This document shows positions 1 to 64,000 of a DNA stretch of 64,000 nt, in pieces (the first letter of the stretch is position 1; each line of letters starts with the position of its first letter). Made by a program: the position numbers and the translations under genes. The stretch lies in contig NZ_FOKZ01000004.1 of the NCBI RefSeq assembly GCF_900112285.1, positions 62,001-126,000 of the forward strand, written 5' to 3'. The stretch is from Polaromonas sp. OV174. GTDB lineage: Bacteria > Pseudomonadota > Gammaproteobacteria > Burkholderiales > Burkholderiaceae_C. The notes under the pieces were generated by a model, which saw only the letters and a list, made by a program, of their open reading frames with translations, did not search any database and was not told the DNA's origin.

Positions 1-513
1 TTATTCCACTTCCGCACCGTGACCGAGGTCCAGCGGCGTGCGTTTGATGATTTCGAACAGCGCCATCAGGCCTATGGCCGCGGCGCATAAAAAAGCCGGC
101 AGTGGCAGCAGCGCGGTCGGGTAGCCGAGCACCACCGAGTAGCTGTCCAGGCCGACCACCACCTGTTGCCAGGCGCCCCAGCCCAACAGGGCGCAGCCCA
201 GCAGCACCAGCGCGCGTATCAGCAGCGTCATGGCCAGCATGGCGCGTGGTTTTTTTTGCAGCGCGCCGACCAGGCTGGTGAAGGCCATGTGCTCGCCGGC
301 CGGGTAGGCGGCGGTGGCGCCTATGAAGACCATCCAGACAAACAGCAGGCGCGACAGCTCTTCGCTGGCGGCCACGCCGCTGCCAAAGCCGTAGCGCAGC
401 ACCACGTTGATGAAAACCGCCACGGCCATCACGCCCAGGCAGCTGGCCATCAGCGCATTGCTGATACGTTGAAAGCGGCTCTTGGGCGCTTCGGTCACGG
501 TGTCTGTAGTCAT
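1..513 (-). CDS. TRAP transporter small permease (DctQ family)
   Basis: Predicted 170-residue inner-membrane subunit of a TRAP (solute-binding-protein dependent, ion-driven) importer. About four hydrophobic segments are visible (roughly residues 20-41, 50-70, 90-115 and 130-155), and the DctQ hallmark E-E-L-S-R-L-L-F-V-W-M is at 51-61. The start is taken at the ATG ending at 513, because it overlaps the gluconokinase stop by 4 bp (ATGA); a longer upstream reading would run through the kinase gene. Its large permease partner DctM should lie just beyond the left edge. Coupling to gluconokinase suggests a sugar-acid substrate such as gluconate, which is inference. Confidence 0.85.
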   Translation of the reverse strand: MTTDTVTEAPKSRFQRISNALMASCLGVMAVAVFINVVLRYGFGSGVAASEELSRLLFVWMVFIGATAAYPAGEHMAFTSLVGALQKKPRAMLAMTLLIRALVLLGCALLGWGAWQQVVVGLDSYSVVLGYPTALLPLPAFLCAAAIGLMALFEIIKRTPLDLGHGAEVE

Positions 514-1019
514 GCTTGCTCCTGTTGGGCCTTGAGCCAGGCGCTGACCTCGAGCTGCAATTGCGCCAGCGAGTCCAGCGCATCGACGCGCAGCACGCCG
601 GCCTCGCCGGTGGGCAGCTCCAGCGTGGCGAACTGGCTGTCGACCAGGCTGGAGGCAAAGAAATGCAAGGGTGCGCGCGCCGCGACGCGGGCCTTGGCTT
701 GCTCGGGGCTGATGTCCAGGAAGACGAAGCGCAGACCCGGTGCGGCCTGACGCAGGCGCTCGCGGTAGGCCCGCTTGAGCGCCGAGCAAGTGAGCACCAA
801 CGCCTCGGGATGAGCCTGCAGTTGCTCGCTCAAGGTGTTGAGCCAGCCCTCGCGGTCGGCGTCGGTCAGGGCCACGCCCTGGCTCATCTTGGCCCGGTTG
901 GCGGGGCTGTGATAGTCGTCGCCCTCGACCAGCTGCAGGCCTGTGGTCTGGGCAATTTTGGCGCCCAGGCTGGACTTGCCGCAGCCGGCAACGCCCATGA
1001 TGACAAGTGAATGGCTCAT
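510..1019 (-). CDS. gntK: Gluconokinase, GntK/IdnK type
   Basis: ATP-dependent phosphorylation of D-gluconate to 6-phosphogluconate, feeding the Entner-Doudoroff or pentose phosphate route. The 169-residue length is normal for this P-loop kinase family. The Walker A loop G-V-A-G-C-G-K-S is at residues 9-16, followed by E-G-D-D-Y-H-S near 33-39, typical of gluconate kinases. It is the first gene of a leftward operon with the TRAP permease. A perfect 14-bp palindrome lies 14 bp upstream of the ATG and is probably the operator of the divergent LacI-type regulator. Confidence 0.9.
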   Translation of the reverse strand: MSHSLVIMGVAGCGKSSLGAKIAQTTGLQLVEGDDYHSPANRAKMSQGVALTDADREGWLNTLSEQLQAHPEALVLTCSALKRAYRERLRQAAPGLRFVFLDISPEQAKARVAARAPLHFFASSLVDSQFATLELPTGEAGVLRVDALDSLAQLQLEVSAWLKAQQEQA

Positions 1020-1032
1020 TGTGAAAAGTCTT

Positions 1033-1046
1033 GGATAGCGCTATCC
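1033..1046. promoter_or_regulatory. LacI-type operator 1 (gntK side)
   Basis: Perfect palindrome GGATAGCGCTATCC with the central CG typical of LacI-family operators. It stands just upstream of gntK, and the same 14 bp (with the same TT in front) recur at 1143-1156. Binding by the adjacent repressor is inferred. Confidence 0.8.
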
Positions 1047-1142
1047 GTGTTGCTGAAAATAAACGGTGAACTGCTGGAATGCCTGTTTTTGGATCACCTG
1101 CGTCAGGCGGTCCTAGGGATTCTCCGGCTGGTGCTCACCGTT

Positions 1143-1156
1143 GGATAGCGCTATCC
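1143..1156. promoter_or_regulatory. LacI-type operator 2 (regulator side)
   Basis: Second identical copy of GGATAGCGCTATCC, 110 bp from the first and about 45 bp upstream of the chosen start of the LacI-family gene. The pair suits autoregulation plus repression of gntK, perhaps by looping. Confidence 0.8.
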
Positions 1157-1201
1157 TATGCCAGGATTCATTCATTAAAAGTTGGTAGTTTCCCTAGACT
1201 C

Positions 1202-2227
1202 ATGAGCTCAACTCCCGCCCGTTCCCGCGCCACCGGCCGCGTCACTTTGTCCGATGTGGCCCGCAGTGCCGGCGTCAGCCCCATCACCGTGTCGCGGGCG
1301 CTGCGCGGCGAGCGCGCCGTCGATCCGGCGCTGGTGGCCAGGGTGCAGGCGGCGGCGCAGCAACTGGGCTATGTGCCCGATCCGGCCGCCCGGGCGCTGG
1401 CATCGCAGCGCAGCTCGCATGTGACGGTGCTTATTCCCATGCTTTCCAACGCCTTGTTTGTCGATTTGCTGGAGGCGGTGCAGCGCAGCCTGCGGCCGGC
1501 CGGCTACCAGACGCTGATGGGCGTGACCCATTACGACGCCGGCGAAGAGGAGTCGCTGCTGCGCGAACAGTTGGCGCAGCGCCCGGCCGGCCTGCTGCTG
1601 ACCGGGCTGGAGCGCAGCGACGCGGCCCGTGCGCTGATTGCGCAAAGCGGCGTGCCCTGCGTGCATCTGATGGAAGTCTGCGCCACGCCCGGCGTCTACA
1701 GCGTCGGCTTTTCGCAGGCCGACGCCGGCGCCGAACTGACGCGCCACCTGCTGGCGCGCGGCCGGCGCCGCATCGCTTTTGTTGCGGCCCAGCTGGATTC
1801 GCGCACCTTGCAGCGGCTGGAGGGCTGGCGCCGCGAATTGCGCGCCGCCGGTTTGTACCAAGCCGAGCTGGAGTGGCTGAACCCAGCGCCCTCATCAATC
1901 GCGCTGGGCGGCCAGATGTTCGAGCAAATCATGCAGCGCCAGCCCGAGGTGGACGCGATCTTTTTCTGCAACGACGACCTGGCGCAAGGCGCTTTGCTGG
2001 CGGCGCTGCGCCTGGGCGTGGCGGTGCCTGGGCGGGTGGCGGTGGCCGGCTTTAACGACCTGACGGGCAGCGACCAGATGCTGCCGGCGCTGACCACCGT
2101 GCGCACGCCGCGCGCCGAGATTGGCCATGCGGCCGCCCGCATGCTGCTGGCGCTGATGAACGGCGAGAGCGTGGCCACGCCTGGCGTGGATCTGGGCTAC
2201 GAGCTGGTGGTGCGGGCCAGCACCTGA
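1202..2227 (+). CDS. LacI-family transcriptional repressor (gluconate-type)
   Basis: 341-residue DNA-binding repressor. The helix-turn-helix spans about residues 15-35 (T-L-S-D-V-A-R-S-A-G-V-S), the hinge helix P-A-A-R-A-L-A is near 61-67, and a periplasmic-binding-protein-like effector domain fills the rest. The ATG at 1202 is chosen because the HTH then begins about 15 residues in; an upstream ATG at 1079 would extend the gene across operator 2. It is divergent from gntK, and the two palindromes between them make gluconate or 6-phosphogluconate the likely effector. That assignment rests on context. Confidence 0.85.
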   Translation: MSSTPARSRATGRVTLSDVARSAGVSPITVSRALRGERAVDPALVARVQAAAQQLGYVPDPAARALASQRSSHVTVLIPMLSNALFVDLLEAVQRSLRPAGYQTLMGVTHYDAGEEESLLREQLAQRPAGLLLTGLERSDAARALIAQSGVPCVHLMEVCATPGVYSVGFSQADAGAELTRHLLARGRRRIAFVAAQLDSRTLQRLEGWRRELRAAGLYQAELEWLNPAPSSIALGGQMFEQIMQRQPEVDAIFFCNDDLAQGALLAALRLGVAVPGRVAVAGFNDLTGSDQMLPALTTVRTPRAEIGHAAARMLLALMNGESVATPGVDLGYELVVRAST

Positions 2228-2237
2228 CAGCCGTCAA

Positions 2238-2302
2238 TTGGCTACAAAAATAATAGTAACTTGCGCCCGTTCCTATTGGGCTTAAGGCTGATTTGACTTA
2301 AA
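2238..2302. repeat. Dispersed GCTATT-type repeat, plus orientation
   Basis: GGCTACAAAAATAATAGTAA followed by TTGCGCCCGT...GGGCTTAAGGCTGATTT. It lies just after the LacI-family stop and before the convergent Bug gene. The blocks and their order are shared with the other copies. Confidence 0.75.
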
Positions 2303-2335
2303 AGTGCCGCCCAACAGGCCGGCGCCACTCCCGCC

Positions 2336-3346
2336 TCAGTCCGGCTTGATCTTGGCGCGCGCCGCCACCAGTTTCCAGCGCGCCTGTTCGGTCTTGATGA
2401 AGGCCGCGTACTGGGCCGGCGTGTCGCCCACAGGCTGGGCGGTGTCGCCGCGCAGGCGCTCGGTGGCTTGCGGGTTGTGCATGGCCTTGGCGCAGGCTTC
2501 GGCGATCTTGTCTATGGCGGCCTGCGGCATGCTGGCCGGGGCGTTCAGGCCGTACCACTGCGTCATTTCAAAGCCCGGGTAGCCGCTTTCGGCCACCGTC
2601 GGCACATCGGGCAGTTGCGGCAGGCGTTCCTTGGTGCCGGTGGCGATGCAGCGCAGCTTGCCCGACTTGATGTGCGCCAGTATGGCCGGCGCGCCCACGC
2701 TGGCGGCGTCCAGCCGGCCGGCCAGCAGATCTGTGAGCTGCGGGCCGGTGCCGCGATAGGGCACATGCAGCACAAAGGTGTCGCTGACCATCTTCAGGTA
2801 TTCAAAGGCCAGGTGGCCGGCGCTGCCGTTGCCGGCCGAGCCATAGTTGAGCTGGCCCGGTTTGCTCTTGGCCAGGGCGATGAATTCCTTCAGATTTTTC
2901 ACCGGCACATTGGCATTCACCACGTACAAGCTGGGCACCTTGGCCAGCAGCGAGATCGGCTTGAAATCGCGGTTGGTGTCAAAGGGCAGTTTGTCAAAGA
3001 TAAAGGGGTTGACGGCAAAAGTGCCGATATGGCCCAGGATGATGGTGTGGCCATCGGTGCTGGTGGCGCATTCCTGCATGGCGATGTTGCCGCTGGCGCC
3101 GGGCTTGTTGTCGACAAACACCGACTGGCCCAGTGTTTTGCTGAGCTCATTGGCGGCCGAGCGCGCCACGATTTCCGAGCTGCCGCCCGGTGCAAAGGGC
3201 ACGATCAGGCGTATCGGCTTGGCTGGCCAGGCGCTTTGCGCGTGGGCGCTGAGCAGCAGGCCGGGAAAGGCGGAAGCGGCGGCCAGGGCGCCGCCGGCCT
3301 GGAGGCCGCGTTGCAGGGCCTGGCGGCGGGTGTGGACTGGGTTCAT
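2336..3346 (-). CDS. Bug/TctC-family substrate-binding protein
   Basis: 336-residue periplasmic receptor of the tripartite tricarboxylate transporter (TTT) family. The N-terminus has a twin arginine (T-R-R-Q-A) followed by a hydrophobic stretch ending A-H-A-Q, suggesting export by Tat or Sec with cleavage near residue 37. The family opening I-R-L-I-V-P-F-A-P-G-G follows directly. No TctA/TctB membrane genes are nearby, as is usual for the many orphan Bug genes of Burkholderiales. The ligand cannot be predicted from sequence. Confidence 0.88.
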   Translation of the reverse strand: MNPVHTRRQALQRGLQAGGALAAASAFPGLLLSAHAQSAWPAKPIRLIVPFAPGGSSEIVARSAANELSKTLGQSVFVDNKPGASGNIAMQECATSTDGHTIILGHIGTFAVNPFIFDKLPFDTNRDFKPISLLAKVPSLYVVNANVPVKNLKEFIALAKSKPGQLNYGSAGNGSAGHLAFEYLKMVSDTFVLHVPYRGTGPQLTDLLAGRLDAASVGAPAILAHIKSGKLRCIATGTKERLPQLPDVPTVAESGYPGFEMTQWYGLNAPASMPQAAIDKIAEACAKAMHNPQATERLRGDTAQPVGDTPAQYAAFIKTEQARWKLVAARAKIKPD

Positions 3347-3536
3347 GAAAGCGTCTCCGGGAGCGTGGTGGTGTCCGCACTGTACGACGGGCGCGCGTCT
3401 CGGCGTCTAGGTGGTTTTGCTACGCCTGTTACGACGCGAGTGGTGGCTTGTCGCTGAATCAAGGGTTTTCCCTAGGTCGCTTGGCCGGGAGGAATTCAAC
3501 AATAGCTATGCAATCTCATTCATAGGCAAGGCATCT

Positions 3537-3560
3537 CTTGGGTGCCCCAACCCCAAGGAG
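3537..3560 (+). promoter_or_regulatory. Alternative hairpins at the aorA ribosome binding site
   Basis: The leader has CTTGGG (3537-3542), which can pair with CCCAAG (3552-3557) and so occlude half of the Shine-Dalgarno AAGGAG (3555-3560). It can instead pair as TTGGG (3538-3542) with CCCAA (3546-3550), which leaves the site free. The two folds exclude each other. Stems are short, so a regulatory role is only a possibility. Confidence 0.3.
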
Positions 3561-3567
3561 AGCTCTG

Positions 3568-4044
3568 ATGCAAAAGGTCTTGCACATCGACCCGGAAAAA
3601 TGCACTGGCTGCCTGCAGTGCGAAATGGCCTGTTCTTTCGAGAACTACGGCGTTTTCGCCCCGGCCAAGTCGCGCATCAAGGTCTTCGACTTCCACGACA
3701 CCGGCAAGAAGGTGCCCTACACCTGCACCCAGTGCGACGAGGCCTGGTGCTTGCATGCCTGCCCGGTCGAGGCCATCAGCGTGGACAAGGCGACCGGCGC
3801 CAAGGTGGTCAATGATTCCACCTGCGTTGGCTGCAAGGTCTGCACCATCGCCTGCCCCTTTGGCACCATCAACTACGTGCAGGAAACCGGCAAGGTGCAA
3901 AAGTGTGACCTGTGCGGCGGCGAGCCGGCCTGCGCCGAGGCCTGCCCGACGGCGGCCATCACCTTCATAGACGCCAACTGGACCGGTTTGAGCCGGATGC
4001 AGCAATGGGCCGACAAGCTGGGCAACCAGCCCTCCGCCGTTTAA
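3568..4044 (+). CDS. aorA: Four-cluster ferredoxin-like subunit of aldehyde oxidoreductase
   Basis: 158-residue electron-transfer protein with sixteen cysteines in four [4Fe-4S] motifs: C12/15/18/22, C53/56/61/65, C86/89/92/96 and C113/116/122/126. It resembles the AorA subunit of the tungsten aldehyde oxidoreductase of Aromatoleum, which relays electrons between the tungsten subunit and the flavin subunit. The ATG at 3568 follows AAGGAG by 7 bp; an in-frame ATG at 3538 lacks such a site. The next gene begins 12 bp downstream, so the two are probably translated together. Confidence 0.87.
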   Translation: MQKVLHIDPEKCTGCLQCEMACSFENYGVFAPAKSRIKVFDFHDTGKKVPYTCTQCDEAWCLHACPVEAISVDKATGAKVVNDSTCVGCKVCTIACPFGTINYVQETGKVQKCDLCGGEPACAEACPTAAITFIDANWTGLSRMQQWADKLGNQPSAV

Positions 4045-4056
4045 GGAGTCACGAGC

Positions 4057-5904
4057 ATGTCATGGGCTGGAAAAATCCTTCGCGTTGACCTGACTGCCGG
4101 CAGCGTCAAGTCCGAACCCCTCAATATGGACTGGGCGCACGCCTATCTGGGCTCGCGCGGCCTGGGCAGCAAATACCTGGTGTCCGAGGTCGACCCCAAG
4201 GTCGATCCGCTGTCGCCAGACAACAAGATCATCTGGGCCACCGGCCCGCTGACTGGCACCATGGCCTCCACCGGCGGGCGCTACACCGTCATCACCAAAA
4301 GCCCGCTGACCGGTGCGATTGCCTGCTCCAACTCGGGCGGCTACTGGGGCGCCGAGCTCAAGATGGCGGGCTGGGACATGGTGATTTTCGAGGGCAAGTC
4401 GCCCAAGCCGGTTTACCTCTACATCAACGACGACATCGCCGAGCTGCGCGATGCGGCGCACCTGTGGGGCAAGAGCGTCTGGGAAACCGAGCCGCTGCTC
4501 AAAAAGAGCTTGCAGGATCCGCTGCTGCGCGTTTCCAGCATTGGCAAGGCGGGTGAAAACGGCGTGCTCTACGCCGCCGTCATCAACGACCTGCACCGCG
4601 CCGCTGGCCGCTCCGGCGTGGGCACCGTGATGGGCAGCAAAAACCTCAAGGCCATCGCCGTGCGCGGCACCAAGGGCGTGGGCAATATCCGCGACCCCAA
4701 GGCCTTCATGAAGGTGACCTTCGAGAAGAAAAAAATCCTGCACGACAACGCCGTTACCGGCCAGGGCCTGCCCACCTACGGCACCCAGGTGCTGATGAAT
4801 GTCATCAATGAGGTCGGCGGCCTGCCCACGCGCAACCACCAGGACGTGCAGTTCGAGGGCGCCAGGGACATCTCGGCCGAAGCCATGGCCACACCGCGCG
4901 CCAGCGACGGCAAAAAGCAGCTGGTCACCAACCAGGCCTGCTTTGGCTGCACCATTGCCTGCGGCCGCATCAGCAAGATAGACCAGACGCATTTCACCGT
5001 CAGCAACAAGCCGCAGTACTGGGGCGCCTCCGGTGGACTGGAATATGAAGCCGCCTGGGCGCTGGGCGCGGCCAATGGCGTGAAGGACCTGGAAGCGCTG
5101 CAATACGCCACCATGCTGTGCAACGAGGAGGGCATAGACCCGATCAGCTTTGGCGCCACCGTGGGCGCGGTGATGGAGCTGTACGAAATGGGTGTGCTGA
5201 CCAAGGGGCAGATCGGCATAGAAGCGCCTTTCGGCTCGGCCCAGGCGCTGGCCTTTTTGACCGAGGAAACCGTTTACGGCCGCGGCTTTGGCAAGGAAAT
5301 CGGCCAGGGCTCCAAGCGCCTGACGGCCAAATACGGCCACCCGGATCTGTCCATGACCTCCAAGGGCCAGGAGTTTCCGGCCTACGACGGCCGCGCCATC
5401 CAGGGCATAGGCCTGGCCTACGCCACCTCCAACCGCGGCGGCTGCCATTTGCGCGGCTACACCATTGCCTCCGAGGTGCTGGGCATTCCGGTCAAGACCG
5501 ACCCGCTGGAAAGCGCAGGCAAGCCCGAGCTGGTGAAGGCCTTCCAGGATGCCACGGCGGTCTTTGACTCGGCCGGCATCTGCGTCTTCACCTCTTTTGC
5601 CTGGGGCCTGGCCGATGTGGCGCCGCAGCTGCAGGCCGCTTGCGATGAGCAGTACACGACCGAGGAGCTGGAAAAAATCGGCGAACGCATCTGGAACATG
5701 GAGCGCGAGTTCAACAACGCGGCGGGCTTTACCAAGGCCGACGATTCGCTGCCCAAGCGCCTGCTGACCGAACCGGCCAAAACCGGCCCGGCCAAGGGCA
5801 AGGTCAACCAGCTGGCCGAGATGCTGCCCAAGTACTACGCCGCGCGCGGCTGGGACAGCGAAGGCGTGCCGACGGCGGCTACTCGAACACGCCTGGGGCT
5901 TTGA
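4057..5904 (+). CDS. aorB: Tungsten-dependent aldehyde:acceptor oxidoreductase, catalytic subunit
   Basis: 615-residue member of the AOR family, which oxidises aldehydes to carboxylic acids (and in some members reduces acids) with a bis-tungstopterin and one [4Fe-4S] cluster. The cluster ligands are visible as C295-x2-C298-x3-C302 plus C509, matching the layout of archaeal AOR. The family opening G-K-I-L-R-V-D-L-T is at residues 5-13. The start has a good site (AAGGAG, 4043-4048). Order with aorA, aorC, a MoaD-like gene and a small conserved gene matches the aorABCDE set known from Aromatoleum. The physiological aldehyde is unknown; aromatic aldehydes are plausible given the benzoate genes 33 kb away. 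Confidence 0.88.
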   Translation: MSWAGKILRVDLTAGSVKSEPLNMDWAHAYLGSRGLGSKYLVSEVDPKVDPLSPDNKIIWATGPLTGTMASTGGRYTVITKSPLTGAIACSNSGGYWGAELKMAGWDMVIFEGKSPKPVYLYINDDIAELRDAAHLWGKSVWETEPLLKKSLQDPLLRVSSIGKAGENGVLYAAVINDLHRAAGRSGVGTVMGSKNLKAIAVRGTKGVGNIRDPKAFMKVTFEKKKILHDNAVTGQGLPTYGTQVLMNVINEVGGLPTRNHQDVQFEGARDISAEAMATPRASDGKKQLVTNQACFGCTIACGRISKIDQTHFTVSNKPQYWGASGGLEYEAAWALGAANGVKDLEALQYATMLCNEEGIDPISFGATVGAVMELYEMGVLTKGQIGIEAPFGSAQALAFLTEETVYGRGFGKEIGQGSKRLTAKYGHPDLSMTSKGQEFPAYDGRAIQGIGLAYATSNRGGCHLRGYTIASEVLGIPVKTDPLESAGKPELVKAFQDATAVFDSAGICVFTSFAWGLADVAPQLQAACDEQYTTEELEKIGERIWNMEREFNNAAGFTKADDSLPKRLLTEPAKTGPAKGKVNQLAEMLPKYYAARGWDSEGVPTAATRTRLGL

Positions 5905-5910
5905 ATGTGG

Positions 5911-5956
5911 CCCCCACGCTTGTCGCTTCGCGTACTGCGCTGCCCCCCGAGGGGGC
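5911..5956. repeat. Intergenic repeat with C6/G5 hairpin, copy 1
   Basis: Segment starting CCCCCACGCTTGTCGC and ending in a GCCCCC/GGGGGC stem. It recurs at 43737-43780 with a single-base indel. Here it lies 6 bp after the aorB stop, inside the operon. Confidence 0.85.
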
Positions 5957-6065
5957 GTTGCGCCTGCGGCCCGGCGGAGCCGGTTCCGCGGCCCCGGCTG
6001 GTGTAGAGAGAAAACCCTCGTGCTTGTCGTTTGGCCTACCTTTTTAAATTCTGGAGAACGACGTC

Positions 6066-7376
6066 ATGACCCACCATGTCATCCTGGGCGCAGGCCCAGC
6101 CGGTGTGATTGCCGCCGAAACGATTCGCCAGCACGCACCCAGCGACCGCATCACGCTGGTCGGCAATGAGGCCGAGCCGCCGTATTCGCGCATGGCGATT
6201 CCCTATCTGCTGATGGGCAACATCGACGAGCGCGGCACCTATCTGCGCAAGGGTGCCACGCATTTCGCTGATTTGAGAATAAATCAGCTTCAAGCCCAGG
6301 CTGAACGGGTGGATACGGCTACTAAAACAATAGCGTTTAACAATGGCGAAGCGCTGGCTTACGACAGGCTCTTGATTGCCACCGGCTCGCACCCGGCCAG
6401 CCCGCCGATTCCCGGTCTGGACAGCGCCGGTGTGCATCCCTGCTGGACGCTGGCCGATGCGCGAAACATCATGGCGCTGGCCCAGCCCGGTGCGCGGGTG
6501 TTGCAGATGGGGGCCGGCTTCATAGGCTGCATCATCATGGAAGCGCTGACGCAGCGCGGTGTGCGCCTGACCGTGGTCGAGATGGGCGACCGCATGGTGC
6601 CGCGCATGATGGGGCCGGTGGCCGGCGGCATGATCAAGGACTGGTGCCAGGCCCAAGGCGTGCAGGTTTTCACCGGCACCCGCGTCGAGGCGATAGTGCC
6701 CGGCACGCCGCCGCACACGCCGCTCCAGGTGCGCCTGTCCAACGGCCAGACGCTGGAGGCCGAGCTGGTCATCAGCGCCACTGGCGTCAAGCCCAATATC
6801 GGCTTTCTGGAGCATTCCGGCATCACCTGCCTGCAGGGCGTGCTGACCGACGAGCATCTGCAAACCAATGTGGCGGGTGTGTATGCCGCCGGCGACTGCG
6901 CCGAGGCCTTTGACAAGGTCAGCGGCACCACCATGGTCAGCGCCATCCAGCCCAACGCCGCCGAGCAGGCGCGGGTGGCGGCGCTCAATATGGTGGGCCA
7001 GCGCACCGCGCTGCGCGGCGTGACGCAGATCAATGTGCTGGATACGCTGGGCCTGATTTCCACCAGCTTTGGCAACTGGCAGGGGGTGGCCGGCAGCGGG
7101 CCGGCCGATCGGGTCGAGCTGACCGAGCACCAGGCCAACGGCGGCAAGGGCAGGCACCTGAGCCTGCAATTCAAGGACGATGTGATGGTGGGCTGCAACA
7201 GCGTCGGCTGGACCGAGCATGTGGGCGTGATGCGCGGCCTGGTGGAGGGCGCCATCCACCTGGGCCCGTGGAAGGAGCGGCTGAAACAAGACCCGACCCA
7301 GCTGATGCAAGCCTATCTGGCCAGCGCCCAGGGCCAGGGCGCCTGGAACGGCGCCAGTGACGAGCGACGCCGATGA
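6066..7376 (+). CDS. aorC: FAD-dependent NAD(P)H oxidoreductase subunit of AOR
   Basis: 436-residue pyridine-nucleotide-disulphide-type flavoprotein. The first dinucleotide fold is at residues 6-18 (I-L-G-A-G-P-A-G), a second GxGxxG-like loop at about 148-155 (M-G-A-G-F-I-G), and the FAD motif A-A-G-D-C-A near 274-279. In the Aromatoleum enzyme the corresponding subunit couples the iron-sulphur relay to NAD. It is separated from aorB by 161 bp holding a repeat. Its stop overlaps the next start (ATGA). Codons for about residues 72-90 coincide with a degenerate copy of a dispersed repeat (6279-6335), yet the protein length there looks normal. Confidence 0.85.
   Translation: MTHHVILGAGPAGVIAAETIRQHAPSDRITLVGNEAEPPYSRMAIPYLLMGNIDERGTYLRKGATHFADLRINQLQAQAERVDTATKTIAFNNGEALAYDRLLIATGSHPASPPIPGLDSAGVHPCWTLADARNIMALAQPGARVLQMGAGFIGCIIMEALTQRGVRLTVVEMGDRMVPRMMGPVAGGMIKDWCQAQGVQVFTGTRVEAIVPGTPPHTPLQVRLSNGQTLEAELVISATGVKPNIGFLEHSGITCLQGVLTDEHLQTNVAGVYAAGDCAEAFDKVSGTTMVSAIQPNAAEQARVAALNMVGQRTALRGVTQINVLDTLGLISTSFGNWQGVAGSGPADRVELTEHQANGGKGRHLSLQFKDDVMVGCNSVGWTEHVGVMRGLVEGAIHLGPWKERLKQDPTQLMQAYLASAQGQGAWNGASDERRR
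6279..6335. repeat. Dispersed GCTATT-type repeat inside aorC
   Basis: On the minus strand this stretch reads CGCTATTGTTTTAGTAGCCG, then ...CAGCCTGGGCTTGAAGCTGATTT, matching the intergenic copies at 2238 and 14411 in the order of its blocks. It is in frame and codes for part of the FAD subunit. Confidence 0.55.
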
Positions 7377-7627
7377 AAATCACCTTCAAGCTGTTTGCCA
7401 CGCTGACCGATTACCTGCCGGTGGCGGCGCGCAGCAGCAATCTTCTCGAGCTGGAGGTGGCGCCAGACGCTTCCATCAGCCAGATCATTGCGCCTTTCGG
7501 ACTGCCGCCCAGGCTGGTGCATCTGGTGCTGGTCAACGGCCATTACATCCAGCCCGAACAGCGCCTGACCCGCAGGCTGCTTGAAAACGACGTGCTGGCG
7601 ATCTGGCCGCCGATAGCCGGCGGCTGA
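7373..7627 (+). CDS. aorD: MoaD/ThiS-like sulphur carrier of the AOR operon
   Basis: 84-residue ubiquitin-fold protein ending in P-P-I-A-G-G. The terminal Gly-Gly is the site of adenylation and thiocarboxylation in MoaD, which donates sulphur for the pterin dithiolene. It begins inside the aorC stop (ATGA), so it is translationally coupled. A dedicated MoaD copy beside a tungsten enzyme suggests a role in making or tuning tungstopterin. The general moaD/moaE genes are not in this window. Confidence 0.82.
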   Translation: MKITFKLFATLTDYLPVAARSSNLLELEVAPDASISQIIAPFGLPPRLVHLVLVNGHYIQPEQRLTRRLLENDVLAIWPPIAGG

Positions 7628-7632
7628 GCGCC

Positions 7633-7932
7633 GTGCAATCCCACTACCCCGAGGCGTTCGAGCGCGACATGGGTTGCACCGAGCGCGAGTGGCTGGGCTG
7701 GCTGCCCGCAGCGCTGGGCGACAAGCCCTGGCAGCGCGATGGCGCTGGCGTGCAAGTGGCCATAGGCGCGGGCAGCCTGCGGATAGCCTGGCGGGCGGCC
7801 GCACCGCGCGTGCTGGGCCAGGCCCGCATTCCGCGTCTGCTGGTGCGCTTTGCCTTTGCCGGGCTGGATGAAGTCCAGCGCCATGCCTTCATGAAGCGCT
7901 TTGACCTTTACATGCAGCGTGGCGGTGGCTAG
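7633..7932 (+). CDS. aorE: Small conserved AOR-operon protein (AorE-like)
   Basis: 99 residues, started here at a GTG 5 bp after the aorD stop; no upstream ATG fits. It is rich in Arg and Trp, with A-R-I-P-R-L-L-V-R-F-A-F near the middle and no membrane segment or cofactor motif. Its position as the last gene of the AOR set matches aorE of Aromatoleum. It may act in cofactor maturation, but I cannot assign a reaction from the sequence. Confidence 0.65.
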   Translation: MQSHYPEAFERDMGCTEREWLGWLPAALGDKPWQRDGAGVQVAIGAGSLRIAWRAAAPRVLGQARIPRLLVRFAFAGLDEVQRHAFMKRFDLYMQRGGG

Positions 7933-8033
7933 CTGGGCCTGATGCGGGCATGGCCGGCGTGGGCTGAGGCAGCGGGAAGACTTTGCGCTGGTGCAAGAGG
8001 CCGCCAATTCGGGCCCGGCCTTGGCCTTAGCGT

Positions 8034-8088
8034 AAAAAGTGCTCTCAGGCCAATGGCCATCAGCGCAAGGCGCTAGCAAATAAATAGC
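8034..8088. repeat. Dispersed GCTATT-type repeat, minus orientation
   Basis: On the minus strand it reads GCTATTTATTTGCTAGCGCC, then ...GGCCATTGGCCTGAGAGCACTTTTT. It lies between aorE and the convergent flavin reductase gene. See the copies at 2238, 14411, 24878, 26603 and 48816. Confidence 0.75.
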
Positions 8089-8109
8089 GGGCTGGCGCCT
8101 GCAGGCGGC

Positions 8110-8688
8110 TCAGTCCGTGAGGCGGCGCGCCGCAAACAGCACCTGGTCTATCACCGCCTGCACATGGTGGCGGTCCCCCTCCTTGAGCAGCTCGCCGGCC
8201 GCATCAAAGGCCTCACCAGCATGGCCTAGGGCAAAGGCCTTGGGCGCGACCCAGCAGTGGGCATTGAGCAGCAGGGGCACCAGATGGCTTTGCGAGCGCA
8301 GGCCGCCCAGGCCACCGGGCGAGGCGCTGAGCACGCCCACCACCTTGCCGGTGAAGGATTTGAAGCCTTCCAGCCAGGCCGGGTCGCTTTTGACCGGGCT
8401 GGAGACCCAGTCTATGGTGTTTTTGAGCAGGGCGGTGTAGCTGCCGTTGTACTCGGGCGAGCAGATGATCCAGGCCGGGTGCTCGTACATGATTTGCTTG
8501 AGCTTCATCACATCGGCCGGCGTGCCGCGCGCTTCCAGGTCGGCGTTGTACATGGGAATGTCGAAGTCGGCCAGTTCGATGTGCGTGACCTCGGCGCCGC
8601 TGTCGCGCGCCATTTGCGCGCTGACATGGGCCAGTTTGCGGTTGTAGGAGTTCAGGCGGGTGCTGCCGGCGAAGATCAGGAGTTTCAT
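8110..8688 (-). CDS. NAD(P)H-dependent FMN reductase (flavodoxin-like)
   Basis: 192-residue soluble flavoprotein of the NADPH-dependent FMN reductase/quinone reductase family (ChrR/SsuE/YieF relatives). The FMN phosphate loop G-S-T-R-L-N-S is at residues 8-14 and the family motif S-P-E-Y-N-G-S is near 77-83. Such enzymes reduce FMN, quinones or metals such as chromate, and the substrate cannot be chosen here. It lies 45 bp downstream of a LysE-type gene on the same strand, so the two may be co-transcribed. Confidence 0.85.
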   Translation of the reverse strand: MKLLIFAGSTRLNSYNRKLAHVSAQMARDSGAEVTHIELADFDIPMYNADLEARGTPADVMKLKQIMYEHPAWIICSPEYNGSYTALLKNTIDWVSSPVKSDPAWLEGFKSFTGKVVGVLSASPGGLGGLRSQSHLVPLLLNAHCWVAPKAFALGHAGEAFDAAGELLKEGDRHHVQAVIDQVLFAARRLTD

Positions 8689-8733
8689 GGGCTGGAATGA
8701 AATGAGAGGGTGAATGAGGCGGATGGCGCTGGC

Positions 8734-9360
8734 TTAGCGTTCGGAGATGGCCAGGCGGGCGGCCAGGCCCAGGAAAACCGAGCCGGCCAGCCAGTTCAGC
8801 GCGCGCTGGGCGCGTGCCGAGCGCTGGAAGGCCTGACCCACCGAGGCGGCAAACCAGGCGATGGCGCCAAAGGTGAGCAGGGTCGCCAGGATGAAGACCC
8901 CGCCCAGGCAAACGATTTGCAGACCGACGCCGCCTTGCGCGGGGTTCACGAACTGCGGCAAAAAGGCCAGGAAGAAGATCACCACCTTGGGGTTGCTCAG
9001 GTTCATGATGACGCCGCGCCGGTACATCTGCGCGGCGGCCAGCGGCTGGGAGCCGGCGGTGGCCGTGCCGCCTACCGGGGCGCGAAACACCTGCCAGGCC
9101 AGATAGGCCAGGTAGGCGGCGCCGCCCAGCTTGAGCACGGTGAAGGCAGTGCTGGAAGCGGCAAATACCGCCGCCAGCCCAAGCGCCACGGCGGCGGTGT
9201 GAAACAGCAGGCCGGTGCACAGGCCCAGCACCACGAACAGGCCGGCGCGCCGGCCCTGCAGGGCCGACTGCATCAGGACTAACAGATTGTCCGGACCGGG
9301 CGACAGGCCTAGCAAAACCGAGACGCCAAAGAAGGTGAGAAGGATGTCGAAAGAAGGCAT
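8734..9360 (-). CDS. LysE/RhtB-family amino-acid exporter
   Basis: 208-residue inner-membrane protein with about six hydrophobic helices and the family signature G-L-S-P-G-P-D-N at about residues 18-25, near the first helix. Members export amino acids such as homoserine, threonine or lysine. It is the first gene of a leftward pair with the FMN reductase. A second family member is at 12942. Confidence 0.87.
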   Translation of the reverse strand: MPSFDILLTFFGVSVLLGLSPGPDNLLVLMQSALQGRRAGLFVVLGLCTGLLFHTAAVALGLAAVFAASSTAFTVLKLGGAAYLAYLAWQVFRAPVGGTATAGSQPLAAAQMYRRGVIMNLSNPKVVIFFLAFLPQFVNPAQGGVGLQIVCLGGVFILATLLTFGAIAWFAASVGQAFQRSARAQRALNWLAGSVFLGLAARLAISER

Positions 9361-9500
9361 GTTGTGGCTGTTACTGCTGGATAGAGATGGTTGGGAGGTT
9401 GGCGCTCATTTTGACCTGATTCAGGGGCGATCTCGACGCTCATTAGCGATGCGCTAGCCACCTGCCCCAGAGGGCCAGGGGTTTCTTGAAATCGATAAAA

Positions 9501-9525
9501 TGTACAAATTCAACCAATTTGTACA
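9501..9525. promoter_or_regulatory. Perfect inverted repeat, toxin-antitoxin operator
   Basis: TGTACAAATT, 5-bp spacer CAACC, then AATTTGTACA: two perfect 10-bp arms directly upstream of the antitoxin ATG at 9527. Phd/VapB-type antitoxins normally autorepress at such sites. Confidence 0.82.
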
Positions 9526-9526
9526 A

Positions 9527-9799
9527 ATGCATACCCTGTCCTTAAGTGAATTCCGTGCCAACGCCTCGGCCATGCTGGATCTGGTTGAGCAGGGCCAGAC
9601 CGTGCGTATCTTGCGCCACGGCAAGCCGGTGGCCGAACTGGTGCCCGTGAAAGCCGAGGCTGCCGCCCGCGTCCCGAGCTGGAAGCGCGACATCGAACCG
9701 CTGCGCATCGTGCGGCCAGACGGCAAGAGCGGCGCCCAGCTGATGATAGAAGAGCGCCTGGAAGGCGCGCAGGAGGCGGCTCATGCGGGTGCTGTTTGA
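9527..9799 (+). CDS. Phd/YefM-family antitoxin
   Basis: 90-residue antitoxin that would bind the operator with its N-terminal domain and neutralise the PIN toxin with its C-terminus. The Phd opening T-L-S-L-S-E-F-R-A-N and later R-I-L-R-H-G-K-P-V-A-E-L are clear. I start it at 9527; the in-frame ATG at 9500 would translate the operator itself. Neither start has a good Shine-Dalgarno. It overlaps the toxin start by 17 bp. Confidence 0.82.
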   Translation: MHTLSLSEFRANASAMLDLVEQGQTVRILRHGKPVAELVPVKAEAAARVPSWKRDIEPLRIVRPDGKSGAQLMIEERLEGAQEAAHAGAV

Positions 9800-10202
9800 C
9801 AGCTCGGCGCTGTACAAGCGCTACAACGCCGAGGCTGGCCGCGAGCAGGTGCTGGCCGCCAGCGAGCGCGCCAGCGAAGTGGTGGTGGCGGCGCATTGCA
9901 AGGCCGAGATTGCCTCGGCCCTGAATCGCCAGCGCCATGAGGGCCTGGTCGATGCCGGCGACTACGCCCGCATCATGGCCATTGTGCAAGGCGATTTTGC
10001 CGACTTCACCTGTGTGGCGCTGGACAGCCGGGTCGAAGCCCAGTCGATCGCGGCGATGGAGGCCAGCCGGCTGCATGCCATGGACGCCCTGCACATAGGC
10101 ACGGCGCAGGTGGCGCGGGTAGACCTGTTTGTCACCGCCGACCGACGCCAAGCCCTGGCGGCACAAGCCGCCGGCCTGAAAACCGAACTGATTGAGATCT
10201 GA
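9783..10202 (+). CDS. PIN-domain ribonuclease toxin (VapC-like)
   Basis: 139-residue PIN domain endoribonuclease. The acidic metal-binding residues are in place: D6 (V-L-F-D-S-S-A-L), E42 (C-K-A-E-I-A-S), D101 (M-D-A-L-H-I) and D120 (V-T-A-D-R-R). It is encoded directly after, and overlapping, its antitoxin. VapC toxins typically cut tRNA or rRNA. mnmG starts 1 bp beyond its stop, so the module is wedged tightly against a housekeeping operon. Confidence 0.85.
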
Positions 10203-10203
10203 C

Positions 10204-12203
<2,000 letters not shown>

Positions 12204-12204
<1 letters not shown>

Positions 12205-12857
12205 TGCGCAGCGGTGAAAAGGATTTGCGTGCCGGATTGAAAACGCTGGAGCTGGATTTGCAAGACTCGCAAATCCAGCAGTTGCTGGACTATCTGGAAC
12301 TGATCGCCAAATGGACCAAGGTTTACAACCTGACCGCCGTACGCGATCCGGCCGAAATGATGACGCACCACTTGCTGGACAGCCTGGCGGCCATCGCACC
12401 CCTGAGGCGGCATCTGCAACAGGCCGGCCTGGTACAGGGCAGCAGTCTGTTGGATGTGGGCTCGGGCGCCGGCCTGCCTGGCGTGGTGATTGCCATTTGC
12501 TGCCCGATGGTGGCCGTGACCTGCGTGGATACGGTAGCTAAAAAAGCCGCCTTCATCAAGCAGGCGGCACTGGCCCTGAAGCTACCCAATCTCACCGGCC
12601 TGCATGCGCGGGTGGAAAGCATAGGTCAGCCCTTTGATGTGATCTGCTCCCGGGCCTTTGCTTCGCTGCTTGATTTCACCCAATGGTCGGCCGCTGCGCT
12701 GGCGCCGCATGGGGTCTGGATGGCCATGAAGGGCAAGCACCCCGCCGAGGAACTGGCGGCCTTGCCGGCAAGCGTAGAGGTGTTTCACGTGGAACAACTG
12801 CAGGTGCCGGGCTTGGACGCCGAGCGCTGCATGCTCTGGTTACGGGCAAAAACCTGA
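12204..12857 (+). CDS. rsmG: 16S rRNA m7G527 methyltransferase RsmG (GidB)
   Basis: 217-residue SAM-dependent methyltransferase of 16S rRNA. Motif I D-V-G-S-G-A-G-L-P-G is at about residues 81-90, preceded by the conserved H-H-L-L-D-S-L. The ATG at 12204 overlaps the mnmG stop by one base; an upstream in-frame ATG at 12156 would add residues with no family match. mnmG-rsmG-par is the usual origin-proximal order. A parS-like site lies near its 3' end. Confidence 0.94.
12781..12796. promoter_or_regulatory. parS-like site 3 (inside rsmG)
   Basis: TGTTTCACGTGGAACA differs from the parS consensus at one base. It lies 913 bp beyond site 2. Confidence 0.75.
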
Positions 12858-12941
12858 AGGCCATAGCCCCGGTTTGAAATTGACGGGCAAGGCGGCGCCG
12901 GCCCTGTCGTAAACTCAAGCCCTCACTTCCGGGGGTATTTC

Positions 12942-13568
12942 ATGCTGGGCTCATTCGTTGGCATTGCCGACTATGGCGCTTTTGTTGCTGCCATCATCAT
13001 TTTTCTGGCCATTCCCGGCCCTGGCAACCTGGCCTTGATTACCTCCACCAGCAAAGGTGGCATTTCCGGTGGCCTGGGCGCCACCCTGGGTGTGATTGCC
13101 GGCGACCAGGTCTTGCTCTGGGCCGCCGTGGCTGGTGTTTCTGCGCTGATGGCAGCCTATCCCGCAGCCTTTCATGCCGTGCAGTGGCTGGGTGCTGCCT
13201 ACCTGGCCTGGCTGGGCGCCAAGATGCTGCTGGCCAAGCCAGGCGCTGCGCCGATTTTGCAGATCAGGCCACATCACTACTTTCGCCAGGCGCTGCTGAT
13301 CACCTTGCTCAATCCCAAGGCCATCGTGTTTTACCTGGCCTTCTTTCCCTTGTTTGTGGATCCAGCCCAGCACCAGGGGCTCAAGACTTTTGCCGTGATG
13401 GCTGCCACCATCGCGCAGCTGACTTTTCTCTATGGCCTGGTGGCGGTGCTGCTGACCTATACCCTGGCCGAGCGGCTGCGGGCCAATCCCAAGGTCTCAG
13501 CGGCGCTGGAAAAAGCTGCCGGCATGTTTCTGATCGGCTTCGGCATCAAGCTGGCGCTGTCCAAGTAA
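12942..13568 (+). CDS. LysE/RhtB-family amino-acid exporter
   Basis: 208-residue integral membrane protein with about six hydrophobic segments and the signature F-L-A-I-P-G-P-G-N at about residues 21-29. It matches the LysE/RhtB exporter family. It sits between rsmG and parA in the same direction, with a gap of 84 bp before and 64 bp after, so it is probably an insertion into the ancestral block or a passenger of it. The substrate is unknown. Confidence 0.87.
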   Translation: MLGSFVGIADYGAFVAAIIIFLAIPGPGNLALITSTSKGGISGGLGATLGVIAGDQVLLWAAVAGVSALMAAYPAAFHAVQWLGAAYLAWLGAKMLLAKPGAAPILQIRPHHYFRQALLITLLNPKAIVFYLAFFPLFVDPAQHQGLKTFAVMAATIAQLTFLYGLVAVLLTYTLAERLRANPKVSAALEKAAGMFLIGFGIKLALSK

Positions 13569-13632
13569 GCCCTGGCCAAGCGCCCATCCATTTCTTTTCT
13601 CTCCTTAACCGAACAAGCCCTTCACACACCAC

Positions 13633-14403
13633 ATGGCCAAAATATTCTGCATTGCCAATCAAAAGGGCGGGGTGGGCAAGACCACCACCACAGTCAACCT
13701 GTCGGCCGGTCTGGCCCAGGTCGGCCAGCGCGTGCTGATGATAGATCTGGACCCGCAGGGCAATGCCACCATGGGTTCGGGGGTGGATAAGCGCAAGCTT
13801 GAGCTCTCGGTCTACGACGTGCTGCTGGAGTCCTCCAGCATTGCCGAGGCGCGCGTGCGCAGCGAAAAATGCGGCTACGACGTGCTGGGCGCCAACCGCG
13901 AGCTGGCCGGCGCCGAGATCGAGCTGGTCGGGCTGGAGCGGCGCGAAAAGCGCCTCAAGCAGGCCTTGGCTGCCGTCGAGAAAGACTATGACTTCGTCCT
14001 GATCGATTGCCCGCCTTCGTTGAGCATGCTGACGTTAAACGGCCTGTGCGCGGCGCATGGCGTGGTGGTGCCCATGCAGTGCGAGTACTTCGCGCTCGAA
14101 GGCGTGACCGATCTGGTCAACACCATCAAGCAGGTGCACGCCAATCTGAACAAGGACTTGCAGATCATCGGCTTGTTGCGCGTGATGTTCGATCCGCGCA
14201 TCACGCTGCAGCAGCAGGTCAGCGAGCAGCTCAAGGGGCATTTCGGCGACAAGGTGTTCAACACCCTGATCCCGCGCAATGTGCGCCTGGCCGAGGCGCC
14301 CAGCTATGGCTTGCCCGGCGTGATTTTTGACCCCTCTTCCAAGGGCGCACAGGCCTTTGTGGCCTTTGCCCAGGAGATGGTGGAGCGCATCAAAACCATG
14401 TAA
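13633..14403 (+). CDS. parA: Chromosome-partitioning ATPase ParA (Soj)
   Basis: 256-residue deviant Walker ATPase that forms gradients on the nucleoid and moves ParB-parS complexes at origin segregation. The deviant Walker A K-G-G-V-G-K-T-T is at residues 11-18, and D-L-D-P-Q-G-N (Walker A' region) is near 40-46. It lacks the N-terminal DNA-binding domain of plasmid ParA types, consistent with a chromosomal copy. parB follows after a small hydrolase gene. Confidence 0.94.
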   Translation: MAKIFCIANQKGGVGKTTTTVNLSAGLAQVGQRVLMIDLDPQGNATMGSGVDKRKLELSVYDVLLESSSIAEARVRSEKCGYDVLGANRELAGAEIELVGLERREKRLKQALAAVEKDYDFVLIDCPPSLSMLTLNGLCAAHGVVVPMQCEYFALEGVTDLVNTIKQVHANLNKDLQIIGLLRVMFDPRITLQQQVSEQLKGHFGDKVFNTLIPRNVRLAEAPSYGLPGVIFDPSSKGAQAFVAFAQEMVERIKTM

Positions 14404-14410
14404 ATCGCTG

Positions 14411-14477
14411 GTTTTTGATGAAATAGCCCTCCAGCCCATAGATGACGGGCGCAACCAGCTATTAAAAACATAGCAAA
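14411..14477. repeat. Dispersed GCTATT-type repeat, minus orientation
   Basis: On the minus strand it reads TTTGCTATGTTTTTAATAGC, then TGGTTGCGCCCGTC...GGGCTGGAGGGCTATTTCATC. It lies between parA and the hydrolase gene. Confidence 0.75.
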
Positions 14478-14493
14478 TCAATGAATTGACCTG

Positions 14494-15090
14494 ATGCACG
14501 CAGACAAAGTCCTGATTCTTCCCGGCTGGCAAAACAGCGACGTCGATCACTGGCAAAGCCGCTGGGAGCGCGCCCAGGGCTACACCCGTGTGGAGCAGCA
14601 CGACTGGATGCGGCCGCTGCGTGGCGACTGGATCGCCCGGCTGGAGGACGTGCTGCTGGCGCGCGACGTGGCGCGCCACGGCCCCGTCGTGCTGGTGGCG
14701 CACAGCCTGGGCTGCGTGCATGTGGCGGCCTGGGCCGCGCACTCGAAAAACACCCACCGCGTCAAGGCGGCGCTGCTGGTGGCACCGCCCGATGTGGAGC
14801 GTGACGATGTGCGTCAGCTGCTGCCCAGTTGGGCGCCCATGCCCTTGCAGCCACTGACCTTCAAGAGCGTGGTCTATGCCAGCAGCGACGACCCGTTCTG
14901 CGCCCCCGAGCGGGCCAGCCGCTTTGCTGCCGCCTGGGGCGCCGAGCTGATAGATGCCGGCCCGCGCGGCCACCTCAACGCCGAAAGCGGCCTGGGCGAC
15001 TGGCCCGCGGCCCACGAGCGCTTGCTGCAACTAATTCGTGATGACGCTGCCAGTGCTATGCCCGGCAGCCTCAGCGCCTCCTCGCTTTAA
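14494..15090 (+). CDS. RBBP9/YdeN-type serine alpha/beta hydrolase
   Basis: 198-residue small hydrolase. The family opening L-I-L-P-G-W-Q-N-S-D is at residues 7-16, the nucleophile is S71 in V-A-H-S-L-G-C, an Asp candidate is in S-S-D-D-P-F, and the His is in R-G-H-L-N near the end. Members are poorly characterised esterases. It lies between parA and parB on the same strand, 18 bp before parB, so it is probably co-transcribed with parB. A role in partitioning has no support in the sequence. Confidence 0.82.
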   Translation: MHADKVLILPGWQNSDVDHWQSRWERAQGYTRVEQHDWMRPLRGDWIARLEDVLLARDVARHGPVVLVAHSLGCVHVAAWAAHSKNTHRVKAALLVAPPDVERDDVRQLLPSWAPMPLQPLTFKSVVYASSDDPFCAPERASRFAAAWGAELIDAGPRGHLNAESGLGDWPAAHERLLQLIRDDAASAMPGSLSASSL

Positions 15091-15108
15091 AGAAAGACAA
15101 GAAAAGAT

Positions 15109-16044
15109 ATGGTCACCAAAAAACCCAAGGGATTGGGCCGCGGCCTGGAAGCCCTGCTAGGTCCCAAAGTCAGCGAAACCGTCGAGGCCGACGGCAGCCA
15201 AGGCAACGGCAGCGGCACCAGTCCCGGTTTGCCGGCCTCCTTGCGCCTGGTTGACATGGTGGCCGGCCAGTACCAGCCGCGCACCCGCATGGACGAGGGC
15301 GCGCTCTACGAGCTGGCCGAGTCCATCAAGGCGCAGGGCATCATGCAGCCCATCCTGGTCAGGCGCCTGAACCATGGCGCCCACGACGGCAAGTACGAGA
15401 TCATCGCCGGCGAGAGGCGTTTCCGCGCCGCCAAGCTGGCCGGCCTGGACAGCGTACCGGTGCTGGTGCGCGACGTGCCCGACGAGTCGGCCGCGGCCAT
15501 GGCGCTGATAGAAAACATCCAGCGCGAAGACCTCAATCCGCTGGAAGAGGCGCAAGGCCTGCAGCGCCTGGTGAAGGAGTTTGGGCTCACGCACGAGCTG
15601 GCGGCGCAGGCCGTGGGACGCTCGCGCAGCGCCGCTTCCAACCTGTTGCGCCTGCTCAACCTGGCCGACCCGGTGCAGACCATGCTGATGGCCGGCGACA
15701 TTGATATGGGCCATGCGCGCGCCTTGCTGGCGCTGGACCGGGCCACGCAAATCACCGCGGCCAACCAGATCGCGGCCAAAAAGATGTCGGTGCGCGAGGC
15801 CGAAAGCCTGGTCAAAAAGCTCGATGTCGAGTTCTCGCTGAAGCCGCAAAAAGTGGCCAAGGAAAAATCGCGCGACACCCGCCGCGTCGAGGAAGAGCTG
15901 GCCGACCTGCTGATGGCCGAGGTGGAAGTCCGCATCAAAAAGCAGGTCAAACGCAATGGCCGGCGCGAAGACATGGGCGAGCTGGCGATACAGTTCGGGT
16001 CCATGGACGAGCTTAATGGGCTGATAGAGCGGCTGCGCGGCTAA
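15109..16044 (+). CDS. parB: Chromosome-partitioning protein ParB (Spo0J)
   Basis: 311-residue CTP-dependent clamp that loads at parS and spreads. The opening K-G-L-G-R-G-L-E-A-L is typical of chromosomal ParB. The CTP-binding arginine patch G-E-R-R-F-R-A-A is near residues 101-108, a central HTH follows, and a C-terminal dimer domain ends the protein. Its likely targets are the palindromes inside mnmG and rsmG 2.3-3.5 kb upstream. Confidence 0.94.
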   Translation: MVTKKPKGLGRGLEALLGPKVSETVEADGSQGNGSGTSPGLPASLRLVDMVAGQYQPRTRMDEGALYELAESIKAQGIMQPILVRRLNHGAHDGKYEIIAGERRFRAAKLAGLDSVPVLVRDVPDESAAAMALIENIQREDLNPLEEAQGLQRLVKEFGLTHELAAQAVGRSRSAASNLLRLLNLADPVQTMLMAGDIDMGHARALLALDRATQITAANQIAAKKMSVREAESLVKKLDVEFSLKPQKVAKEKSRDTRRVEEELADLLMAEVEVRIKKQVKRNGRREDMGELAIQFGSMDELNGLIERLRG

Positions 16045-16212
16045 GGACCAAGTCATACGCAGTTGCAAAAGCCAGGCGCAGACGGCTTGACGCGCCTTGG
16101 GGCTCTCTGTGTTGCTCGGTAGTGGTAGGGGGGCTGGCGCAAGCCAGAAAACGCCCCACAGCCTGGTTTAAAGCGGCCCCAAGGTGACTTACTGCGTGGG
16201 CCGCAACAGGCA

Positions 16213-16244
16213 ATAAAAGAGCACGCCATGGCGTGCTCTTTTAT
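16213..16244. terminator. Perfect palindrome, likely bidirectional terminator
   Basis: A 32-bp perfect palindrome centred on CCATGG with AAAAGAGCACGCC and GGCGTGCTCTTTT arms. It is A-rich on one flank and T-rich on the other, so either strand gives a stem with a U-run. It stands between convergent parB and the FAD oxidase gene. Confidence 0.85.
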
Positions 16245-16287
16245 ATGGCGCAGTGCGTGGGCCACGCCTTCGGCAACTTCAAGCGGC

Positions 16288-17709
16288 TTACAGCGTAAAT
16301 ATCTTGCCCGGATTCATGATGTTCTTGGGGTCCAGTGCGCGCTTGATGCTGCGCATCATGGCCACCGCACCAGCGCCAGTCTCGGTCACCAGGAAGTCCA
16401 TTTTGTGCAGGCCCACGCCGTGTTCGCCGGTGCAAGTGCCTTCAAGCGCCAGGGCGCGGGCCACCAGCTTGTGGTTCAGGGCTTCGGCGGTTTCACGCTC
16501 CTCGGGCTTGGCGGGATCTATCAGGTAGCCAAAGTGAAAATTGCCGTCGCCCACATGGCCGACCAGGAAGTAGGGAATGCCGCTGGCATCGGCCTCGGCC
16601 ACTGATTCCAGCAGGCAGTCGGCCAGGCGCGAAATCGGCACGCAGGTGTCGGTGGAAATGGCGCGGCAGCCGGGCTTGCTCTGGATGGCGGCGAAATAGG
16701 CGTTGTGGCGCGCCGTCCAGAGTCGGGTGCGCTCTTCCGGTGTGCTGGCCCATTCAAAGGCCTGGCCGCCGTGGCCGCTGGCCAGTTCCTGCACCAGCTC
16801 GGCCTGTTCCTTCACGCCGGCGGGTGAGCCGTGGAACTCCATCAACAGCATGGGCTCCTCGCGCAGGCCTAGCTTGCTGTGAGCGTTGACCATGCGCACG
16901 GTGTTGGCGTCTATCAGTTCGACACGGGCAATCGGCACGCCGAGCTGTATGGTTTCTATGGTGGTGCGCACCGCCGCTTCAATGCTGGGAAAGGAACAGA
17001 TTGCGGCCGAGATGGCTTCGGGCAAGGGATAGAGCTTCACCGTGACCTCGGTGATCACACCCAGCGTGCCTTCGCTGCCCACCAGCAGGCGCGTCAGGTC
17101 GTAACCAGCCGATGATTTCTTGGCGCGCGTACCGGTGCGTATCACCTCGCCGCTGGCGGTGACGACTTCCAGTGCCAGCACGTTTTCACGCATGGTGCCG
17201 TAACGCACGGCGTTGGTGCCGCTGGCGCGGGTCGCGCTCATGCCGCCCAGGGTCGCGTCGGCGCCGGGGTCTATAGGGAAGAACAGGCCAGTGCTTTTGA
17301 TTTCTTCGTTGAGCTGCTTGCGCGTCACGCCGGGCTGCACCGTCACGGTCAGGTCTTCGGCGTTGATATGCAGCACCTGATTCATGCGGCTCACATCAAT
17401 GCTGATGCCGCCCTGCACGGCCAGCAAATGACCTTCAAGCGAGCTGCCGACGCCAAAGGGAATGACGGGCACGCCGTACTCGCTGGCCAGCTTCACGGCA
17501 TCGGCGACATCAGCCGTGTTTTCGGCAAAGATCACAGCGGCCGGCGGCGGCGCGGCAAACGAGGACTCGTCGCGGCCATGCTGCTCGCGCACCACCAGCG
17601 CGGTGGAGCAACGCTCGGCAAAGCGGGTTTTAAGGGCGTCAATCAGCGCCGCAGGGGTCTCGCGCTGATGGATTTCGGGCAGCAGGTGTTCGGCTAGGGG
17701 GGCGTTCAT
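16288..17709 (-). CDS. FAD-binding oxidase, D-lactate/glycolate dehydrogenase type (GlcD/Dld family)
   Basis: 473-residue flavoprotein with an N-terminal FAD-binding type 4 domain (I-P-F-G-V-G-S-S-L-E-G-H and D-P-G-A-D-A-T-L-G-G-M) and a C-terminal FAD-oxidase domain ending D-P-K-N-I-M-N-P-G-K-I. Members oxidise 2-hydroxy acids such as D-lactate, glycolate or D-2-hydroxyglutarate and pass electrons to quinone or cytochrome; the substrate is not fixed by sequence. I start it at the ATG ending at 17709, which has GGAG 8 bp upstream; a GTG at 17733 is also in frame. That GGAG lies inside a hairpin (17711-17734). Confidence 0.87.
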   Translation of the reverse strand: MNAPLAEHLLPEIHQRETPAALIDALKTRFAERCSTALVVREQHGRDESSFAAPPPAAVIFAENTADVADAVKLASEYGVPVIPFGVGSSLEGHLLAVQGGISIDVSRMNQVLHINAEDLTVTVQPGVTRKQLNEEIKSTGLFFPIDPGADATLGGMSATRASGTNAVRYGTMRENVLALEVVTASGEVIRTGTRAKKSSAGYDLTRLLVGSEGTLGVITEVTVKLYPLPEAISAAICSFPSIEAAVRTTIETIQLGVPIARVELIDANTVRMVNAHSKLGLREEPMLLMEFHGSPAGVKEQAELVQELASGHGGQAFEWASTPEERTRLWTARHNAYFAAIQSKPGCRAISTDTCVPISRLADCLLESVAEADASGIPYFLVGHVGDGNFHFGYLIDPAKPEERETAEALNHKLVARALALEGTCTGEHGVGLHKMDFLVTETGAGAVAMMRSIKRALDPKNIMNPGKIFTL

Positions 17710-17710
17710 G

Positions 17711-17734
17711 TGTGTCTCCGGGATCGGAGACACA
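17711..17734 (-). promoter_or_regulatory. Hairpin enclosing the Shine-Dalgarno of the FAD oxidase
   Basis: Two perfect 10-bp arms (TGTGTCTCCG and CGGAGACACA) around a 4-base loop. On the minus strand the second arm carries GGAG directly before the ATG at 17709. The fold would hide the ribosome site, so it may act as a translational switch, temperature-responsive or protein-bound. Confidence 0.55.
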
Positions 17735-17764
17735 GTTTACGGCCTGTGGGCGTAGCCCCCAGGC

Positions 17765-18133
17765 TTAATAGCTAGAGCCTGCGGCCCGGTTGAGCTCCTC
17801 GCGCGAGATGAAATTGTCGTGGTTGGCGTCGATCTGATCGAAGCGCTGCACGACGGCCGGGAAGTGCTCGGTCTCCTGGCGGCTCAGTCTGCCATCCCGG
17901 TTCTGGTCGGCGCGGTTGAAGGCGGCGTCCAGGTCCTTGGCACTGGTCTGGTTGTGCGGAATACCGTCTTTGGTGCTGGTTGCCGTCAGTTGCGCGGCTT
18001 GTGTGTCGGGGCTGGCGGGAGGCTGGGCCCGGGCGCCTAGGCAGGCGCCCAGCAACAGCCCGGTCAATAGCAGCAGGCTGCGCGCATCAAGCTTGGGCAT
18101 AGAATGTTTTTTCACGGTCGTCATTACGCGCAT
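17765..18133 (-). CDS. Exported EF-hand protein
   Basis: 122 residues with a signal sequence and two calcium-binding loops: D-Q-N-R-D-G-R-L-S-R-Q-E and D-A-N-H-D-N-F-I-S-R-E-E in the C-terminal half. The hydrophobic core L-L-L-L-T-G-L-L-L-G-A-C could be a lipobox (Cys at about 31) or simply precede cleavage after A-R-A. EF-hand proteins of this kind act as calcium sensors or buffers in the periplasm; the function is unknown. I use the first start (GAGAG upstream); an internal ATG at 18100 is possible. Confidence 0.75.
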   Translation of the reverse strand: MRVMTTVKKHSMPKLDARSLLLLTGLLLGACLGARAQPPASPDTQAAQLTATSTKDGIPHNQTSAKDLDAAFNRADQNRDGRLSRQETEHFPAVVQRFDQIDANHDNFISREELNRAAGSSY

Positions 18134-18338
18134 GTGGCTCTCTCAAGATGGAACAAGGCGCCCATTGCAACTCAGCAGGCGGTGATCTGCCAGCAGTTTT
18201 GCAGGGTGTTGCCTCACTCACACGAGGGCTTATGACGAAACATTCTTTTGCCTGGCGTAACGTCTGTGCGAAGGGATGAATTCAGGTGGCAAGACCATTG
18301 ATTCACTTTCACATAACGCGCCCAGCGCACCTCAGCAC

Positions 18339-18908
18339 ATGGCCAACAGACTTTCACAAATAGCCACCCGCACCGGCGATAACGGCACCACCGGGCTGGG
18401 CGACAACACCCGCGTCTCCAAAGACAGCTTGCGCGTGCATGCCATGGGCGATGTCGATGAACTGAACTCGCACATCGGCTTGCTGCTGTGCGAAGAGTTG
18501 CCAGCCGGCGTGCGCGAGCTGCTGGTCGAGGTGCAGCACCAGCTCTTCAATCTGGGCGGCGAGTTGTCGATTCCGGGCTTTGAGTTGCTCAAGCCCGAAG
18601 CCGTGGCGCTGCTCGATGCGGCGTTGGCGGAACACAATGCCCAGCTGCCGCGCCTGGCCGAGTTCATTTTGCCGGCCGGCAACCGCGCCGCCTCACAAGC
18701 CCATGTCTGCCGCACCGTGGCGCGCCGCGCCGAACGCGCCGTGGTGGCGCTGGGCGCGGCCGAGCCGCTGAAAGAAACGCCGCGCCAGTACCTCAACCGC
18801 CTGAGCGACCTGATGTTTGTGCTGTCGCGCGTGCTCAACCGCATGAACGGCGGTGACGACGTCTACTGGAAGAGCGAGCGCATGGCGCGCGCTGCTTCCG
18901 AGTCCTAA
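18339..18908 (+). CDS. Cob(I)alamin adenosyltransferase, PduO type
   Basis: 189-residue enzyme that transfers adenosyl from ATP to cob(I)alamin, giving coenzyme B12. The ATP-binding opening T-R-T-G-D-N-G-T-T-G-L-G is at about residues 10-21, and the helical R-R-A-E-R-A-V signature is near 130-136. The ATG at 18339 gives the usual short leader; an in-frame ATG at 18276 would add 21 residues without family character. It stands alone, convergent with the opine dehydrogenase gene 3 bp away. Confidence 0.88.
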   Translation: MANRLSQIATRTGDNGTTGLGDNTRVSKDSLRVHAMGDVDELNSHIGLLLCEELPAGVRELLVEVQHQLFNLGGELSIPGFELLKPEAVALLDAALAEHNAQLPRLAEFILPAGNRAASQAHVCRTVARRAERAVVALGAAEPLKETPRQYLNRLSDLMFVLSRVLNRMNGGDDVYWKSERMARAASES

Positions 18909-18911
18909 GTC

Positions 18912-19991
18912 CTAAAGGTCGACCCGTTTCAGCAGTCCGGCGACCGTCTCATCGCGCAGCTTGAGGGGCTCTATCAAGTCGTTTTCGGCTGCGAAGTCAC
19001 GCCCGGTGATGAGCGACGCGGTGGCCACAATGGTGTCGGTGGCCGGCATGGGCAGGCCGGCGACACGGCCTAGCGCGGCACAGAAGACCAGGCCGAAGGG
19101 CACATCCTCGGCCAGGAAGCGGGTCGCCGTGTCGGTGGGGCCGGGCGGGCCGCCGCGCGCGGCATGCAGCTCGGCCGCAATCTCGGACAGCTTTTCCGAT
19201 TTGGTGGAAAACGACTGGGCGAAGTGCCGCTCTATGGTGCGCACCGTCAGTCCAAAGGCTTGTGCCAGCGCCAGCCGTTCCGCATCGAGTTTCTCGATCA
19301 CGGCCGCCACTTGCGGCGTCATGTAGTGGTACTGCGGCCAGTTCTCTGCACGCTCTATGCGCGTCCAGTTGAACAAGGCCAGCGGGCCGTGCGCCGCCGG
19401 GTTGATGTTGGTCAGCGCGCTGGCAAGGGCATTGTCTTGGGCGCTAAAGCCCTCGCCAAAAAGCTCGCGGCATAGCGCCACCATCGCCTCGGTGCGCGCC
19501 TGCGGCAGGGCCGAAACGCCCAGTTCGGCGCGCCGCGTCATGATGCGCACGGCGTCCGGTGCGCTGCGTCGCGCCGTCAGCACCGTGGTGCCGAAGCTGG
19601 CCACGGTGATGTCGCGACCCAGTGCTTTGGCGCCCTCGGCGAGGTATAGCGCCGACAGCGAACTCATGGAGCTGACGATGACGGTTTGCCCATCGCGCAA
19701 ATGGGGCAGCAGCCGGTCCATGACGGCGCGGTGGCCGTTGACCGGTACCGCCAGCAGCAGCACGTCTGCGCCTTTTACCAGGGCCTGGGCGCTGTCGGCC
19801 ACCTGCACGCTAACTTCGGTTTCCAGCACGCCCGAAGCCCGCAGCGGCGCCTTGCGCAAGCCTTCCGCGCCCAGGCCGCCGGGCGACCAGACGCTCACCG
19901 CATGTCCGGCATGCGCCAGCCAGGCGGCGTTGGCAAAACCGATGCCGCCGGTGCCGGCAATTCCTACTTTCATCTTCGTCTTCATGGTCAT
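18912..19991 (-). CDS. NAD/NADP-dependent octopine/nopaline dehydrogenase family protein
   Basis: 359-residue two-domain dehydrogenase. The N-terminal Rossmann loop G-I-A-G-T-G-G-I-G lies near residues 9-17, and the octopine dehydrogenase signature N-I-N-P-A-A-H is near 206-212. Family members oxidise or form opines (N-carboxyalkyl amino acids) or related 2-hydroxy/keto acids. It ends a leftward three-gene operon with a Bug receptor and a thiol dioxygenase, which points to catabolism of an imported amino-acid derivative, possibly sulphur-containing. The substrate is unknown. Confidence 0.78.
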   Translation of the reverse strand: MTMKTKMKVGIAGTGGIGFANAAWLAHAGHAVSVWSPGGLGAEGLRKAPLRASGVLETEVSVQVADSAQALVKGADVLLLAVPVNGHRAVMDRLLPHLRDGQTVIVSSMSSLSALYLAEGAKALGRDITVASFGTTVLTARRSAPDAVRIMTRRAELGVSALPQARTEAMVALCRELFGEGFSAQDNALASALTNINPAAHGPLALFNWTRIERAENWPQYHYMTPQVAAVIEKLDAERLALAQAFGLTVRTIERHFAQSFSTKSEKLSEIAAELHAARGGPPGPTDTATRFLAEDVPFGLVFCAALGRVAGLPMPATDTIVATASLITGRDFAAENDLIEPLKLRDETVAGLLKRVDL

Positions 19992-20007
19992 CCTGTTGTG
20001 ATCTTTC

Positions 20008-20988
20008 TCATTCCGCCTTGATATTGCCTTGGCGGATCACCTTGCTCCAGCGCTGCAAGTCATCCGTCACGACCTTGGCCAGTTCCTTGCTGCCGCCGCA
20101 GGTGGGCACAGCGCCCACCGCCCTGAAGTGCGCCCTGGTCTCGGGCATGTTGCAGATGGCCAGGATCTCGGCGGACAGTTTTTCCACCTGCGCCGCAGGC
20201 GTTTTGCTGGGGGCCAGCAGGCCTACCCATACCGGCACTTCCAGGCCCTTGATGCCGGCCGCCTCGTTCATGGTGGGCGCGCCGCGCAAGGTGGGCATGC
20301 GGCCGCTGGTAAAGCTGGCCAGCACGCGGGCCTTGCCGCCTTCCACCATGGGGTCTATGGAGGTGGCGCTGGTCACCACCAGCGCTACCTGGCCGCCCAG
20401 CAGGTCGGTCATGGCCGGACCCGCGCCGCGGTAGGGCACATGCAGCAGTTGCACGCCGGCGGTCTGGGCAAACAGCTCGCCGGTGAGGTGGGAGACCGTG
20501 CCGTTGCCGGTGGAGGCAAAGGTCACCTGGCCTGGCCTGGCCTTGGCGTCGCGCAACACGTCGGCCACGCTGGTATAGGGGCTTTGGCTGCGCACGCCCA
20601 GCGTCATGGGGGTGTCGGCCAGCATGGCCACGGCGGTGAAGTCGCGCTTCACGTCATAGGGCAGCTTGGGGTTGAGGTGGGGCGCGATGCTGATGGCACC
20701 GCCGGTGGCCAGCAGCAGCGTGTTGCCGTCCGGCAGCGACTTGGCCACGGCATCGGCGGCGATCACGCCACCGGCGCCGGCCTTGTTGTCGATGATTACC
20801 GGTACGCCCAGGCGGGTCGCCAGCTTGTTGCCCAGGTAGCGTCCTATGGCATCTTGTGCGCCGCCCACCGTGAACGGGATCACGATGTGCAGCGCCTTGG
20901 CATCGGCGGTCGGTGTCTGGGCCGAGGCGGCGGTCAGGGAAAGCGCCAGAGCGGCGACGAGGGCAAGCGGGGCGTAGCGAAATTTCAT
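20008..20988 (-). CDS. Bug/TctC-family substrate-binding protein
   Basis: 326-residue exported receptor. A Sec signal peptide (M-K-F-R-Y then L-A-L-V-A-A-L-A-L-S-L-T-A-A-S-A) is followed by the family start I-V-I-P-F-T-V-G-G. The start at 20988 has GGAG about 8 bp upstream; an upstream in-frame ATG lacks the signal-peptide fit. It lies between a thiol dioxygenase and an opine dehydrogenase in the same direction and probably delivers their substrate, although no TctAB permease is present. Confidence 0.86.
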   Translation of the reverse strand: MKFRYAPLALVAALALSLTAASAQTPTADAKALHIVIPFTVGGAQDAIGRYLGNKLATRLGVPVIIDNKAGAGGVIAADAVAKSLPDGNTLLLATGGAISIAPHLNPKLPYDVKRDFTAVAMLADTPMTLGVRSQSPYTSVADVLRDAKARPGQVTFASTGNGTVSHLTGELFAQTAGVQLLHVPYRGAGPAMTDLLGGQVALVVTSATSIDPMVEGGKARVLASFTSGRMPTLRGAPTMNEAAGIKGLEVPVWVGLLAPSKTPAAQVEKLSAEILAICNMPETRAHFRAVGAVPTCGGSKELAKVVTDDLQRWSKVIRQGNIKAE

Positions 20989-21127
20989 CAGGACTCCGTG
21001 AAACAAGCAGTAAAGAGATCGGATTGATTATGCTGGATGGATCTGTGCGCGCAGGCCTTGTCAGGCGCCCTGCCGGTGCGTTGTCCCGGCGACGGCGTGC
21101 GCTTGATAGCGTCCCCGTGGACTCGCT

Positions 21128-21697
21128 TCAACTTTCGTTGTGCGCGACGTTGACACGCTGGCGTGTACCTGCAGAAACGTCATAGGTATTGAAGCTGTTC
21201 ATGGTTCGGCCGTAAAGATGCAGGCTCACGGCGCGCGGCCTGTCCGATGGCACGCCGGTGACGTGGATGTGGTCGGGGTTGGGCACAAAGCTCGTGACTG
21301 TGCCGTTCCCCAACAGGAAGACGCCGCCACGCACAAGATCAATGCCTTCATTGGCCCCGTTACTGGGTGACAGGCGCACGTAGTTGCGTTCCTCCAGCAC
21401 GCCCTCCAGGACGCCGACGACACCCCAGCTGCCGTGGTCGTGTACCGGCGTCCATTGTCCCGGCGACCACACCAGGGCGTAGAGCGAGAGGCTGGCATCC
21501 GGTGCCTCGTAGACGAGATTGCGGGCGTAGTGCTCAGGGTCGCTTCTATAGTGCTGCGGTTCAAGAAACGTCTTGGCCTGGTCCATGAGGTCGAGCATCA
21601 ATGGGGCCAGCGCCAGCACGCAGTCGGCAGGCTCGCAGAGATGGCGCGTGTGCTCCATGGCTTTGGAGACGAAGGATTCGAGAGCAAGCGAGGTCAT
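21128..21697 (-). CDS. Cysteine dioxygenase-family thiol dioxygenase
   Basis: 189-residue cupin of the cysteine dioxygenase/3-mercaptopropionate dioxygenase group. The iron ligands appear as H86 and H88 (T-P-V-H-D-H-G-S-W-G) and H143 or H145 in the C-terminal P-D-H-I-H-V-T-G. The reaction adds O2 to a thiol to give a sulphinate. Whether cysteine, 3-mercaptopropionate or another thiol is used cannot be read directly. It is the first gene of a leftward operon and is divergent from an Lrp-type regulator 145 bp away. Confidence 0.83.
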   Translation of the reverse strand: MTSLALESFVSKAMEHTRHLCEPADCVLALAPLMLDLMDQAKTFLEPQHYRSDPEHYARNLVYEAPDASLSLYALVWSPGQWTPVHDHGSWGVVGVLEGVLEERNYVRLSPSNGANEGIDLVRGGVFLLGNGTVTSFVPNPDHIHVTGVPSDRPRAVSLHLYGRTMNSFNTYDVSAGTRQRVNVAHNES

Positions 21698-21842
21698 GTT
21701 TAGTCCTTACCGAATATCGTGCGGATTCATGAAACCAGTTTAGGCTTCTGATACGGGAAAAATATTGCTAACTAAACCAATAAATTGAGACAAGAGGGCA
21801 TGAACTGCCAGAATATGGCTATTAATTGGTAAATTATTTCAA

Positions 21843-22313
21843 ATGACCTTAGACAAGTTTGACCAGGCCATCCTCGAGGCCTTGCAGCAAGACGCCACCG
21901 TGCCGGTGGCCGAACTCGCCAGCCGCATAGGCCTGAGCGCCACGCCCTGCTGGCGCCGCATCCAGCGCCTGGAAGCCCAGGGCCTGATCCGCAAGCGGGT
22001 GGCCTTGCTGGACGCGCAGCGCCTCAATGTCGGCGTCACCGTGTTCGTCTCGGTGCGCACCAGCCACCACAACGTCGAGTGGCTGCAAGCCTTTCACCAG
22101 CTGGTGTCGTCGATTCCTGAGGTGATGGAGTTCTACCGCATGGCCGGGCAGACCGATTACCTCTTGCGCGTGGTGGTGCCCGACATCGCCGCCTATGACC
22201 GCGTCTACAAGCGGCTGATCAACGGCGCCGACCTGGGCGATGTGAGCTCCAGCTTTGCCATGGAGCAGATCAAATACACCACCCAGCTGCCGCTGGGCTA
22301 CGCCACCGCCTGA
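21843..22313 (+). CDS. Lrp/AsnC-family transcriptional regulator
   Basis: 156-residue regulator with an N-terminal winged HTH (L-A-S-R-I-G-L-S-A-T-P-C-W-R-R-I) and a C-terminal ligand-sensing RAM domain. It is divergent from the thiol dioxygenase operon and is its likely regulator, responding to an amino acid or thiol. The intergenic space (21698-21842) is AT-rich, as is common at Lrp targets, but I could not delimit a site. Its 3' end overlaps the convergent LysR gene by 16 bp. Confidence 0.88.
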   Translation: MTLDKFDQAILEALQQDATVPVAELASRIGLSATPCWRRIQRLEAQGLIRKRVALLDAQRLNVGVTVFVSVRTSHHNVEWLQAFHQLVSSIPEVMEFYRMAGQTDYLLRVVVPDIAAYDRVYKRLINGADLGDVSSSFAMEQIKYTTQLPLGYATA

Positions 22314-23239
22314 GCATCCGGCGCATCGCTCAGGGCTTTCTCTATGCTGGCGCGGTTCAGCGTGGGGGCGAAGGAGGTGATGAAGGCATAGACATAGCCG
22401 CGCAGATAGCCGCCGCGCCGCAGCGCCAGCTTGGTCAGGTTGATGCCGAAGAGGGCGCCGGCGTCGAGCGCGCACAGGGCCGTGTCGCGCTCGGCCTCGT
22501 AGGCGATGGACGCCACTATGCCCACGCCCATGCCCAACTGCACATAGGTCTTGATGACGTCGGCGTCCATGGCCGTCAGCACGATGTTGGGCGCTAGCCG
22601 GCGCTGGCTGAAGGCCTCGTCGATGTGGCTGCGGCCGGTAAAGCCGTTGTCGTAGGTGATCAGCGGATAGCGCGCCAGGTTTTCCAGCGTCAGCGGGCCG
22701 TCCAGCAGCGGGTGGCCGGGCGGGACTATCACCGAATGGGTCCAGCGGTAGCAGGGCAGGGTCACCAGCTCGGGATAGTCGTTGAGGGCCTCGGTGGCGA
22801 TGCCGACATCGACCTCGCCCGATAGCAGCATGTCGGCCACCTGCTTGGGCGAGCCCTGGTGCAAATGCAGTTTCACCTGGGGAAACTGGCTGCGAAATTC
22901 CTGCACCGCCGGCGGCAGCGCATAGCGCGCCTGCGAGTGCGTGGCGGCTATGGACAGCCGGCCGTTTTGCTGCGCCATGAACTCCTGGCCGGCTTTCTTC
23001 AGGTTGCGGCTTTCCAGCAGCAGGCGCTCGACGATGGGCAGCACATGGGCGCCCGGTTCGGTCAGGCCGGTCAGGCGTTTGCCGGCGCGCACAAACAGCT
23101 CTATGCCCAGCTCTTCTTCCAGCTCACGGATTTGCCGGCTCACGCCGGGCTGCGAGGTGTGCAGCGCTTGGGCCACGTCGGTGAGGTTGAAGTTGCATCG
23201 CACGGCCTCGCGCACGGAGCGCAATTGCTGAAAGTTCAT
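22298..23239 (-). CDS. LysR-family regulator, CysB-like
   Basis: 313 residues. The N-terminus M-N-F-Q-Q-L-R-S-V-R-E-A-V and the HTH L-T-D-V-A-Q-A-L-H-T-S-Q-P-G-V-S-R are those of the CysB/Cbl group, which controls sulphur assimilation and responds to acetylserine, sulphate or APS. I start it at 23239, where the family sequence begins; an upstream in-frame start adds 15 unrelated residues. It is convergent with the Lrp gene. A CysB-type regulator next to a thiol dioxygenase operon fits sulphur metabolism, but its targets are not visible. Confidence 0.85.
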   Translation of the reverse strand: MNFQQLRSVREAVRCNFNLTDVAQALHTSQPGVSRQIRELEEELGIELFVRAGKRLTGLTEPGAHVLPIVERLLLESRNLKKAGQEFMAQQNGRLSIAATHSQARYALPPAVQEFRSQFPQVKLHLHQGSPKQVADMLLSGEVDVGIATEALNDYPELVTLPCYRWTHSVIVPPGHPLLDGPLTLENLARYPLITYDNGFTGRSHIDEAFSQRRLAPNIVLTAMDADVIKTYVQLGMGVGIVASIAYEAERDTALCALDAGALFGINLTKLALRRGGYLRGYVYAFITSFAPTLNRASIEKALSDAPDAQAVA

Positions 23240-23509
23240 GGTGGCGGGGTGCGAAACGCACGGTGATCGCAAGAGTCGAAACACCGGATTGTGGGCAGCG
23301 CACCTTATTTCTGGAACAACTGTTTTGTTGTTTTGAAATGCCTAAAACATCCGAAGCAAGGCGGACACTTTCAGGCGATGGCTTGTCAGGATGCAGCTAT
23401 CGCCTCCACCAAACGGTTGCCGCCTACAGCCGATAGGCCGCCTGTCGCGCCGGCGTCAAGGCGGTGCTGGCATAGACTGGGGTGACATAAACATGAAAGC
23501 GAATCCGTT

Positions 23510-24820
23510 ATGACACGCGGCCCTAAATGGCTGGTGGGCTTGGGCCTGTTTGCCGGCCTGCTGGCATTGCTCTGGGGCGTCGTTGCAAGCCTGATCCCGT
23601 CCGACGAGGAACTGGCCCGGCGTACGGCGACGGCGCTGGAAAGCCTGCTCGGCGTGCCTGTCACCGTGGGCACGCTGCACTGGCGGCTGCTGCCTTTGCC
23701 CGCGCTGGTGCTTGAAAACGTTGTCACGGCGCAGCCCCAGCCCATCACGCTGCAAAAGCTCAGGCTTGAGCCGGATCTGCTGGCGCTGTGGCAAGGCCGG
23801 CTGAAGATCGACCATGCCGAACTGGTGGGCGCCGTGGTGCCGCAGCTGTCATTGGGCAAACTGGGGACCCAAGCTGAGGCTCAAGCCGACGCGCCCATGC
23901 CGGGCGGGCTGCTCGCCGATGCGCTGCCGCTGGCGCGTTTCGTGTTTCGCGATGTGCGCTGGATCTCGCGCAACGGCATCGCGGTGAGCTACGACGGCGA
24001 GGTGGACTTTGACCCCGGCTGGCGGCCGCGCCAGGCCCAGTTGCGCCGCCCCGATTTCAAACCCGTCATGGACCTGACGCTAAGCCGAAAAGGCCAGAGC
24101 GGCCAGGACAAAGAGGACCGCTGGGACCTGCGCATCAACGCCGGCGGGGGCACGGCGCACGGCGAGCTGCAGTTGCAGACCAGCGCCAAGGGGCAGCTGC
24201 AGCTGCAGGGCAAGCTGCAGCCACGCGAGATCGAGGTCGCCGGTGCGCTGGCCGCCTTTAACCGTCATTCTGTCGTGGCGGGCAAGGTTTCGGGCAGCAC
24301 CGTGCTGTCGGCCCAGGGCAGCAATGTGAGCGAGTTGGCGCAGTCGCTGCACAGCCAAACCGCCTTCACCATGGGCCGCGCCACCTTGCTGCGCTTTGAC
24401 CTGGACAAGACGGTTCGCAGCGCGGGCAAGGAGTACGCCGGGCAGACCACGCTCGATTCGGTGACGGGACAACTCGACACGCAAAACACCGCGCAAGGCA
24501 TGGTGCTCAGCTACAGCAAGCTCAAGGCCAGCTCGGGCGCGCTGAGCATTTCGGGCAAGGCGCGCTTGGCCAATCGGCAGATCGAGGCCGAGTTTGCGGT
24601 GGACCTGGTCGATGGGCTGGTCGGCGTGCCGCTGCAGGTCAGCGGCCCGCTGGACAAGGTCAGCTTTTCCGTCCCAAGAGGTGTGCTGATGGGCGCCGCA
24701 GTGGGCACCGCCGTGCTGCCGGGGGTGGGTACCGCCATTGGCGCCCGCGTCGGGGCCACGCTGGGCAGGATTTTCAGCCCGCAGCCCGATCGCAAAAGCA
24801 GTACGGCGCCAGACAGATAA
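23510..24820 (+). CDS. AsmA-family protein
   Basis: 436-residue protein with one N-terminal membrane anchor (about residues 6-26) and a long periplasmic beta-rich domain of AsmA type. AsmA-like proteins are implicated in outer-membrane assembly and lipid transfer. The stretch from about 395 on is Gly/Ala/Val-rich (L-M-G-A-A-V-G-T-A-V-L-P-G-V-G-T) with a possible second hydrophobic segment. It stands alone, and the 270 bp upstream hold no other gene. Function is inferred only at family level. Confidence 0.72.
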   Translation: MTRGPKWLVGLGLFAGLLALLWGVVASLIPSDEELARRTATALESLLGVPVTVGTLHWRLLPLPALVLENVVTAQPQPITLQKLRLEPDLLALWQGRLKIDHAELVGAVVPQLSLGKLGTQAEAQADAPMPGGLLADALPLARFVFRDVRWISRNGIAVSYDGEVDFDPGWRPRQAQLRRPDFKPVMDLTLSRKGQSGQDKEDRWDLRINAGGGTAHGELQLQTSAKGQLQLQGKLQPREIEVAGALAAFNRHSVVAGKVSGSTVLSAQGSNVSELAQSLHSQTAFTMGRATLLRFDLDKTVRSAGKEYAGQTTLDSVTGQLDTQNTAQGMVLSYSKLKASSGALSISGKARLANRQIEAEFAVDLVDGLVGVPLQVSGPLDKVSFSVPRGVLMGAAVGTAVLPGVGTAIGARVGATLGRIFSPQPDRKSSTAPDR

Positions 24821-24877
24821 GGCCGCCCAGGGGTTGATTCGCAGCTCGGCGGCGCAAGCGGTGGTGTGCGCTCAGAC

Positions 24878-24940
24878 TGCTTCTGTTTTTATAGCTGCTA
24901 GCGCTTTCCCTGATTGGGCTAGGGCCACTTTTTGCTCTTA
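24878..24940. repeat. Dispersed GCTATT-type repeat, plus orientation
   Basis: TTTTTATAGCTGCTAGCGCT, then ...GATTGGGCTAGGGCCACTTTTTGC. It lies between the convergent AsmA and CoA-transferase genes. Confidence 0.7.
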
Positions 24941-24954
24941 TTTCGGCACCAGCC

Positions 24955-26472
24955 TCAGGCCCGCATGTCGCCGGTCTTGACGTAGCGCTGGTGCCAGCTC
25001 AAGGCTTCATCCAGCAAATGCGGCGTGTGGCGGCCCGGGCCGTGGTCCCAGGCGCGTGCTGTGTAGTCGAGCAGGGCGCCCTTGAAGTCCGGGTGCGCGC
25101 AGTTCTCGATGATGAGCTTGGCGCGCTGGCGTGGCGACAGGCCGCGCAGGTCGGCCAGGCCTTGTTCGGTGACGATGATTTGCACGTCGTGCTCGGTGTG
25201 ATCCACATGCGAGACCATGGGGACTATGCAGGAGATGCTGCCGCCCTTGGCCACCGAGGGCGTGACGAAGAAAGATAGATAGCCGTTGCGCGCATAGTCG
25301 CCCGAGCCGCCTATGCCGTTCATCATGTTGGAACCCATGGTGTGGGTGGAATTGACGTTGCCGTAGAGGTCGGCCTCGATCATGGCGTTCATGGCGATGA
25401 TGCCCAGGCGCCGCACCAGCTCGGGGTGGTTGCTGATTTCCTGGGTGCGCAGCACGATGCGCTGGCGGTAAAAATCAATGTTGGCGTTGAAGTCGGCCAG
25501 CGCCTGACTGCTGAGCGAGATAGAGGTGGCCGAGGCCGATGTCATCTTGCCTGAGCGCAGCAGGTCCAGCATGCCGTCTTGCAGCACCTCGGTGAAACCG
25601 GTCAGCTGGTTGAAGGGGCCGTTGTTCAGACCGGCCAGCACGGCATTGGCGACATTGCCCACGCCGGACTGCAGCGGCAGCAGGTTTTCGGGCAGCCGGC
25701 CCTTTTTCACCTCGCCCTGCAGGAACTCGATGATGTGGCCGGCGATGCGCTGCGAGTTGTCGTCGGGCGCGGCAAAGCTGGAGTTGCGGTCGGACTGGTG
25801 GGCCGCCACGATGGCAACGATCTTGTCGGGGTCGCAGCGCAGATAAGGCTCACCAATGCGGTCATCGGGCTGCAGCAGCGGAATCGGCTTGCGATGGGGC
25901 GGCAGGTCGGTGCCGTAATAGATGTCGTGCATGCCTTCCAGGGCCTCGGGTTGCATGGTGTTGACTTCGATGATGACCTTGTCGGCCAGGTCCAGCCAGG
26001 TCTTGTTGTTGCCCACCGCCATGGAGGGGATGAGTCGGCCATCGGGCAGTATGCCGACCACTTCGATCACCGCCACGTCGAGGTGGCCCAAAAAGCCGAA
26101 CCAGGCATGCTGGGCCACATGCGAGAGGTGCATGTCGCTGAAATGCATCTGGCCGGAATTGATTTTCTGGCGGCAGATCGGGTCGGACTGAAAGGGCAGG
26201 CGCATTTCTATGCCATCGACCTGGGCCAGCGCACCATCCAGTTCGGGCGCGGTGGAAGCGCCGGTCCAGATGCTGATGCGGAACTCTTCACCGGCGGCAT
26301 GCAGGCCCTCTATGCGCTTGGCCAGCGCCTGCGGCACGGCCTTGGGATAGCCGGCGCCGGTAAAGCCGCTCATGCCGACATTGGCGCCAGCGGGAATCAG
26401 CGCGGCGGCGGCCTCGGCCGACATGATTCGGGATTTCAGGGCAGGGTGGCGCACACGGTCAGCGATGGACAT
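24955..26472 (-). CDS. Acetyl-CoA hydrolase/succinyl-CoA:acetate CoA-transferase family
   Basis: 505-residue class I CoA-transferase (Ach1/AarC/Cat1 type). The region I-E-A-D-L-Y-G-N-V-N-S-T-H carries the catalytic Glu, and G-G-S-G-D-Y-A-R-N-G is the following family motif. Members move CoA between succinyl-CoA and acetate or related acids, or hydrolyse acetyl-CoA. The ATG at 26472 (M-S-I-A-D-R-V-R-H-P) is preferred over an in-frame start at 26526, whose extra 18 residues look non-coding. Single gene. Confidence 0.86.
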   Translation of the reverse strand: MSIADRVRHPALKSRIMSAEAAAALIPAGANVGMSGFTGAGYPKAVPQALAKRIEGLHAAGEEFRISIWTGASTAPELDGALAQVDGIEMRLPFQSDPICRQKINSGQMHFSDMHLSHVAQHAWFGFLGHLDVAVIEVVGILPDGRLIPSMAVGNNKTWLDLADKVIIEVNTMQPEALEGMHDIYYGTDLPPHRKPIPLLQPDDRIGEPYLRCDPDKIVAIVAAHQSDRNSSFAAPDDNSQRIAGHIIEFLQGEVKKGRLPENLLPLQSGVGNVANAVLAGLNNGPFNQLTGFTEVLQDGMLDLLRSGKMTSASATSISLSSQALADFNANIDFYRQRIVLRTQEISNHPELVRRLGIIAMNAMIEADLYGNVNSTHTMGSNMMNGIGGSGDYARNGYLSFFVTPSVAKGGSISCIVPMVSHVDHTEHDVQIIVTEQGLADLRGLSPRQRAKLIIENCAHPDFKGALLDYTARAWDHGPGRHTPHLLDEALSWHQRYVKTGDMRA

Positions 26473-26602
26473 CAGGGAGGGCTCCGAAGGAAGCGACGGC
26501 GCGTTTGCGCACGACTGAAGCCCCAAATCTTAGCAGCCAGCGCGATCAATCCAAGGGTAAACCCTTTGTACAAAATAAGGCGGTATCAACGGTCATCTTG
26601 AA

Positions 26603-26661
26603 TTTTGCTATCAAATTAATAGCTTTTGTCGTATGACCGATAAGCGCTAACGGCCTATTTC
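26603..26661. repeat. Dispersed GCTATT-type repeat, plus orientation
   Basis: TTTTGCTATCAAATTAATAG, then CTTTTGTCG...TAAGCGCTAACGGCCTATTTC. It is the clearest example of the 5' inverted repeat (GCTAT...ATAGC). It lies downstream of the thioesterase gene. Confidence 0.8.
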
Positions 26662-26676
26662 ATGCTGAACTGATGT

Positions 26677-27099
26677 TTATTTGGGGGCCAGCACGGCCAT
26701 GGTGATGCGCGACACGCAGGTCAGCTCGCCGGCGTCGTTGCGCAGCTCTATCGTCCAGACCTGGGTGCTGCGGCCCAGATGCACCGGGCGCGTGATGCCG
26801 GTGACCCAGCCGCTGGTCGTGCCCTTGAGGTGGTTGGCATTGATGTCCAGCCCGACCGTGCGGTGGCCTTCGGGCACCGTGAAGGCCGCGCCGCAGGAGC
26901 CCAGGGTTTCGGCCAGCGTCACCGACACGCCGCCGTGCAGCAGGCGGTAGGGCTGGACGGTGCGCGAGTCCACCGGCACGCGGGCGCGGATGAAGTCGTC
27001 GCCCACTTCCAGGAATTCAATGCCCAGGTGCGCCACCGCCGTGTCGAGCGAGAGGGCGGTGAGTTGTTCGACGGAGATGGCTTGCTTCCAGATACGCAT
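26677..27099 (-). CDS. Hotdog-fold thioesterase, YdiI/PaaI type
   Basis: 140-residue acyl-CoA thioesterase of the hotdog superfamily. The signature L-L-H-G-G-V-S-V-T-L-A-E-T-L-G-S carries the conserved HGG and the catalytic Glu. Relatives hydrolyse 1,4-dihydroxy-2-naphthoyl-CoA (MenI) or aryl-CoA thioesters. The start at 27099 matches the family N-terminus (M-R-I-W-K-Q); the longer reading to 27363 overlaps the divergent gene and looks spurious. Confidence 0.85.
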   Translation of the reverse strand: MRIWKQAISVEQLTALSLDTAVAHLGIEFLEVGDDFIRARVPVDSRTVQPYRLLHGGVSVTLAETLGSCGAAFTVPEGHRTVGLDINANHLKGTTSGWVTGITRPVHLGRSTQVWTIELRNDAGELTCVSRITMAVLAPK

Positions 27100-27329
27100 G
27101 GCGATTCTTTCGGAGGTGTCAATGTTCCCACTATAAAAGCAAGGCCATCGCTCCCAACGCTGGCGGGGACGGCGCGGGCCGCCGCCGCTTGAGCCCGCTG
27201 GCCGACTGGGGCTTGGCACCCTGCGGGGGCGGGAGTATATTGACGCGAAATATAGTGAAAAAGGCTTTCTCACACCGCTCGCCGGGCTAGTCCCGGTCTT
27301 TTTACCCAGAAGGACACGCTCTTTTTCAA

Positions 27330-27683
27330 ATGACCGCCATGCCCTCAAAGCCGCCTGTCTCACCCGCCGTCACGCCTTTGGAGCGTGCGCTGGATCAGAA
27401 CGAAGCCGTCAAAGACACCGTAGCGCAATCGGCTGACGAGTTGCTGGTGATCAACACCGTGCTCAAGCAGGAAATTCCCGATCAATTGCAAACTGGTGAG
27501 GTGGCGCAAGCGCTGCAGAAAACGGACCAGCTGGAAATCCGCATCCAGGCCTCGGCCGAGGACCTGGCGCAGGTCAACCAGGTGTTGGAGCAGGAGATTG
27601 ATGAGCGCGCCAGCCTGGAGAAAGAGCTGAAAAAAACAAAGGCTGCCCTGGCGCAAGCCAAGGCAGCCTCATCACCGAAGTGA
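27330..27683 (+). CDS. Small coiled-coil protein of unknown function
   Basis: 117 residues, acidic and Gln/Glu/Leu-rich, with predicted long helices (about 20-50 and 60-110) of heptad character such as L-A-Q-V-N-Q-V-L-E-Q-E-I and an Ala/Lys-rich end. It has no signal peptide or catalytic motif. I do not recognise the family beyond a resemblance to short coiled-coil proteins of Burkholderiales. A hairpin TCCCC/AGGGGA after the stop may end it. Confidence 0.65.
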   Translation: MTAMPSKPPVSPAVTPLERALDQNEAVKDTVAQSADELLVINTVLKQEIPDQLQTGEVAQALQKTDQLEIRIQASAEDLAQVNQVLEQEIDERASLEKELKKTKAALAQAKAASSPK

Positions 27684-27699
27684 GTCCCCGCTCAGGGGA

Positions 27700-28992
27700 T
27701 TAGCTTTTGGCCGGGCGGTTCAGCAAGGCGTAAAGCAGGATGGCGCCGAAGGTGGCGGTACCGATTCCGCCCAGCGCGAACTGGCCGAACTTCAGCGTGA
27801 AGTCGCCGGTGCCCAGCACCAGGGTGATGGCAGCGACCAGCAGGTTTTTGTTGTCAGAGAAGTCCACCTTGTTGGCGACCCAGATCTTGGCGCCGGCAAT
27901 CGCAATCAGGCCGAACACCACGATGCTGACGCCGCCCATCACCGGCAGCGGAATCGCCTGGATCAGCGCGCCGAACTTGGGGCTGAAGCCCAACATCACG
28001 GCAATCAGCGCCGCCACCACGAAGACGGCGGTGGAGTAGATCTTGGTGGCCGCCATCACGCCGATGTTCTCGGCGTAGGTGGTGACGCCGGTGCCGCCGG
28101 CGCTGCCCGAAACCATGGTCGCCACGCCATCGCCTATGAAGGCGCGGCCCATGTAGACGTCCAGGTTTTTGCCGGTCATGGCCGTCACGGCCTTGATGTG
28201 GCCGAGGTTTTCCGCCACCAGGATGATGACCACGGGCACGATCAGCAGCATGGCGTTGGCCGTGAACACCGGCGCGGTAAAGCCGGGCAGGCCGACCCAG
28301 GCGGCGCTGGCGATGCCTGACACGTCAATCGGCTTGCCCCAGCCCAGGCCGTTGGTCAGCAGCGCATAAATGATGCTGGCGACGATCAGGCCGATCAGGA
28401 TCAAGAGGCGCTGCAGCATGCCGCGCGTCATCACGGCGACCAGCGCCACGCTGACAAAGGTCACCACCTGCATCCAGGAATCAAAGTTGCTGGCCGCCAT
28501 GTTCTTGACCGGAATGCTGGCCAGGTTCAGGCCTATCACCGCCACCACGGCGCCGGTGACCACGGGCGGCATGAAGCGCTCTATCCATTGGGTGCCCACC
28601 GCCTGCACGATGAAGCCGACCAAGGTGTAGACCGCGCCGCAGGCGATGATGCCGCCCAGCGCCACGCCGATGTTGGCATTGGGGCCCTTGCCGGCGTAGG
28701 CGGTGGCGGCAATCACCACGCCTATGAAGGCAAAGCTGGAGCCCAGGTAGCTGGGCACCTTGCCGCCGGTGATGAGGAAAAAGATCAACGTGCCTATGCC
28801 GCTCATCAGGATGGCGATGTTGGGATCGAACCCCATCAGCAGGGGCGCCAGCACGGTGGAGCCAAACATGGCGATCACATGCTGTACCCCCATGACCGAG
28901 GTCAGCGGCCAGCTCAGGCGTTCATCAGGTCCTATTACCCCGCCTTGTTGCAGCACCGCGCTGCTTTTTTCCGTCCAATCCAGCATGCCCAT
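27700..28992 (-). CDS. Uracil permease (NCS2 family, UraA-like)
   Basis: 430-residue nucleobase:cation symporter with about 12-14 membrane segments. It is close to UraA in the stretches V-Q-H-V-I-A-M-F-G-S-T-V-L, Y-L-G-S-S-F-A-F-I and Y-A-E-N-I-G-V-M-A, and the length fits UraA. That favours uracil over xanthine, although NCS2 specificity is hard to read. Isolated on its strand; its stop lies 17 bp from that of the convergent coiled-coil gene. Confidence 0.85.
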   Translation of the reverse strand: MGMLDWTEKSSAVLQQGGVIGPDERLSWPLTSVMGVQHVIAMFGSTVLAPLLMGFDPNIAILMSGIGTLIFFLITGGKVPSYLGSSFAFIGVVIAATAYAGKGPNANIGVALGGIIACGAVYTLVGFIVQAVGTQWIERFMPPVVTGAVVAVIGLNLASIPVKNMAASNFDSWMQVVTFVSVALVAVMTRGMLQRLLILIGLIVASIIYALLTNGLGWGKPIDVSGIASAAWVGLPGFTAPVFTANAMLLIVPVVIILVAENLGHIKAVTAMTGKNLDVYMGRAFIGDGVATMVSGSAGGTGVTTYAENIGVMAATKIYSTAVFVVAALIAVMLGFSPKFGALIQAIPLPVMGGVSIVVFGLIAIAGAKIWVANKVDFSDNKNLLVAAITLVLGTGDFTLKFGQFALGGIGTATFGAILLYALLNRPAKS

Positions 28993-29103
28993 TCATCACT
29001 CCTGTTTTTAAAAGTGTGGCAATGCTAGGGGTAACGGGCGCCCGGCACAAGCGCCATGCGCGAGGTCGGTGCTGCAAGCATTGCTTGCGGCGGGCCTAGG
29101 CCC

Positions 29104-30237
29104 TCAACCCGATTGCATGCTCAGGCTGGCGGTGTCGGGGCGGCGCCCGGAGTGCAGGCGTATGCGCAGCGAGAGATCGGTCCTGGAGTCGGCATAGTCG
29201 ATCGCCTGCTCCTGGGTGATGTCGCCACGCACGTAGAGCTGGTACAGCGACTGGTCGAAGGTCGCCATGCCGAGTTCGGTGCTCCTGGCGATGGCGGCCT
29301 TGATGTCGTCGGTCTGGCCCTTTTGGATCAGGTCGGCGATATAGGGCGACAGCAGCATCACTTCCACCGCCGGCACCCGCTGCTCGGCCAGGCCGCGCAG
29401 CAGCCGCAGGCCGACCACACCTTGCAGGTTGAGCGACAAATCCATCAGCACCTGGCGGTGCGCGGTCTCGGGAAAGAAATTGAGGATGCGCTGTATCGCC
29501 TGGTTGGCATTGTTGGCGTGCAGCGTGGAGACGCACAGGTGGCCAGTTTCGGCATAGGCCAGGGCGTGCTGCATGGTGTCCCGGTCGCGAATCTCGCCCA
29601 GCATGATGACGTCGGGCGCCTCACGCATGGCGTGGCGCAGGGCATCGTGGAAGGAGCGGGTATCCAGCCCGACCTCGCGCTGGTCGATGATGGATTGCTT
29701 GTGCGTATGCTCGAACTCCATCGGGTCCTCCACCGTCAGGATGTGGCTGCTGGTGGTCTGGTTGCGATAGTCCAGCATGGCGGCCAGCGTGGTCGACTTG
29801 CCGGAGCCGGCCGCGCCGACCACCAGCACCAGTCCGCGCTGCAGCAGGGCCAGTGTCTTCAGTACGGGCGGCAGCTTGAGCGCTTCTATGGACGGGATCT
29901 GGTGGTTGATGTGGCGCACCACCATTGCCACGTCACCGCGCTGCCGGTAGACGTTGACGCGAAAGCGCCCCAGCCCTTGCATAGCAATCGCCAGGTCGAA
30001 TTCGAGGTCGGCCTCGAACTGTTGAATCTGCTGTTCGCGCATCACCGAATACGCCAGCGTCCTGATGCGTTCGCCATCCAGGGGCGCTTCCGGCAGGGGC
30101 TGGACCCGGCCCTCGATCTTGAGCGAAGCCGGTGCGCCACAGGACAGAAACAGGTCTGAGGCGGCACGCTGCACCATCAATGTCAGATAGTGGCCGAGCT
30201 CGTCGGGCTTGAAGGACGCGGGCAGTACCAGTTTCAT
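29104..30237 (-). CDS. pilU: Type IV pilus ATPase PilU (PilT-like)
   Basis: 377-residue retraction-type hexameric ATPase. Walker A V-V-G-A-A-G-S-G-K-S-T-T is at about residues 137-148, the Asp box follows, and G-E-I-R-D-R-D-T is the Walker B region. The C-terminus (Y-V-R-G-D-I-T-Q-E-Q-A-I-D-Y-A-D-S) is PilU-like rather than PilT-like. PilU normally works with PilT, and their genes are often adjacent; no pilT lies beside this one. Confidence 0.83.
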   Translation of the reverse strand: MKLVLPASFKPDELGHYLTLMVQRAASDLFLSCGAPASLKIEGRVQPLPEAPLDGERIRTLAYSVMREQQIQQFEADLEFDLAIAMQGLGRFRVNVYRQRGDVAMVVRHINHQIPSIEALKLPPVLKTLALLQRGLVLVVGAAGSGKSTTLAAMLDYRNQTTSSHILTVEDPMEFEHTHKQSIIDQREVGLDTRSFHDALRHAMREAPDVIMLGEIRDRDTMQHALAYAETGHLCVSTLHANNANQAIQRILNFFPETAHRQVLMDLSLNLQGVVGLRLLRGLAEQRVPAVEVMLLSPYIADLIQKGQTDDIKAAIARSTELGMATFDQSLYQLYVRGDITQEQAIDYADSRTDLSLRIRLHSGRRPDTASLSMQSG

Positions 30238-30321
30238 GGGCGGGTGCTCCTGAACAGTGAAATTCAGTATCGCACGAACACGCCCGGCCGACGAGCGCCG
30301 GCCTGCCTGCGCCGCGTCGGA

Positions 30322-31038
30322 TCAAACGCCCAGGTAGCCCGCCAGTGCCGAGCTGTTGGCCACTTCAGCGGCCGTGCCATGCAGCACCACTTGGCCTTTT
30401 TGCAGCACCAGCGCCCGGTCCGATTGCGACAAGACCTTGCGGTAGTCGCGGTCCACGATCAGCGTGGCAATGCCGCTGGCCCGGATGGCGCTGATGACCT
30501 TCCAGATATCGAGAACAATCAGCGGCGCCAGGCCTTCGGTGGCTTCGTCCAGGATGATGAGTTCCGGGTGCGTCATCAGCGCCCGGCCTATCGACAGCAT
30601 TTGCTGCTCACCGCCCGAGAGCTGCGCGCCCAGATTGCCCAGGCGCTCCTTCAGGCGCGGAAAGGTTTCCAGCACGCGCTCGTAGGACCAGTCGTTGCGG
30701 CCGTCGCGGCCGCGCCGCGCCGCCATCACCAGGTTCTCGCGCACCGACAGGTTGGGGAACACGCCGCGGCCTTCGGGCACATAGGCCACGCCCAGGCGCG
30801 CCACTTCATGCGGCTTGGCGCGCGAAGCATCTTGCCCAAAGAGGGTTATGCGGCCGTCGCGCTGCGCCACATGACCGAGCAAGGTGCGGATCAGCGTGCT
30901 CTTGCCCATGCCGTTGCGGCCCAGCAGGCCTATGGTCTCGCCTTGCTTGATCTGCAGATCTATGCCGTGCAGCACATGGCTGGAGCCGTACCAGGCGTGC
31001 ACCTCGCGCGCATCGAGAATGAATTCGGAAGACTTCAC
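30322..31038 (-). CDS. livF: Branched-chain-type ABC importer ATPase (LivF)
   Basis: 238-residue ABC ATPase. Walker A is G-R-N-G-M-G-K-S, signature L-S-G-G-E-Q-Q-M, Walker B L-I-I-L-D-E-A-T-E. The start is a GTG at 31038, 2 bp after the livG stop; no nearby ATG fits. The usual H-loop region reads T-L-I-V-D-R-D-Y-R-K, a variant of the more common V-E-Q-N. It is the last gene of the leftward benzoate operon, so the importer probably carries benzoate or a related aromatic acid. Confidence 0.87.
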   Translation of the reverse strand: MKSSEFILDAREVHAWYGSSHVLHGIDLQIKQGETIGLLGRNGMGKSTLIRTLLGHVAQRDGRITLFGQDASRAKPHEVARLGVAYVPEGRGVFPNLSVRENLVMAARRGRDGRNDWSYERVLETFPRLKERLGNLGAQLSGGEQQMLSIGRALMTHPELIILDEATEGLAPLIVLDIWKVISAIRASGIATLIVDRDYRKVLSQSDRALVLQKGQVVLHGTAAEVANSSALAGYLGV

Positions 31039-31040
31039 GT

Positions 31041-31805
31041 TCAGTGTTCTCCAAGATAGGCGAGGCGCACCTGTGGGTTGCTGCGTATGCCGGCTGGCGC
31101 GTCGGAAGCGATCACCGCGCCATTGACCATCACGGTGATGCGTTCGGCAATGCGAAACACCGCATCCATGTCGTGCTCCACCAGCAAAATGGCATGGCCG
31201 GTTTTGAGTTCGGACAAGAGCGCGAGCATGCGTTCGGTTTCCTCTGCTCCCATGCCGGCCAGCGGCTCGTCGAGCAGTAGAACCTGGGGGCTGGTCGCCA
31301 GGCACATGGCGATTTCAAGCTGGCGCTTCTGGCCATGCGACAGCAGTCCGGCCGGGCGGTCCAGCAAATCGGTCAGACCGGCGCGGGCGGCGGCCTGGCG
31401 CGCGGCCGAGGTGCTGGCCTCGCAGTGCTGGGCGCTGCGCCACCACTGCCAGGGCTTCTGGGTGCTGGCCTGCGCGGCGAGGCGGCAGTTCTCGAACACC
31501 GTGAAGCTGGGATAAATGGTATTGCGCTGGTAGCTGCGGCCCAGGCCCAGGCGTGCTCGCCGGGGTTGCGTCCAGTCCGTCACGTCCTGGCCCAGTAGCT
31601 CCACGCTGCCGTTGGACGGTGGAATCTCACCCGACAAAATATTGATCAGGGTGGACTTGCCGGCACCATTGGTGCCTATCACGGCATGAACGCTGCCGCG
31701 CTCCAGCGCCAGGGAGACACGGTCAAGCGCGACCAGACCGCCCCAGCGACGGGTGATCTCGTGGCCCCGCAGCAAGACTTCAGACGACGTATCAGACGGC
31801 TTCAT
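31041..31805 (-). CDS. livG: Branched-chain-type ABC importer ATPase (LivG)
   Basis: 254-residue ATPase partner of LivF. Walker A G-T-N-G-A-G-K-S, signature variant L-L-S-H-G-Q-K-R-Q-L-E as in many LivG proteins, Walker B V-L-L-L-D-E-P-L-A, and an H-loop in L-V-E-H-D-M-D. It overlaps livM by 14 bp and is 2 bp from livF, so all four importer genes form one transcript. Confidence 0.9.
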   Translation of the reverse strand: MKPSDTSSEVLLRGHEITRRWGGLVALDRVSLALERGSVHAVIGTNGAGKSTLINILSGEIPPSNGSVELLGQDVTDWTQPRRARLGLGRSYQRNTIYPSFTVFENCRLAAQASTQKPWQWWRSAQHCEASTSAARQAAARAGLTDLLDRPAGLLSHGQKRQLEIAMCLATSPQVLLLDEPLAGMGAEETERMLALLSELKTGHAILLVEHDMDAVFRIAERITVMVNGAVIASDAPAGIRSNPQVRLAYLGEH

Positions 31806-32793
31806 GACCTACCTCCTGCATGCCTCTGCGACCAAACAGCCGCGCACGCACTTGTCCCGGCACGCCCACCAGGCCGCGCGGCAGGAAAACCACGCTGGCA
31901 ATGATGCTCAGGCCCAGTCCCAAATGCCAGTGCTTGGCAAAGGCGCCAAACACCGCTTCGGACTTGAAAAACTCCTGCAGCAAGGCAAAAGCAAAAGCGC
32001 CTATCAGCGCACCGCGCAAATGGCCCAGCCCGCCCAGAATAATCATGATGAGCACAGCACCCGACAAGTGCCAGCTCATCATTTCAGGGTTGACGAAACC
32101 GTCCTTGACGGCAAACAGAAAGCCTGCCAACCCGGCCATGCCACCCGAAATGACAAAGGCCGCCAGCTTGTAGGGGTAGGTCGAAAAACCGGTGGCGCGC
32201 ATGCGCTGCTCGTTGACGCGAATGCCGGCCAGCGCGCGGCCAAAGCGCGAGCGCAGCAGCAGTGCCAGAAAGCCGAACACCAGTGCCAGCAGCACCAGCG
32301 TCAAGCCATAAAGCGTCAGCGGCTTGTCCAGGTCCAGCAGGCTGCCGAGCACCGGTTTCAGGGTCAGGTAAATGCCGTCGGTGCCGCCGCCAAGCGGTGT
32401 GTCATGCACCATGTAATAAGCCATCTGTGCGAAGGCCAGGGTGACCATGATGAAGTAGGCGCCCTTGGTACGCAAGGACAGCGCGCCGACGACCAGCGCG
32501 TACAGCGCCGCCAGCAACACGCAGGCCGGTAGCAGCCACAGCAGCGAGGGTGCGTCGGTCTGCGGTGACAGCAATACGGCGGCATAGGCGCCTATGCCGA
32601 AGAAGGCCGCCTGGCCAAAACACACCAGGCCGGTGGTGCCGACCAACAGTTCCAGGCTGAGCGCGAAGATGGCGTAAATCATGATCTTGGTGATCAGATC
32701 AATGCCGTAGTTGCTGGCCGTCAGTGGATACAGCGCCAGTGCGGCAAAGGCCAGCAGCACAAAAAGATTTTTTGAGCGGTTCATGCGATTCAT
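31792..32793 (-). CDS. livM: Branched-chain-type ABC importer permease (LivM)
   Basis: 333-residue inner-membrane permease with about nine hydrophobic helices and the family stretch G-Q-A-A-F-F-G-I-G-A-Y. ATG 32793 is chosen because it overlaps the livH stop (ATGA). It pairs with LivH to form the pore of an importer for hydrophobic amino acids or, in aromatic clusters, benzoate-type acids. Confidence 0.89.
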   Translation of the reverse strand: MNRMNRSKNLFVLLAFAALALYPLTASNYGIDLITKIMIYAIFALSLELLVGTTGLVCFGQAAFFGIGAYAAVLLSPQTDAPSLLWLLPACVLLAALYALVVGALSLRTKGAYFIMVTLAFAQMAYYMVHDTPLGGGTDGIYLTLKPVLGSLLDLDKPLTLYGLTLVLLALVFGFLALLLRSRFGRALAGIRVNEQRMRATGFSTYPYKLAAFVISGGMAGLAGFLFAVKDGFVNPEMMSWHLSGAVLIMIILGGLGHLRGALIGAFAFALLQEFFKSEAVFGAFAKHWHLGLGLSIIASVVFLPRGLVGVPGQVRARLFGRRGMQEVGHEAV

Positions 32794-33671
32794 CCGGCCT
32801 TGAAAAGACCATCGGGTTTCCACAGCAGGATTAGCGCCATGAGGATATAGATCAGCACGCCGGCGGCCTGCGGCAGGAACACCTTGCCAAAGGTATCGAC
32901 AAAGCCGATCAGCAAGGCCGCCAGCAGCGCGCCGCGAATAGAGCCGATACCGCCAATCACGACGATGACGAAGCAGATGATCAGCACCGAGTCACCCATG
33001 CCCGGGTAGACCGAGGAGACGGGCGCGGCGACCATGCCGGCAAGCACCGCCACGCCCAGGCCGGCGGCGAACACCACGCGATAGAGGAACTTGATGTCAA
33101 TGCCCAGCGACTGCACCATCTCGCGATTGGTGCTGCCGGCACGGATCATCATGCCCAGCCGGGTCCGGGTGAAAACCAGGTACATCCCCAACGCCAGCAC
33201 GAGGCAGACGCCGGAGATGAAAAGCCGGTACACAGGGTAGGTCATCAGATCGCCCAGCGGCAAGGTGCCGGCCAGGAAATCGGGCGCTTGCACGCCATGC
33301 ACTTCATCGCCAACCAGCAGGCTGCGCAGCTCCTCGAACACCAGAATCAAGCCGTAGGTCATCAAGACCTGCTGCAAATGCTCGCGTTCATAAAGAAAGC
33401 TGAAAAATGCCCACTCCAACACATAGCCCAATAGCACCGCCAGCACCACGCCCACCAGCAGCGTGGCAAAAAAGCCGCCACCCAGGGTGGCGGCAACGAT
33501 GGGCGCCAGGGCAAAAGCCATATAGGCGCCAATCATGTAGAAGCTGCCATGCGCCAGGTTGATGACGCCCATGATGCCGAAGATCAGCGTCAGGCCGGAG
33601 GCGACCAGGAATAAAAGCAGCCCATATTGCAGTGCATTGAGGCACTGGATCAGGAAGACGGAAAGATCCAT
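32790..33671 (-). CDS. livH: Branched-chain-type ABC importer permease (LivH)
   Basis: 293-residue membrane permease with about eight helices and the family motif N-L-A-H-G-S-F-Y-M-I-G-A-Y. It lies 61 bp downstream of the solute-binding protein gene in the benzoate operon. Confidence 0.89.
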   Translation of the reverse strand: MDLSVFLIQCLNALQYGLLLFLVASGLTLIFGIMGVINLAHGSFYMIGAYMAFALAPIVAATLGGGFFATLLVGVVLAVLLGYVLEWAFFSFLYEREHLQQVLMTYGLILVFEELRSLLVGDEVHGVQAPDFLAGTLPLGDLMTYPVYRLFISGVCLVLALGMYLVFTRTRLGMMIRAGSTNREMVQSLGIDIKFLYRVVFAAGLGVAVLAGMVAAPVSSVYPGMGDSVLIICFVIVVIGGIGSIRGALLAALLIGFVDTFGKVFLPQAAGVLIYILMALILLWKPDGLFKAG

Positions 33672-33732
33672 GAAGGAAGCCTTGTCCTTGGGTGGGTGAT
33701 AGGAGCGGTGCGGTGAAGTAGCTGTGTTGGAC

Positions 33733-34896
33733 TTACATCCGGCAGCCGCGGCCTGGATCGGTCAGGGACTTGCTGGCAATGCTGATCAGCTTGTTCTCCT
33801 TGCCCGAGACCTGGCGCAGGTAGATGTCCTGCACCGGGTTGTTGAACTTGGAAATCGTGAAAGGTCCGCGCGGGCTGTCGATCTTGGCCTTGTGCAGGGC
33901 GGCAGCAAACTCTGCCTTCTTGCTGGTGTCGCCTTTGACGGCCGTCAGGCCTATGCCCAGCATTTGCGCCGCATCGTAGCCCTGTACCGCGTACACATCG
34001 GGCTGCAGCTTGTAGTTCTTGGCATAGGCCAGGCGGAAGCTGTTATCGCGTGGCGTGCCCAGTGCGTCGGCATAGTGCAGCGTGGTCAACAGGCCTTCGG
34101 CGTCATTGCCCTGCGCTTCCAGCGTGCCGTCGGTGATGAAGCCTGCGCCGTACAGCGGAATGCTTTTCTTCAAGCCTGCAGCGGCATAGTCCTTGACGAA
34201 CTTGACCGCACCGCCGCCGGCAAAAAAGGTATAGACGGCATCGGGCTTGGTGGCTGCAATTTCGGTCAGCAAGGCCTGGAACTCGACGTTGGGGAAGGGC
34301 ACGCTGAGCTCTTTGACGACCTTGCCGCCGCCCTTTTCAAAGGCTTCCTTGAAGCCGCGCACCGACTCGTCGCCAGCGGCGTATTTCCAGGTGATGGTCA
34401 CCACTTTTTTGTGGCCCTTCTTGGCGACCACTTCGCCCATGGCGTAGCCCGGCTGCCAGTTGGAGAATGAGCTGCGGAAGATGTTTGGCGCGCACATGGC
34501 GCCGGTCACGGCATCGGCGCCAGCGTTGGGAACGATCATCAGCGTACCGGTGTCCTTGGCCACCTTGGCCATCGCCATGGCAACGCCGGAATGCACCGTG
34601 CCTATCAGCACGTCCACGTTGTCGCGCTTGATCAGCTTGTTGACGTTATCTGTGGCCTTGGAGGGGTCGGACTCATCATCGACCTTGACGAATTCGATCT
34701 CCCGACCGCCCAGCTTGTTGCCCTGCTCGGCCACATACATACGGAAGCCATTTTCAATCGCCGTACCGAGCGACGCGTAGGTGCCGGTGTAGGGCAGCAT
34801 CAGCCCGACCTTGAGCTTGGCCGGTGCTTGCGCGGAGGCGGCGCTGGCGCACAGGACGGCGGCGGCGGCGATCAGATGGAAGCGAATTTTTGTCAT
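33733..34896 (-). CDS. ABC importer solute-binding protein (LivJ/K-like, probable aromatic-acid receptor)
   Basis: 387-residue periplasmic receptor. It has a Sec signal peptide ending A-S-A-A-S-A-Q-A (about residue 25), then K-V-G-L-M-L-P-Y-T-G-T-Y-A, the usual start of the type I periplasmic-binding fold. It overlaps the hydrolase gene by 4 bp and precedes livHMGF. Position inside the benzoate-CoA ligase/boxD operon makes benzoate the best guess for the ligand; that is context, not sequence. Confidence 0.85.
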   Translation of the reverse strand: MTKIRFHLIAAAAVLCASAASAQAPAKLKVGLMLPYTGTYASLGTAIENGFRMYVAEQGNKLGGREIEFVKVDDESDPSKATDNVNKLIKRDNVDVLIGTVHSGVAMAMAKVAKDTGTLMIVPNAGADAVTGAMCAPNIFRSSFSNWQPGYAMGEVVAKKGHKKVVTITWKYAAGDESVRGFKEAFEKGGGKVVKELSVPFPNVEFQALLTEIAATKPDAVYTFFAGGGAVKFVKDYAAAGLKKSIPLYGAGFITDGTLEAQGNDAEGLLTTLHYADALGTPRDNSFRLAYAKNYKLQPDVYAVQGYDAAQMLGIGLTAVKGDTSKKAEFAAALHKAKIDSPRGPFTISKFNNPVQDIYLRQVSGKENKLISIASKSLTDPGRGCRM

Positions 34897-35716
34897 GGTT
34901 TGTCTCCTTGTCGTTGAATGAAAGCGGCGATGGCAGTGATCAACTGTTCGGGTTGATCGCGATGCGGGGAGTGACCGCAGGCGGTCAGCTCCAGCAACTC
35001 GGTTTGTGGCACCCGGCGCGCGATGCCGTGAATCTGCTCCAGTGTGCCGTATTCGTCGTCCAGTCCCTGCACCGCCAGCAGTGGGCAGCCGATGCTGCCA
35101 ATCTCGTCCTGGATGGACCAGTGCTTGAAATCCGGCCTAAGCCAGATGTTATTCCAGCCCCAGAAGGCCGAATCTGGGTCGTCGTGGTGGCGCGCCAGGC
35201 GCTGCCGCAAGTCGGTTTCAAGATAGGCCGTGCGCGTTTTTTCAATGCTGCTGACGGACAGCTCTTCCACCAGGATGTGCGGCGCCAGTACCACCGCGCC
35301 GGCGATGTGCTGTGGATACCTGGCGGCGTACAGCAGCGTGATGGAGCCGCCGTCGCTGTGGCCCAGCAGCCAGGGGCGTTGTACCGCCGCATCAATGCCC
35401 AGCGCCGCCAGCAGGGCGGGCAGCACCTCATGGGCCTGGCGATGCATGAAATCCAGGTCCCAGGCATCTTCGGCTGTGCGTGGCGTCGAGCGGCCATAGC
35501 CGGGACGTGAATACACCAGTCCCTGACAAGCGGCAGCTTCGCATAGGCGTTGCGGGAAATCCCGCCACATCGTCACCGAGCCCAGACCTTCGTGCAAAAA
35601 GACGATCAGCGGTGCTGTCGCCCGGTCGCGGCCAATCCACTGGTATTCAATGCCGACCTTGCGACCGGCCCAGGCTATGTCTATCAGCGCCGTCTCCGGC
35701 TGCTGCGCCGCTTCCT

Positions 35717-35720
<4 letters not shown>
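34893..35720 (-). CDS. Alpha/beta hydrolase of the benzoate operon
   Basis: 275-residue soluble hydrolase. The nucleophile elbow G-H-S-D-G-G lies near residues 119-124, an oxyanion H-E-G-L-G-S is near the N-terminus, and the catalytic His is in C-G-H-S-P-H-R-D. It overlaps the genes on both sides by 4 bp, so it is tightly coupled to the ligase and the importer receptor. Similar hydrolases in box clusters may remove dead-end thioesters or lactones; the actual substrate is unknown. Confidence 0.78.
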
Positions 35721-37300
<1,580 letters not shown>

Positions 37301-37324
37301 CTCGGTCTCCTGCTTTTCTATGGC

Positions 37325-38896
37325 TCAGACCGCTGTAGGGGGCTGTAAATGCGCCAGCACGGCAGTGCTGGCCTGCACCGCGCTGCGGCGGTGATAGAAA
37401 TTCAGTGCGCGCACTCCGCCCAGCTCCTCACCGCCGCCCGCGCGGCCCGGACCGCCGTGCAGCGACTGGGGCATGACGTTGCCGTGGCCGGTCTGCAGCT
37501 GGGCGACGTCGGGAGAGATGACATGCACACGGCCGTGGCTGTCGGCCAGCTCCAGCGCGGTGGCCGACAGCGCGGCGGTATCGCTGCCGTAGAGCGAGGT
37601 CACCAGCGAGCCCTGGCCCCGACGTACCAGCGCCAGCGCATGGGCGGTATCGCGGTAAGGCACCAGCGTGGCCACGGGTCCAAACACTTCGGTGTCATGG
37701 ATGCGATCGGCGCTATCGCTGCCAGCGGCGTTGCGCGTGCCCAGCAGCGTAGGCCCGACGCAGCAGGCCACGGCCGGGTCGGCGTCGACCAGGGCGTGGC
37801 TGCTGCCGTCATGCAGCACTTCCGCCTGCGCCGCCAGATGAGCCAGGCCTTCGCGCACCGCCGCCAGCTGGCTGCGGTTGACCAGGGCGCCCATGCGCAC
37901 CGCTTCGTTGCGCGGGTTGCCCACCGTGGTCTTGGCCAGTCGCGCCGAAATCGCTTCGGCAGCCGCGGCATACAAGGCTTCGGGAACGAAAACGCGGCGT
38001 ATGGCGGTGCATTTCTGGCCCGACTTGACCGTCATTTCGCGTGCCACTTCCTTGACCAGCAAGTCAAAAGCCGGGCTGCCCGCCGCCTCGCCCGGCAACA
38101 GCAGGGCGGAGTTCAGGCTGTCGGCCTCGATGTTGACGCGCACCGAGCGCTGCACCACGGCCGGATGCGAGCGAATCACCGCCGCCGTTTCGGCCGAGCC
38201 GGTGAAGGAAACCACATCAAAGGGCTGCAACTGGTCCATCAGTCCGGCCGAGCTGCCGCAAATGATGGACAGCGCGCCGGGCGGGAAAATGCCTGCATCG
38301 ACCACGTCCTTGACCATGCGCTGCGTCAGCCAGGCCGTGGCCGTGGCGGGTTTGATGATGACCGGCACACCCGACAGCAGCGCCGGCGCGGCTTTTTCCC
38401 ACAAGCCCCAGGCGGGGAAGTTGAAGGCATTGATGAAGAGAGCCACGCCGCGTGTCGGCGTGAGCACATGCTGCGACTGAAATAGCAACTCCTTGCCCAG
38501 CCGCGCCATGTCGCCGTCTGGCATGAAGCGGCGCTCGCCCAGCGAGTCGCCCAGCTTGGCATAGGTGCCCAGGGTGAAAAGGCCGCCGTCGATGTCCACG
38601 GCCGAATCGGTTTTCACGGTGCCGCTATTGGCGATGGCGATGTCGTAGTAGGCGTCGCGATTGGCCTGCAGCACCTTGAGCGCGGCGCTCAGCAGCGCGG
38701 CGCGCTCGCGGTAGTTCAGGGCGCGCAGAGCGGCGCCGCCCTGTTCACGGGCGAACTCAAAGCCGGCGGCCAAATCAAGCCCGGTGGCATCGACGCGCAC
38801 CAGTTCGTTGCCCAGCACGGGGTCGAACAGCGGTGTGCCGGTGCCGGTGCCGGACTGCCAGCGGCCGCCCAGGTAGTTGGAAAGCAGTTCAGTCAT
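37325..38896 (-). CDS. boxD: 3,4-dehydroadipyl-CoA semialdehyde dehydrogenase (BoxD)
   Basis: 523-residue aldehyde dehydrogenase acting after BoxC: NADP-dependent oxidation of 3,4-dehydroadipyl-CoA semialdehyde to 3,4-dehydroadipyl-CoA. The catalytic Cys lies in [10 protein letters not shown] near residue 295, and [10 protein letters not shown] is the cofactor loop. It resembles the PaaZ-like ALDH branch, and its place next to the benzoate-CoA ligase and the DUF4863 gene supports BoxD. The start at 38896 fits the family; an upstream extension to 39016 overlaps the neighbour. Confidence 0.88.
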
Positions 38897-38916
38897 TTGG
38901 AGTCGTTCCTGAAAAA

Positions 38917-39384
38917 TTAGTGACGGGTAAATTCGATGCTGCCCTGGGGCAACAGGTAAAGCACCAGCGCGCGTCCGCCGGAAACGGTGGGCCGGTGTGC
39001 GCTGCCCGGTGGACACACCAGCCAGCCGGCGGGGCGACCATCAAATCTGGCCTCCTCGTCCAGCGGCATGATGAGGTCAATCTCGCCCTGAGGATGGGCG
39101 TGGTGTGGGCCGGCGATGTCCTTCATGTCCACCACATCGACCGAAAAGCCGTGCAGGTCGTCGGCCGGCTTGAAGATGCGGCCATAACGGATGCCGCCAC
39201 CCTCGCGCTCGCACAACCAGCCCTCGGCGACGCCGGTCATGCAGGCCTGTTTAAGTTGCTGGAAAGTGGCGCTGGCGACGCCGTGCTCGGCATTGAGCCA
39301 GGCATCCAGCCCGGCATCCAGGGGGCGGCCGTCGAGTTGGGCCGTCAGTTGTGCGATCTGCTCGCGGAACTCGGTGGGTGACAC
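38917..39384 (-). CDS. DUF4863-type protein of the box cluster
   Basis: 155 residues. I recognise it as the family usually encoded next to boxD. It has a cupin-like C-terminal half with G-P-H-H-A-H-P-Q-G-E-I-D-L-I-M-P, whose three His and a Glu could bind metal, followed by P-G-S-A-H-R-P-T-V. No activity is established to my knowledge. It is the promoter-proximal gene of the leftward benzoate operon, so its product is made in step with BoxD and the ligase. A role in opening or hydrolysing a box intermediate is speculation. Confidence 0.75.
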   Translation of the reverse strand: MSPTEFREQIAQLTAQLDGRPLDAGLDAWLNAEHGVASATFQQLKQACMTGVAEGWLCEREGGGIRYGRIFKPADDLHGFSVDVVDMKDIAGPHHAHPQGEIDLIMPLDEEARFDGRPAGWLVCPPGSAHRPTVSGGRALVLYLLPQGSIEFTRH

Positions 39385-39428
39385 GTAGCGTTCTCCGTAT
39401 AGTGGTCAACTTGCCAATCCACATAATA

Positions 39429-39442
39429 TGAATTATTGTGCG
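39429..39442. promoter_or_regulatory. Putative BoxR operator between the box arms
   Basis: TGAA-TTATTG-TGCG followed by TGTATGAA closely resembles the site at 40495 (TGCA-TTATTA-TGCG then TGTGTTGAA). It lies in the 87-bp divergent promoter region, 44 bp from the DUF4863 gene start and 29 bp from the boxR start. Confidence 0.6.
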
Positions 39443-39471
39443 TGTATGAACCATAAAGCCTGAAAAACATC

Positions 39472-40449
39472 ATGTCAAGCAATATATTGCATAAGTCAGG
39501 GTTAACACCCGATTCATTTGAGCTGGCGGAGCCGGACGCCACGGCGGTCGCAACGGCGCCGGCTGCGGGCCCGGAACCGGAGGAAAAAAACCCTTTTCTC
39601 GTCGCCCTGGGGGACCGGGTGCGGGCACTGCGTGCCCGGCGCGGCATCACGCGCAAGGCGGCGGCCATGGCGGCCGACGTGTCGGAGCGGCATTTGGCCA
39701 ATCTGGAATACGGGGAAGGCAATGCCTCCATCCTGGTATTGCTACAGGTGGCCCGCGCCCTGCAATGCTCACTGGCCGAGCTGATTGGCGATGTGACGAC
39801 CTCGACGCCCGAGTGGCTGTTGATTCGCGAGTTGCTGGAAGGCCGCGATGATGCGGCACTGCGGCGCGTACGCGTAACCATCGGCGAACTGCTGGGCACG
39901 GGCGGTAGCCATGCCGGCATCAATCCGCGGGTGGCGTTGATTGGCTTGCGCGGGGCGGGCAAGTCAAGCTTGGGCCATATGCTGGCCGAAGATCTTGGTT
40001 TTCCCTTTGTCGAGTTGAGCCGCGAAATCGAGAAGTTTGCCGGTTGTAGCGTGTCCGAAATCCAGGCGCTCTATGGCATGAATGCCTACCGGCGCTACGA
40101 GCGGCGCGCGCTCGAGGAGGCGATCCAGATTTACCCGGAGGCAGTGATAGCCACGCCTGGCGGCCTGGTGTCCGATCCGGCCACCTTTAACCAGTTGCTG
40201 TCGCACTGCACCACCGTCTGGCTGCAGGCCGATCCCGAAGACCATATGAAGCGAGTGCAGGCGCAGGGCGATTTGCGGCCCATGGCCGCCAGCAAGCAGG
40301 CCATGGAGGATCTCAAGGGCATTCTGGCTGGCCGTGCGGCCTTTTACTCGAAGGCGCAATACAAGATCAATACCAGTGGGCAGTCGCTTGAGTCGGCCTT
40401 CCAGGCCTTGCGCCAGACCGTACGGGAGGCGCTGCAGCTTCCGGCCTAA
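39472..40449 (+). CDS. boxR: Benzoate-pathway regulator BoxR (HTH plus shikimate-kinase-like domain)
   Basis: 325-residue repressor of the BzdR/BoxR group, which senses benzoyl-CoA. The N-terminal XRE-type HTH spans about residues 46-105 (R-K-A-A-A-M-A-A-D-V-S-E-R-H-L-A-N-L-E). The C-terminal half from about 150 is a shikimate-kinase fold with Walker A G-L-R-G-A-G-K-S-S at 158-166, used as the effector domain. It is divergent from the DUF4863/boxD operon and 112 bp upstream of boxC. TGCA-N6-TGCA sites lie at both promoters. Confidence 0.9.
   Translation: MSSNILHKSGLTPDSFELAEPDATAVATAPAAGPEPEEKNPFLVALGDRVRALRARRGITRKAAAMAADVSERHLANLEYGEGNASILVLLQVARALQCSLAELIGDVTTSTPEWLLIRELLEGRDDAALRRVRVTIGELLGTGGSHAGINPRVALIGLRGAGKSSLGHMLAEDLGFPFVELSREIEKFAGCSVSEIQALYGMNAYRRYERRALEEAIQIYPEAVIATPGGLVSDPATFNQLLSHCTTVWLQADPEDHMKRVQAQGDLRPMAASKQAMEDLKGILAGRAAFYSKAQYKINTSGQSLESAFQALRQTVREALQLPA
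39479..39490. promoter_or_regulatory. Palindrome overlapping boxR codons 3-7
   Basis: GCAATATATTGC is a perfect 12-bp palindrome (AGCA-N6-TGCA in wider view) just inside boxR. It may be an autoregulatory site, but AT-rich palindromes arise easily. Confidence 0.35.
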
Positions 40450-40462
40450 AACTTACAAAAAA

Positions 40463-40541
40463 TGCACAAAAGTGCTTGATCGTTTGTATTGGTGTGCATT
40501 ATTATGCGTGTGTTGAATTTCAATTAATGCAGTTTTATGCA
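40463..40541. promoter_or_regulatory. Array of three BoxR-type operators ahead of boxC
   Basis: Three sites of the form TGCA-N6-TGCA: TGCA-CAAAAG-TGCT (40463-40476), TGCA-TTATTA-TGCG (40495-40508) and TGCA-GTTTTA-TGCA (40528-40541). Their starts are 32 and 33 bp apart, about three helical turns, so the protein would sit on one face. The last ends 20 bp before the boxC ATG, consistent with repression. The half-site form is that known for BzdR/BoxR. Confidence 0.8.
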
Positions 40542-40561
40542 TCAACCGAGGACATCAAGCC

Positions 40562-42220
40562 ATGACTACCGCCTCCCACGTCGACTACCAAACCGACCCT
40601 TCCCAATATAAGCACTGGAAACTCAGCTTCAATGGTCCGGTCGCCACGCTGGCGGTGGATATTGATGAAAACGCCGGTCTGCGTCCCGGCTACAAGCTCA
40701 AGCTCAACAGCTATGACCTCGGGGTTGACATCGAATTGAACGACGCCATCAGCCGCATCCGCTTCGAGCACCCCGAAGTTCGCACGGTGGTGGTGACCAG
40801 CGCGAAAGAAAAAGTGTTCTGCTCCGGCGCCAACATCTTCATGCTGGGCGTGAGCAGCCACTCCTGGAAAGTGAACTTCTGCAAGTTCACCAACGAGACC
40901 CGCAATGGTCTGGAAGACTCCTCGACATACAGCGGCCTGAAGTTCCTGGCCGCGGTCAATGGCGCTTGCGCCGGCGGCGGTTATGAACTGGCGCTGGCCT
41001 GCGATGAAATCATTCTGATTGACGACCGTTCCAGCGCCGTCAGCTTGCCTGAAGTGCCTTTGCTGGGCGTGTTGCCCGGCACCGGCGGCCTGACCCGCGT
41101 CACCGACAAGCGCCATGTGCGCCACGACCTGGCCGACCTGTTTTGCACCAGCGTCGAAGGCGTGCGCGGCCAGAAGGCCAAGGACTGGCGTCTGGTCGAT
41201 GACATTGCCAAGGCGGTTGATTTTGCCCAGAAGGTGCAGACCCGGGCGCTTGAACTGGCCGAGCAAAGCGACCGTCCTGCCGACGGCAAGGGCGTGACGC
41301 TCACACCGCTGAATCGCGCGGTGGAGGCCGATGCGCTGCGCTACTCGCACGTCAGCGTAGAGATCGACCGGGCCAAGCGCACCGCCACCTGGACCATCAA
41401 GGCACCGTCGGGTGTGCAGCCTGCAGACGTCGCCGGTATTGAAGCGGCTGGGGCCGACTGGTTCCCTCTGGCCATGGCGCGCGAACTGGAAGACGCCATC
41501 TTGATGATGCGTACCAACGAACTGGAGATAGGCACCTGGCTGATCAAGACCGAAGGGGATGCCAGCGCCGTGCTGGCCATGGACGCCGTGCTGCTGGCCA
41601 ACCAGACGCACTGGCTGGTGCGCGAAACCATAGGCCTGCTGCGCCGCACGCTGAGCCGCCTGGACCTGTCCTCGCGCAGCCTGTTTGCCTTGATTGAGCC
41701 AGGCTCCTGCTTTGTCGGTACTTATCTGGAACTGGCGCTGGCCTGCGATCGCAGCTACCACCTGGCGCTGCCCGATGACGAAGCCCGCGCGCCCAAAATT
41801 TCGGTGGCCGAGACCAACTTTGCCCTCTACCCCATGGTCACCGGCCAGAGTCGCCTGGGTCGCCGCTTTTATGACGAGCAGCCAGCACTGGAGGCGGTGC
41901 GCGCCAAGCTCGGCCAGGCGCTGGACGCCGATACCGCTTTTGCGATTGGCCTGGTCACCGCCAATCCCGACGACATCGACTGGGCCGACGAGGTGCGCAT
42001 TGCCATCGAGGAGCGCGTGGCGATGTCGCCCGACGCCCTGACCGGCATGGAAGCCAACCTGCGCTTCAACGGCACGGAAAACATGTTCACCCGCATCTTT
42101 GGTCGGCTCACCGCCTGGCAGAACTGGATCTTCCAGCGTCCCAATGCCGTGGGTGAGAAGGGCGCGCTCAAGGTCTACGGCAAGGGTGAAAAGTCCCAGT
42201 TCGACTGGAACCGCGTCTAA
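40562..42220 (+). CDS. boxC: Benzoyl-CoA-dihydrodiol lyase / epoxide hydrolase (BoxC)
   Basis: 552-residue crotonase-type enzyme that hydrolytically opens the ring of 2,3-epoxybenzoyl-CoA, giving 3,4-dehydroadipyl-CoA semialdehyde and formate. Length and the early Y-K-H-W-K-L-S-F-N-G-P-V-A-T-L are typical. The oxyanion region V-N-G-A-C-A-G-G-G-Y-E-L-A-L-A-C-D is near residues 135-151, and a second crotonase-like half follows. The ATG at 40562 has GAGGA about 10 bp upstream. First gene of the rightward box operon. Confidence 0.93.
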   Translation: MTTASHVDYQTDPSQYKHWKLSFNGPVATLAVDIDENAGLRPGYKLKLNSYDLGVDIELNDAISRIRFEHPEVRTVVVTSAKEKVFCSGANIFMLGVSSHSWKVNFCKFTNETRNGLEDSSTYSGLKFLAAVNGACAGGGYELALACDEIILIDDRSSAVSLPEVPLLGVLPGTGGLTRVTDKRHVRHDLADLFCTSVEGVRGQKAKDWRLVDDIAKAVDFAQKVQTRALELAEQSDRPADGKGVTLTPLNRAVEADALRYSHVSVEIDRAKRTATWTIKAPSGVQPADVAGIEAAGADWFPLAMARELEDAILMMRTNELEIGTWLIKTEGDASAVLAMDAVLLANQTHWLVRETIGLLRRTLSRLDLSSRSLFALIEPGSCFVGTYLELALACDRSYHLALPDDEARAPKISVAETNFALYPMVTGQSRLGRRFYDEQPALEAVRAKLGQALDADTAFAIGLVTANPDDIDWADEVRIAIEERVAMSPDALTGMEANLRFNGTENMFTRIFGRLTAWQNWIFQRPNAVGEKGALKVYGKGEKSQFDWNRV

Positions 42221-42232
42221 CAATTTTCGTTG

Positions 42233-42260
42233 TGCGGCGCGATCCGGGTGGCGCGCCGCA
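42233..42260 (+). promoter_or_regulatory. Hairpin between boxC and boxB
   Basis: TGCGGCGCG and CGCGCCGCA, two perfect 9-bp arms around a 10-base loop, 13 bp after the boxC stop. No U-run follows, so it is more likely an mRNA-stability or processing element than a terminator. Confidence 0.5.
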
Positions 42261-42305
42261 ACCGAAATCTTTCCCCCGAATCCGCCTCGTTTTTTGGAGA
42301 TCAAG

Positions 42306-43733
<1,428 letters not shown>

Positions 43734-43736
43734 TGA

Positions 43737-43780
43737 CCCCCACGCTTGTCGCTTCGCGTACTGCGCTGCCCCCGAGGGGG
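43737..43780. repeat. Intergenic repeat with C5/G5 hairpin, copy 2
   Basis: CCCCACGCTTGTCGCTTCGC and on to the CCCCCGAGGGGG hairpin. It matches 5911-5956 apart from one C. It starts 3 bp after the boxB stop, inside the operon. The rest of the 189-bp gap to boxA is GC-rich and holds no gene that I can see. Confidence 0.85.
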
Positions 43781-43922
43781 CTGGCCTTGCTTGGGGCGGC
43801 CCGTCGCTGCGGCCGCTGGCCAAGTGCGGCGACCGGGCGCTTTACGCCACTGGGCTAGAACGATAAATTAGGGCGTAGCTCGCGCTTAGATTTGCGCTTC
43901 AAGCCGACTACTGGAGACCGCC

Positions 43923-45188
43923 ATGGACATGACCGAAATACACGTTATCAAGCAGCACCTGATTGATCCGGAAATCTGCATACGCTGCAACACCTGCGAA
44001 TCGGTTTGCCCGACCGGGGCGATCACGCACGACTCGATGAACTACGTCGTCAACGCCGAGACCTGCAACCTCTGCATGGCCTGCATCTCGCCTTGCCCGA
44101 CCGGCTCCATCGACAACTGGCGCACCATGCTCAAGGCCAAGGCCTACACGATAGAAGAGCAGTTCGGCTGGGACACGTTGCCCGCCGAGGTGCCGCTGCC
44201 CGAGGGCGTTGAACTCAATGAAGGCGCTCAAGCGCCAGCGCCGCAGCCGGTGCCGGCGACGCAGCTCGAGTCGGGCGAGGTGCCCTTCGTCTCGTCGGCC
44301 TGGGGCGCGACCTTGCCGCCCTGGTCGGCGGCCCATGCTTATATCAATCTGTACGGCCCCAAGACCGGCCCGACCAGCGCGACGGTGACCGGCAACTTCC
44401 GCGTCACCGAAGTCGGTAGCGACTACGACACCCATCACGTCGTGCTGGATTTCGGCAGCATGCCCTTTCCCTTGCTGGAGGGCCAATCCATAGGTATTTT
44501 GCCGCCCGGCCTGGACGCCAACGGCAAGCCGCATTACGCGCGCCAGTATTCGGTGGCCAGTCCGCGCAATGGTGAGCGGCCCGGCTACAACAATGTGTCT
44601 CTGACGATCAAGCGCGTGCTCGAAGACCATCAGGGCAATCCGGTGCGCGGCGTCGGCTCCAACTACATGTGCGACCTGCAGGTGGGCGATGTGGTGCAGG
44701 TGATAGGCCCGTTTGGCAGCAGCTTTCTGATGCCCAACCACCCGCGCTCCAACATCGTGATGATCTGCACCGGCACCGGCAGCGCGCCCATGCGCGCCAT
44801 GACCGAATGGCGGCGTCGGCTGCGCGCCTCGGGCAAGTTCGAAGGCGGCAAGCTGATGCTGTTTTTCGGCGCCCGCACCAAGGAAGAGCTGCCTTACTTC
44901 GGCCCGCTGCAAAGCCTGCCCAAGGACTTCATTGACATCAATTTCGCCTTCTCACGCACGCCAGGCGCGCCCAAGCGCTATGTGCAGGATGTGATGCGCG
45001 AGCGCGCCGCCGACATTGCCAAACTGCTGGCCGATGCCGACACCTGCTTTTATGTGTGCGGCCTGAAAAGCATGGAAGAGGGCGTGGTGCTGGCCCTGCG
45101 CGATGTGGCCCAACAGGCCGGGCTGGACTGGGACACGCTGGGCGCCGCGCTCAAGCAAGAAGGCCGGCTGCATCTGGAGACCTATTGA
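43923..45188 (+). CDS. boxA: Benzoyl-CoA epoxidase reductase subunit (BoxA)
   Basis: 421-residue reductase passing electrons from NADPH through FAD and two [4Fe-4S] clusters to BoxB. Cluster motifs are C19/C22/C25/C29 ([12 protein letters not shown]) and C48/C51/C54/C58. The C-terminal part is an FNR-type domain with R-Q-Y-S-V-A-S-P (FAD) and C-T-G-T-G-S-A-P (NADP). The start has TGGAGA upstream. The stop overlaps the next start. Confidence 0.93.
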
Positions 45189-45982
45189 TGAGCGAATTGC
45201 AAACCCTGAGCGTGCTGCGCCGCGCCAATGGTATGGCGCAGGTAACCATGGCCCGCCCGGCGGTGTTCAATGCCTTCGATGAGCTGATGATTGCCGAGCT
45301 CGATGCCGTCTTTGCCCAACTGGCTAGCGACCCGGCGGTGCGAGTGATCGTGCTGGCTGGCGAAGGCCGTCATTTCAGCGCCGGCGCCGACCTGCAGTGG
45401 ATGCAGCGCGCCAGCACCGCTTCGCGCGAATGGAATCTGGCCGATGCGCGCCGCTTTGCCGACATGCTGTCGCGCATAGAAAACTGCCCCAAGCCCACCG
45501 TGGCGCGGGTGCAGGGCGCGGCTCTGGGCGGCGGCGTTGGCCTGGCCTGCGTCTGCGACATCGCCATCGCCTCTGACCAAGCAACCTTTGCGGTCAGCGA
45601 GGCCAAGTTCGGCATTTTGCCCGCGGTCATAGGCCCTTACCTGACCAATGCGGTTGGCAAGCGGCAGGCCAAGCGCCTGGCGCTGACGACCAGTCGCATC
45701 AACGCCGACCAGGCGCTGGCCATGGGCCTGGTGCAGCAGGTGGTGGCGCTTGACGGCCTGGATGCGGCGGTCGATGCAACTGTCGCGGAATTGCTGATCG
45801 CAGGGCCGCAGGCGCAGCGTGAAATCAAGGCGCTGTATGCCCAGTTCGATGTCGGCAGCGTCACGCCCGAAGTGCGTGAGCTGACCGCCCAGACCATCAG
45901 CCGCGTACGCGGCACCGAGGAGGCACGCGAGGGCTTTGCCGCTTTCCTGGGCAAGCGGGCCGCCAGCTGGATCGCCCCATGA
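45188..45982 (+). CDS. Enoyl-CoA hydratase/isomerase of the box operon
   Basis: 264-residue crotonase. The oxyanion segments are A-G-E-G-R-H-F-S-A-G-A-D (about residues 57-68) and A-L-G-G-G-V-G-L-A-C-V-C-D, with a Glu in S-E-A-K-F-G-I. It starts on the boxA stop (TGATG) and overlaps the dehydrogenase gene by 4 bp. In the pathway it could hydrate or isomerise 3,4-dehydroadipyl-CoA towards 3-oxoadipyl-CoA. The exact step is inferred. Confidence 0.85.
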   Translation: MSELQTLSVLRRANGMAQVTMARPAVFNAFDELMIAELDAVFAQLASDPAVRVIVLAGEGRHFSAGADLQWMQRASTASREWNLADARRFADMLSRIENCPKPTVARVQGAALGGGVGLACVCDIAIASDQATFAVSEAKFGILPAVIGPYLTNAVGKRQAKRLALTTSRINADQALAMGLVQQVVALDGLDAAVDATVAELLIAGPQAQREIKALYAQFDVGSVTPEVRELTAQTISRVRGTEEAREGFAAFLGKRAASWIAP

Positions 45983-47499
45983 CGGGCGGTCAGCTGAACG
46001 GCGTGACTGTGCTGGTGGTCGGCGCCGGCATCATGGGGGTAGGCATTGCGCAGGTGGCGGCGCAAGCCGGACATGCCGTGATGCTGTATGACCTGCGTGA
46101 AGGCGCGGCCGGCGAGGCCAAGACCCGGCTTGCCAGCAGTCTGAATGCGCTGGTTTTGAAGGGCAAGCTGGGCGCCGACGCCGTGGCACAAACACTGGCG
46201 CGGATTGAGCCGATTGACGCGCTGCAAGCCGCCGCTTCGGCCGGCCTGGTGGTCGAAGCCATTGTTGAAAAGCTCGATGCCAAGCGCACGCTGTTCCAGC
46301 GGCTCGAGGCCGTGGTTGCCGCCGACTGCGTCTTGGCGACCAACACCTCGTCGATCTCGGTGACGGCCATTGCCAACGGCCTGCAGCATCCGGCGCGTCT
46401 GGTCGGCATGCATTTTTTTAATCCGGTGCCGCTGATGAAGCTGGTCGAGGTGGTGTCCGGCCTGCAGACCGATCCGGTCGTGGCGCAGGCGATTTTTGAG
46501 CTGTCCCAGGCCTGGGGCAAAGTGCCGGTCCATGCGCGCTCCACGCCCGGCTTTATCGTTAACCGCATCGCCAGGCCTTTTTATGCCGAAACGCTGGCGC
46601 TGTTGCAGGAGCGGGCTGCTCAGCCGGCGCTGCTCGATGTTTGTCTGCGTGCGGCGGGCTTTCGCATGGGGCCGTGTGAGCTGATAGACCTGATTGGCCA
46701 GGACACCAATTTCTCGGTGACCAGCTCGGTGTATGAGGCCAATTTTTATGACAAGCGCTTTGTGCCCTCGCTGGTGCAGCGCGAGCTGGTCGATGGCGGC
46801 CTGCTGGGCCGCAAATCGGGGCGCGGTTTTTATGACTACACGGCAGGCGCCGCGTCGGTAGCGCTACCGGCTTTTGAAGCGCTGGAGCTTGGGGCTACGC
46901 CACCGCTGACCACCGCCTTGTGCGTGGCGGGCCGGGGCGCCGTCGCCGAGCGACTGGCGTCCAGGCTGGTTTCGGCCGGCTGCGCCTTCGAGCGTGATGC
47001 CGATGCCGACTGGATAGGCCTGAGCGCGGATGGCGCCCAGTTGCGCCTGACCGACGGCCGGCCGGCATCGCAGATTGGCGCGCAGGTGGCGGTGTTTGAC
47101 TGGCCCCTGGCCCAGCAAGGCGGCGCGGCGTTGGCCTGGGCGGCGTCCTCCGGCGCATCGCCAGCCTGGCTGGCCTTGGCGCCTCAGTGGCTGCGGGTTT
47201 TGGGCTTTAGCCCCAGGCAAGTGGCCGATACGCCCGCGCTGGTGGTGGCCAGAACGCTTGCCATGCTGATCAACGAGGCGGCGGATGCCGTGCTGCAGGG
47301 GGTATGCAGCCAGGATGGCGCTGATGCCGCCATGAAGCTGGGCGTCAACTATCCGGCTGGGCCTTTTGAGTGGCTGCAGGACTGGAAGCGCGGGGCGGTG
47401 ATAGCGGTGCTGGACGCGCTGGATGCGCATTACCGCGGTGAGCGCTATCGCGTCAGCCCCTGGTTGCGTCAACGAACCTGGACGGAGGACGGGACATGA
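45979..47499 (+). CDS. 3-hydroxyacyl-CoA dehydrogenase (PaaH/PaaC type)
   Basis: 506-residue NAD-dependent dehydrogenase, long form with a duplicated C-terminal domain as in PaaH. The Rossmann loop G-A-G-I-M-G-V-G-I-A is near residues 14-23, and H-F-F-N-P-V-P-L-M-K-L-V-E-V-V is near 138-152. It would oxidise 3-hydroxyadipyl-CoA to 3-oxoadipyl-CoA. It overlaps the crotonase genes on each side by 4 bp, and the thiolase to finish the pathway is not in the window. Confidence 0.86.
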   Translation: MTGGQLNGVTVLVVGAGIMGVGIAQVAAQAGHAVMLYDLREGAAGEAKTRLASSLNALVLKGKLGADAVAQTLARIEPIDALQAAASAGLVVEAIVEKLDAKRTLFQRLEAVVAADCVLATNTSSISVTAIANGLQHPARLVGMHFFNPVPLMKLVEVVSGLQTDPVVAQAIFELSQAWGKVPVHARSTPGFIVNRIARPFYAETLALLQERAAQPALLDVCLRAAGFRMGPCELIDLIGQDTNFSVTSSVYEANFYDKRFVPSLVQRELVDGGLLGRKSGRGFYDYTAGAASVALPAFEALELGATPPLTTALCVAGRGAVAERLASRLVSAGCAFERDADADWIGLSADGAQLRLTDGRPASQIGAQVAVFDWPLAQQGGAALAWAASSGASPAWLALAPQWLRVLGFSPRQVADTPALVVARTLAMLINEAADAVLQGVCSQDGADAAMKLGVNYPAGPFEWLQDWKRGAVIAVLDALDAHYRGERYRVSPWLRQRTWTEDGT

Positions 47500-48296
47500 G
47501 CCGACGAATCGATTTGGCACTGAATCTGCACGTGGAGATTGGCGAAGACGGCGTGGCCGAGCTGATCTTTGGCCCCGAGGGCGGCATGCCTGCCACCGAT
47601 GCGCAGGGCCACGCGGCACTGGGCACGGTCTGGGCGCAGCTGGCGGCCGAACCCGGGGTGCGCTGCATTCTGGTTCGCAGCCTGGGCAAGGGCTTTTGCG
47701 CCGGCGGCACGCCCGAGGTGGTGCAAAGCATGCTGGACAGCCAATCGGCGCGGCTGCGCGTGATGCGTGAAGGGCGCGCCATTGTGCAGGGCATGATGGA
47801 TTGCGACCTGCCCATCGTCTCGGCCATCAACGGCGCAGCCGTGGGCGCCGGGGCCGCTGTGGCCTTGCTGGCCGATGTGTCCATCGCCGGCCAGCGCGCC
47901 AAGATCATTGACGGTCATACCAAGATAGGCGTGGCGGCGGGCGACCATGCCGCCATCATCTGGCCGCTGCTGTGCGGCATGGCCAAGGCCAAATACCACT
48001 TGCTGATGTGCACGGCCATAGACGGCACCGAGGCCGAGCGCATTGGCCTGGTAAGCCTGGCCTTGCCCGATGAGCAACTGCTGGACAAGGCCCGCGAGGT
48101 GGCCCGCACCCTGGCGGCCGGCAGTCCCAGCGCACTGGCCTTTACCAAGCGCAGCCTGAACCACTGGCTGCGTGCCGCCTGGCCCGCATTCGAGCATTCT
48201 CTGGCGCTGGAGATTCTCGGTTTCGCCGGTGCCGACGCGCGCGAAGGCTTTGCCGCCATCCAGGAAAGGCGAGCACCCAAGTTTGAGCAAAGCTAG
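47496..48296 (+). CDS. Second enoyl-CoA hydratase/isomerase family protein
   Basis: 266-residue crotonase, divergent from the first. [12 protein letters not shown] is the first oxyanion segment and [16 protein letters not shown] the second. The second catalytic Glu position reads D-G-H-T-K-I-G-V rather than S-E-x-x-F-G, so the chemistry may differ from hydration. It overlaps the dehydrogenase stop (ATGA). Confidence 0.8.
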
Positions 48297-48320
48297 CGCG
48301 GTCATTGCTGGCTATGAAAT

Positions 48321-48755
48321 TTGCGGATTTTCACCCCCGGGCTGTTGATAGAAGCCGGACCCTATGCGCTCACGCAAGCCGAGGTCTTGCAGTTTGCCAA
48401 GGCCTATGACCCGCAATGGTTTCACACCGATGCGCAGGCTGCTGCTGGCGGGCCCTTTGGCGGCCTGATTGCCAGCGGCTGGCACACCTGCGGCATCGCC
48501 ATGCGGCTGGTGGCCGATGCCGCGCTGCAAGGCTCGGAGTCCTATGCCTCGCCCGGCCTGGCCTACGTCCGCTGGCCGCATCCGGTTCGTCCTGGCGATG
48601 ATTTGAGCCTGCGCGCCACGGTGCTGGAGACCAGGGTCTCGCGCAGCAAGCCCACGCTGGGCATTTTGCGCTGGCGCTGGCAGCTGTTTAACGCTGGTGG
48701 TGCCGAAGTGCTGGACCTGGAAGCCACCAGCCTGTTTGAGTTGAAGCTCAGTTAA
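48321..48755 (+). CDS. MaoC-like (R)-hydratase/acyl-CoA dehydratase, possible 5' frameshift
   Basis: 144-residue hotdog-fold protein with the MaoC hydratase motif: F-A-K-A-Y-D-P-Q-W-F-H-T-D near residues 26-38 and I-A-S-G-W-H-T near 50-56. The frame opens with a TTG at 48321. A better ATG at 48314 reads M-K-F-A-D-F, the family-like start, but is one base out of register; removing one base at the following C-run would join M-K-F-A-D-F to T-P-G-L. So this is either a TTG start, a real frameshift or a sequence error. Last gene of the box operon. Confidence 0.72.
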   Translation: MRIFTPGLLIEAGPYALTQAEVLQFAKAYDPQWFHTDAQAAAGGPFGGLIASGWHTCGIAMRLVADAALQGSESYASPGLAYVRWPHPVRPGDDLSLRATVLETRVSRSKPTLGILRWRWQLFNAGGAEVLDLEATSLFELKLS

Positions 48756-48815
48756 TTTCAACGGGTCTGGCCCGTGATCCGCAGAACCAGCCGGGGAGCG
48801 TCTAAGAGGCGTTGA

Positions 48816-48874
48816 ATGCTACCAATTCAATAGCTTCTTGCGCATGACTGGAAAGGGCTGGAGGCCTAAATGAT
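48816..48874. repeat. Dispersed GCTATT-type repeat, plus orientation
   Basis: ATGCTACCAATTCAATAGCT, then TCTTGCGCATG...GGGCTGGAGGCCTAAATGATG. It lies downstream of the box operon, at the start of the 479-bp gap before the PEP-CTERM gene. Confidence 0.75.
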
Positions 48875-48997
48875 GCTGAAAAGGTGGCATGCGGCTGGCA
48901 CCGATGTCTCCAGGCCTATGGCACCAGGACGTCGCGCAGTGATGCGGTCAACCGGCTCCAATATGAACGCTTGCGTGTAGTGCGCACTCACTTGCTT

Positions 48998-49123
48998 TGT
49001 CGACATTCCCTGACTCTTTGTCGCGATTTCTTACAGAACAAGCAAGCCCTTTCTCAAGGGAAAGTTCGGTTTGGCGGCCTGCGCTGGAAAGTAGCCGAGC
49101 CAGCCATGTCGGATTTTCTTACA
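48998..49123 (+). promoter_or_regulatory. Three repeated upstream elements of the PEP-CTERM gene
   Basis: Two close matches, TGTCGCGATTTCTTACA (49019-49035) and TGTCGGATTTTCTTACA (49107-49123), and a weaker TGTCGACATTCCCTGAC (48998-49014). The gap 48756-49234 otherwise has only a dispersed repeat and a sigma-54-like promoter. They may bind the PrsR-type activator known for PEP-CTERM systems; that link is inferred. Confidence 0.6.
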
Positions 49124-49186
49124 GTGAGAAGATAAAAAACATTTGTAACTTAATAGATTATTGTTTTTAAAGAAGAAATTTGCATT

Positions 49187-49200
49187 GGCTCAGTATTGGC
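49187..49200 (+). promoter_or_regulatory. Putative sigma-54 (-24/-12) promoter
   Basis: TTGGCTCAGTATTGGC has GG at 49187-49188 and GC at 49199-49200 with exactly 10 bases between, the spacing demanded by RpoN. It lies 35 bp before the PEP-CTERM ATG and downstream of the repeated elements. Confidence 0.55.
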
Positions 49201-49234
49201 TAACGATGTGTTTCCATGTAACTAAAGGAAATTC

Positions 49235-49795
49235 ATGTTCAAAAAAATCATTCTCGGACTTGGAGTCGTCTTTTTGATGACAACGCACGCGGCGCGCGCT
49301 GAGCTGGTCTCGAATGGGGGCTTCGAGAGCGGCAGTTTCTCTTCCTGGACCCAGTTTGGCAACACAACGTTCGACGGCGTATCGGGTGGTGCAGTGGCGC
49401 ATTCGGGCACTTCTGGCGGATTTTTTGGGTCCATCGGGGGGACTAGCGGAATTTATCAAGCCTTGACGACCGTCGCGGGCTCGATTTACCAGTACAGTTT
49501 TTGGCTTGACGCTGATGGGGGAACGCCCAGCTCGTTCTCGGCCACTGCCGACGGTATGTCGCTGGTGTCGCAGGTCAACCCAGGCAACGGCCCCTATACC
49601 TTGTACAGCGGCATTTTTACGGCGTTGGACGCTTCAACCGAACTCAGATTTGCCTTCAGGAATGTTCCTGGATTCTTTCATTTCGATGATGTCTCTGTGA
49701 ATGCCGTCAATGCCGTCCCTGAGCCAGGTTCCCTGGTCCTGTTGGGTCTGGGCTTGGCTGCTATCGCGGTCGCTCGCAGGCGCAAGTCAGCCTGA
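49235..49795 (+). CDS. PEP-CTERM sorted exported protein
   Basis: 186-residue secreted protein. A signal peptide (M-F-K-K-I-I-L-G then a hydrophobic core ending A-A-R-A) precedes N-G-G-F-E-S-G-S-F-S-S-W, a carbohydrate-binding-like opening common in this class. It ends with the exosortase signal V-P-E-P-G-S-L, a hydrophobic helix and R-R-R-K-S-A. Such proteins are processed by EpsH/exosortase and accompany exopolysaccharide; no exosortase gene is in the window. Its base composition looks more AT-rich than that of its neighbours. Confidence 0.88.
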   Translation: MFKKIILGLGVVFLMTTHAARAELVSNGGFESGSFSSWTQFGNTTFDGVSGGAVAHSGTSGGFFGSIGGTSGIYQALTTVAGSIYQYSFWLDADGGTPSSFSATADGMSLVSQVNPGNGPYTLYSGIFTALDASTELRFAFRNVPGFFHFDDVSVNAVNAVPEPGSLVLLGLGLAAIAVARRRKSA

Positions 49796-49816
49796 TTCCT
49801 CGCCTGGATCACTCGC

Positions 49817-49839
49817 AACCCGGCTGTGGCCGGGTTTTT
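49817..49839 (+). terminator. Intrinsic terminator after the PEP-CTERM gene
   Basis: AACCCGGC and GCCGGGTT arms with a TGTG loop, followed by a T-run, starting 21 bp after the stop. Confidence 0.85.
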
Positions 49840-49947
49840 CGTTTCTGGCAGGAGTAGGAGGGGTGGGGCACTGGACTGCCATGCGCACCCTGTCGGGCTG
49901 GCGTGGTATGTTGGGTTTTCCAAAGCCTATCTTGTGAGGGATGTGAC

Positions 49948-50388
49948 ATGAAACGACGTGTATTGAATGGGGCGCTGATAGCCATGGTCGGTCTGCTGGC
50001 GGCCTGCGCCGCGCCATCAGGTAGTTCTGGCAACGCTGGCAAACCGGCGGTGGCCGCCACGCTGCGGGTCAGCGGAACGGTCAGCTATCTGCAGCGCATG
50101 GCCTTGGGCCCCGATGCCGAGATCATCGTGCAGCTACTCGATGTCTCGCGCGCCGATGCCAGGGCCATGGTGCTGGCCGAGCAGCGCTTTAGCCAGCGCC
50201 AGGTACCCGTGGCGTTTGACCTGCAGGTCGAGGCCGGAAAGATCGACCCGCGCATGCGCTACAGCGTGTCGGCGCGCATTCTGCAGGGCGGCAAGCTGAT
50301 CTTCATCAGCGACACGGCCTATCCGGTGCTGACCCAGGGAAATCCAAACCATGTGGACATGGTGCTGCGCATGGTGGCGCAGCCCTGA
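49948..50388 (+). CDS. YbaY-family lipoprotein
   Basis: 146-residue lipoprotein with lipobox L-L-A-A-C (Cys20) after a basic N-terminus. The mature part has the YbaY domain (V-S-G-T-V-S-Y-L-Q-R then I-I-V-Q-L-L-D-V-S), a beta-sandwich of unknown role found in many proteobacterial envelope proteins. The start at 49948 gives a proper signal sequence; an upstream in-frame ATG at 49903 does not. No operon partners. Confidence 0.82.
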   Translation: MKRRVLNGALIAMVGLLAACAAPSGSSGNAGKPAVAATLRVSGTVSYLQRMALGPDAEIIVQLLDVSRADARAMVLAEQRFSQRQVPVAFDLQVEAGKIDPRMRYSVSARILQGGKLIFISDTAYPVLTQGNPNHVDMVLRMVAQP

Positions 50389-50431
50389 GTCCTTGAGTAA
50401 TTGATAACAGCCCGCCAGGCGGACTCCCGGC

Positions 50432-51664
50432 TTACTCCAGCAGCTCCAGCAGGGCGCGCGCCACTACCTTGGTGGCGCGCCGCAAGTCCTCCAGCAGCAG
50501 ATGCTCATCGGCGCGCTTGGCGTTGGACTCGAGCACGCTGCGCGGCCCGGCACCGTAGATGACGGCGGGAATGCCGGCGGCGCCGAACAGGCGCACGTCG
50601 GTGTACAGCGGCGTGCCCGAGGTCGGTATGCTTTCACCGAAGATAGCCTCGCCGTGTTTTTGCAGGGCCTGCACCAGCGGCGCATTGCGCGCATCCGGCT
50701 TCCAGGCCTGCGCCATCAACAGGCGCTTGATCTCTACCTTGATGCCAGGCATGGTGGCGGCCGCCTCGGCGATGACGCGGCGCACATCGGCCTCGACCTC
50801 CACCGGGTTCTCCTCGGGGATCATGCGGCGGTCCAGCTTGAGCACCACCTTGCCCGGCACCACATTGGTATTGGTCCCGCCCTCGATGCGGCCAACGTTG
50901 AGATAGGGGTGGGTGATGCCCGCCACCTTGGAGCTGACGGACTTGTAGCGCTGGTTCTGCTGGTACAGGGCGTTGAGTATGGCGGTGGCGCCCTGCAGCG
51001 CATCGATGCCACTGTCGGGGATGGCGGCATGCGCCATCTTGCCGTGCACCGTCACCTCCATCTGCAGGCAGCCGTTGTGCGCCGTCACCACCTGGTAGCT
51101 GAAGCCGGCGGCAATCAGGTAGTCGGCCTGAATCAGTTTTTTGGCCAGCAGCCAGCCGGGGCCGAGTTCGCCGCCAAACTCCTCGTCATAGGTGAAGATC
51201 AGCTCTATGCCGCCCTTGAGCGGCAGGCCCAGCGCCTCCAGCGCGCGCACGGCAAAGGTGTAGGTGGCGAAGTCGCTCTTGTTGACGGCGGCGGCACGGC
51301 CATAAAGCTTGCCGTCCACCACGTCGCCGCCATAGGGTTCATGCGTCCAGCCCTCGCCGGGCGGCACCACGTCGCCATGGGCGTTGAGGGCAATGATCTT
51401 GCCTTCGCCGTACTGGCGCCGCACGATCAGGTTGGTGATGGACTCCAGGCCCCAGGCCTTTACCTCCTGGTCGGGTACGGCGTGTTGTTCGGCCTCGAAA
51501 CCGAAAGCCTTGAGCAGTTCGGCGGTGCGCTCGGCGTGCGGCGCGTTGTTGCCCGGTGGCGTGTCGGTGGGGACGCGCACCAGCTGCTGCAGAAACTGCA
51601 CTTGCTCGTCAAAGTGCGCGTCTATCCAGCTGTCAAGGGCGGTGAAATGAAACGTTGTGGTCAT
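50432..51664 (-). CDS. M20-family amidohydrolase/deacylase (ArgE/DapE type)
   Basis: 410-residue di-zinc hydrolase. Metal-site motifs: N-A-H-G-D-V-V-P-P-G (about residues 94-103) and Y-D-E-E-F-G-G-E, which holds the catalytic Glu. It overlaps the start of the upstream allantoate amidohydrolase fusion by 4 bp and is its downstream partner. The context points to a ureide or carbamoyl substrate, such as ureidoglycine or ureidoglycolate derivatives, rather than acetylornithine. That is inference. Confidence 0.82.
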   Translation of the reverse strand: MTTTFHFTALDSWIDAHFDEQVQFLQQLVRVPTDTPPGNNAPHAERTAELLKAFGFEAEQHAVPDQEVKAWGLESITNLIVRRQYGEGKIIALNAHGDVVPPGEGWTHEPYGGDVVDGKLYGRAAAVNKSDFATYTFAVRALEALGLPLKGGIELIFTYDEEFGGELGPGWLLAKKLIQADYLIAAGFSYQVVTAHNGCLQMEVTVHGKMAHAAIPDSGIDALQGATAILNALYQQNQRYKSVSSKVAGITHPYLNVGRIEGGTNTNVVPGKVVLKLDRRMIPEENPVEVEADVRRVIAEAAATMPGIKVEIKRLLMAQAWKPDARNAPLVQALQKHGEAIFGESIPTSGTPLYTDVRLFGAAGIPAVIYGAGPRSVLESNAKRADEHLLLEDLRRATKVVARALLELLE

Positions 51665-53436
51665 GGCTGTTCCGTGGCAATTTTTTCAAGAAGATTCTGG
51701 AAGGCGAGCACGCACAGTTCGGCGTCGTCGTTGGTGATGGCTTCCAGTGGGTTGTGGCTGATGCCGGCGTTCAGGCCGCGCATGAAGAGCATGGCCTGCG
51801 GCATGATTTCGTGCAGCTTCATGGCATCGTGGCCGGCGCCGCTGGGCATGCGGTAGGCCGGCAAGCCCAGGGATGCCACGGCGCGCTCCCAGCGCTGCTG
51901 CCAGTCGGGGGCGCTGGGGGCGGCGGCGGCGCGCATGGTTTCTTCGAGCCGGTAGTGCAAGCCACGCCGCTGGCAGATGGCTTGCAGCTCACTGAGGATG
52001 TCGGCGGCGCAGGCGTCGCGCGCCTCGTCGGTGGTAGCGCGTATGTCCAGGCTGAATTTGCAGCGCCCGGGCACCACGTTGATGGAGCCGTTGGGCACTT
52101 CCAGCATGCCCATGGTGGCGACCAGATGGGCCATGGAACTGCCGCGCTTTTCCAGGTAAAGCGCCAGTTCGGCGGCGGCCGTGGCGGCATCGCGGCGCCG
52201 GTCCATGGGCGTGGTGCCTGCGTGGCTGGCCATGCCCAGGATTTCACCGAGATAACGCACGCTGCCGTTGATGGAAGTTACGACGCCCAGCGGCAGGTCG
52301 AGCTCGTTGAGCACCGGACCCTGCTCGATGTGCACCTCGACAAAACCGAGGTAGCGGGCCGGGTCGCGCTCTAGCTTGGGAATGTCGTCCAGGCACAGGC
52401 CGGCATGCTGCATGGCCGCGCGCATGGTGACGCCCTCCGCATCCTTTTGGTCTAGCCAGGCCGGGTCGAAATGGCCGGTCAGGGCGCCCGAGCCTAGGAA
52501 CACCGCCTTGTAGCGCTGGCCCTCCTCTTCGGCGAAGCCGACGACTTCGATGCCATAGGGCAGCCGCCTGCCCTGGCGGTGCAGTTCCCGCACACAGGCC
52601 ATGGGCACCAAGATGCCCAGGCGGCCGTCGTACTTGCCGCCGTTGCGTACCGTGTCGTAGTGCGAGCCGGTCAGCAAACGCCTGGCTTGTGGGTCGCTGC
52701 CGTGGTAAATGCCGACGACGTTGCCGACGGCGTCTATGAACACTTCATCAAAGCCGCAGTCCTCGCGCATCCAGTGCGACAGACGCTGGGCGCAGGCGCG
52801 GTGCGCGTCTGTCAGGTAGGTCACGGTGAGTTCGCCGCGCTCGGCGTAACCGGGATCGCTGTGGACGGCCAGGCGCTCCGACCAGTCCCATACCAGGTTG
52901 CCTAGATCTGGCGTCTGGCCCAGCTTGTCGTTGAGGCGAATTTCCGCGATGCGGTGAATGTTGCGCAGGCATTCGGCCAGCTCAAAGTCGGGATGCTGGT
53001 CCAGCCGACGCGCAAAGGTGGCGATGATCTCGGCCTTGCTCAAGCCCAGGCCGCGCGGGCCGCGCACCGCGAGTATGAAAGGGAAGTCGAATTTGGCCTT
53101 GTAGTCGGCGTTGAGTTGCTGGATCTGCGCGAACTCCGCAGGCGTGCAGTCGCTCAGACCAGCCTGGCCTTGTTCCTGGCTCGATTCCGCCGTGAGCATT
53201 TTTCTGACCATGGCCTTGCCCGCGAGTTCGGGGTGGGCGCGTATCAGGGCCAGTTGCGCTGGTCGGCCGGCATCACGCACCACCTCTACCAGCGCCAGCT
53301 TGAGCTGCGCCAGGCTGGTGAAGGGGCGCTTGGCCCAGGCCCGCTCGGCAATCCAGGGCGAATGTTCATAGGTGCCGTCCAGCAGCGCGACGAATTCGGC
53401 CGGCGCGGCGGCGTTGAGTTGTGGCAGCGAGATCAT
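51661..53436 (-). CDS. OHCU decarboxylase / allantoate amidohydrolase fusion
   Basis: 591-residue bifunctional enzyme of urate breakdown. Residues 1 to about 165 form the OHCU decarboxylase domain with the catalytic His in I-R-A-H-P-E-L-A-G (H68). From about 175 on it is an M20 allantoate amidohydrolase with G-S-H-Y-D-T-V (zinc) and G-F-A-E-E-E-G (catalytic Glu). The first domain makes S-allantoin, and the second hydrolyses allantoate to ureidoglycine, CO2 and ammonia. The allantoinase between them is the neighbouring gene. This fusion is known in Burkholderiales. Confidence 0.9.
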   Translation of the reverse strand: MISLPQLNAAAPAEFVALLDGTYEHSPWIAERAWAKRPFTSLAQLKLALVEVVRDAGRPAQLALIRAHPELAGKAMVRKMLTAESSQEQGQAGLSDCTPAEFAQIQQLNADYKAKFDFPFILAVRGPRGLGLSKAEIIATFARRLDQHPDFELAECLRNIHRIAEIRLNDKLGQTPDLGNLVWDWSERLAVHSDPGYAERGELTVTYLTDAHRACAQRLSHWMREDCGFDEVFIDAVGNVVGIYHGSDPQARRLLTGSHYDTVRNGGKYDGRLGILVPMACVRELHRQGRRLPYGIEVVGFAEEEGQRYKAVFLGSGALTGHFDPAWLDQKDAEGVTMRAAMQHAGLCLDDIPKLERDPARYLGFVEVHIEQGPVLNELDLPLGVVTSINGSVRYLGEILGMASHAGTTPMDRRRDAATAAAELALYLEKRGSSMAHLVATMGMLEVPNGSINVVPGRCKFSLDIRATTDEARDACAADILSELQAICQRRGLHYRLEETMRAAAAPSAPDWQQRWERAVASLGLPAYRMPSGAGHDAMKLHEIMPQAMLFMRGLNAGISHNPLEAITNDDAELCVLAFQNLLEKIATEQP

Positions 53437-54383
53437 TTGGCTGGCCAGACGAAGGCCGTTTCCGCGTTGAAGGGATGGGCCTGTTTCCAGTGGCGCGCGA
53501 TGTCTATGCGCCGGGTGACCCAGACGCGGTCGTGTTGCTCGATATGGTCCAGAAAGCGCTGCAGCGCGCGCATGCGGCCGGGGCGACCAAGCAGCCGGCA
53601 GTGCATGCCAATACTCAGCATGGACGGCCGCTCTTGGCCTTCGGCATAAAGCACGTCGAAGCTGTCGCGCAGGTAGGTAAAAAAGTCGTCGCCCTGCGAA
53701 AACCCCTGGGGTAAGGCGAAGCGCATGTCGTTGCTGTCCAGCGTGTAAGGCACGACCAGCTGCGGCGCCAGCGAGCCGTCGGTTTTTTCCACCTGCAGCC
53801 AGAAGGGCAGGTCATCGCCGTAGTAGTCGCTGTCGTATTCAAAGCCGCCGTAATCGGCCACCAGCCGGCGCGTGTTGGGGCTGTCGCGGCCGGTGTACCA
53901 GCCCAGCGGCCGTTCGCCGGTGAGGCGCTCTATGGCCGCCATGCCTAGCGCCATGTGCTCGCGCTCGGTGGCCTCGGCCATGGCTTGATAGTTGATCCAG
54001 CGCCAGCCGTGGCAGGCGATTTCGTGGCCCAGTTCCTTAAAGGCCGCGGTGATTTCCGGGCAGCGCTGCAGCGCCATGCCGACGCCGAAAACGGTGAGCG
54101 GCAGGCCGCGCTTTTCAAACTCGCGCAGCAGCCGCCAGACGCCGACGCGCGAGCCGTATTCGTAAATGCCTTCCATGCTCAGGTGACGCTCGGGGTAGGC
54201 CGGGGGGGTGAACATTTCCGATAGAAACTGCTCGCTGCCGGCGTCGCCATGCAGCACCGAGTTCTCGCCGCCTTCCTCGTAGTTGAGAACGAATTGCACC
54301 GCAATGCGCGCCCGGTCCGGCCAGTTGGCGTGGGGCGGGTTGCGGCCGTAGCCTTTCAGGTCGCGGGGGTAGCTTGGGCTCAT
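53433..54383 (-). CDS. puuE: Allantoinase, PuuE type
   Basis: 316-residue metal-independent allantoinase of the polysaccharide-deacetylase fold, converting allantoin to allantoate. F-V-L-N-Y-E-E-G-G-E-N-S is near residues 29-40, and E-I-A-C-H-G-W-R-W-I-N-Y follows. I start it at 54383 (M-S-P-S-Y-P-R-D-L-K-G-Y-G-R), which matches the family; a start at 54410 is also in frame. First gene of the leftward ureide operon, overlapping the fusion gene by 4 bp. Confidence 0.9.
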   Translation of the reverse strand: MSPSYPRDLKGYGRNPPHANWPDRARIAVQFVLNYEEGGENSVLHGDAGSEQFLSEMFTPPAYPERHLSMEGIYEYGSRVGVWRLLREFEKRGLPLTVFGVGMALQRCPEITAAFKELGHEIACHGWRWINYQAMAEATEREHMALGMAAIERLTGERPLGWYTGRDSPNTRRLVADYGGFEYDSDYYGDDLPFWLQVEKTDGSLAPQLVVPYTLDSNDMRFALPQGFSQGDDFFTYLRDSFDVLYAEGQERPSMLSIGMHCRLLGRPGRMRALQRFLDHIEQHDRVWVTRRIDIARHWKQAHPFNAETAFVWPAK

Positions 54384-54452
54384 GCTGTTTGGGCTTTCGA
54401 AAAAGGGCATCAGCGCCCAAAGGGATCAAGCGCGATGCATCAGGAGGCTGTC

Positions 54453-54472
54453 TGTATACTTCAATGTATACA
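54453..54472. promoter_or_regulatory. Paired GTATAC sites between puuE and HIU hydrolase genes
   Basis: TGTATACT (54453-54460) and TGTATACA (54465-54472), centres 12 bp apart, in the divergent promoter region. Two GTATAC cores suggest a dimeric regulator, for example of the GntR/FCD kind, controlling both arms. Confidence 0.55.
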
Positions 54473-54545
54473 TTCGCGCCGAAAAATGCAAGTGGCGCTG
54501 CCCGCTTCTGCCAGCTATCCTGCGTTTCATCTGAAAGGATTTTCC

Positions 54546-54902
54546 ATGGGCCATCTCAGCACGCATGTGCTCGACACCATGAATGGTTGCCCGGCCGCCG
54601 GCATGCGGGTGACGCTGCAGCGCATCACCGATGCGGGCGTCGAAACGCTCAAGGACATCGTGCTGAACCAGGATGGCCGCAACCCGGACGGCCCGCTGCT
54701 GGACGCGGCGGCGATGGCGGCCGGCCGCTACCGGCTGCTGTTCCAGGTCGGGGCCTATTTCCGCGGCCGTGGCCTGGCGCTGCCCGAGCCGGTCTTTATG
54801 GATACGGTGCCGGTTGACTTCGGCATGGCGGACGCCGCCGGTCACTACCATGTGCCGCTGCTGGTCAGTCCCTGGGCTTATTCAACCTACCGCGGCTCGT
54901 GA
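54546..54902 (+). CDS. uraH: 5-hydroxyisourate hydrolase (transthyretin-like)
   Basis: 118-residue enzyme hydrolysing 5-hydroxyisourate to OHCU, upstream of the decarboxylase step. The N-terminal G-H-L-S-T-H-V-L-D-T-M-N-G and the C-terminal Y-R-G-S are the family signatures carrying the active-site His, Arg and His. The ATG at 54546 is preceded by AAAGGA. It is divergent from the ureide operon. No urate oxidase gene is visible in the window. Confidence 0.92.
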   Translation: MGHLSTHVLDTMNGCPAAGMRVTLQRITDAGVETLKDIVLNQDGRNPDGPLLDAAAMAAGRYRLLFQVGAYFRGRGLALPEPVFMDTVPVDFGMADAAGHYHVPLLVSPWAYSTYRGS

Positions 54903-54923
54903 GCGACCAAGCGCCAGGCCTGC

Positions 54924-55817
54924 TTATGCTTTTACGCGGTTGACCAGCACGATGCCGGCGGCCACCGTGGCCAGTGCCGCCAGCAGGCCTGGCGTGACGC
55001 TTTCACCCAGCCACAGCGTGCCAAACAGCAGCGCAAACAGCGGCGTGAAAAATACAAACACCGAAAGCCGGGTGGCGGGATAGCGCCCCAGCAGCCACAT
55101 CCAGGCCAGGTAGCTGGCAAACGCGCCAATCACGGTTTGCAGCAGCAGCGAGCCAAGGGCAAAGGGGCTGAATTGCCAGACCCAGACTTCGCCCAGGCCC
55201 AGGGACAGGGCCGGAAATATCAGGGCGCTGACGGCCAGTTGGTAAAACAGCAATTTTTCCGCCGAGATCCGGCTCAGCCCCGAGGCGCGAATCACCACCG
55301 TGGTGAGTCCCCACAGCAGGCCCGCCAGCAGGCCCAGCAGATCGCCGCGCGCGGTCAATGCCGCGCCGCCGGCAAAGCCTTCACGCAGGGCAAACACCAC
55401 CGCTACAAAGGCGCCCAACAGCCCCAGCCACTGCAGGCCGCGCAGTCGCTCGGACTTGACCCACAAGGGCACCAGCAGCGCCACCCAGAACGGCGAGGTG
55501 TACAAAAACACCGTCAGCCGCGAGGCCGTGGTGTATTGCAGCCCCAGGTAAATACAGGCGAATTCCGCGCCGAACAGCGCGCCCGCCAGCAGGCCGGCGC
55601 TCAGGGAGCCGTCGCGGCTGAACAGGGGAATACGCCGCCAGGCACACCACAGCCAGAGCAGCGCCGTGGCCCCCAGCAAGCGCAGCGAGGCCTGGAATAG
55701 CGGCGGTATTTCGGCAATCGTGGCCTTGATCAGCACCTGCTGCAGGCCCCAGAACAGGCAGCAGCCCAGCAGCAGGGACATGGCGAAGCTGTCGAGATCG
55801 GTTTTGCGTGTGCTCAT
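54924..55817 (-). CDS. EamA/DMT-family transporter
   Basis: 297-residue inner-membrane protein with about ten hydrophobic helices in two EamA repeats (G-C-C-L-F-W-G-L-Q-Q near the start, G-L-L-W-G-L-T-T-V-V-I mid-protein). It is a drug/metabolite exporter or uptake carrier of unknown substrate. I start it at 55817 (M-S-T-R-K-T-D); an in-frame start at 55865 is weaker. It is convergent with the HIU hydrolase gene. The 332 bp upstream hold only IS-flank sequence and a 12-bp direct repeat (GGATTGCAGCTT at 55966 and 56080). Confidence 0.82.
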   Translation of the reverse strand: MSTRKTDLDSFAMSLLLGCCLFWGLQQVLIKATIAEIPPLFQASLRLLGATALLWLWCAWRRIPLFSRDGSLSAGLLAGALFGAEFACIYLGLQYTTASRLTVFLYTSPFWVALLVPLWVKSERLRGLQWLGLLGAFVAVVFALREGFAGGAALTARGDLLGLLAGLLWGLTTVVIRASGLSRISAEKLLFYQLAVSALIFPALSLGLGEVWVWQFSPFALGSLLLQTVIGAFASYLAWMWLLGRYPATRLSVFVFFTPLFALLFGTLWLGESVTPGLLAALATVAAGIVLVNRVKA

Positions 55818-56033
55818 GAATTCAAGGCTTGGGACATGGCGGCTTTCCCCTGCGACATTAGGCATTCAATTGCATTGGTGATTAAGCATAGAACTGCACA
55901 ATCGTTCAGGAAAATGGTTTGAAGACGCGGTTTTTGCCGTCAGGTGGCGGATCCTTTTAATCATTGGATTGCAGCTTTCACTGATATTAAGAAAACCGTT
56001 GCAGTTTGTGTGCCCCCTGCCGCCGAAAGTTTC

Positions 56034-57750
56034 TCACATCCGGATGTGGAGGGTAGGGACGCGCCTTTGTTGGACGACCGGATTGCAGCTTGGATTCAAC
56101 CGGTCGAAGCAACACACTAAAAGCTGCGCAAGCAGAAGGAGTGTTGCAAATGAAGCAAAGACGCCGGATTTACTATACGGATGGCCAAAAGGCGCTGATG
56201 TGGGAGCGCTGGAAGAAAGGAGAATCTCTCCAGCAGATAGCTCAATTGTTTGATCGAGAGCACTCGTCCATTCAGCATATTTTGGCGGAAACGGGTGGGA
56301 TACGTCCGGCAGTGCGCCGTCGCTCACGTTTGGCCCTGACCTTGCCCGAACGCGAGGAAATCTCACGTTCGGTAGTGGCAGGGCACTCGATCCGGTCGAT
56401 TGCAGTCACGCTCGGTCGAGCGCCTTCGACTATCAGCCGTGAGATCAAGCGAAACGGTGATCATGGCTGCTACCGGGCGACTCAGGCTGACCAAGCTGCG
56501 TGGGACAGGGCACTCCGGCCCAAGACCTGCAAACTGGCGCAGAACCGGGCCTTGGCGCGCTTCGTGGCAAGCAAGCTTCAATGCCAGTGGGCGCCGCAGC
56601 AGATTGCCGGGTGGCTAAAGCATACTTACCCGTGCGACGAGGACTCCCGCGTGTCACACGAAACCATCTACCGCAGCCTCTTCATTCAAGCCCGAGGCGC
56701 CTTGAACAAGGAACTTCTGCAACATTTACGGCGCACACGGGCCATGCGCCGTTCGCGCCACCACACGCAAAAGACAGACAACCACGGCAGGATCACTGAC
56801 ACGGTGTCCATTCGCGAGCGACCCGCATCGGTGGAAGATAGAGCGGTACCCGGTCACTGGGAGGGTGATCTGGTATTTGGAAGCCACAACAGCCAGATTG
56901 CCACCCTGGTGGAACGCCAGACACGCTACGTGATGCTGGTGAAGGTCGCCAGCAAAGACACGGAAACGGTGATCAACGCGTTGATCAAGCACGCCCAAAA
57001 ATTGCCCCAGGAGATCTATAAGTCGTTGACCTGGGATCGGGGCAAAGAGATGGCCGACCACAAGCGCTTCACGTTGACCACCGACATCAGTGTTTACTTC
57101 TGCGATCCTCAGAGTCCTTGGCAACGCGGGAGCAACGAAAACACGAATGGCCTGCTGAGGCAGTACTTCCCCAGGTGCCCCGCCGGGCAAAGTCTGGGTT
57201 ACAGCCATTCGACTATTGAAGATGGCATGAATATCCACGTTTACATTGCTTCAAGCTGCAAGACATGCCCGCAGAAATCACAGTGCACTACCGGCAAAGA
57301 ACGCAGAGTCAGACGCTGGGAACACGAAAGTGTGCTCGATACCATGCAGACCCGAATCGATAACAACCGCGACAAGATGAAGCTTAGACGCTGCACGGTG
57401 GAACACGTGTTTGGAACTGTGAAATCCTGGATGGGATCAGTGCACTTCACGATGAAAGGGCTGGCTCATGTCGGCACCGAAATCAGTTTGCACATATTGG
57501 CCTACAACATGCGCCGCGTCATGACCATTCTTGGGATCGCTGACATGATCAAAGCGATAAGGTTGGTGGGGGCATGAGGCCCATGTTTAAACCGTAAACC
57601 GCCTCTGCAAACCCTTTAGGGTCGCATTTGGCACTTCACGGGCACGTCTGCGCAGCAATTTAATCCAGAAACCGGAAGTGCGCTCCGAAAGCGTCACCGG
57701 TGCATGGTGCGCGTCAAAAAAACGAGTTTTCACACAGGCTCGACTGGAAG
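56034..57750. mobile_element. Hybrid IS30/IS1182 remnant
   Basis: The region spans the chimeric transposase plus flanks that belong to no chromosomal gene. I could not find matching terminal inverted repeats, as expected if one end is from IS30 and the other from IS1182. The 236 bp after the gene hold no ORF of note and end near GAGTTTTCACACAGGCTCG, which resembles an IS1182-type end. Limits are approximate. Confidence 0.5.
56150..57577 (+). CDS. Chimeric transposase: IS30 body joined to IS1182 C-terminus
   Basis: 475-residue single open frame of two origins. Residues 1 to about 340 are IS30-family: an HTH region, W-E-G-D-L-V-F-G (D240), L-T-W-D-R-G-K-E (D296) and S-N-E-N-T-N-G-L-L-R-Q-Y-F-P (E330), with the expected 33-residue D-to-E spacing. 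From about 342 it is IS1182/IS4-like: C-P-A-G-Q-S-L, C-K-T-C-P-Q-K-S-Q-C-T, R-R-W-E-H-E and V-E-H-V-F-G-T. The true IS30 C-terminus is missing. The DDE triad is complete, so activity is possible but uncertain. Start 56150 is preferred over 56090. Confidence 0.85.
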   Translation: MKQRRRIYYTDGQKALMWERWKKGESLQQIAQLFDREHSSIQHILAETGGIRPAVRRRSRLALTLPEREEISRSVVAGHSIRSIAVTLGRAPSTISREIKRNGDHGCYRATQADQAAWDRALRPKTCKLAQNRALARFVASKLQCQWAPQQIAGWLKHTYPCDEDSRVSHETIYRSLFIQARGALNKELLQHLRRTRAMRRSRHHTQKTDNHGRITDTVSIRERPASVEDRAVPGHWEGDLVFGSHNSQIATLVERQTRYVMLVKVASKDTETVINALIKHAQKLPQEIYKSLTWDRGKEMADHKRFTLTTDISVYFCDPQSPWQRGSNENTNGLLRQYFPRCPAGQSLGYSHSTIEDGMNIHVYIASSCKTCPQKSQCTTGKERRVRRWEHESVLDTMQTRIDNNRDKMKLRRCTVEHVFGTVKSWMGSVHFTMKGLAHVGTEISLHILAYNMRRVMTILGIADMIKAIRLVGA

Positions 57751-57813
57751 CGGGCATTGCCTTTTGCGATACGCCTGCTCCAAACCAGACATTGGCAAGC
57801 CAAGTTGTAAACC

Positions 57814-59025
57814 TCAGTCTTGGAATCGGGCAAAGGTATCTTGCGCCACAGTCACATGGCTCGGGCTCAATTGATCGGGTGCGGTAACTCCCAGCATGCC
57901 CAGCGCACTATCAATTTCTTTCTTCAGAAGCTGCGACGCTTTAATTACTCCTGCGTGCCCGCCTATGGTGGCAGCGTAGTTGAACGGACGCCCTACAAGT
58001 ACGAAGTCCGCCCCAAGCGCCAAGGCCTTAATCACGTCAGTTCCCCGCCTGAAACCGCTATCGATCATCACAGGGAAATCACCAACTGCGCTACGAACGG
58101 TAGGAAGCACCCGCATCGGCGATATGGCCCCGTCAAGCTGACGCCCGCCGTGGTTGGACAATATGATGCCATCCATCCCGATGTCTTTCGCCATGCGGGC
58201 ATCTTGTGGATGCAAGATGCCCTTCAAGATGAGCTTGCCTTTCCATTGTTCGCGGATTCTCTGGACAGCATCCCATGCAAGGTGTGCCCGGCCGCTGAAT
58301 TCGCGGACCACATTTCGCGCAATTACAGGGATTCGTTTTTCGCTGTCGCTGTTTTCAAAGTGCGGAATGCCGGTGGTGGCAATCGTTCTCCCAAAGGTTC
58401 CTAGTGACCAAGAAGGGTGAGACAGGCCTTCCCATAGCAAGCGAAGTCCCGGTTGCAGCGGGCTGTGAAAGTGTGCCCGTTCGTAGTGTTCGGTGCTGCC
58501 ACGCACCGCAACATCAACCGTCACAACGAGCGTTCCGAAGCCCGCGTCTGCGGCCCTTTGTACCAGTGCAGCAATGCGCTCCGTGGTGGGTGGCAAGTAG
58601 GCCTGAAACCAGCTATTGGGCGCCGCACCGACCACTTCTTCGATGCGCATAAGAGATGAACCGCTCATGACCATAGGAATGTTCTCAGCAGCGGCCGATT
58701 CCGCAAGAACCCGGTCACCTCGATACGCCGTTAGTGCGCTAACGGCCATAGGGTTGATGCCAAAAGGTGCGGCCCACTCGTGACCCAATAGTTTCTTTGC
58801 AGTCGTGCGTTTGGAGACGTCACGCAAGATCCGTGGAAGAAAGCGTATTTCTTGAAAAACGGCTTTGTTGTCGACCAAGGATTGGCCAGTTTCAGCAGGG
58901 CTAAAGACGTAGGCAAAAATCGAAGCTGGCAGGTGTACGTGTTGTCTCTGGCGATATAGACGAAGTCCAGCTTGCTGTACCGGCCCTGTGCTTGGGAACG
59001 TAGGTGTTGATACCCGTATGCTCAC
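57814..59025 (-). CDS. FMN-dependent alpha-hydroxy-acid oxidase/dehydrogenase
   Basis: 403-residue member of the lactate/mandelate/glycolate oxidase family. The active-site S-N-H-G-G-R-Q-L-D (catalytic His and Arg) is near residues 296-304, with L-I-L-K-G-I-L (FMN Lys) and D-S-G-F-R-R-G-T-D around it. It oxidises a 2-hydroxy acid with FMN; the substrate is unknown. The start codon and first six or so codons lie within duplicated LysR-gene sequence, so the native 5' end and promoter have probably been lost. Confidence 0.78.
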   Translation of the reverse strand: MSIRVSTPTFPSTGPVQQAGLRLYRQRQHVHLPASIFAYVFSPAETGQSLVDNKAVFQEIRFLPRILRDVSKRTTAKKLLGHEWAAPFGINPMAVSALTAYRGDRVLAESAAAENIPMVMSGSSLMRIEEVVGAAPNSWFQAYLPPTTERIAALVQRAADAGFGTLVVTVDVAVRGSTEHYERAHFHSPLQPGLRLLWEGLSHPSWSLGTFGRTIATTGIPHFENSDSEKRIPVIARNVVREFSGRAHLAWDAVQRIREQWKGKLILKGILHPQDARMAKDIGMDGIILSNHGGRQLDGAISPMRVLPTVRSAVGDFPVMIDSGFRRGTDVIKALALGADFVLVGRPFNYAATIGGHAGVIKASQLLKKEIDSALGMLGVTAPDQLSPSHVTVAQDTFARFQD

Positions 59026-59100
59026 CCCGATACCTGCGCCCGGAACATCCGCTTCACAAGCCAGAAGATCTGCTGCACTATGCCTTGTTGCACGAAGACA
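59006..59100 (+). pseudogene. Inverted 95-bp fragment of the LysR (GcvA-like) gene
   Basis: On the plus strand it encodes P-V-C-S-P-R-Y-L-R-P-E-H-P-L-H-K-P-E-D, identical to part of the regulator at 61000-61896, whose coding strand is minus. It matches the reverse complement of 61308-61402 with one mismatch. The copy breaks at CA shared with the next segment. Confidence 0.85.
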
Positions 59101-59177
59101 CCGTAATCGTTATTCGATGCCGTGCAAGCTGGCAGGTCAGCGGGTTAGCACCCGGCTGTATCCAGAAGTGGCCCCGC
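59099..59177. repeat. 79-bp inverted repeat, left arm (istA fragment plus IS3 end)
   Basis: Exact reverse complement of 60505-60583. The outer part codes for an IstA fragment (R-N-R-Y-S-M-P-C-K-L-A-G-Q), and the inner part (from about 59169, TGGCCCCGC) is probably the IS3 terminal repeat. Confidence 0.85.
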
Positions 59178-59255
59178 AATTTTGAACAGCGCTATAAGTG
59201 GAAACTCCGGGCATGATGCTGGGCCGAGAGACGGTCTGGCAAGAAGGAGTTCTTC

Positions 59256-59570
59256 ATGGTCAAGAAATCAGCGCGGCGCACCCGCCGCACGCACAGTCCG
59301 GCATTCAAGGCCCGAGTGGCCCTGGCCGCGTTGCGCGAGGACAAGACGATGGCCGAGCTGTGCAGGCAGTTCGAGCTGCACCCCAACCAGATCACCGAAT
59401 GGAAGCGGCAATTGCTTGAGCACGCGGCCGATGCCTTCGGCGGTGGCACCGAAGCAGCCGGGCCGGTGGACCTGGCACCGCTGCACGCCAAGATCGGCCA
59501 GCTGGCGCTGGAGAATGATTTTTTAGAGGGTGCGCTCACCAAGGCGGGATTGCTGAGTGCAAAGCGATGA
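59256..59570 (+). CDS. IS3-family transposase OrfA
   Basis: 104 residues with the helix-turn-helix [17 protein letters not shown] and a C-terminal leucine-zipper-like helix. It binds the IS ends and, in active elements, fuses to OrfB by -1 frameshifting. Start preceded by AAGGAG. Its stop overlaps the orfB start (ATGA). Confidence 0.88.
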
Positions 59571-60397
59571 TCGACCGTGACCATCAACTTTCCATCACGC
59601 GCCAGGCCCCGTTGCTGGGCATGAGCCGGGGCACGGTGTACTACCTGCCCCGGCCGGTCAGCGATGCCGATCTGGCGCTCATGCGCCGGATTGACGAGTT
59701 GCATCTGGAGCCCCCCTTCATGGGCGCGCGCATGCTGCGTGATCAGCTGGACCGTGAGGGCATCCACGTTGGGCGGCGTCACACCAGAACGCTGATGCTT
59801 CGCATGGGCATTGAGGCGTTGGCGCCCCAGCCTGGCACCAGCAAGCGTGCGCCTGGGCAAAAGATCTACCCCTACCTGCTGCGCAAGCTGGCCATCACGC
59901 GCACCAACCAGGTCTGGGCACTGGACACCACCTACATCCCGATGGCCCGCGGCTTTGTGTACCTCACCGCCGTGGTTGACGTGGCCAGTCGCAGGGTGCT
60001 GACCCACAAGGTGGCGATCACGCTGGAGGCCTGTCATGCCAGAGAAATCATCGAAGAGGCCTTTGCCCGCTACGGCACTCCCGAGATCATCAACACCGAT
60101 CAGGGCAGCCAATTCACGGCCATCGAGTTTACCGATGCCGTTCTGGCCAGAGGCTGCAAGCTCAGCATGGACGGGCGCGGGGCCTGGAGAGACAACGTCT
60201 TTGTTGAGCGCGTCTGGCGCAGCGTTAAGTACGAGCGCGTGTACCTCAAGGCCTACGACAGCGTGAGTGCGGCACGCGCGGACATCGCTGACTATTTTGG
60301 CTGGTACAACGCGGCAAGGCCGCATTAGAGCCTGGACCGCATCACGCCCGAGCAGGCCTATCTGGACTTGCTGCCCAAACTGGCCGATGCTGCATAA
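59567..60397 (+). pseudogene. IS3-family transposase OrfB with in-frame stop
   Basis: rve integrase domain with D in W-A-L-D-T-T-Y-I, D in N-T-D-Q-G-S-Q-F and E in F-V-E-R-V-W-R-S. The frame is stopped by TAG at 60326-60328 after A-R-P-H, where the family has Ser (S-L-D-R-I-T-P-E-Q). The same frame then continues S-L-D-R-I-T-P-E-Q-A-Y to the expected TAA at 60395. A single TCG to TAG change would explain it. The shortened product (253 residues) keeps all catalytic residues, so loss of function is likely but not certain. Confidence 0.8.
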
Positions 60398-60504
60398 AAT
60401 GACATCCCTGATGCGCCCCGGGTTGCGCGCCGCAGCGGGCAACTCTGCATCTTTCCCAAACCGCCTGGACTCCACTTATAAATCGGGGTTTGTTGTTCAA
60501 ACAA

Positions 60505-60583
60505 GCGGGGCCACTTCTGGATACAGCCGGGTGCTAACCCGCTGACCTGCCAGCTTGCACGGCATCGAATAACGATTACGGTG
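60505..60583. repeat. 79-bp inverted repeat, right arm
   Basis: Exact reverse complement of 59099-59177. The outer boundary is at the CAC/GTG of the IstA codons for V-H-R-N-R-Y. Confidence 0.85.
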
Positions 60584-60780
60584 GACGCTGACCATGCAAG
60601 TGCTCGATACCTTGGCAGATTTATTTATATACCCGTCAAACGGCGTAGACATGGACGTCATCTCGCTTTGCTCTTGTTCGAGCATTTACAAGACGCTGAG
60701 GTGTTTGTATTTGGGGTGACCGATCTCGCTCCACAACGCGCGGCAGAGCGCCTCTAACCAAGCGTTGAGCTCCCTAAAGG
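60514..60780 (-). pseudogene. IS21-family IstA transposase remnant
   Basis: Read on the minus strand it gives R-E-L-N-A-W-L-E-A-L-C-R-A-L-W, then L-S-V-L-stop-M-L-E-Q-E-Q, then F-D-G-Y and V-S-S-T-C-M-V-S-V-H-R-N-R-Y. These are the C-terminal landmarks of IstA. It has an in-frame TAA and is cut at the IS3 end. The N-terminal part is missing. The remaining 220 bp up to 60999 show no convincing gene. Confidence 0.75.
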
Positions 60781-60999
60781 TGTGCCATTTTCACGTCTGT
60801 GCGTCAATCCAGATTCGCCTCCTGCTGTCTTGCACATTCTTCTCGATCACGCCCTTTTTCCCAGCCACTAGCTCTTACTGCGCGAAATTACTTGACCGCA
60901 AAACGGATTTATTTTTGCGTCGACGCATCGTGCCGTTTTCGGCCTCGGGCGCAAGGCGTGGCACTTTACTTTGCCCGCAACCCTTGGCTTACTCAGCGA

Positions 61000-61896
61000 T
61001 CATGAGGCCTGAGCGCGGGCCTGTTCAATCAAAAAGGTTCGAAATTTCTTGAAAACTTCGTTGGTTAAGACTTTTTCATCGTAGACAAGATGATAAGCAC
61101 CTTCGCATTTAATGGCGAGGTCAAACGGACTAACAAGCAAGCCTTCCTGCAGTTGCTCTCGTATCAGCGGAAGCCGTCCAAGTGCAATGCCTTGCAGGTT
61201 GAGCGCGGCTTCAATGAGGGTGTTGCTGTCGTCAATGATGGGACCGCGCATGGGAATGGATTGGGAAACTTCTGCAGCACGAAACCAGGCTGACCAGTCC
61301 TCATAGCTGTCTTCGTGCAACAAGGCATAGTGCAGCAGATCTTCTGGCTTGTGAAGCGGATGTTCCGGGCGCAGGTATCGGGGTGAGCATACGGGTAGCA
61401 ACTGGCACTCAAATAAAACCTCCGAATGCAGCGTGCCCCAGCTCTTGTGGCCCCATTTAATCGCTAGGTCTACACGGCGCACGTCATATTGCTCATGCGG
61501 CAAGGCGTGATAGATGCGCAGGTCAATCTCGGGGTACTCGGCCCAGAACAGGTGCAGGCGGCGCGCCAGCCAACGCGAACCAAACGACGGTGTTACCTGC
61601 ACCGTGAGGGTAGTCTTGGCCTCGCCTTGCGCTCGTACTTCGCGAAGTGTGCTGTCAATGTCTCGAAACGCGTTAGAAATCGTGCCGTAAACGCGGGTAC
61701 CGGCATCGGTGAGCGTGACGCGTCGGTGAGCGCGTTCAAACAGGCGGGCGCCGAGCACTTCCTCAAGTTGCCGAACTTGATGACTGACCGCCGCCTGTGT
61801 CACACAAAGTTCTTGAGCGGCAAGAGTGAAGCTGTTCCTGCGAGCGGTGGCTTCGAAGGCGCGTAAGGTATTGAGATTGATCAGAAGGTTAGCCAT
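61000..61896 (-). CDS. LysR-family regulator, GcvA-like
   Basis: 298-residue regulator with an N-terminal HTH (F-T-L-A-A-Q-E-L-C-V-T-Q-A-A-V-S-H-Q-V-R) and an effector domain. The opening N-L-N-T-L-R-A-F-E-A-T-A-R is that of the GcvA/AmpR group. The ATG ending at 61896 is chosen over a TTG at 61902. It is divergent from gcvPA, and a LysR-type palindrome lies directly upstream of its start. Control of the glycine decarboxylase genes is therefore likely. A 95-bp part of it is duplicated at 59006. Confidence 0.87.
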   Translation of the reverse strand: MANLLINLNTLRAFEATARRNSFTLAAQELCVTQAAVSHQVRQLEEVLGARLFERAHRRVTLTDAGTRVYGTISNAFRDIDSTLREVRAQGEAKTTLTVQVTPSFGSRWLARRLHLFWAEYPEIDLRIYHALPHEQYDVRRVDLAIKWGHKSWGTLHSEVLFECQLLPVCSPRYLRPEHPLHKPEDLLHYALLHEDSYEDWSAWFRAAEVSQSIPMRGPIIDDSNTLIEAALNLQGIALGRLPLIREQLQEGLLVSPFDLAIKCEGAYHLVYDEKVLTNEVFKKFRTFLIEQARAQAS

Positions 61897-61901
61897 GTGC
61901 A

Positions 61902-61924
61902 ATAAGTCTATTAGATAAACTTAT
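61902..61924. promoter_or_regulatory. LysR-type T-N11-A operator
   Basis: ATAAGT, 11 bases, then ACTTAT: a perfect 6-bp inverted repeat of T-N11-A form, 5 bp upstream of the regulator's ATG and about 107 bp before gcvPA. Confidence 0.72.
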
Positions 61925-62030
61925 CCCACGCGTAAAAAATGATCATTTGTCATGAGTTGCTTATCCCGAGACACTCCACTTTTCCCCCGCATTTAAAGGG
62001 GTGATGGTCTTAAAAGGATGAGCCTCAGGC

Positions 62031-63425
62031 ATGACGAATTCAATTCACGTTTACCCATACATACCCAATTCGGTTCCAGAGGTTAAGGCAAGGATGCTTG
62101 CGGCGATAGGCGCAAGTTCCATGGAAGAACTTTACGCCGAGATTCCTCCAGAATTGCGCATGCAGCGCCCGCTGAATCTGCCCGAACCGTTGCTTTCCGA
62201 GCACAGACTCAAGCGCCACGTGCAGTCGCTGTTGGCAAAAAACACTTCCTGTGAACAGGTGCTCAGCTTTCTGGGTGGCGGCTGCTACCAGCACCATGTG
62301 CCAGCCGTGTGCGATGAAATCAACGGCCGCAGCGAGTTCCTCACGGCCTATGCCGGTGAGCCCTACGACGACGCCGGCCGTTTTCAGGCGCTGTTTGAGT
62401 ACGCCAGCATGATGGGTGAGATGCTGGAGATGGAAGTCGTCAGTATTCCGACGTTCGATGGCCATCAAGCCGCGGCCACGGCCGTGCGGATGGCCGGACG
62501 TCATACCGGCCGCCGGGTTGTGCTGGTGGCCGAACATGTCAGCCCCGACATGTATTCGGTCATGCAAAACTATGGCCGCAGCGACCTCGAGTTCCGCCGC
62601 GCACCCTTTGACCACGCCACGGGCACCCTGGACATGGGGCGACTGGCAAGCCTGCTGAACGAGGAGGTCGCCTGCCTTTTCATTGACAACCCGTCGTATT
62701 TGGGCGTGATTCAGGACGGGCCGGCTATCGCGGCGGCCGTTCATGCCTGCGGCGCCTTGCTGGTGGTCGGCGTGGACCCGACTTCTCTGGGGGTGATTGC
62801 GCCACCATCAACCTACGGCGCGGATATTGTGTGCGGCGATATCCAGTCGCTGGGGATGCACATGAGCTATGGCGGCGGGCACGGTGGCTTTATCGGCACG
62901 CATGACAACGAGGCCCTGGTGATGCAATACCCTTCACGGCTGTTCGGTATTGCTCCCACCAAAGTGCCAGGCGAATACGGTTTCGGTGACGTGGCTTACA
63001 GCCGCACATCGTTTGACAAGCGGGAAAATGGCAATGAGTTTGTCGGCACCGCCGCCGCTCTTTGGGGTATTACCGCCGGGGTGTATATGGCTTTGATGGG
63101 CCCGCAGGGCATGCGAGACCTGGCCCACACCATCATCTGCCGCAACGCCTATGCCAAACAGCAGCTGGCCACCGTGCCGGGCATACGCATACCGCATGCC
63201 GAACAGGTGCACTTTAAGGAGTTCGTGGTGAACTTCGATGCCAGCGGCAAATCGGTCCAAACGATCAACCGCGCGCTGCTTGAACAGGGCATTTTTGGCG
63301 GCCACGACCTCAGCATTGCCTTTCCCGCACTGGGTCAGTGCGCGCTGTACAGCTTTACCGAAGTGCATAGCCAGGAAGACGTCGCCACCTTGTGCGAAGC
63401 ACTTGCCACCATCCTCGAGAAATGA
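62031..63425 (+). CDS. gcvPA: Glycine dehydrogenase (decarboxylating) subunit 1
   Basis: 464-residue N-terminal-type subunit of a split P-protein. The family stretches S-F-L-G-G-G-C-Y-Q-H-H-V-P (about 80-92), Y-G-G-G-H-G-G-F-I-G-T near 284-293 and G-I-T-A-G-V-Y are present. With subunit 2 it decarboxylates glycine and passes aminomethyl to lipoyl-GcvH. Most proteobacteria have a single fused GcvP, so a split pair beside IS remnants suggests acquisition by transfer. gcvPB overlaps its stop (ATGA). No gcvT or gcvH is seen here. Confidence 0.9.
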   Translation: MTNSIHVYPYIPNSVPEVKARMLAAIGASSMEELYAEIPPELRMQRPLNLPEPLLSEHRLKRHVQSLLAKNTSCEQVLSFLGGGCYQHHVPAVCDEINGRSEFLTAYAGEPYDDAGRFQALFEYASMMGEMLEMEVVSIPTFDGHQAAATAVRMAGRHTGRRVVLVAEHVSPDMYSVMQNYGRSDLEFRRAPFDHATGTLDMGRLASLLNEEVACLFIDNPSYLGVIQDGPAIAAAVHACGALLVVGVDPTSLGVIAPPSTYGADIVCGDIQSLGMHMSYGGGHGGFIGTHDNEALVMQYPSRLFGIAPTKVPGEYGFGDVAYSRTSFDKRENGNEFVGTAAALWGITAGVYMALMGPQGMRDLAHTIICRNAYAKQQLATVPGIRIPHAEQVHFKEFVVNFDASGKSVQTINRALLEQGIFGGHDLSIAFPALGQCALYSFTEVHSQEDVATLCEALATILEK

Positions 63426-64000
63426 ATCAAGCCATGCACAACATATCCTTGTCCCGATTCACGAATGGTCGCGCCAACCTGCGCCGCTATCACCAGGCGC
63501 GCTGGGACGAGCCGGTCATTTTCGAGCTGTCACAGCGCGGCGAGCGCGGCGTGCTGGTTCCCGAACTGGAGCCAGAAGTCGCCGCTGCGACCAGCCAGGC
63601 GTTGTCGGGTCTGCCCGCAGGAATGCTGCGTATCGAGGCACCGCGCCTGCCGGAGATATCGCAAAACCGCGTTTTGCGTCACTACCTGCGCTTATCACAG
63701 CAAACGCTGGGAGCAGACCTGAACGTTGATGTAGGGCAAGGCACCTGCACCATAAAATACAGCCCAAAAGTCAACGAGCAACTTGCGCGGGATACCCGGA
63801 TGTCCGAGCTGCATCCGCTGCAGGATGTGGATACGGTGCAAGGCCTGCTGCACATGTTCCACCAGGTTCATGCGCTCCTGATGGAAGTATCCGGCATGGA
63901 TGCGGTGTCACTGCAGGCGCGCAGCGGCTCGCAAGCGATTTATGGAAATTTCGCAGTGTTGCGAGCCTATCAGGAAGATGCCGACACCTACGGCGTTCGC
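63422..64000 (+). CDS. gcvPB: Glycine dehydrogenase (decarboxylating) subunit 2, 5' part
   Basis: First 193 codons, open to the window edge. It begins M-N-Q-A-M-H-N-I-S-L and contains F-E-L-S-Q-R-G-E-R-G and later S-E-L-H-P-L-Q and M-D-A-V-S-L-Q-A-R-S-G-S-Q-A, the landmarks of the PLP-binding subunit; the PLP lysine lies beyond the edge. The ATGA overlap with gcvPA shows coupled translation. Confidence 0.88.
   Translation, partial: MNQAMHNISLSRFTNGRANLRRYHQARWDEPVIFELSQRGERGVLVPELEPEVAAATSQALSGLPAGMLRIEAPRLPEISQNRVLRHYLRLSQQTLGADLNVDVGQGTCTIKYSPKVNEQLARDTRMSELHPLQDVDTVQGLLHMFHQVHALLMEVSGMDAVSLQARSGSQAIYGNFAVLRAYQEDADTYGVR

Follow-up and report, generated by a model that had tools for sequence, protein, structure and literature searches.

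An in-frame IS30-IS1182 transposase fusion in Polaromonas sp. OV174 as the very probable scar of a deletion between two insertion sequences

The DNA analysed here, called the window, is a stretch of 64,000 nucleotides from Polaromonas sp. OV174 (contig NZ_FOKZ01000004.1, positions 62,001 to 126,000), and all coordinates below are those of the window unless a locus is named. On its plus strand it carries an open reading frame (ORF) of 475 codons at 56150-57577, stop included, which starts with ATG at 56150, ends with a stop at 57575-57577 and is open throughout, with no internal stop and no frameshift. To its left lies an EamA transporter gene, matched in 72 of 87 genomes of the genus (E <= 0.001, some of them over short stretches). 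To its right lies an FMN-dependent dehydrogenase gene, which has few good matches in the genus, the best other one at 67%. Beyond the dehydrogenase gene follow an IS3-family pair, a LysR regulator and a glycine dehydrogenase subunit; the IS3-family ORF pair, at 59256-60328, adjoins the dehydrogenase gene, and its 3' end is probably cut short. A search for an empty site was negative: the flanks of ten EamA loci showed no resumption of the gene order to the right, and the scarcity of good dehydrogenase matches in the genus left no site that could be read cleanly.

The first part of the ORF (56150-57172, plus strand) belongs to the IS30 family, with N-terminal helix-turn-helix stretches and a DDE core. 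It matched the NCBIfam IS30 profile (NF033563) over residues 93-342 and profile positions 1-242 of 267, with an E value of 3e-79 and 266.5 bits relative to a cut-off of 80. D240, D296 and E330 are all present and invariant in an alignment of 22 rows. The second part (57173-57574, plus strand) corresponds to the last 134 codons of an IS1182 transposase, its closest IS1182 relative being 65% identical in protein. As an isolated sequence it matched NCBIfam IS1182 (NF033551) at positions 368-487 of 488 only (4e-31, 108.3 bits), so that no complete IS1182 transposase with a D-D-E of its own is present; it also matched Pfam DDE_Tnp_1_6 (PF13751, 1.8e-18). The whole ORF scored 111 bits with the IS1182 profile, below the cut-off of 270. 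An alignment of 16 tails shows three cysteines, E77 and K84 (numbered within the tail) to be invariant, and the three cysteines and E77 are found here. We take E77 to be the third catalytic residue of IS1182, and the two aspartates presumably fall outside the tail. An earlier inspection of the letters alone, hereafter the sequence-only reading, had described a single 475-codon frame joining an IS30 body with an intact D240-D296-E330 triad to an IS1182 C-terminus. Our analysis bears out the frame, the body and the triad; the IS1182 origin of the tail also holds, with only the presumed third acidic residue retained and both aspartates absent. A search of solved structures gave no match at E <= 1, and the predicted structure of an intact IS30 relative was of low confidence (pLDDT 60, pTM 0.29).

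Among 136 BLAST segments between this stretch of the window and the collected loci, which are not independent as some loci overlap, 97 stop at 57171 or 57173, in agreement with the junction near 57173 proposed before. The junction codon, 342 (57173..57175, plus strand), reads AGG and encodes R; IS30 relatives mostly have K here, and IS1182 relatives have a variable residue before CPAG. The IS30 part thus ends at residue 341 or 342, a small correction to the 340 residues first assigned to it, and the rest corresponds to roughly the final quarter of IS1182. IS30 relatives run 44 residues beyond K342, with 18 of these 44 positions at least 90% conserved; in the fused ORF these residues are replaced from residue 342 or 343, and the conserved C-terminus of a complete IS30 transposase is therefore missing. 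A random join of two ORFs on the same strand falls in frame one time in three, so the kept frame is by itself unremarkable.

The ends of the element tell the same story of two incomplete partners. An intact IS30 left inverted repeat of 26 nt lies at 56090..56115 (plus strand), with one mismatch to the left repeat of a same-genus element (L099) that also has the right repeat. No IS30 right repeat was found in the whole window at up to 7 mismatches. In a scan of 16 loci that allowed up to 5 mismatches, both repeats were present in the relatives L099, L028, L031 and L040, spaced by about 1.2 kb, and in the mini-element L016, where they lie close together. Downstream of the tail, at 57724..57758 (minus strand), is a degenerate IS1182 right inverted repeat, which differs from the repeat of L166 at 5 of 22 core positions and at 10 of 33 in a longer form; the IS1182 repeats were derived from full-length copies in same-genus genomes. 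The stretch 57726-57758 also matched the left end of another IS1182 copy (G005:C9) on the minus strand at 82%, with an E value of 0.10 and among many chance matches. Within 55801-57900 the IS1182 similarity is confined to the tail and the right repeat downstream of it, and neither the left repeat nor the 5' part of IS1182 was found there. Compared with the IS30 family (here a subgroup of about 1.2 kb with repeats of about 26 nt), the element thus shares residues 1-342, the left repeat, the leader and the triad, but lacks the last 44 residues and the right repeat. Compared with the IS1182 family, it shares the last 134 codons and a degenerate right repeat, whereas the first three quarters, both catalytic aspartates and the left repeat are missing. 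Neither family is represented by a matching repeat pair, and the two remaining ends stem from different elements, the left one from IS30 and the right one from IS1182. A 12-nt exact direct repeat, GGATTGCAGCTT, was noticed at 55966-55977 and 56080-56091, the second copy overlapping the start of the IS30 left repeat.

We looked for the fusion elsewhere in genome sets that overlap in part, those of the order and family being samples of larger groups. It is single-copy in its own genome. The 86 other genomes of the genus gave no junction-spanning match, nor did 398 other genomes of the order (the latter at E <= 1e-30, with at most 4 candidates scored per genome). Of 399 family genomes one, the own genome, contained a degenerate junction pattern, the 398 others being negative. 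In the genus, 14 other places resembled 57000-57350 and every one stopped at or before 57173; one IS30 row, at 31%, extended to residue 372 (G032). In the order, IS30 rows stopped at residue 361 or before and IS1182 rows began at 328 or later. Further copies of the junction, which the sequence-only reading had proposed as a sign of mobility, were thus not found in the own, genus and order genomes or by the family pattern. That reading had also held that a single known copy, with decay in relatives, would mark a passive scar, and this agrees with what we found as far as our searches reach.

Wider collections gave a similar picture. In viral contigs the junction pattern matched three times, always within unrelated sequence, and a protein search retrieved 3 IS30 loci ending at residue 342 or 356. 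Among phages 44 records matched, none covering more than 80% of the query, and the best 10 of these 44 matches ended at residue 349 or before. From 140 confirmed relatives in genome contigs 79 loci were retained, with ends at residue 356 or before among the matches listed. By megablast, 0 of 5426 E. coli genomes had a place covering 80% of the query. For plasmids, in searches that each covered 5000 records, places covering at least 80% of the query were seen in at least 2 records with the full ORF, in at least 5 with residues 201-475 and in at least 79 with a 40-residue junction query, the best 15 of which reached query residue 39 at most. Two plasmid rows running far past the junction (H108, H68) contain IS30 sequence and lack the IS1182 tail. 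No fusion was present among the plasmid and phage matches listed, and the titles and abstract openings of the papers listed gave no natural IS30-IS1182 fusion.

IS30 and IS1182 elements do occur side by side. Loci carrying an IS1182 tail (22 viral, 29 from genomes) were checked for a nearby IS30, and 79 IS30 loci for a nearby IS1182 tail; no fusion by position was seen among them. On a Bradyrhizobium plasmid (NZ_CP100605.1, L141:1439-4345, row H41) a separate IS30 lies downstream of an IS1182, both in one orientation. Three pieces of this row cover residues 1-471, but it was rejected as a second fusion, as the elements are separate and their order is opposite to that in the window; its IS30 matches in two pieces, probably owing to a frame break. 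At L083:3563-6026 an IS1182 tail lies about 1 kb upstream of an IS30 in the same orientation, again in the opposite order, at L182 an IS30 piece and an IS1182 tail are near each other on opposite strands, and at L230 and L039 the only matches are short ones outside the element. We found no genome that carries both parents, intact and in the order of the window.

These results point to the fused ORF being the passive scar of a non-transpositional deletion between two elements of the same orientation, a reading to which we give a probability of roughly 0.93. An IS30-family element and, downstream of it, a same-orientation IS1182-family element would once have lain between the EamA and FMN-dehydrogenase genes. 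An illegitimate deletion would then have taken the last 44 codons and the right repeat of IS30, any intervening sequence, and from IS1182 the left end with the first three quarters of its gene, and the frame would have survived the join by a one-in-three chance. Each element lacks the half that faces the other, as such a deletion between same-orientation neighbours would leave. With one end from each of two families, the remnant is unable to move as a unit, and because the conserved IS30 C-terminus is gone, an active transposase is most likely not made.

Deletions that removed part or all of an IS30 copy together with flanking DNA have been reported in E. coli; their endpoints lay far from the repeats and they were judged non-transpositional, whereas transposition-made deletions began at the repeat edge (PMC9333248). 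We regard the present case as an event of this kind whose other end fell within IS1182. As in those deletions, the end is far from the repeats and part of the element is lost; unlike them, this one has its other end in a second insertion sequence and kept the frame. An adjacent deletion made by IS30 itself was rejected, as the IS30 sequence here breaks inside the gene and not at the repeat edge. The sequence-only reading had offered a chance fusion by nested insertion and deletion. Its deletion part agrees with our interpretation, while insertion of IS30 within an IS1182 gene is not needed: no IS1182 sequence was found to the left of IS30 (55801-57900 compared), and a deletion between two neighbours is therefore the simpler account.

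The state of the two halves bears on this reading as well. In a decay test, 85 loci were offered for the IS30 part and 73 rows kept, and 39 were offered for the tail and 29 kept; rows were excluded if they contained stops, had low coverage, were nearly identical to the window or duplicated another row. Of 127 highly conserved positions the IS30 part differs at 2, a number equalled or exceeded in 30 of the 73 relatives, so this part is without sign of decay, a point that counts against a scar. In the tail, 5 of the 40 positions conserved at 90% are changed, which only 1 of 29 relatives equals or exceeds (1 of 6 among equally isolated tail relatives), and none of the 22 conserved at 97%; this is a weak hint that the tail is under relaxed constraint. 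An intact frame and an undecayed IS30 part fit a recent scar without proving one, and together with a perhaps slight excess in the tail they suit a fairly recent event. The 12-nt repeat to the left of IS30 also counts against the scar account, which leaves it unexplained, and so does the failure to find an empty site or a genome with both intact parents in this order. As a scar, the fusion, which shows no sign of function, has little importance beyond a caution, that a long intact two-domain transposase frame cannot be read as evidence that a hybrid works. Were the protein active, the C-terminus of an IS30 transposase would be replaceable by that of an unrelated enzyme.

Production of a fused protein that works in trans at IS30 ends, either as a repressor or as a hybrid in which the tail replaces the C-terminus, is very unlikely even when both forms are added together. 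As a dominant-negative transposase it would bind IS30 ends through its N-terminal part and block related elements. The helix-turn-helix stretches of that part are intact, and the own genome offers further repeats and mini-elements of the subgroup, but a search of this genome gave no intact subgroup element to repress, no promoter-like site was found (shuffles gave a mean of 1.0) and conservation of the fusion was not seen, which makes such a repressor highly improbable. In a working hybrid, the IS30 core would cut IS30-type ends and the IS1182 tail would alter the choice of end or target. The intact frame, the whole DDE triad, the left repeat and the N-terminal stretches agree with this, but a matching end pair and the conserved IS30 C-terminus are absent, the tail is only the last quarter of IS1182, and no second copy was seen in the own genome, the genus, the order or by the family pattern. 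A mobile hybrid should appear in multiple copies or in other genomes, and it did neither, plasmids and phages being judged among the matches listed; the new functional hybrid considered by the sequence-only reading is thus extremely unlikely. The joining of two contigs at a repeat during assembly may be dismissed as hardly credible. The assembly, in 61 contigs, is indeed a draft, but the join sits far from the ends of its 271-kb contig, and no other place in the genome carries a near-identical copy of either half, the best copies of the IS30 half reaching 88% in protein over 57 residues and 85% in DNA over 168 bases beside the junction (contig C42), closer matches being repeat ends only (26-33 bases at 91-96%), and the tail reaching at best 77% in DNA over 110 bases.

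Other IS30-subgroup copies exist in the own genome, where the sequence-only reading had proposed to look for parental elements, but an intact one was not found: all are truncated, stop-bearing or short pieces. The copy on contig C24 starts at residue 88, that on C21 stops at residue 149, that on C42 starts at residue 286, and that on C26 contains 2 stops. The C21 copy (L003:1402-1947, minus strand) joins IS30 residues 1-149 in frame to 32 flanking codons. These codons gave only two plasmid matches, both weak (35-36%, E values of 0.1 and 0.8), which are C-termini of tripartite tricarboxylate transporter binding proteins. Judging from this sequence, in-frame scars of the IS30 subgroup may have arisen twice in this genome. 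Two IS30-derived mini-elements were also observed, each with both inverted repeats and without a transposase, at C14:49442-49513 (L237, L016; 72 bases matched) and at C42:40948-40995 (L238; 48 bases matched). In the C14 mini-element the leader is directly joined to the right repeat, a pattern expected of internal deletion.
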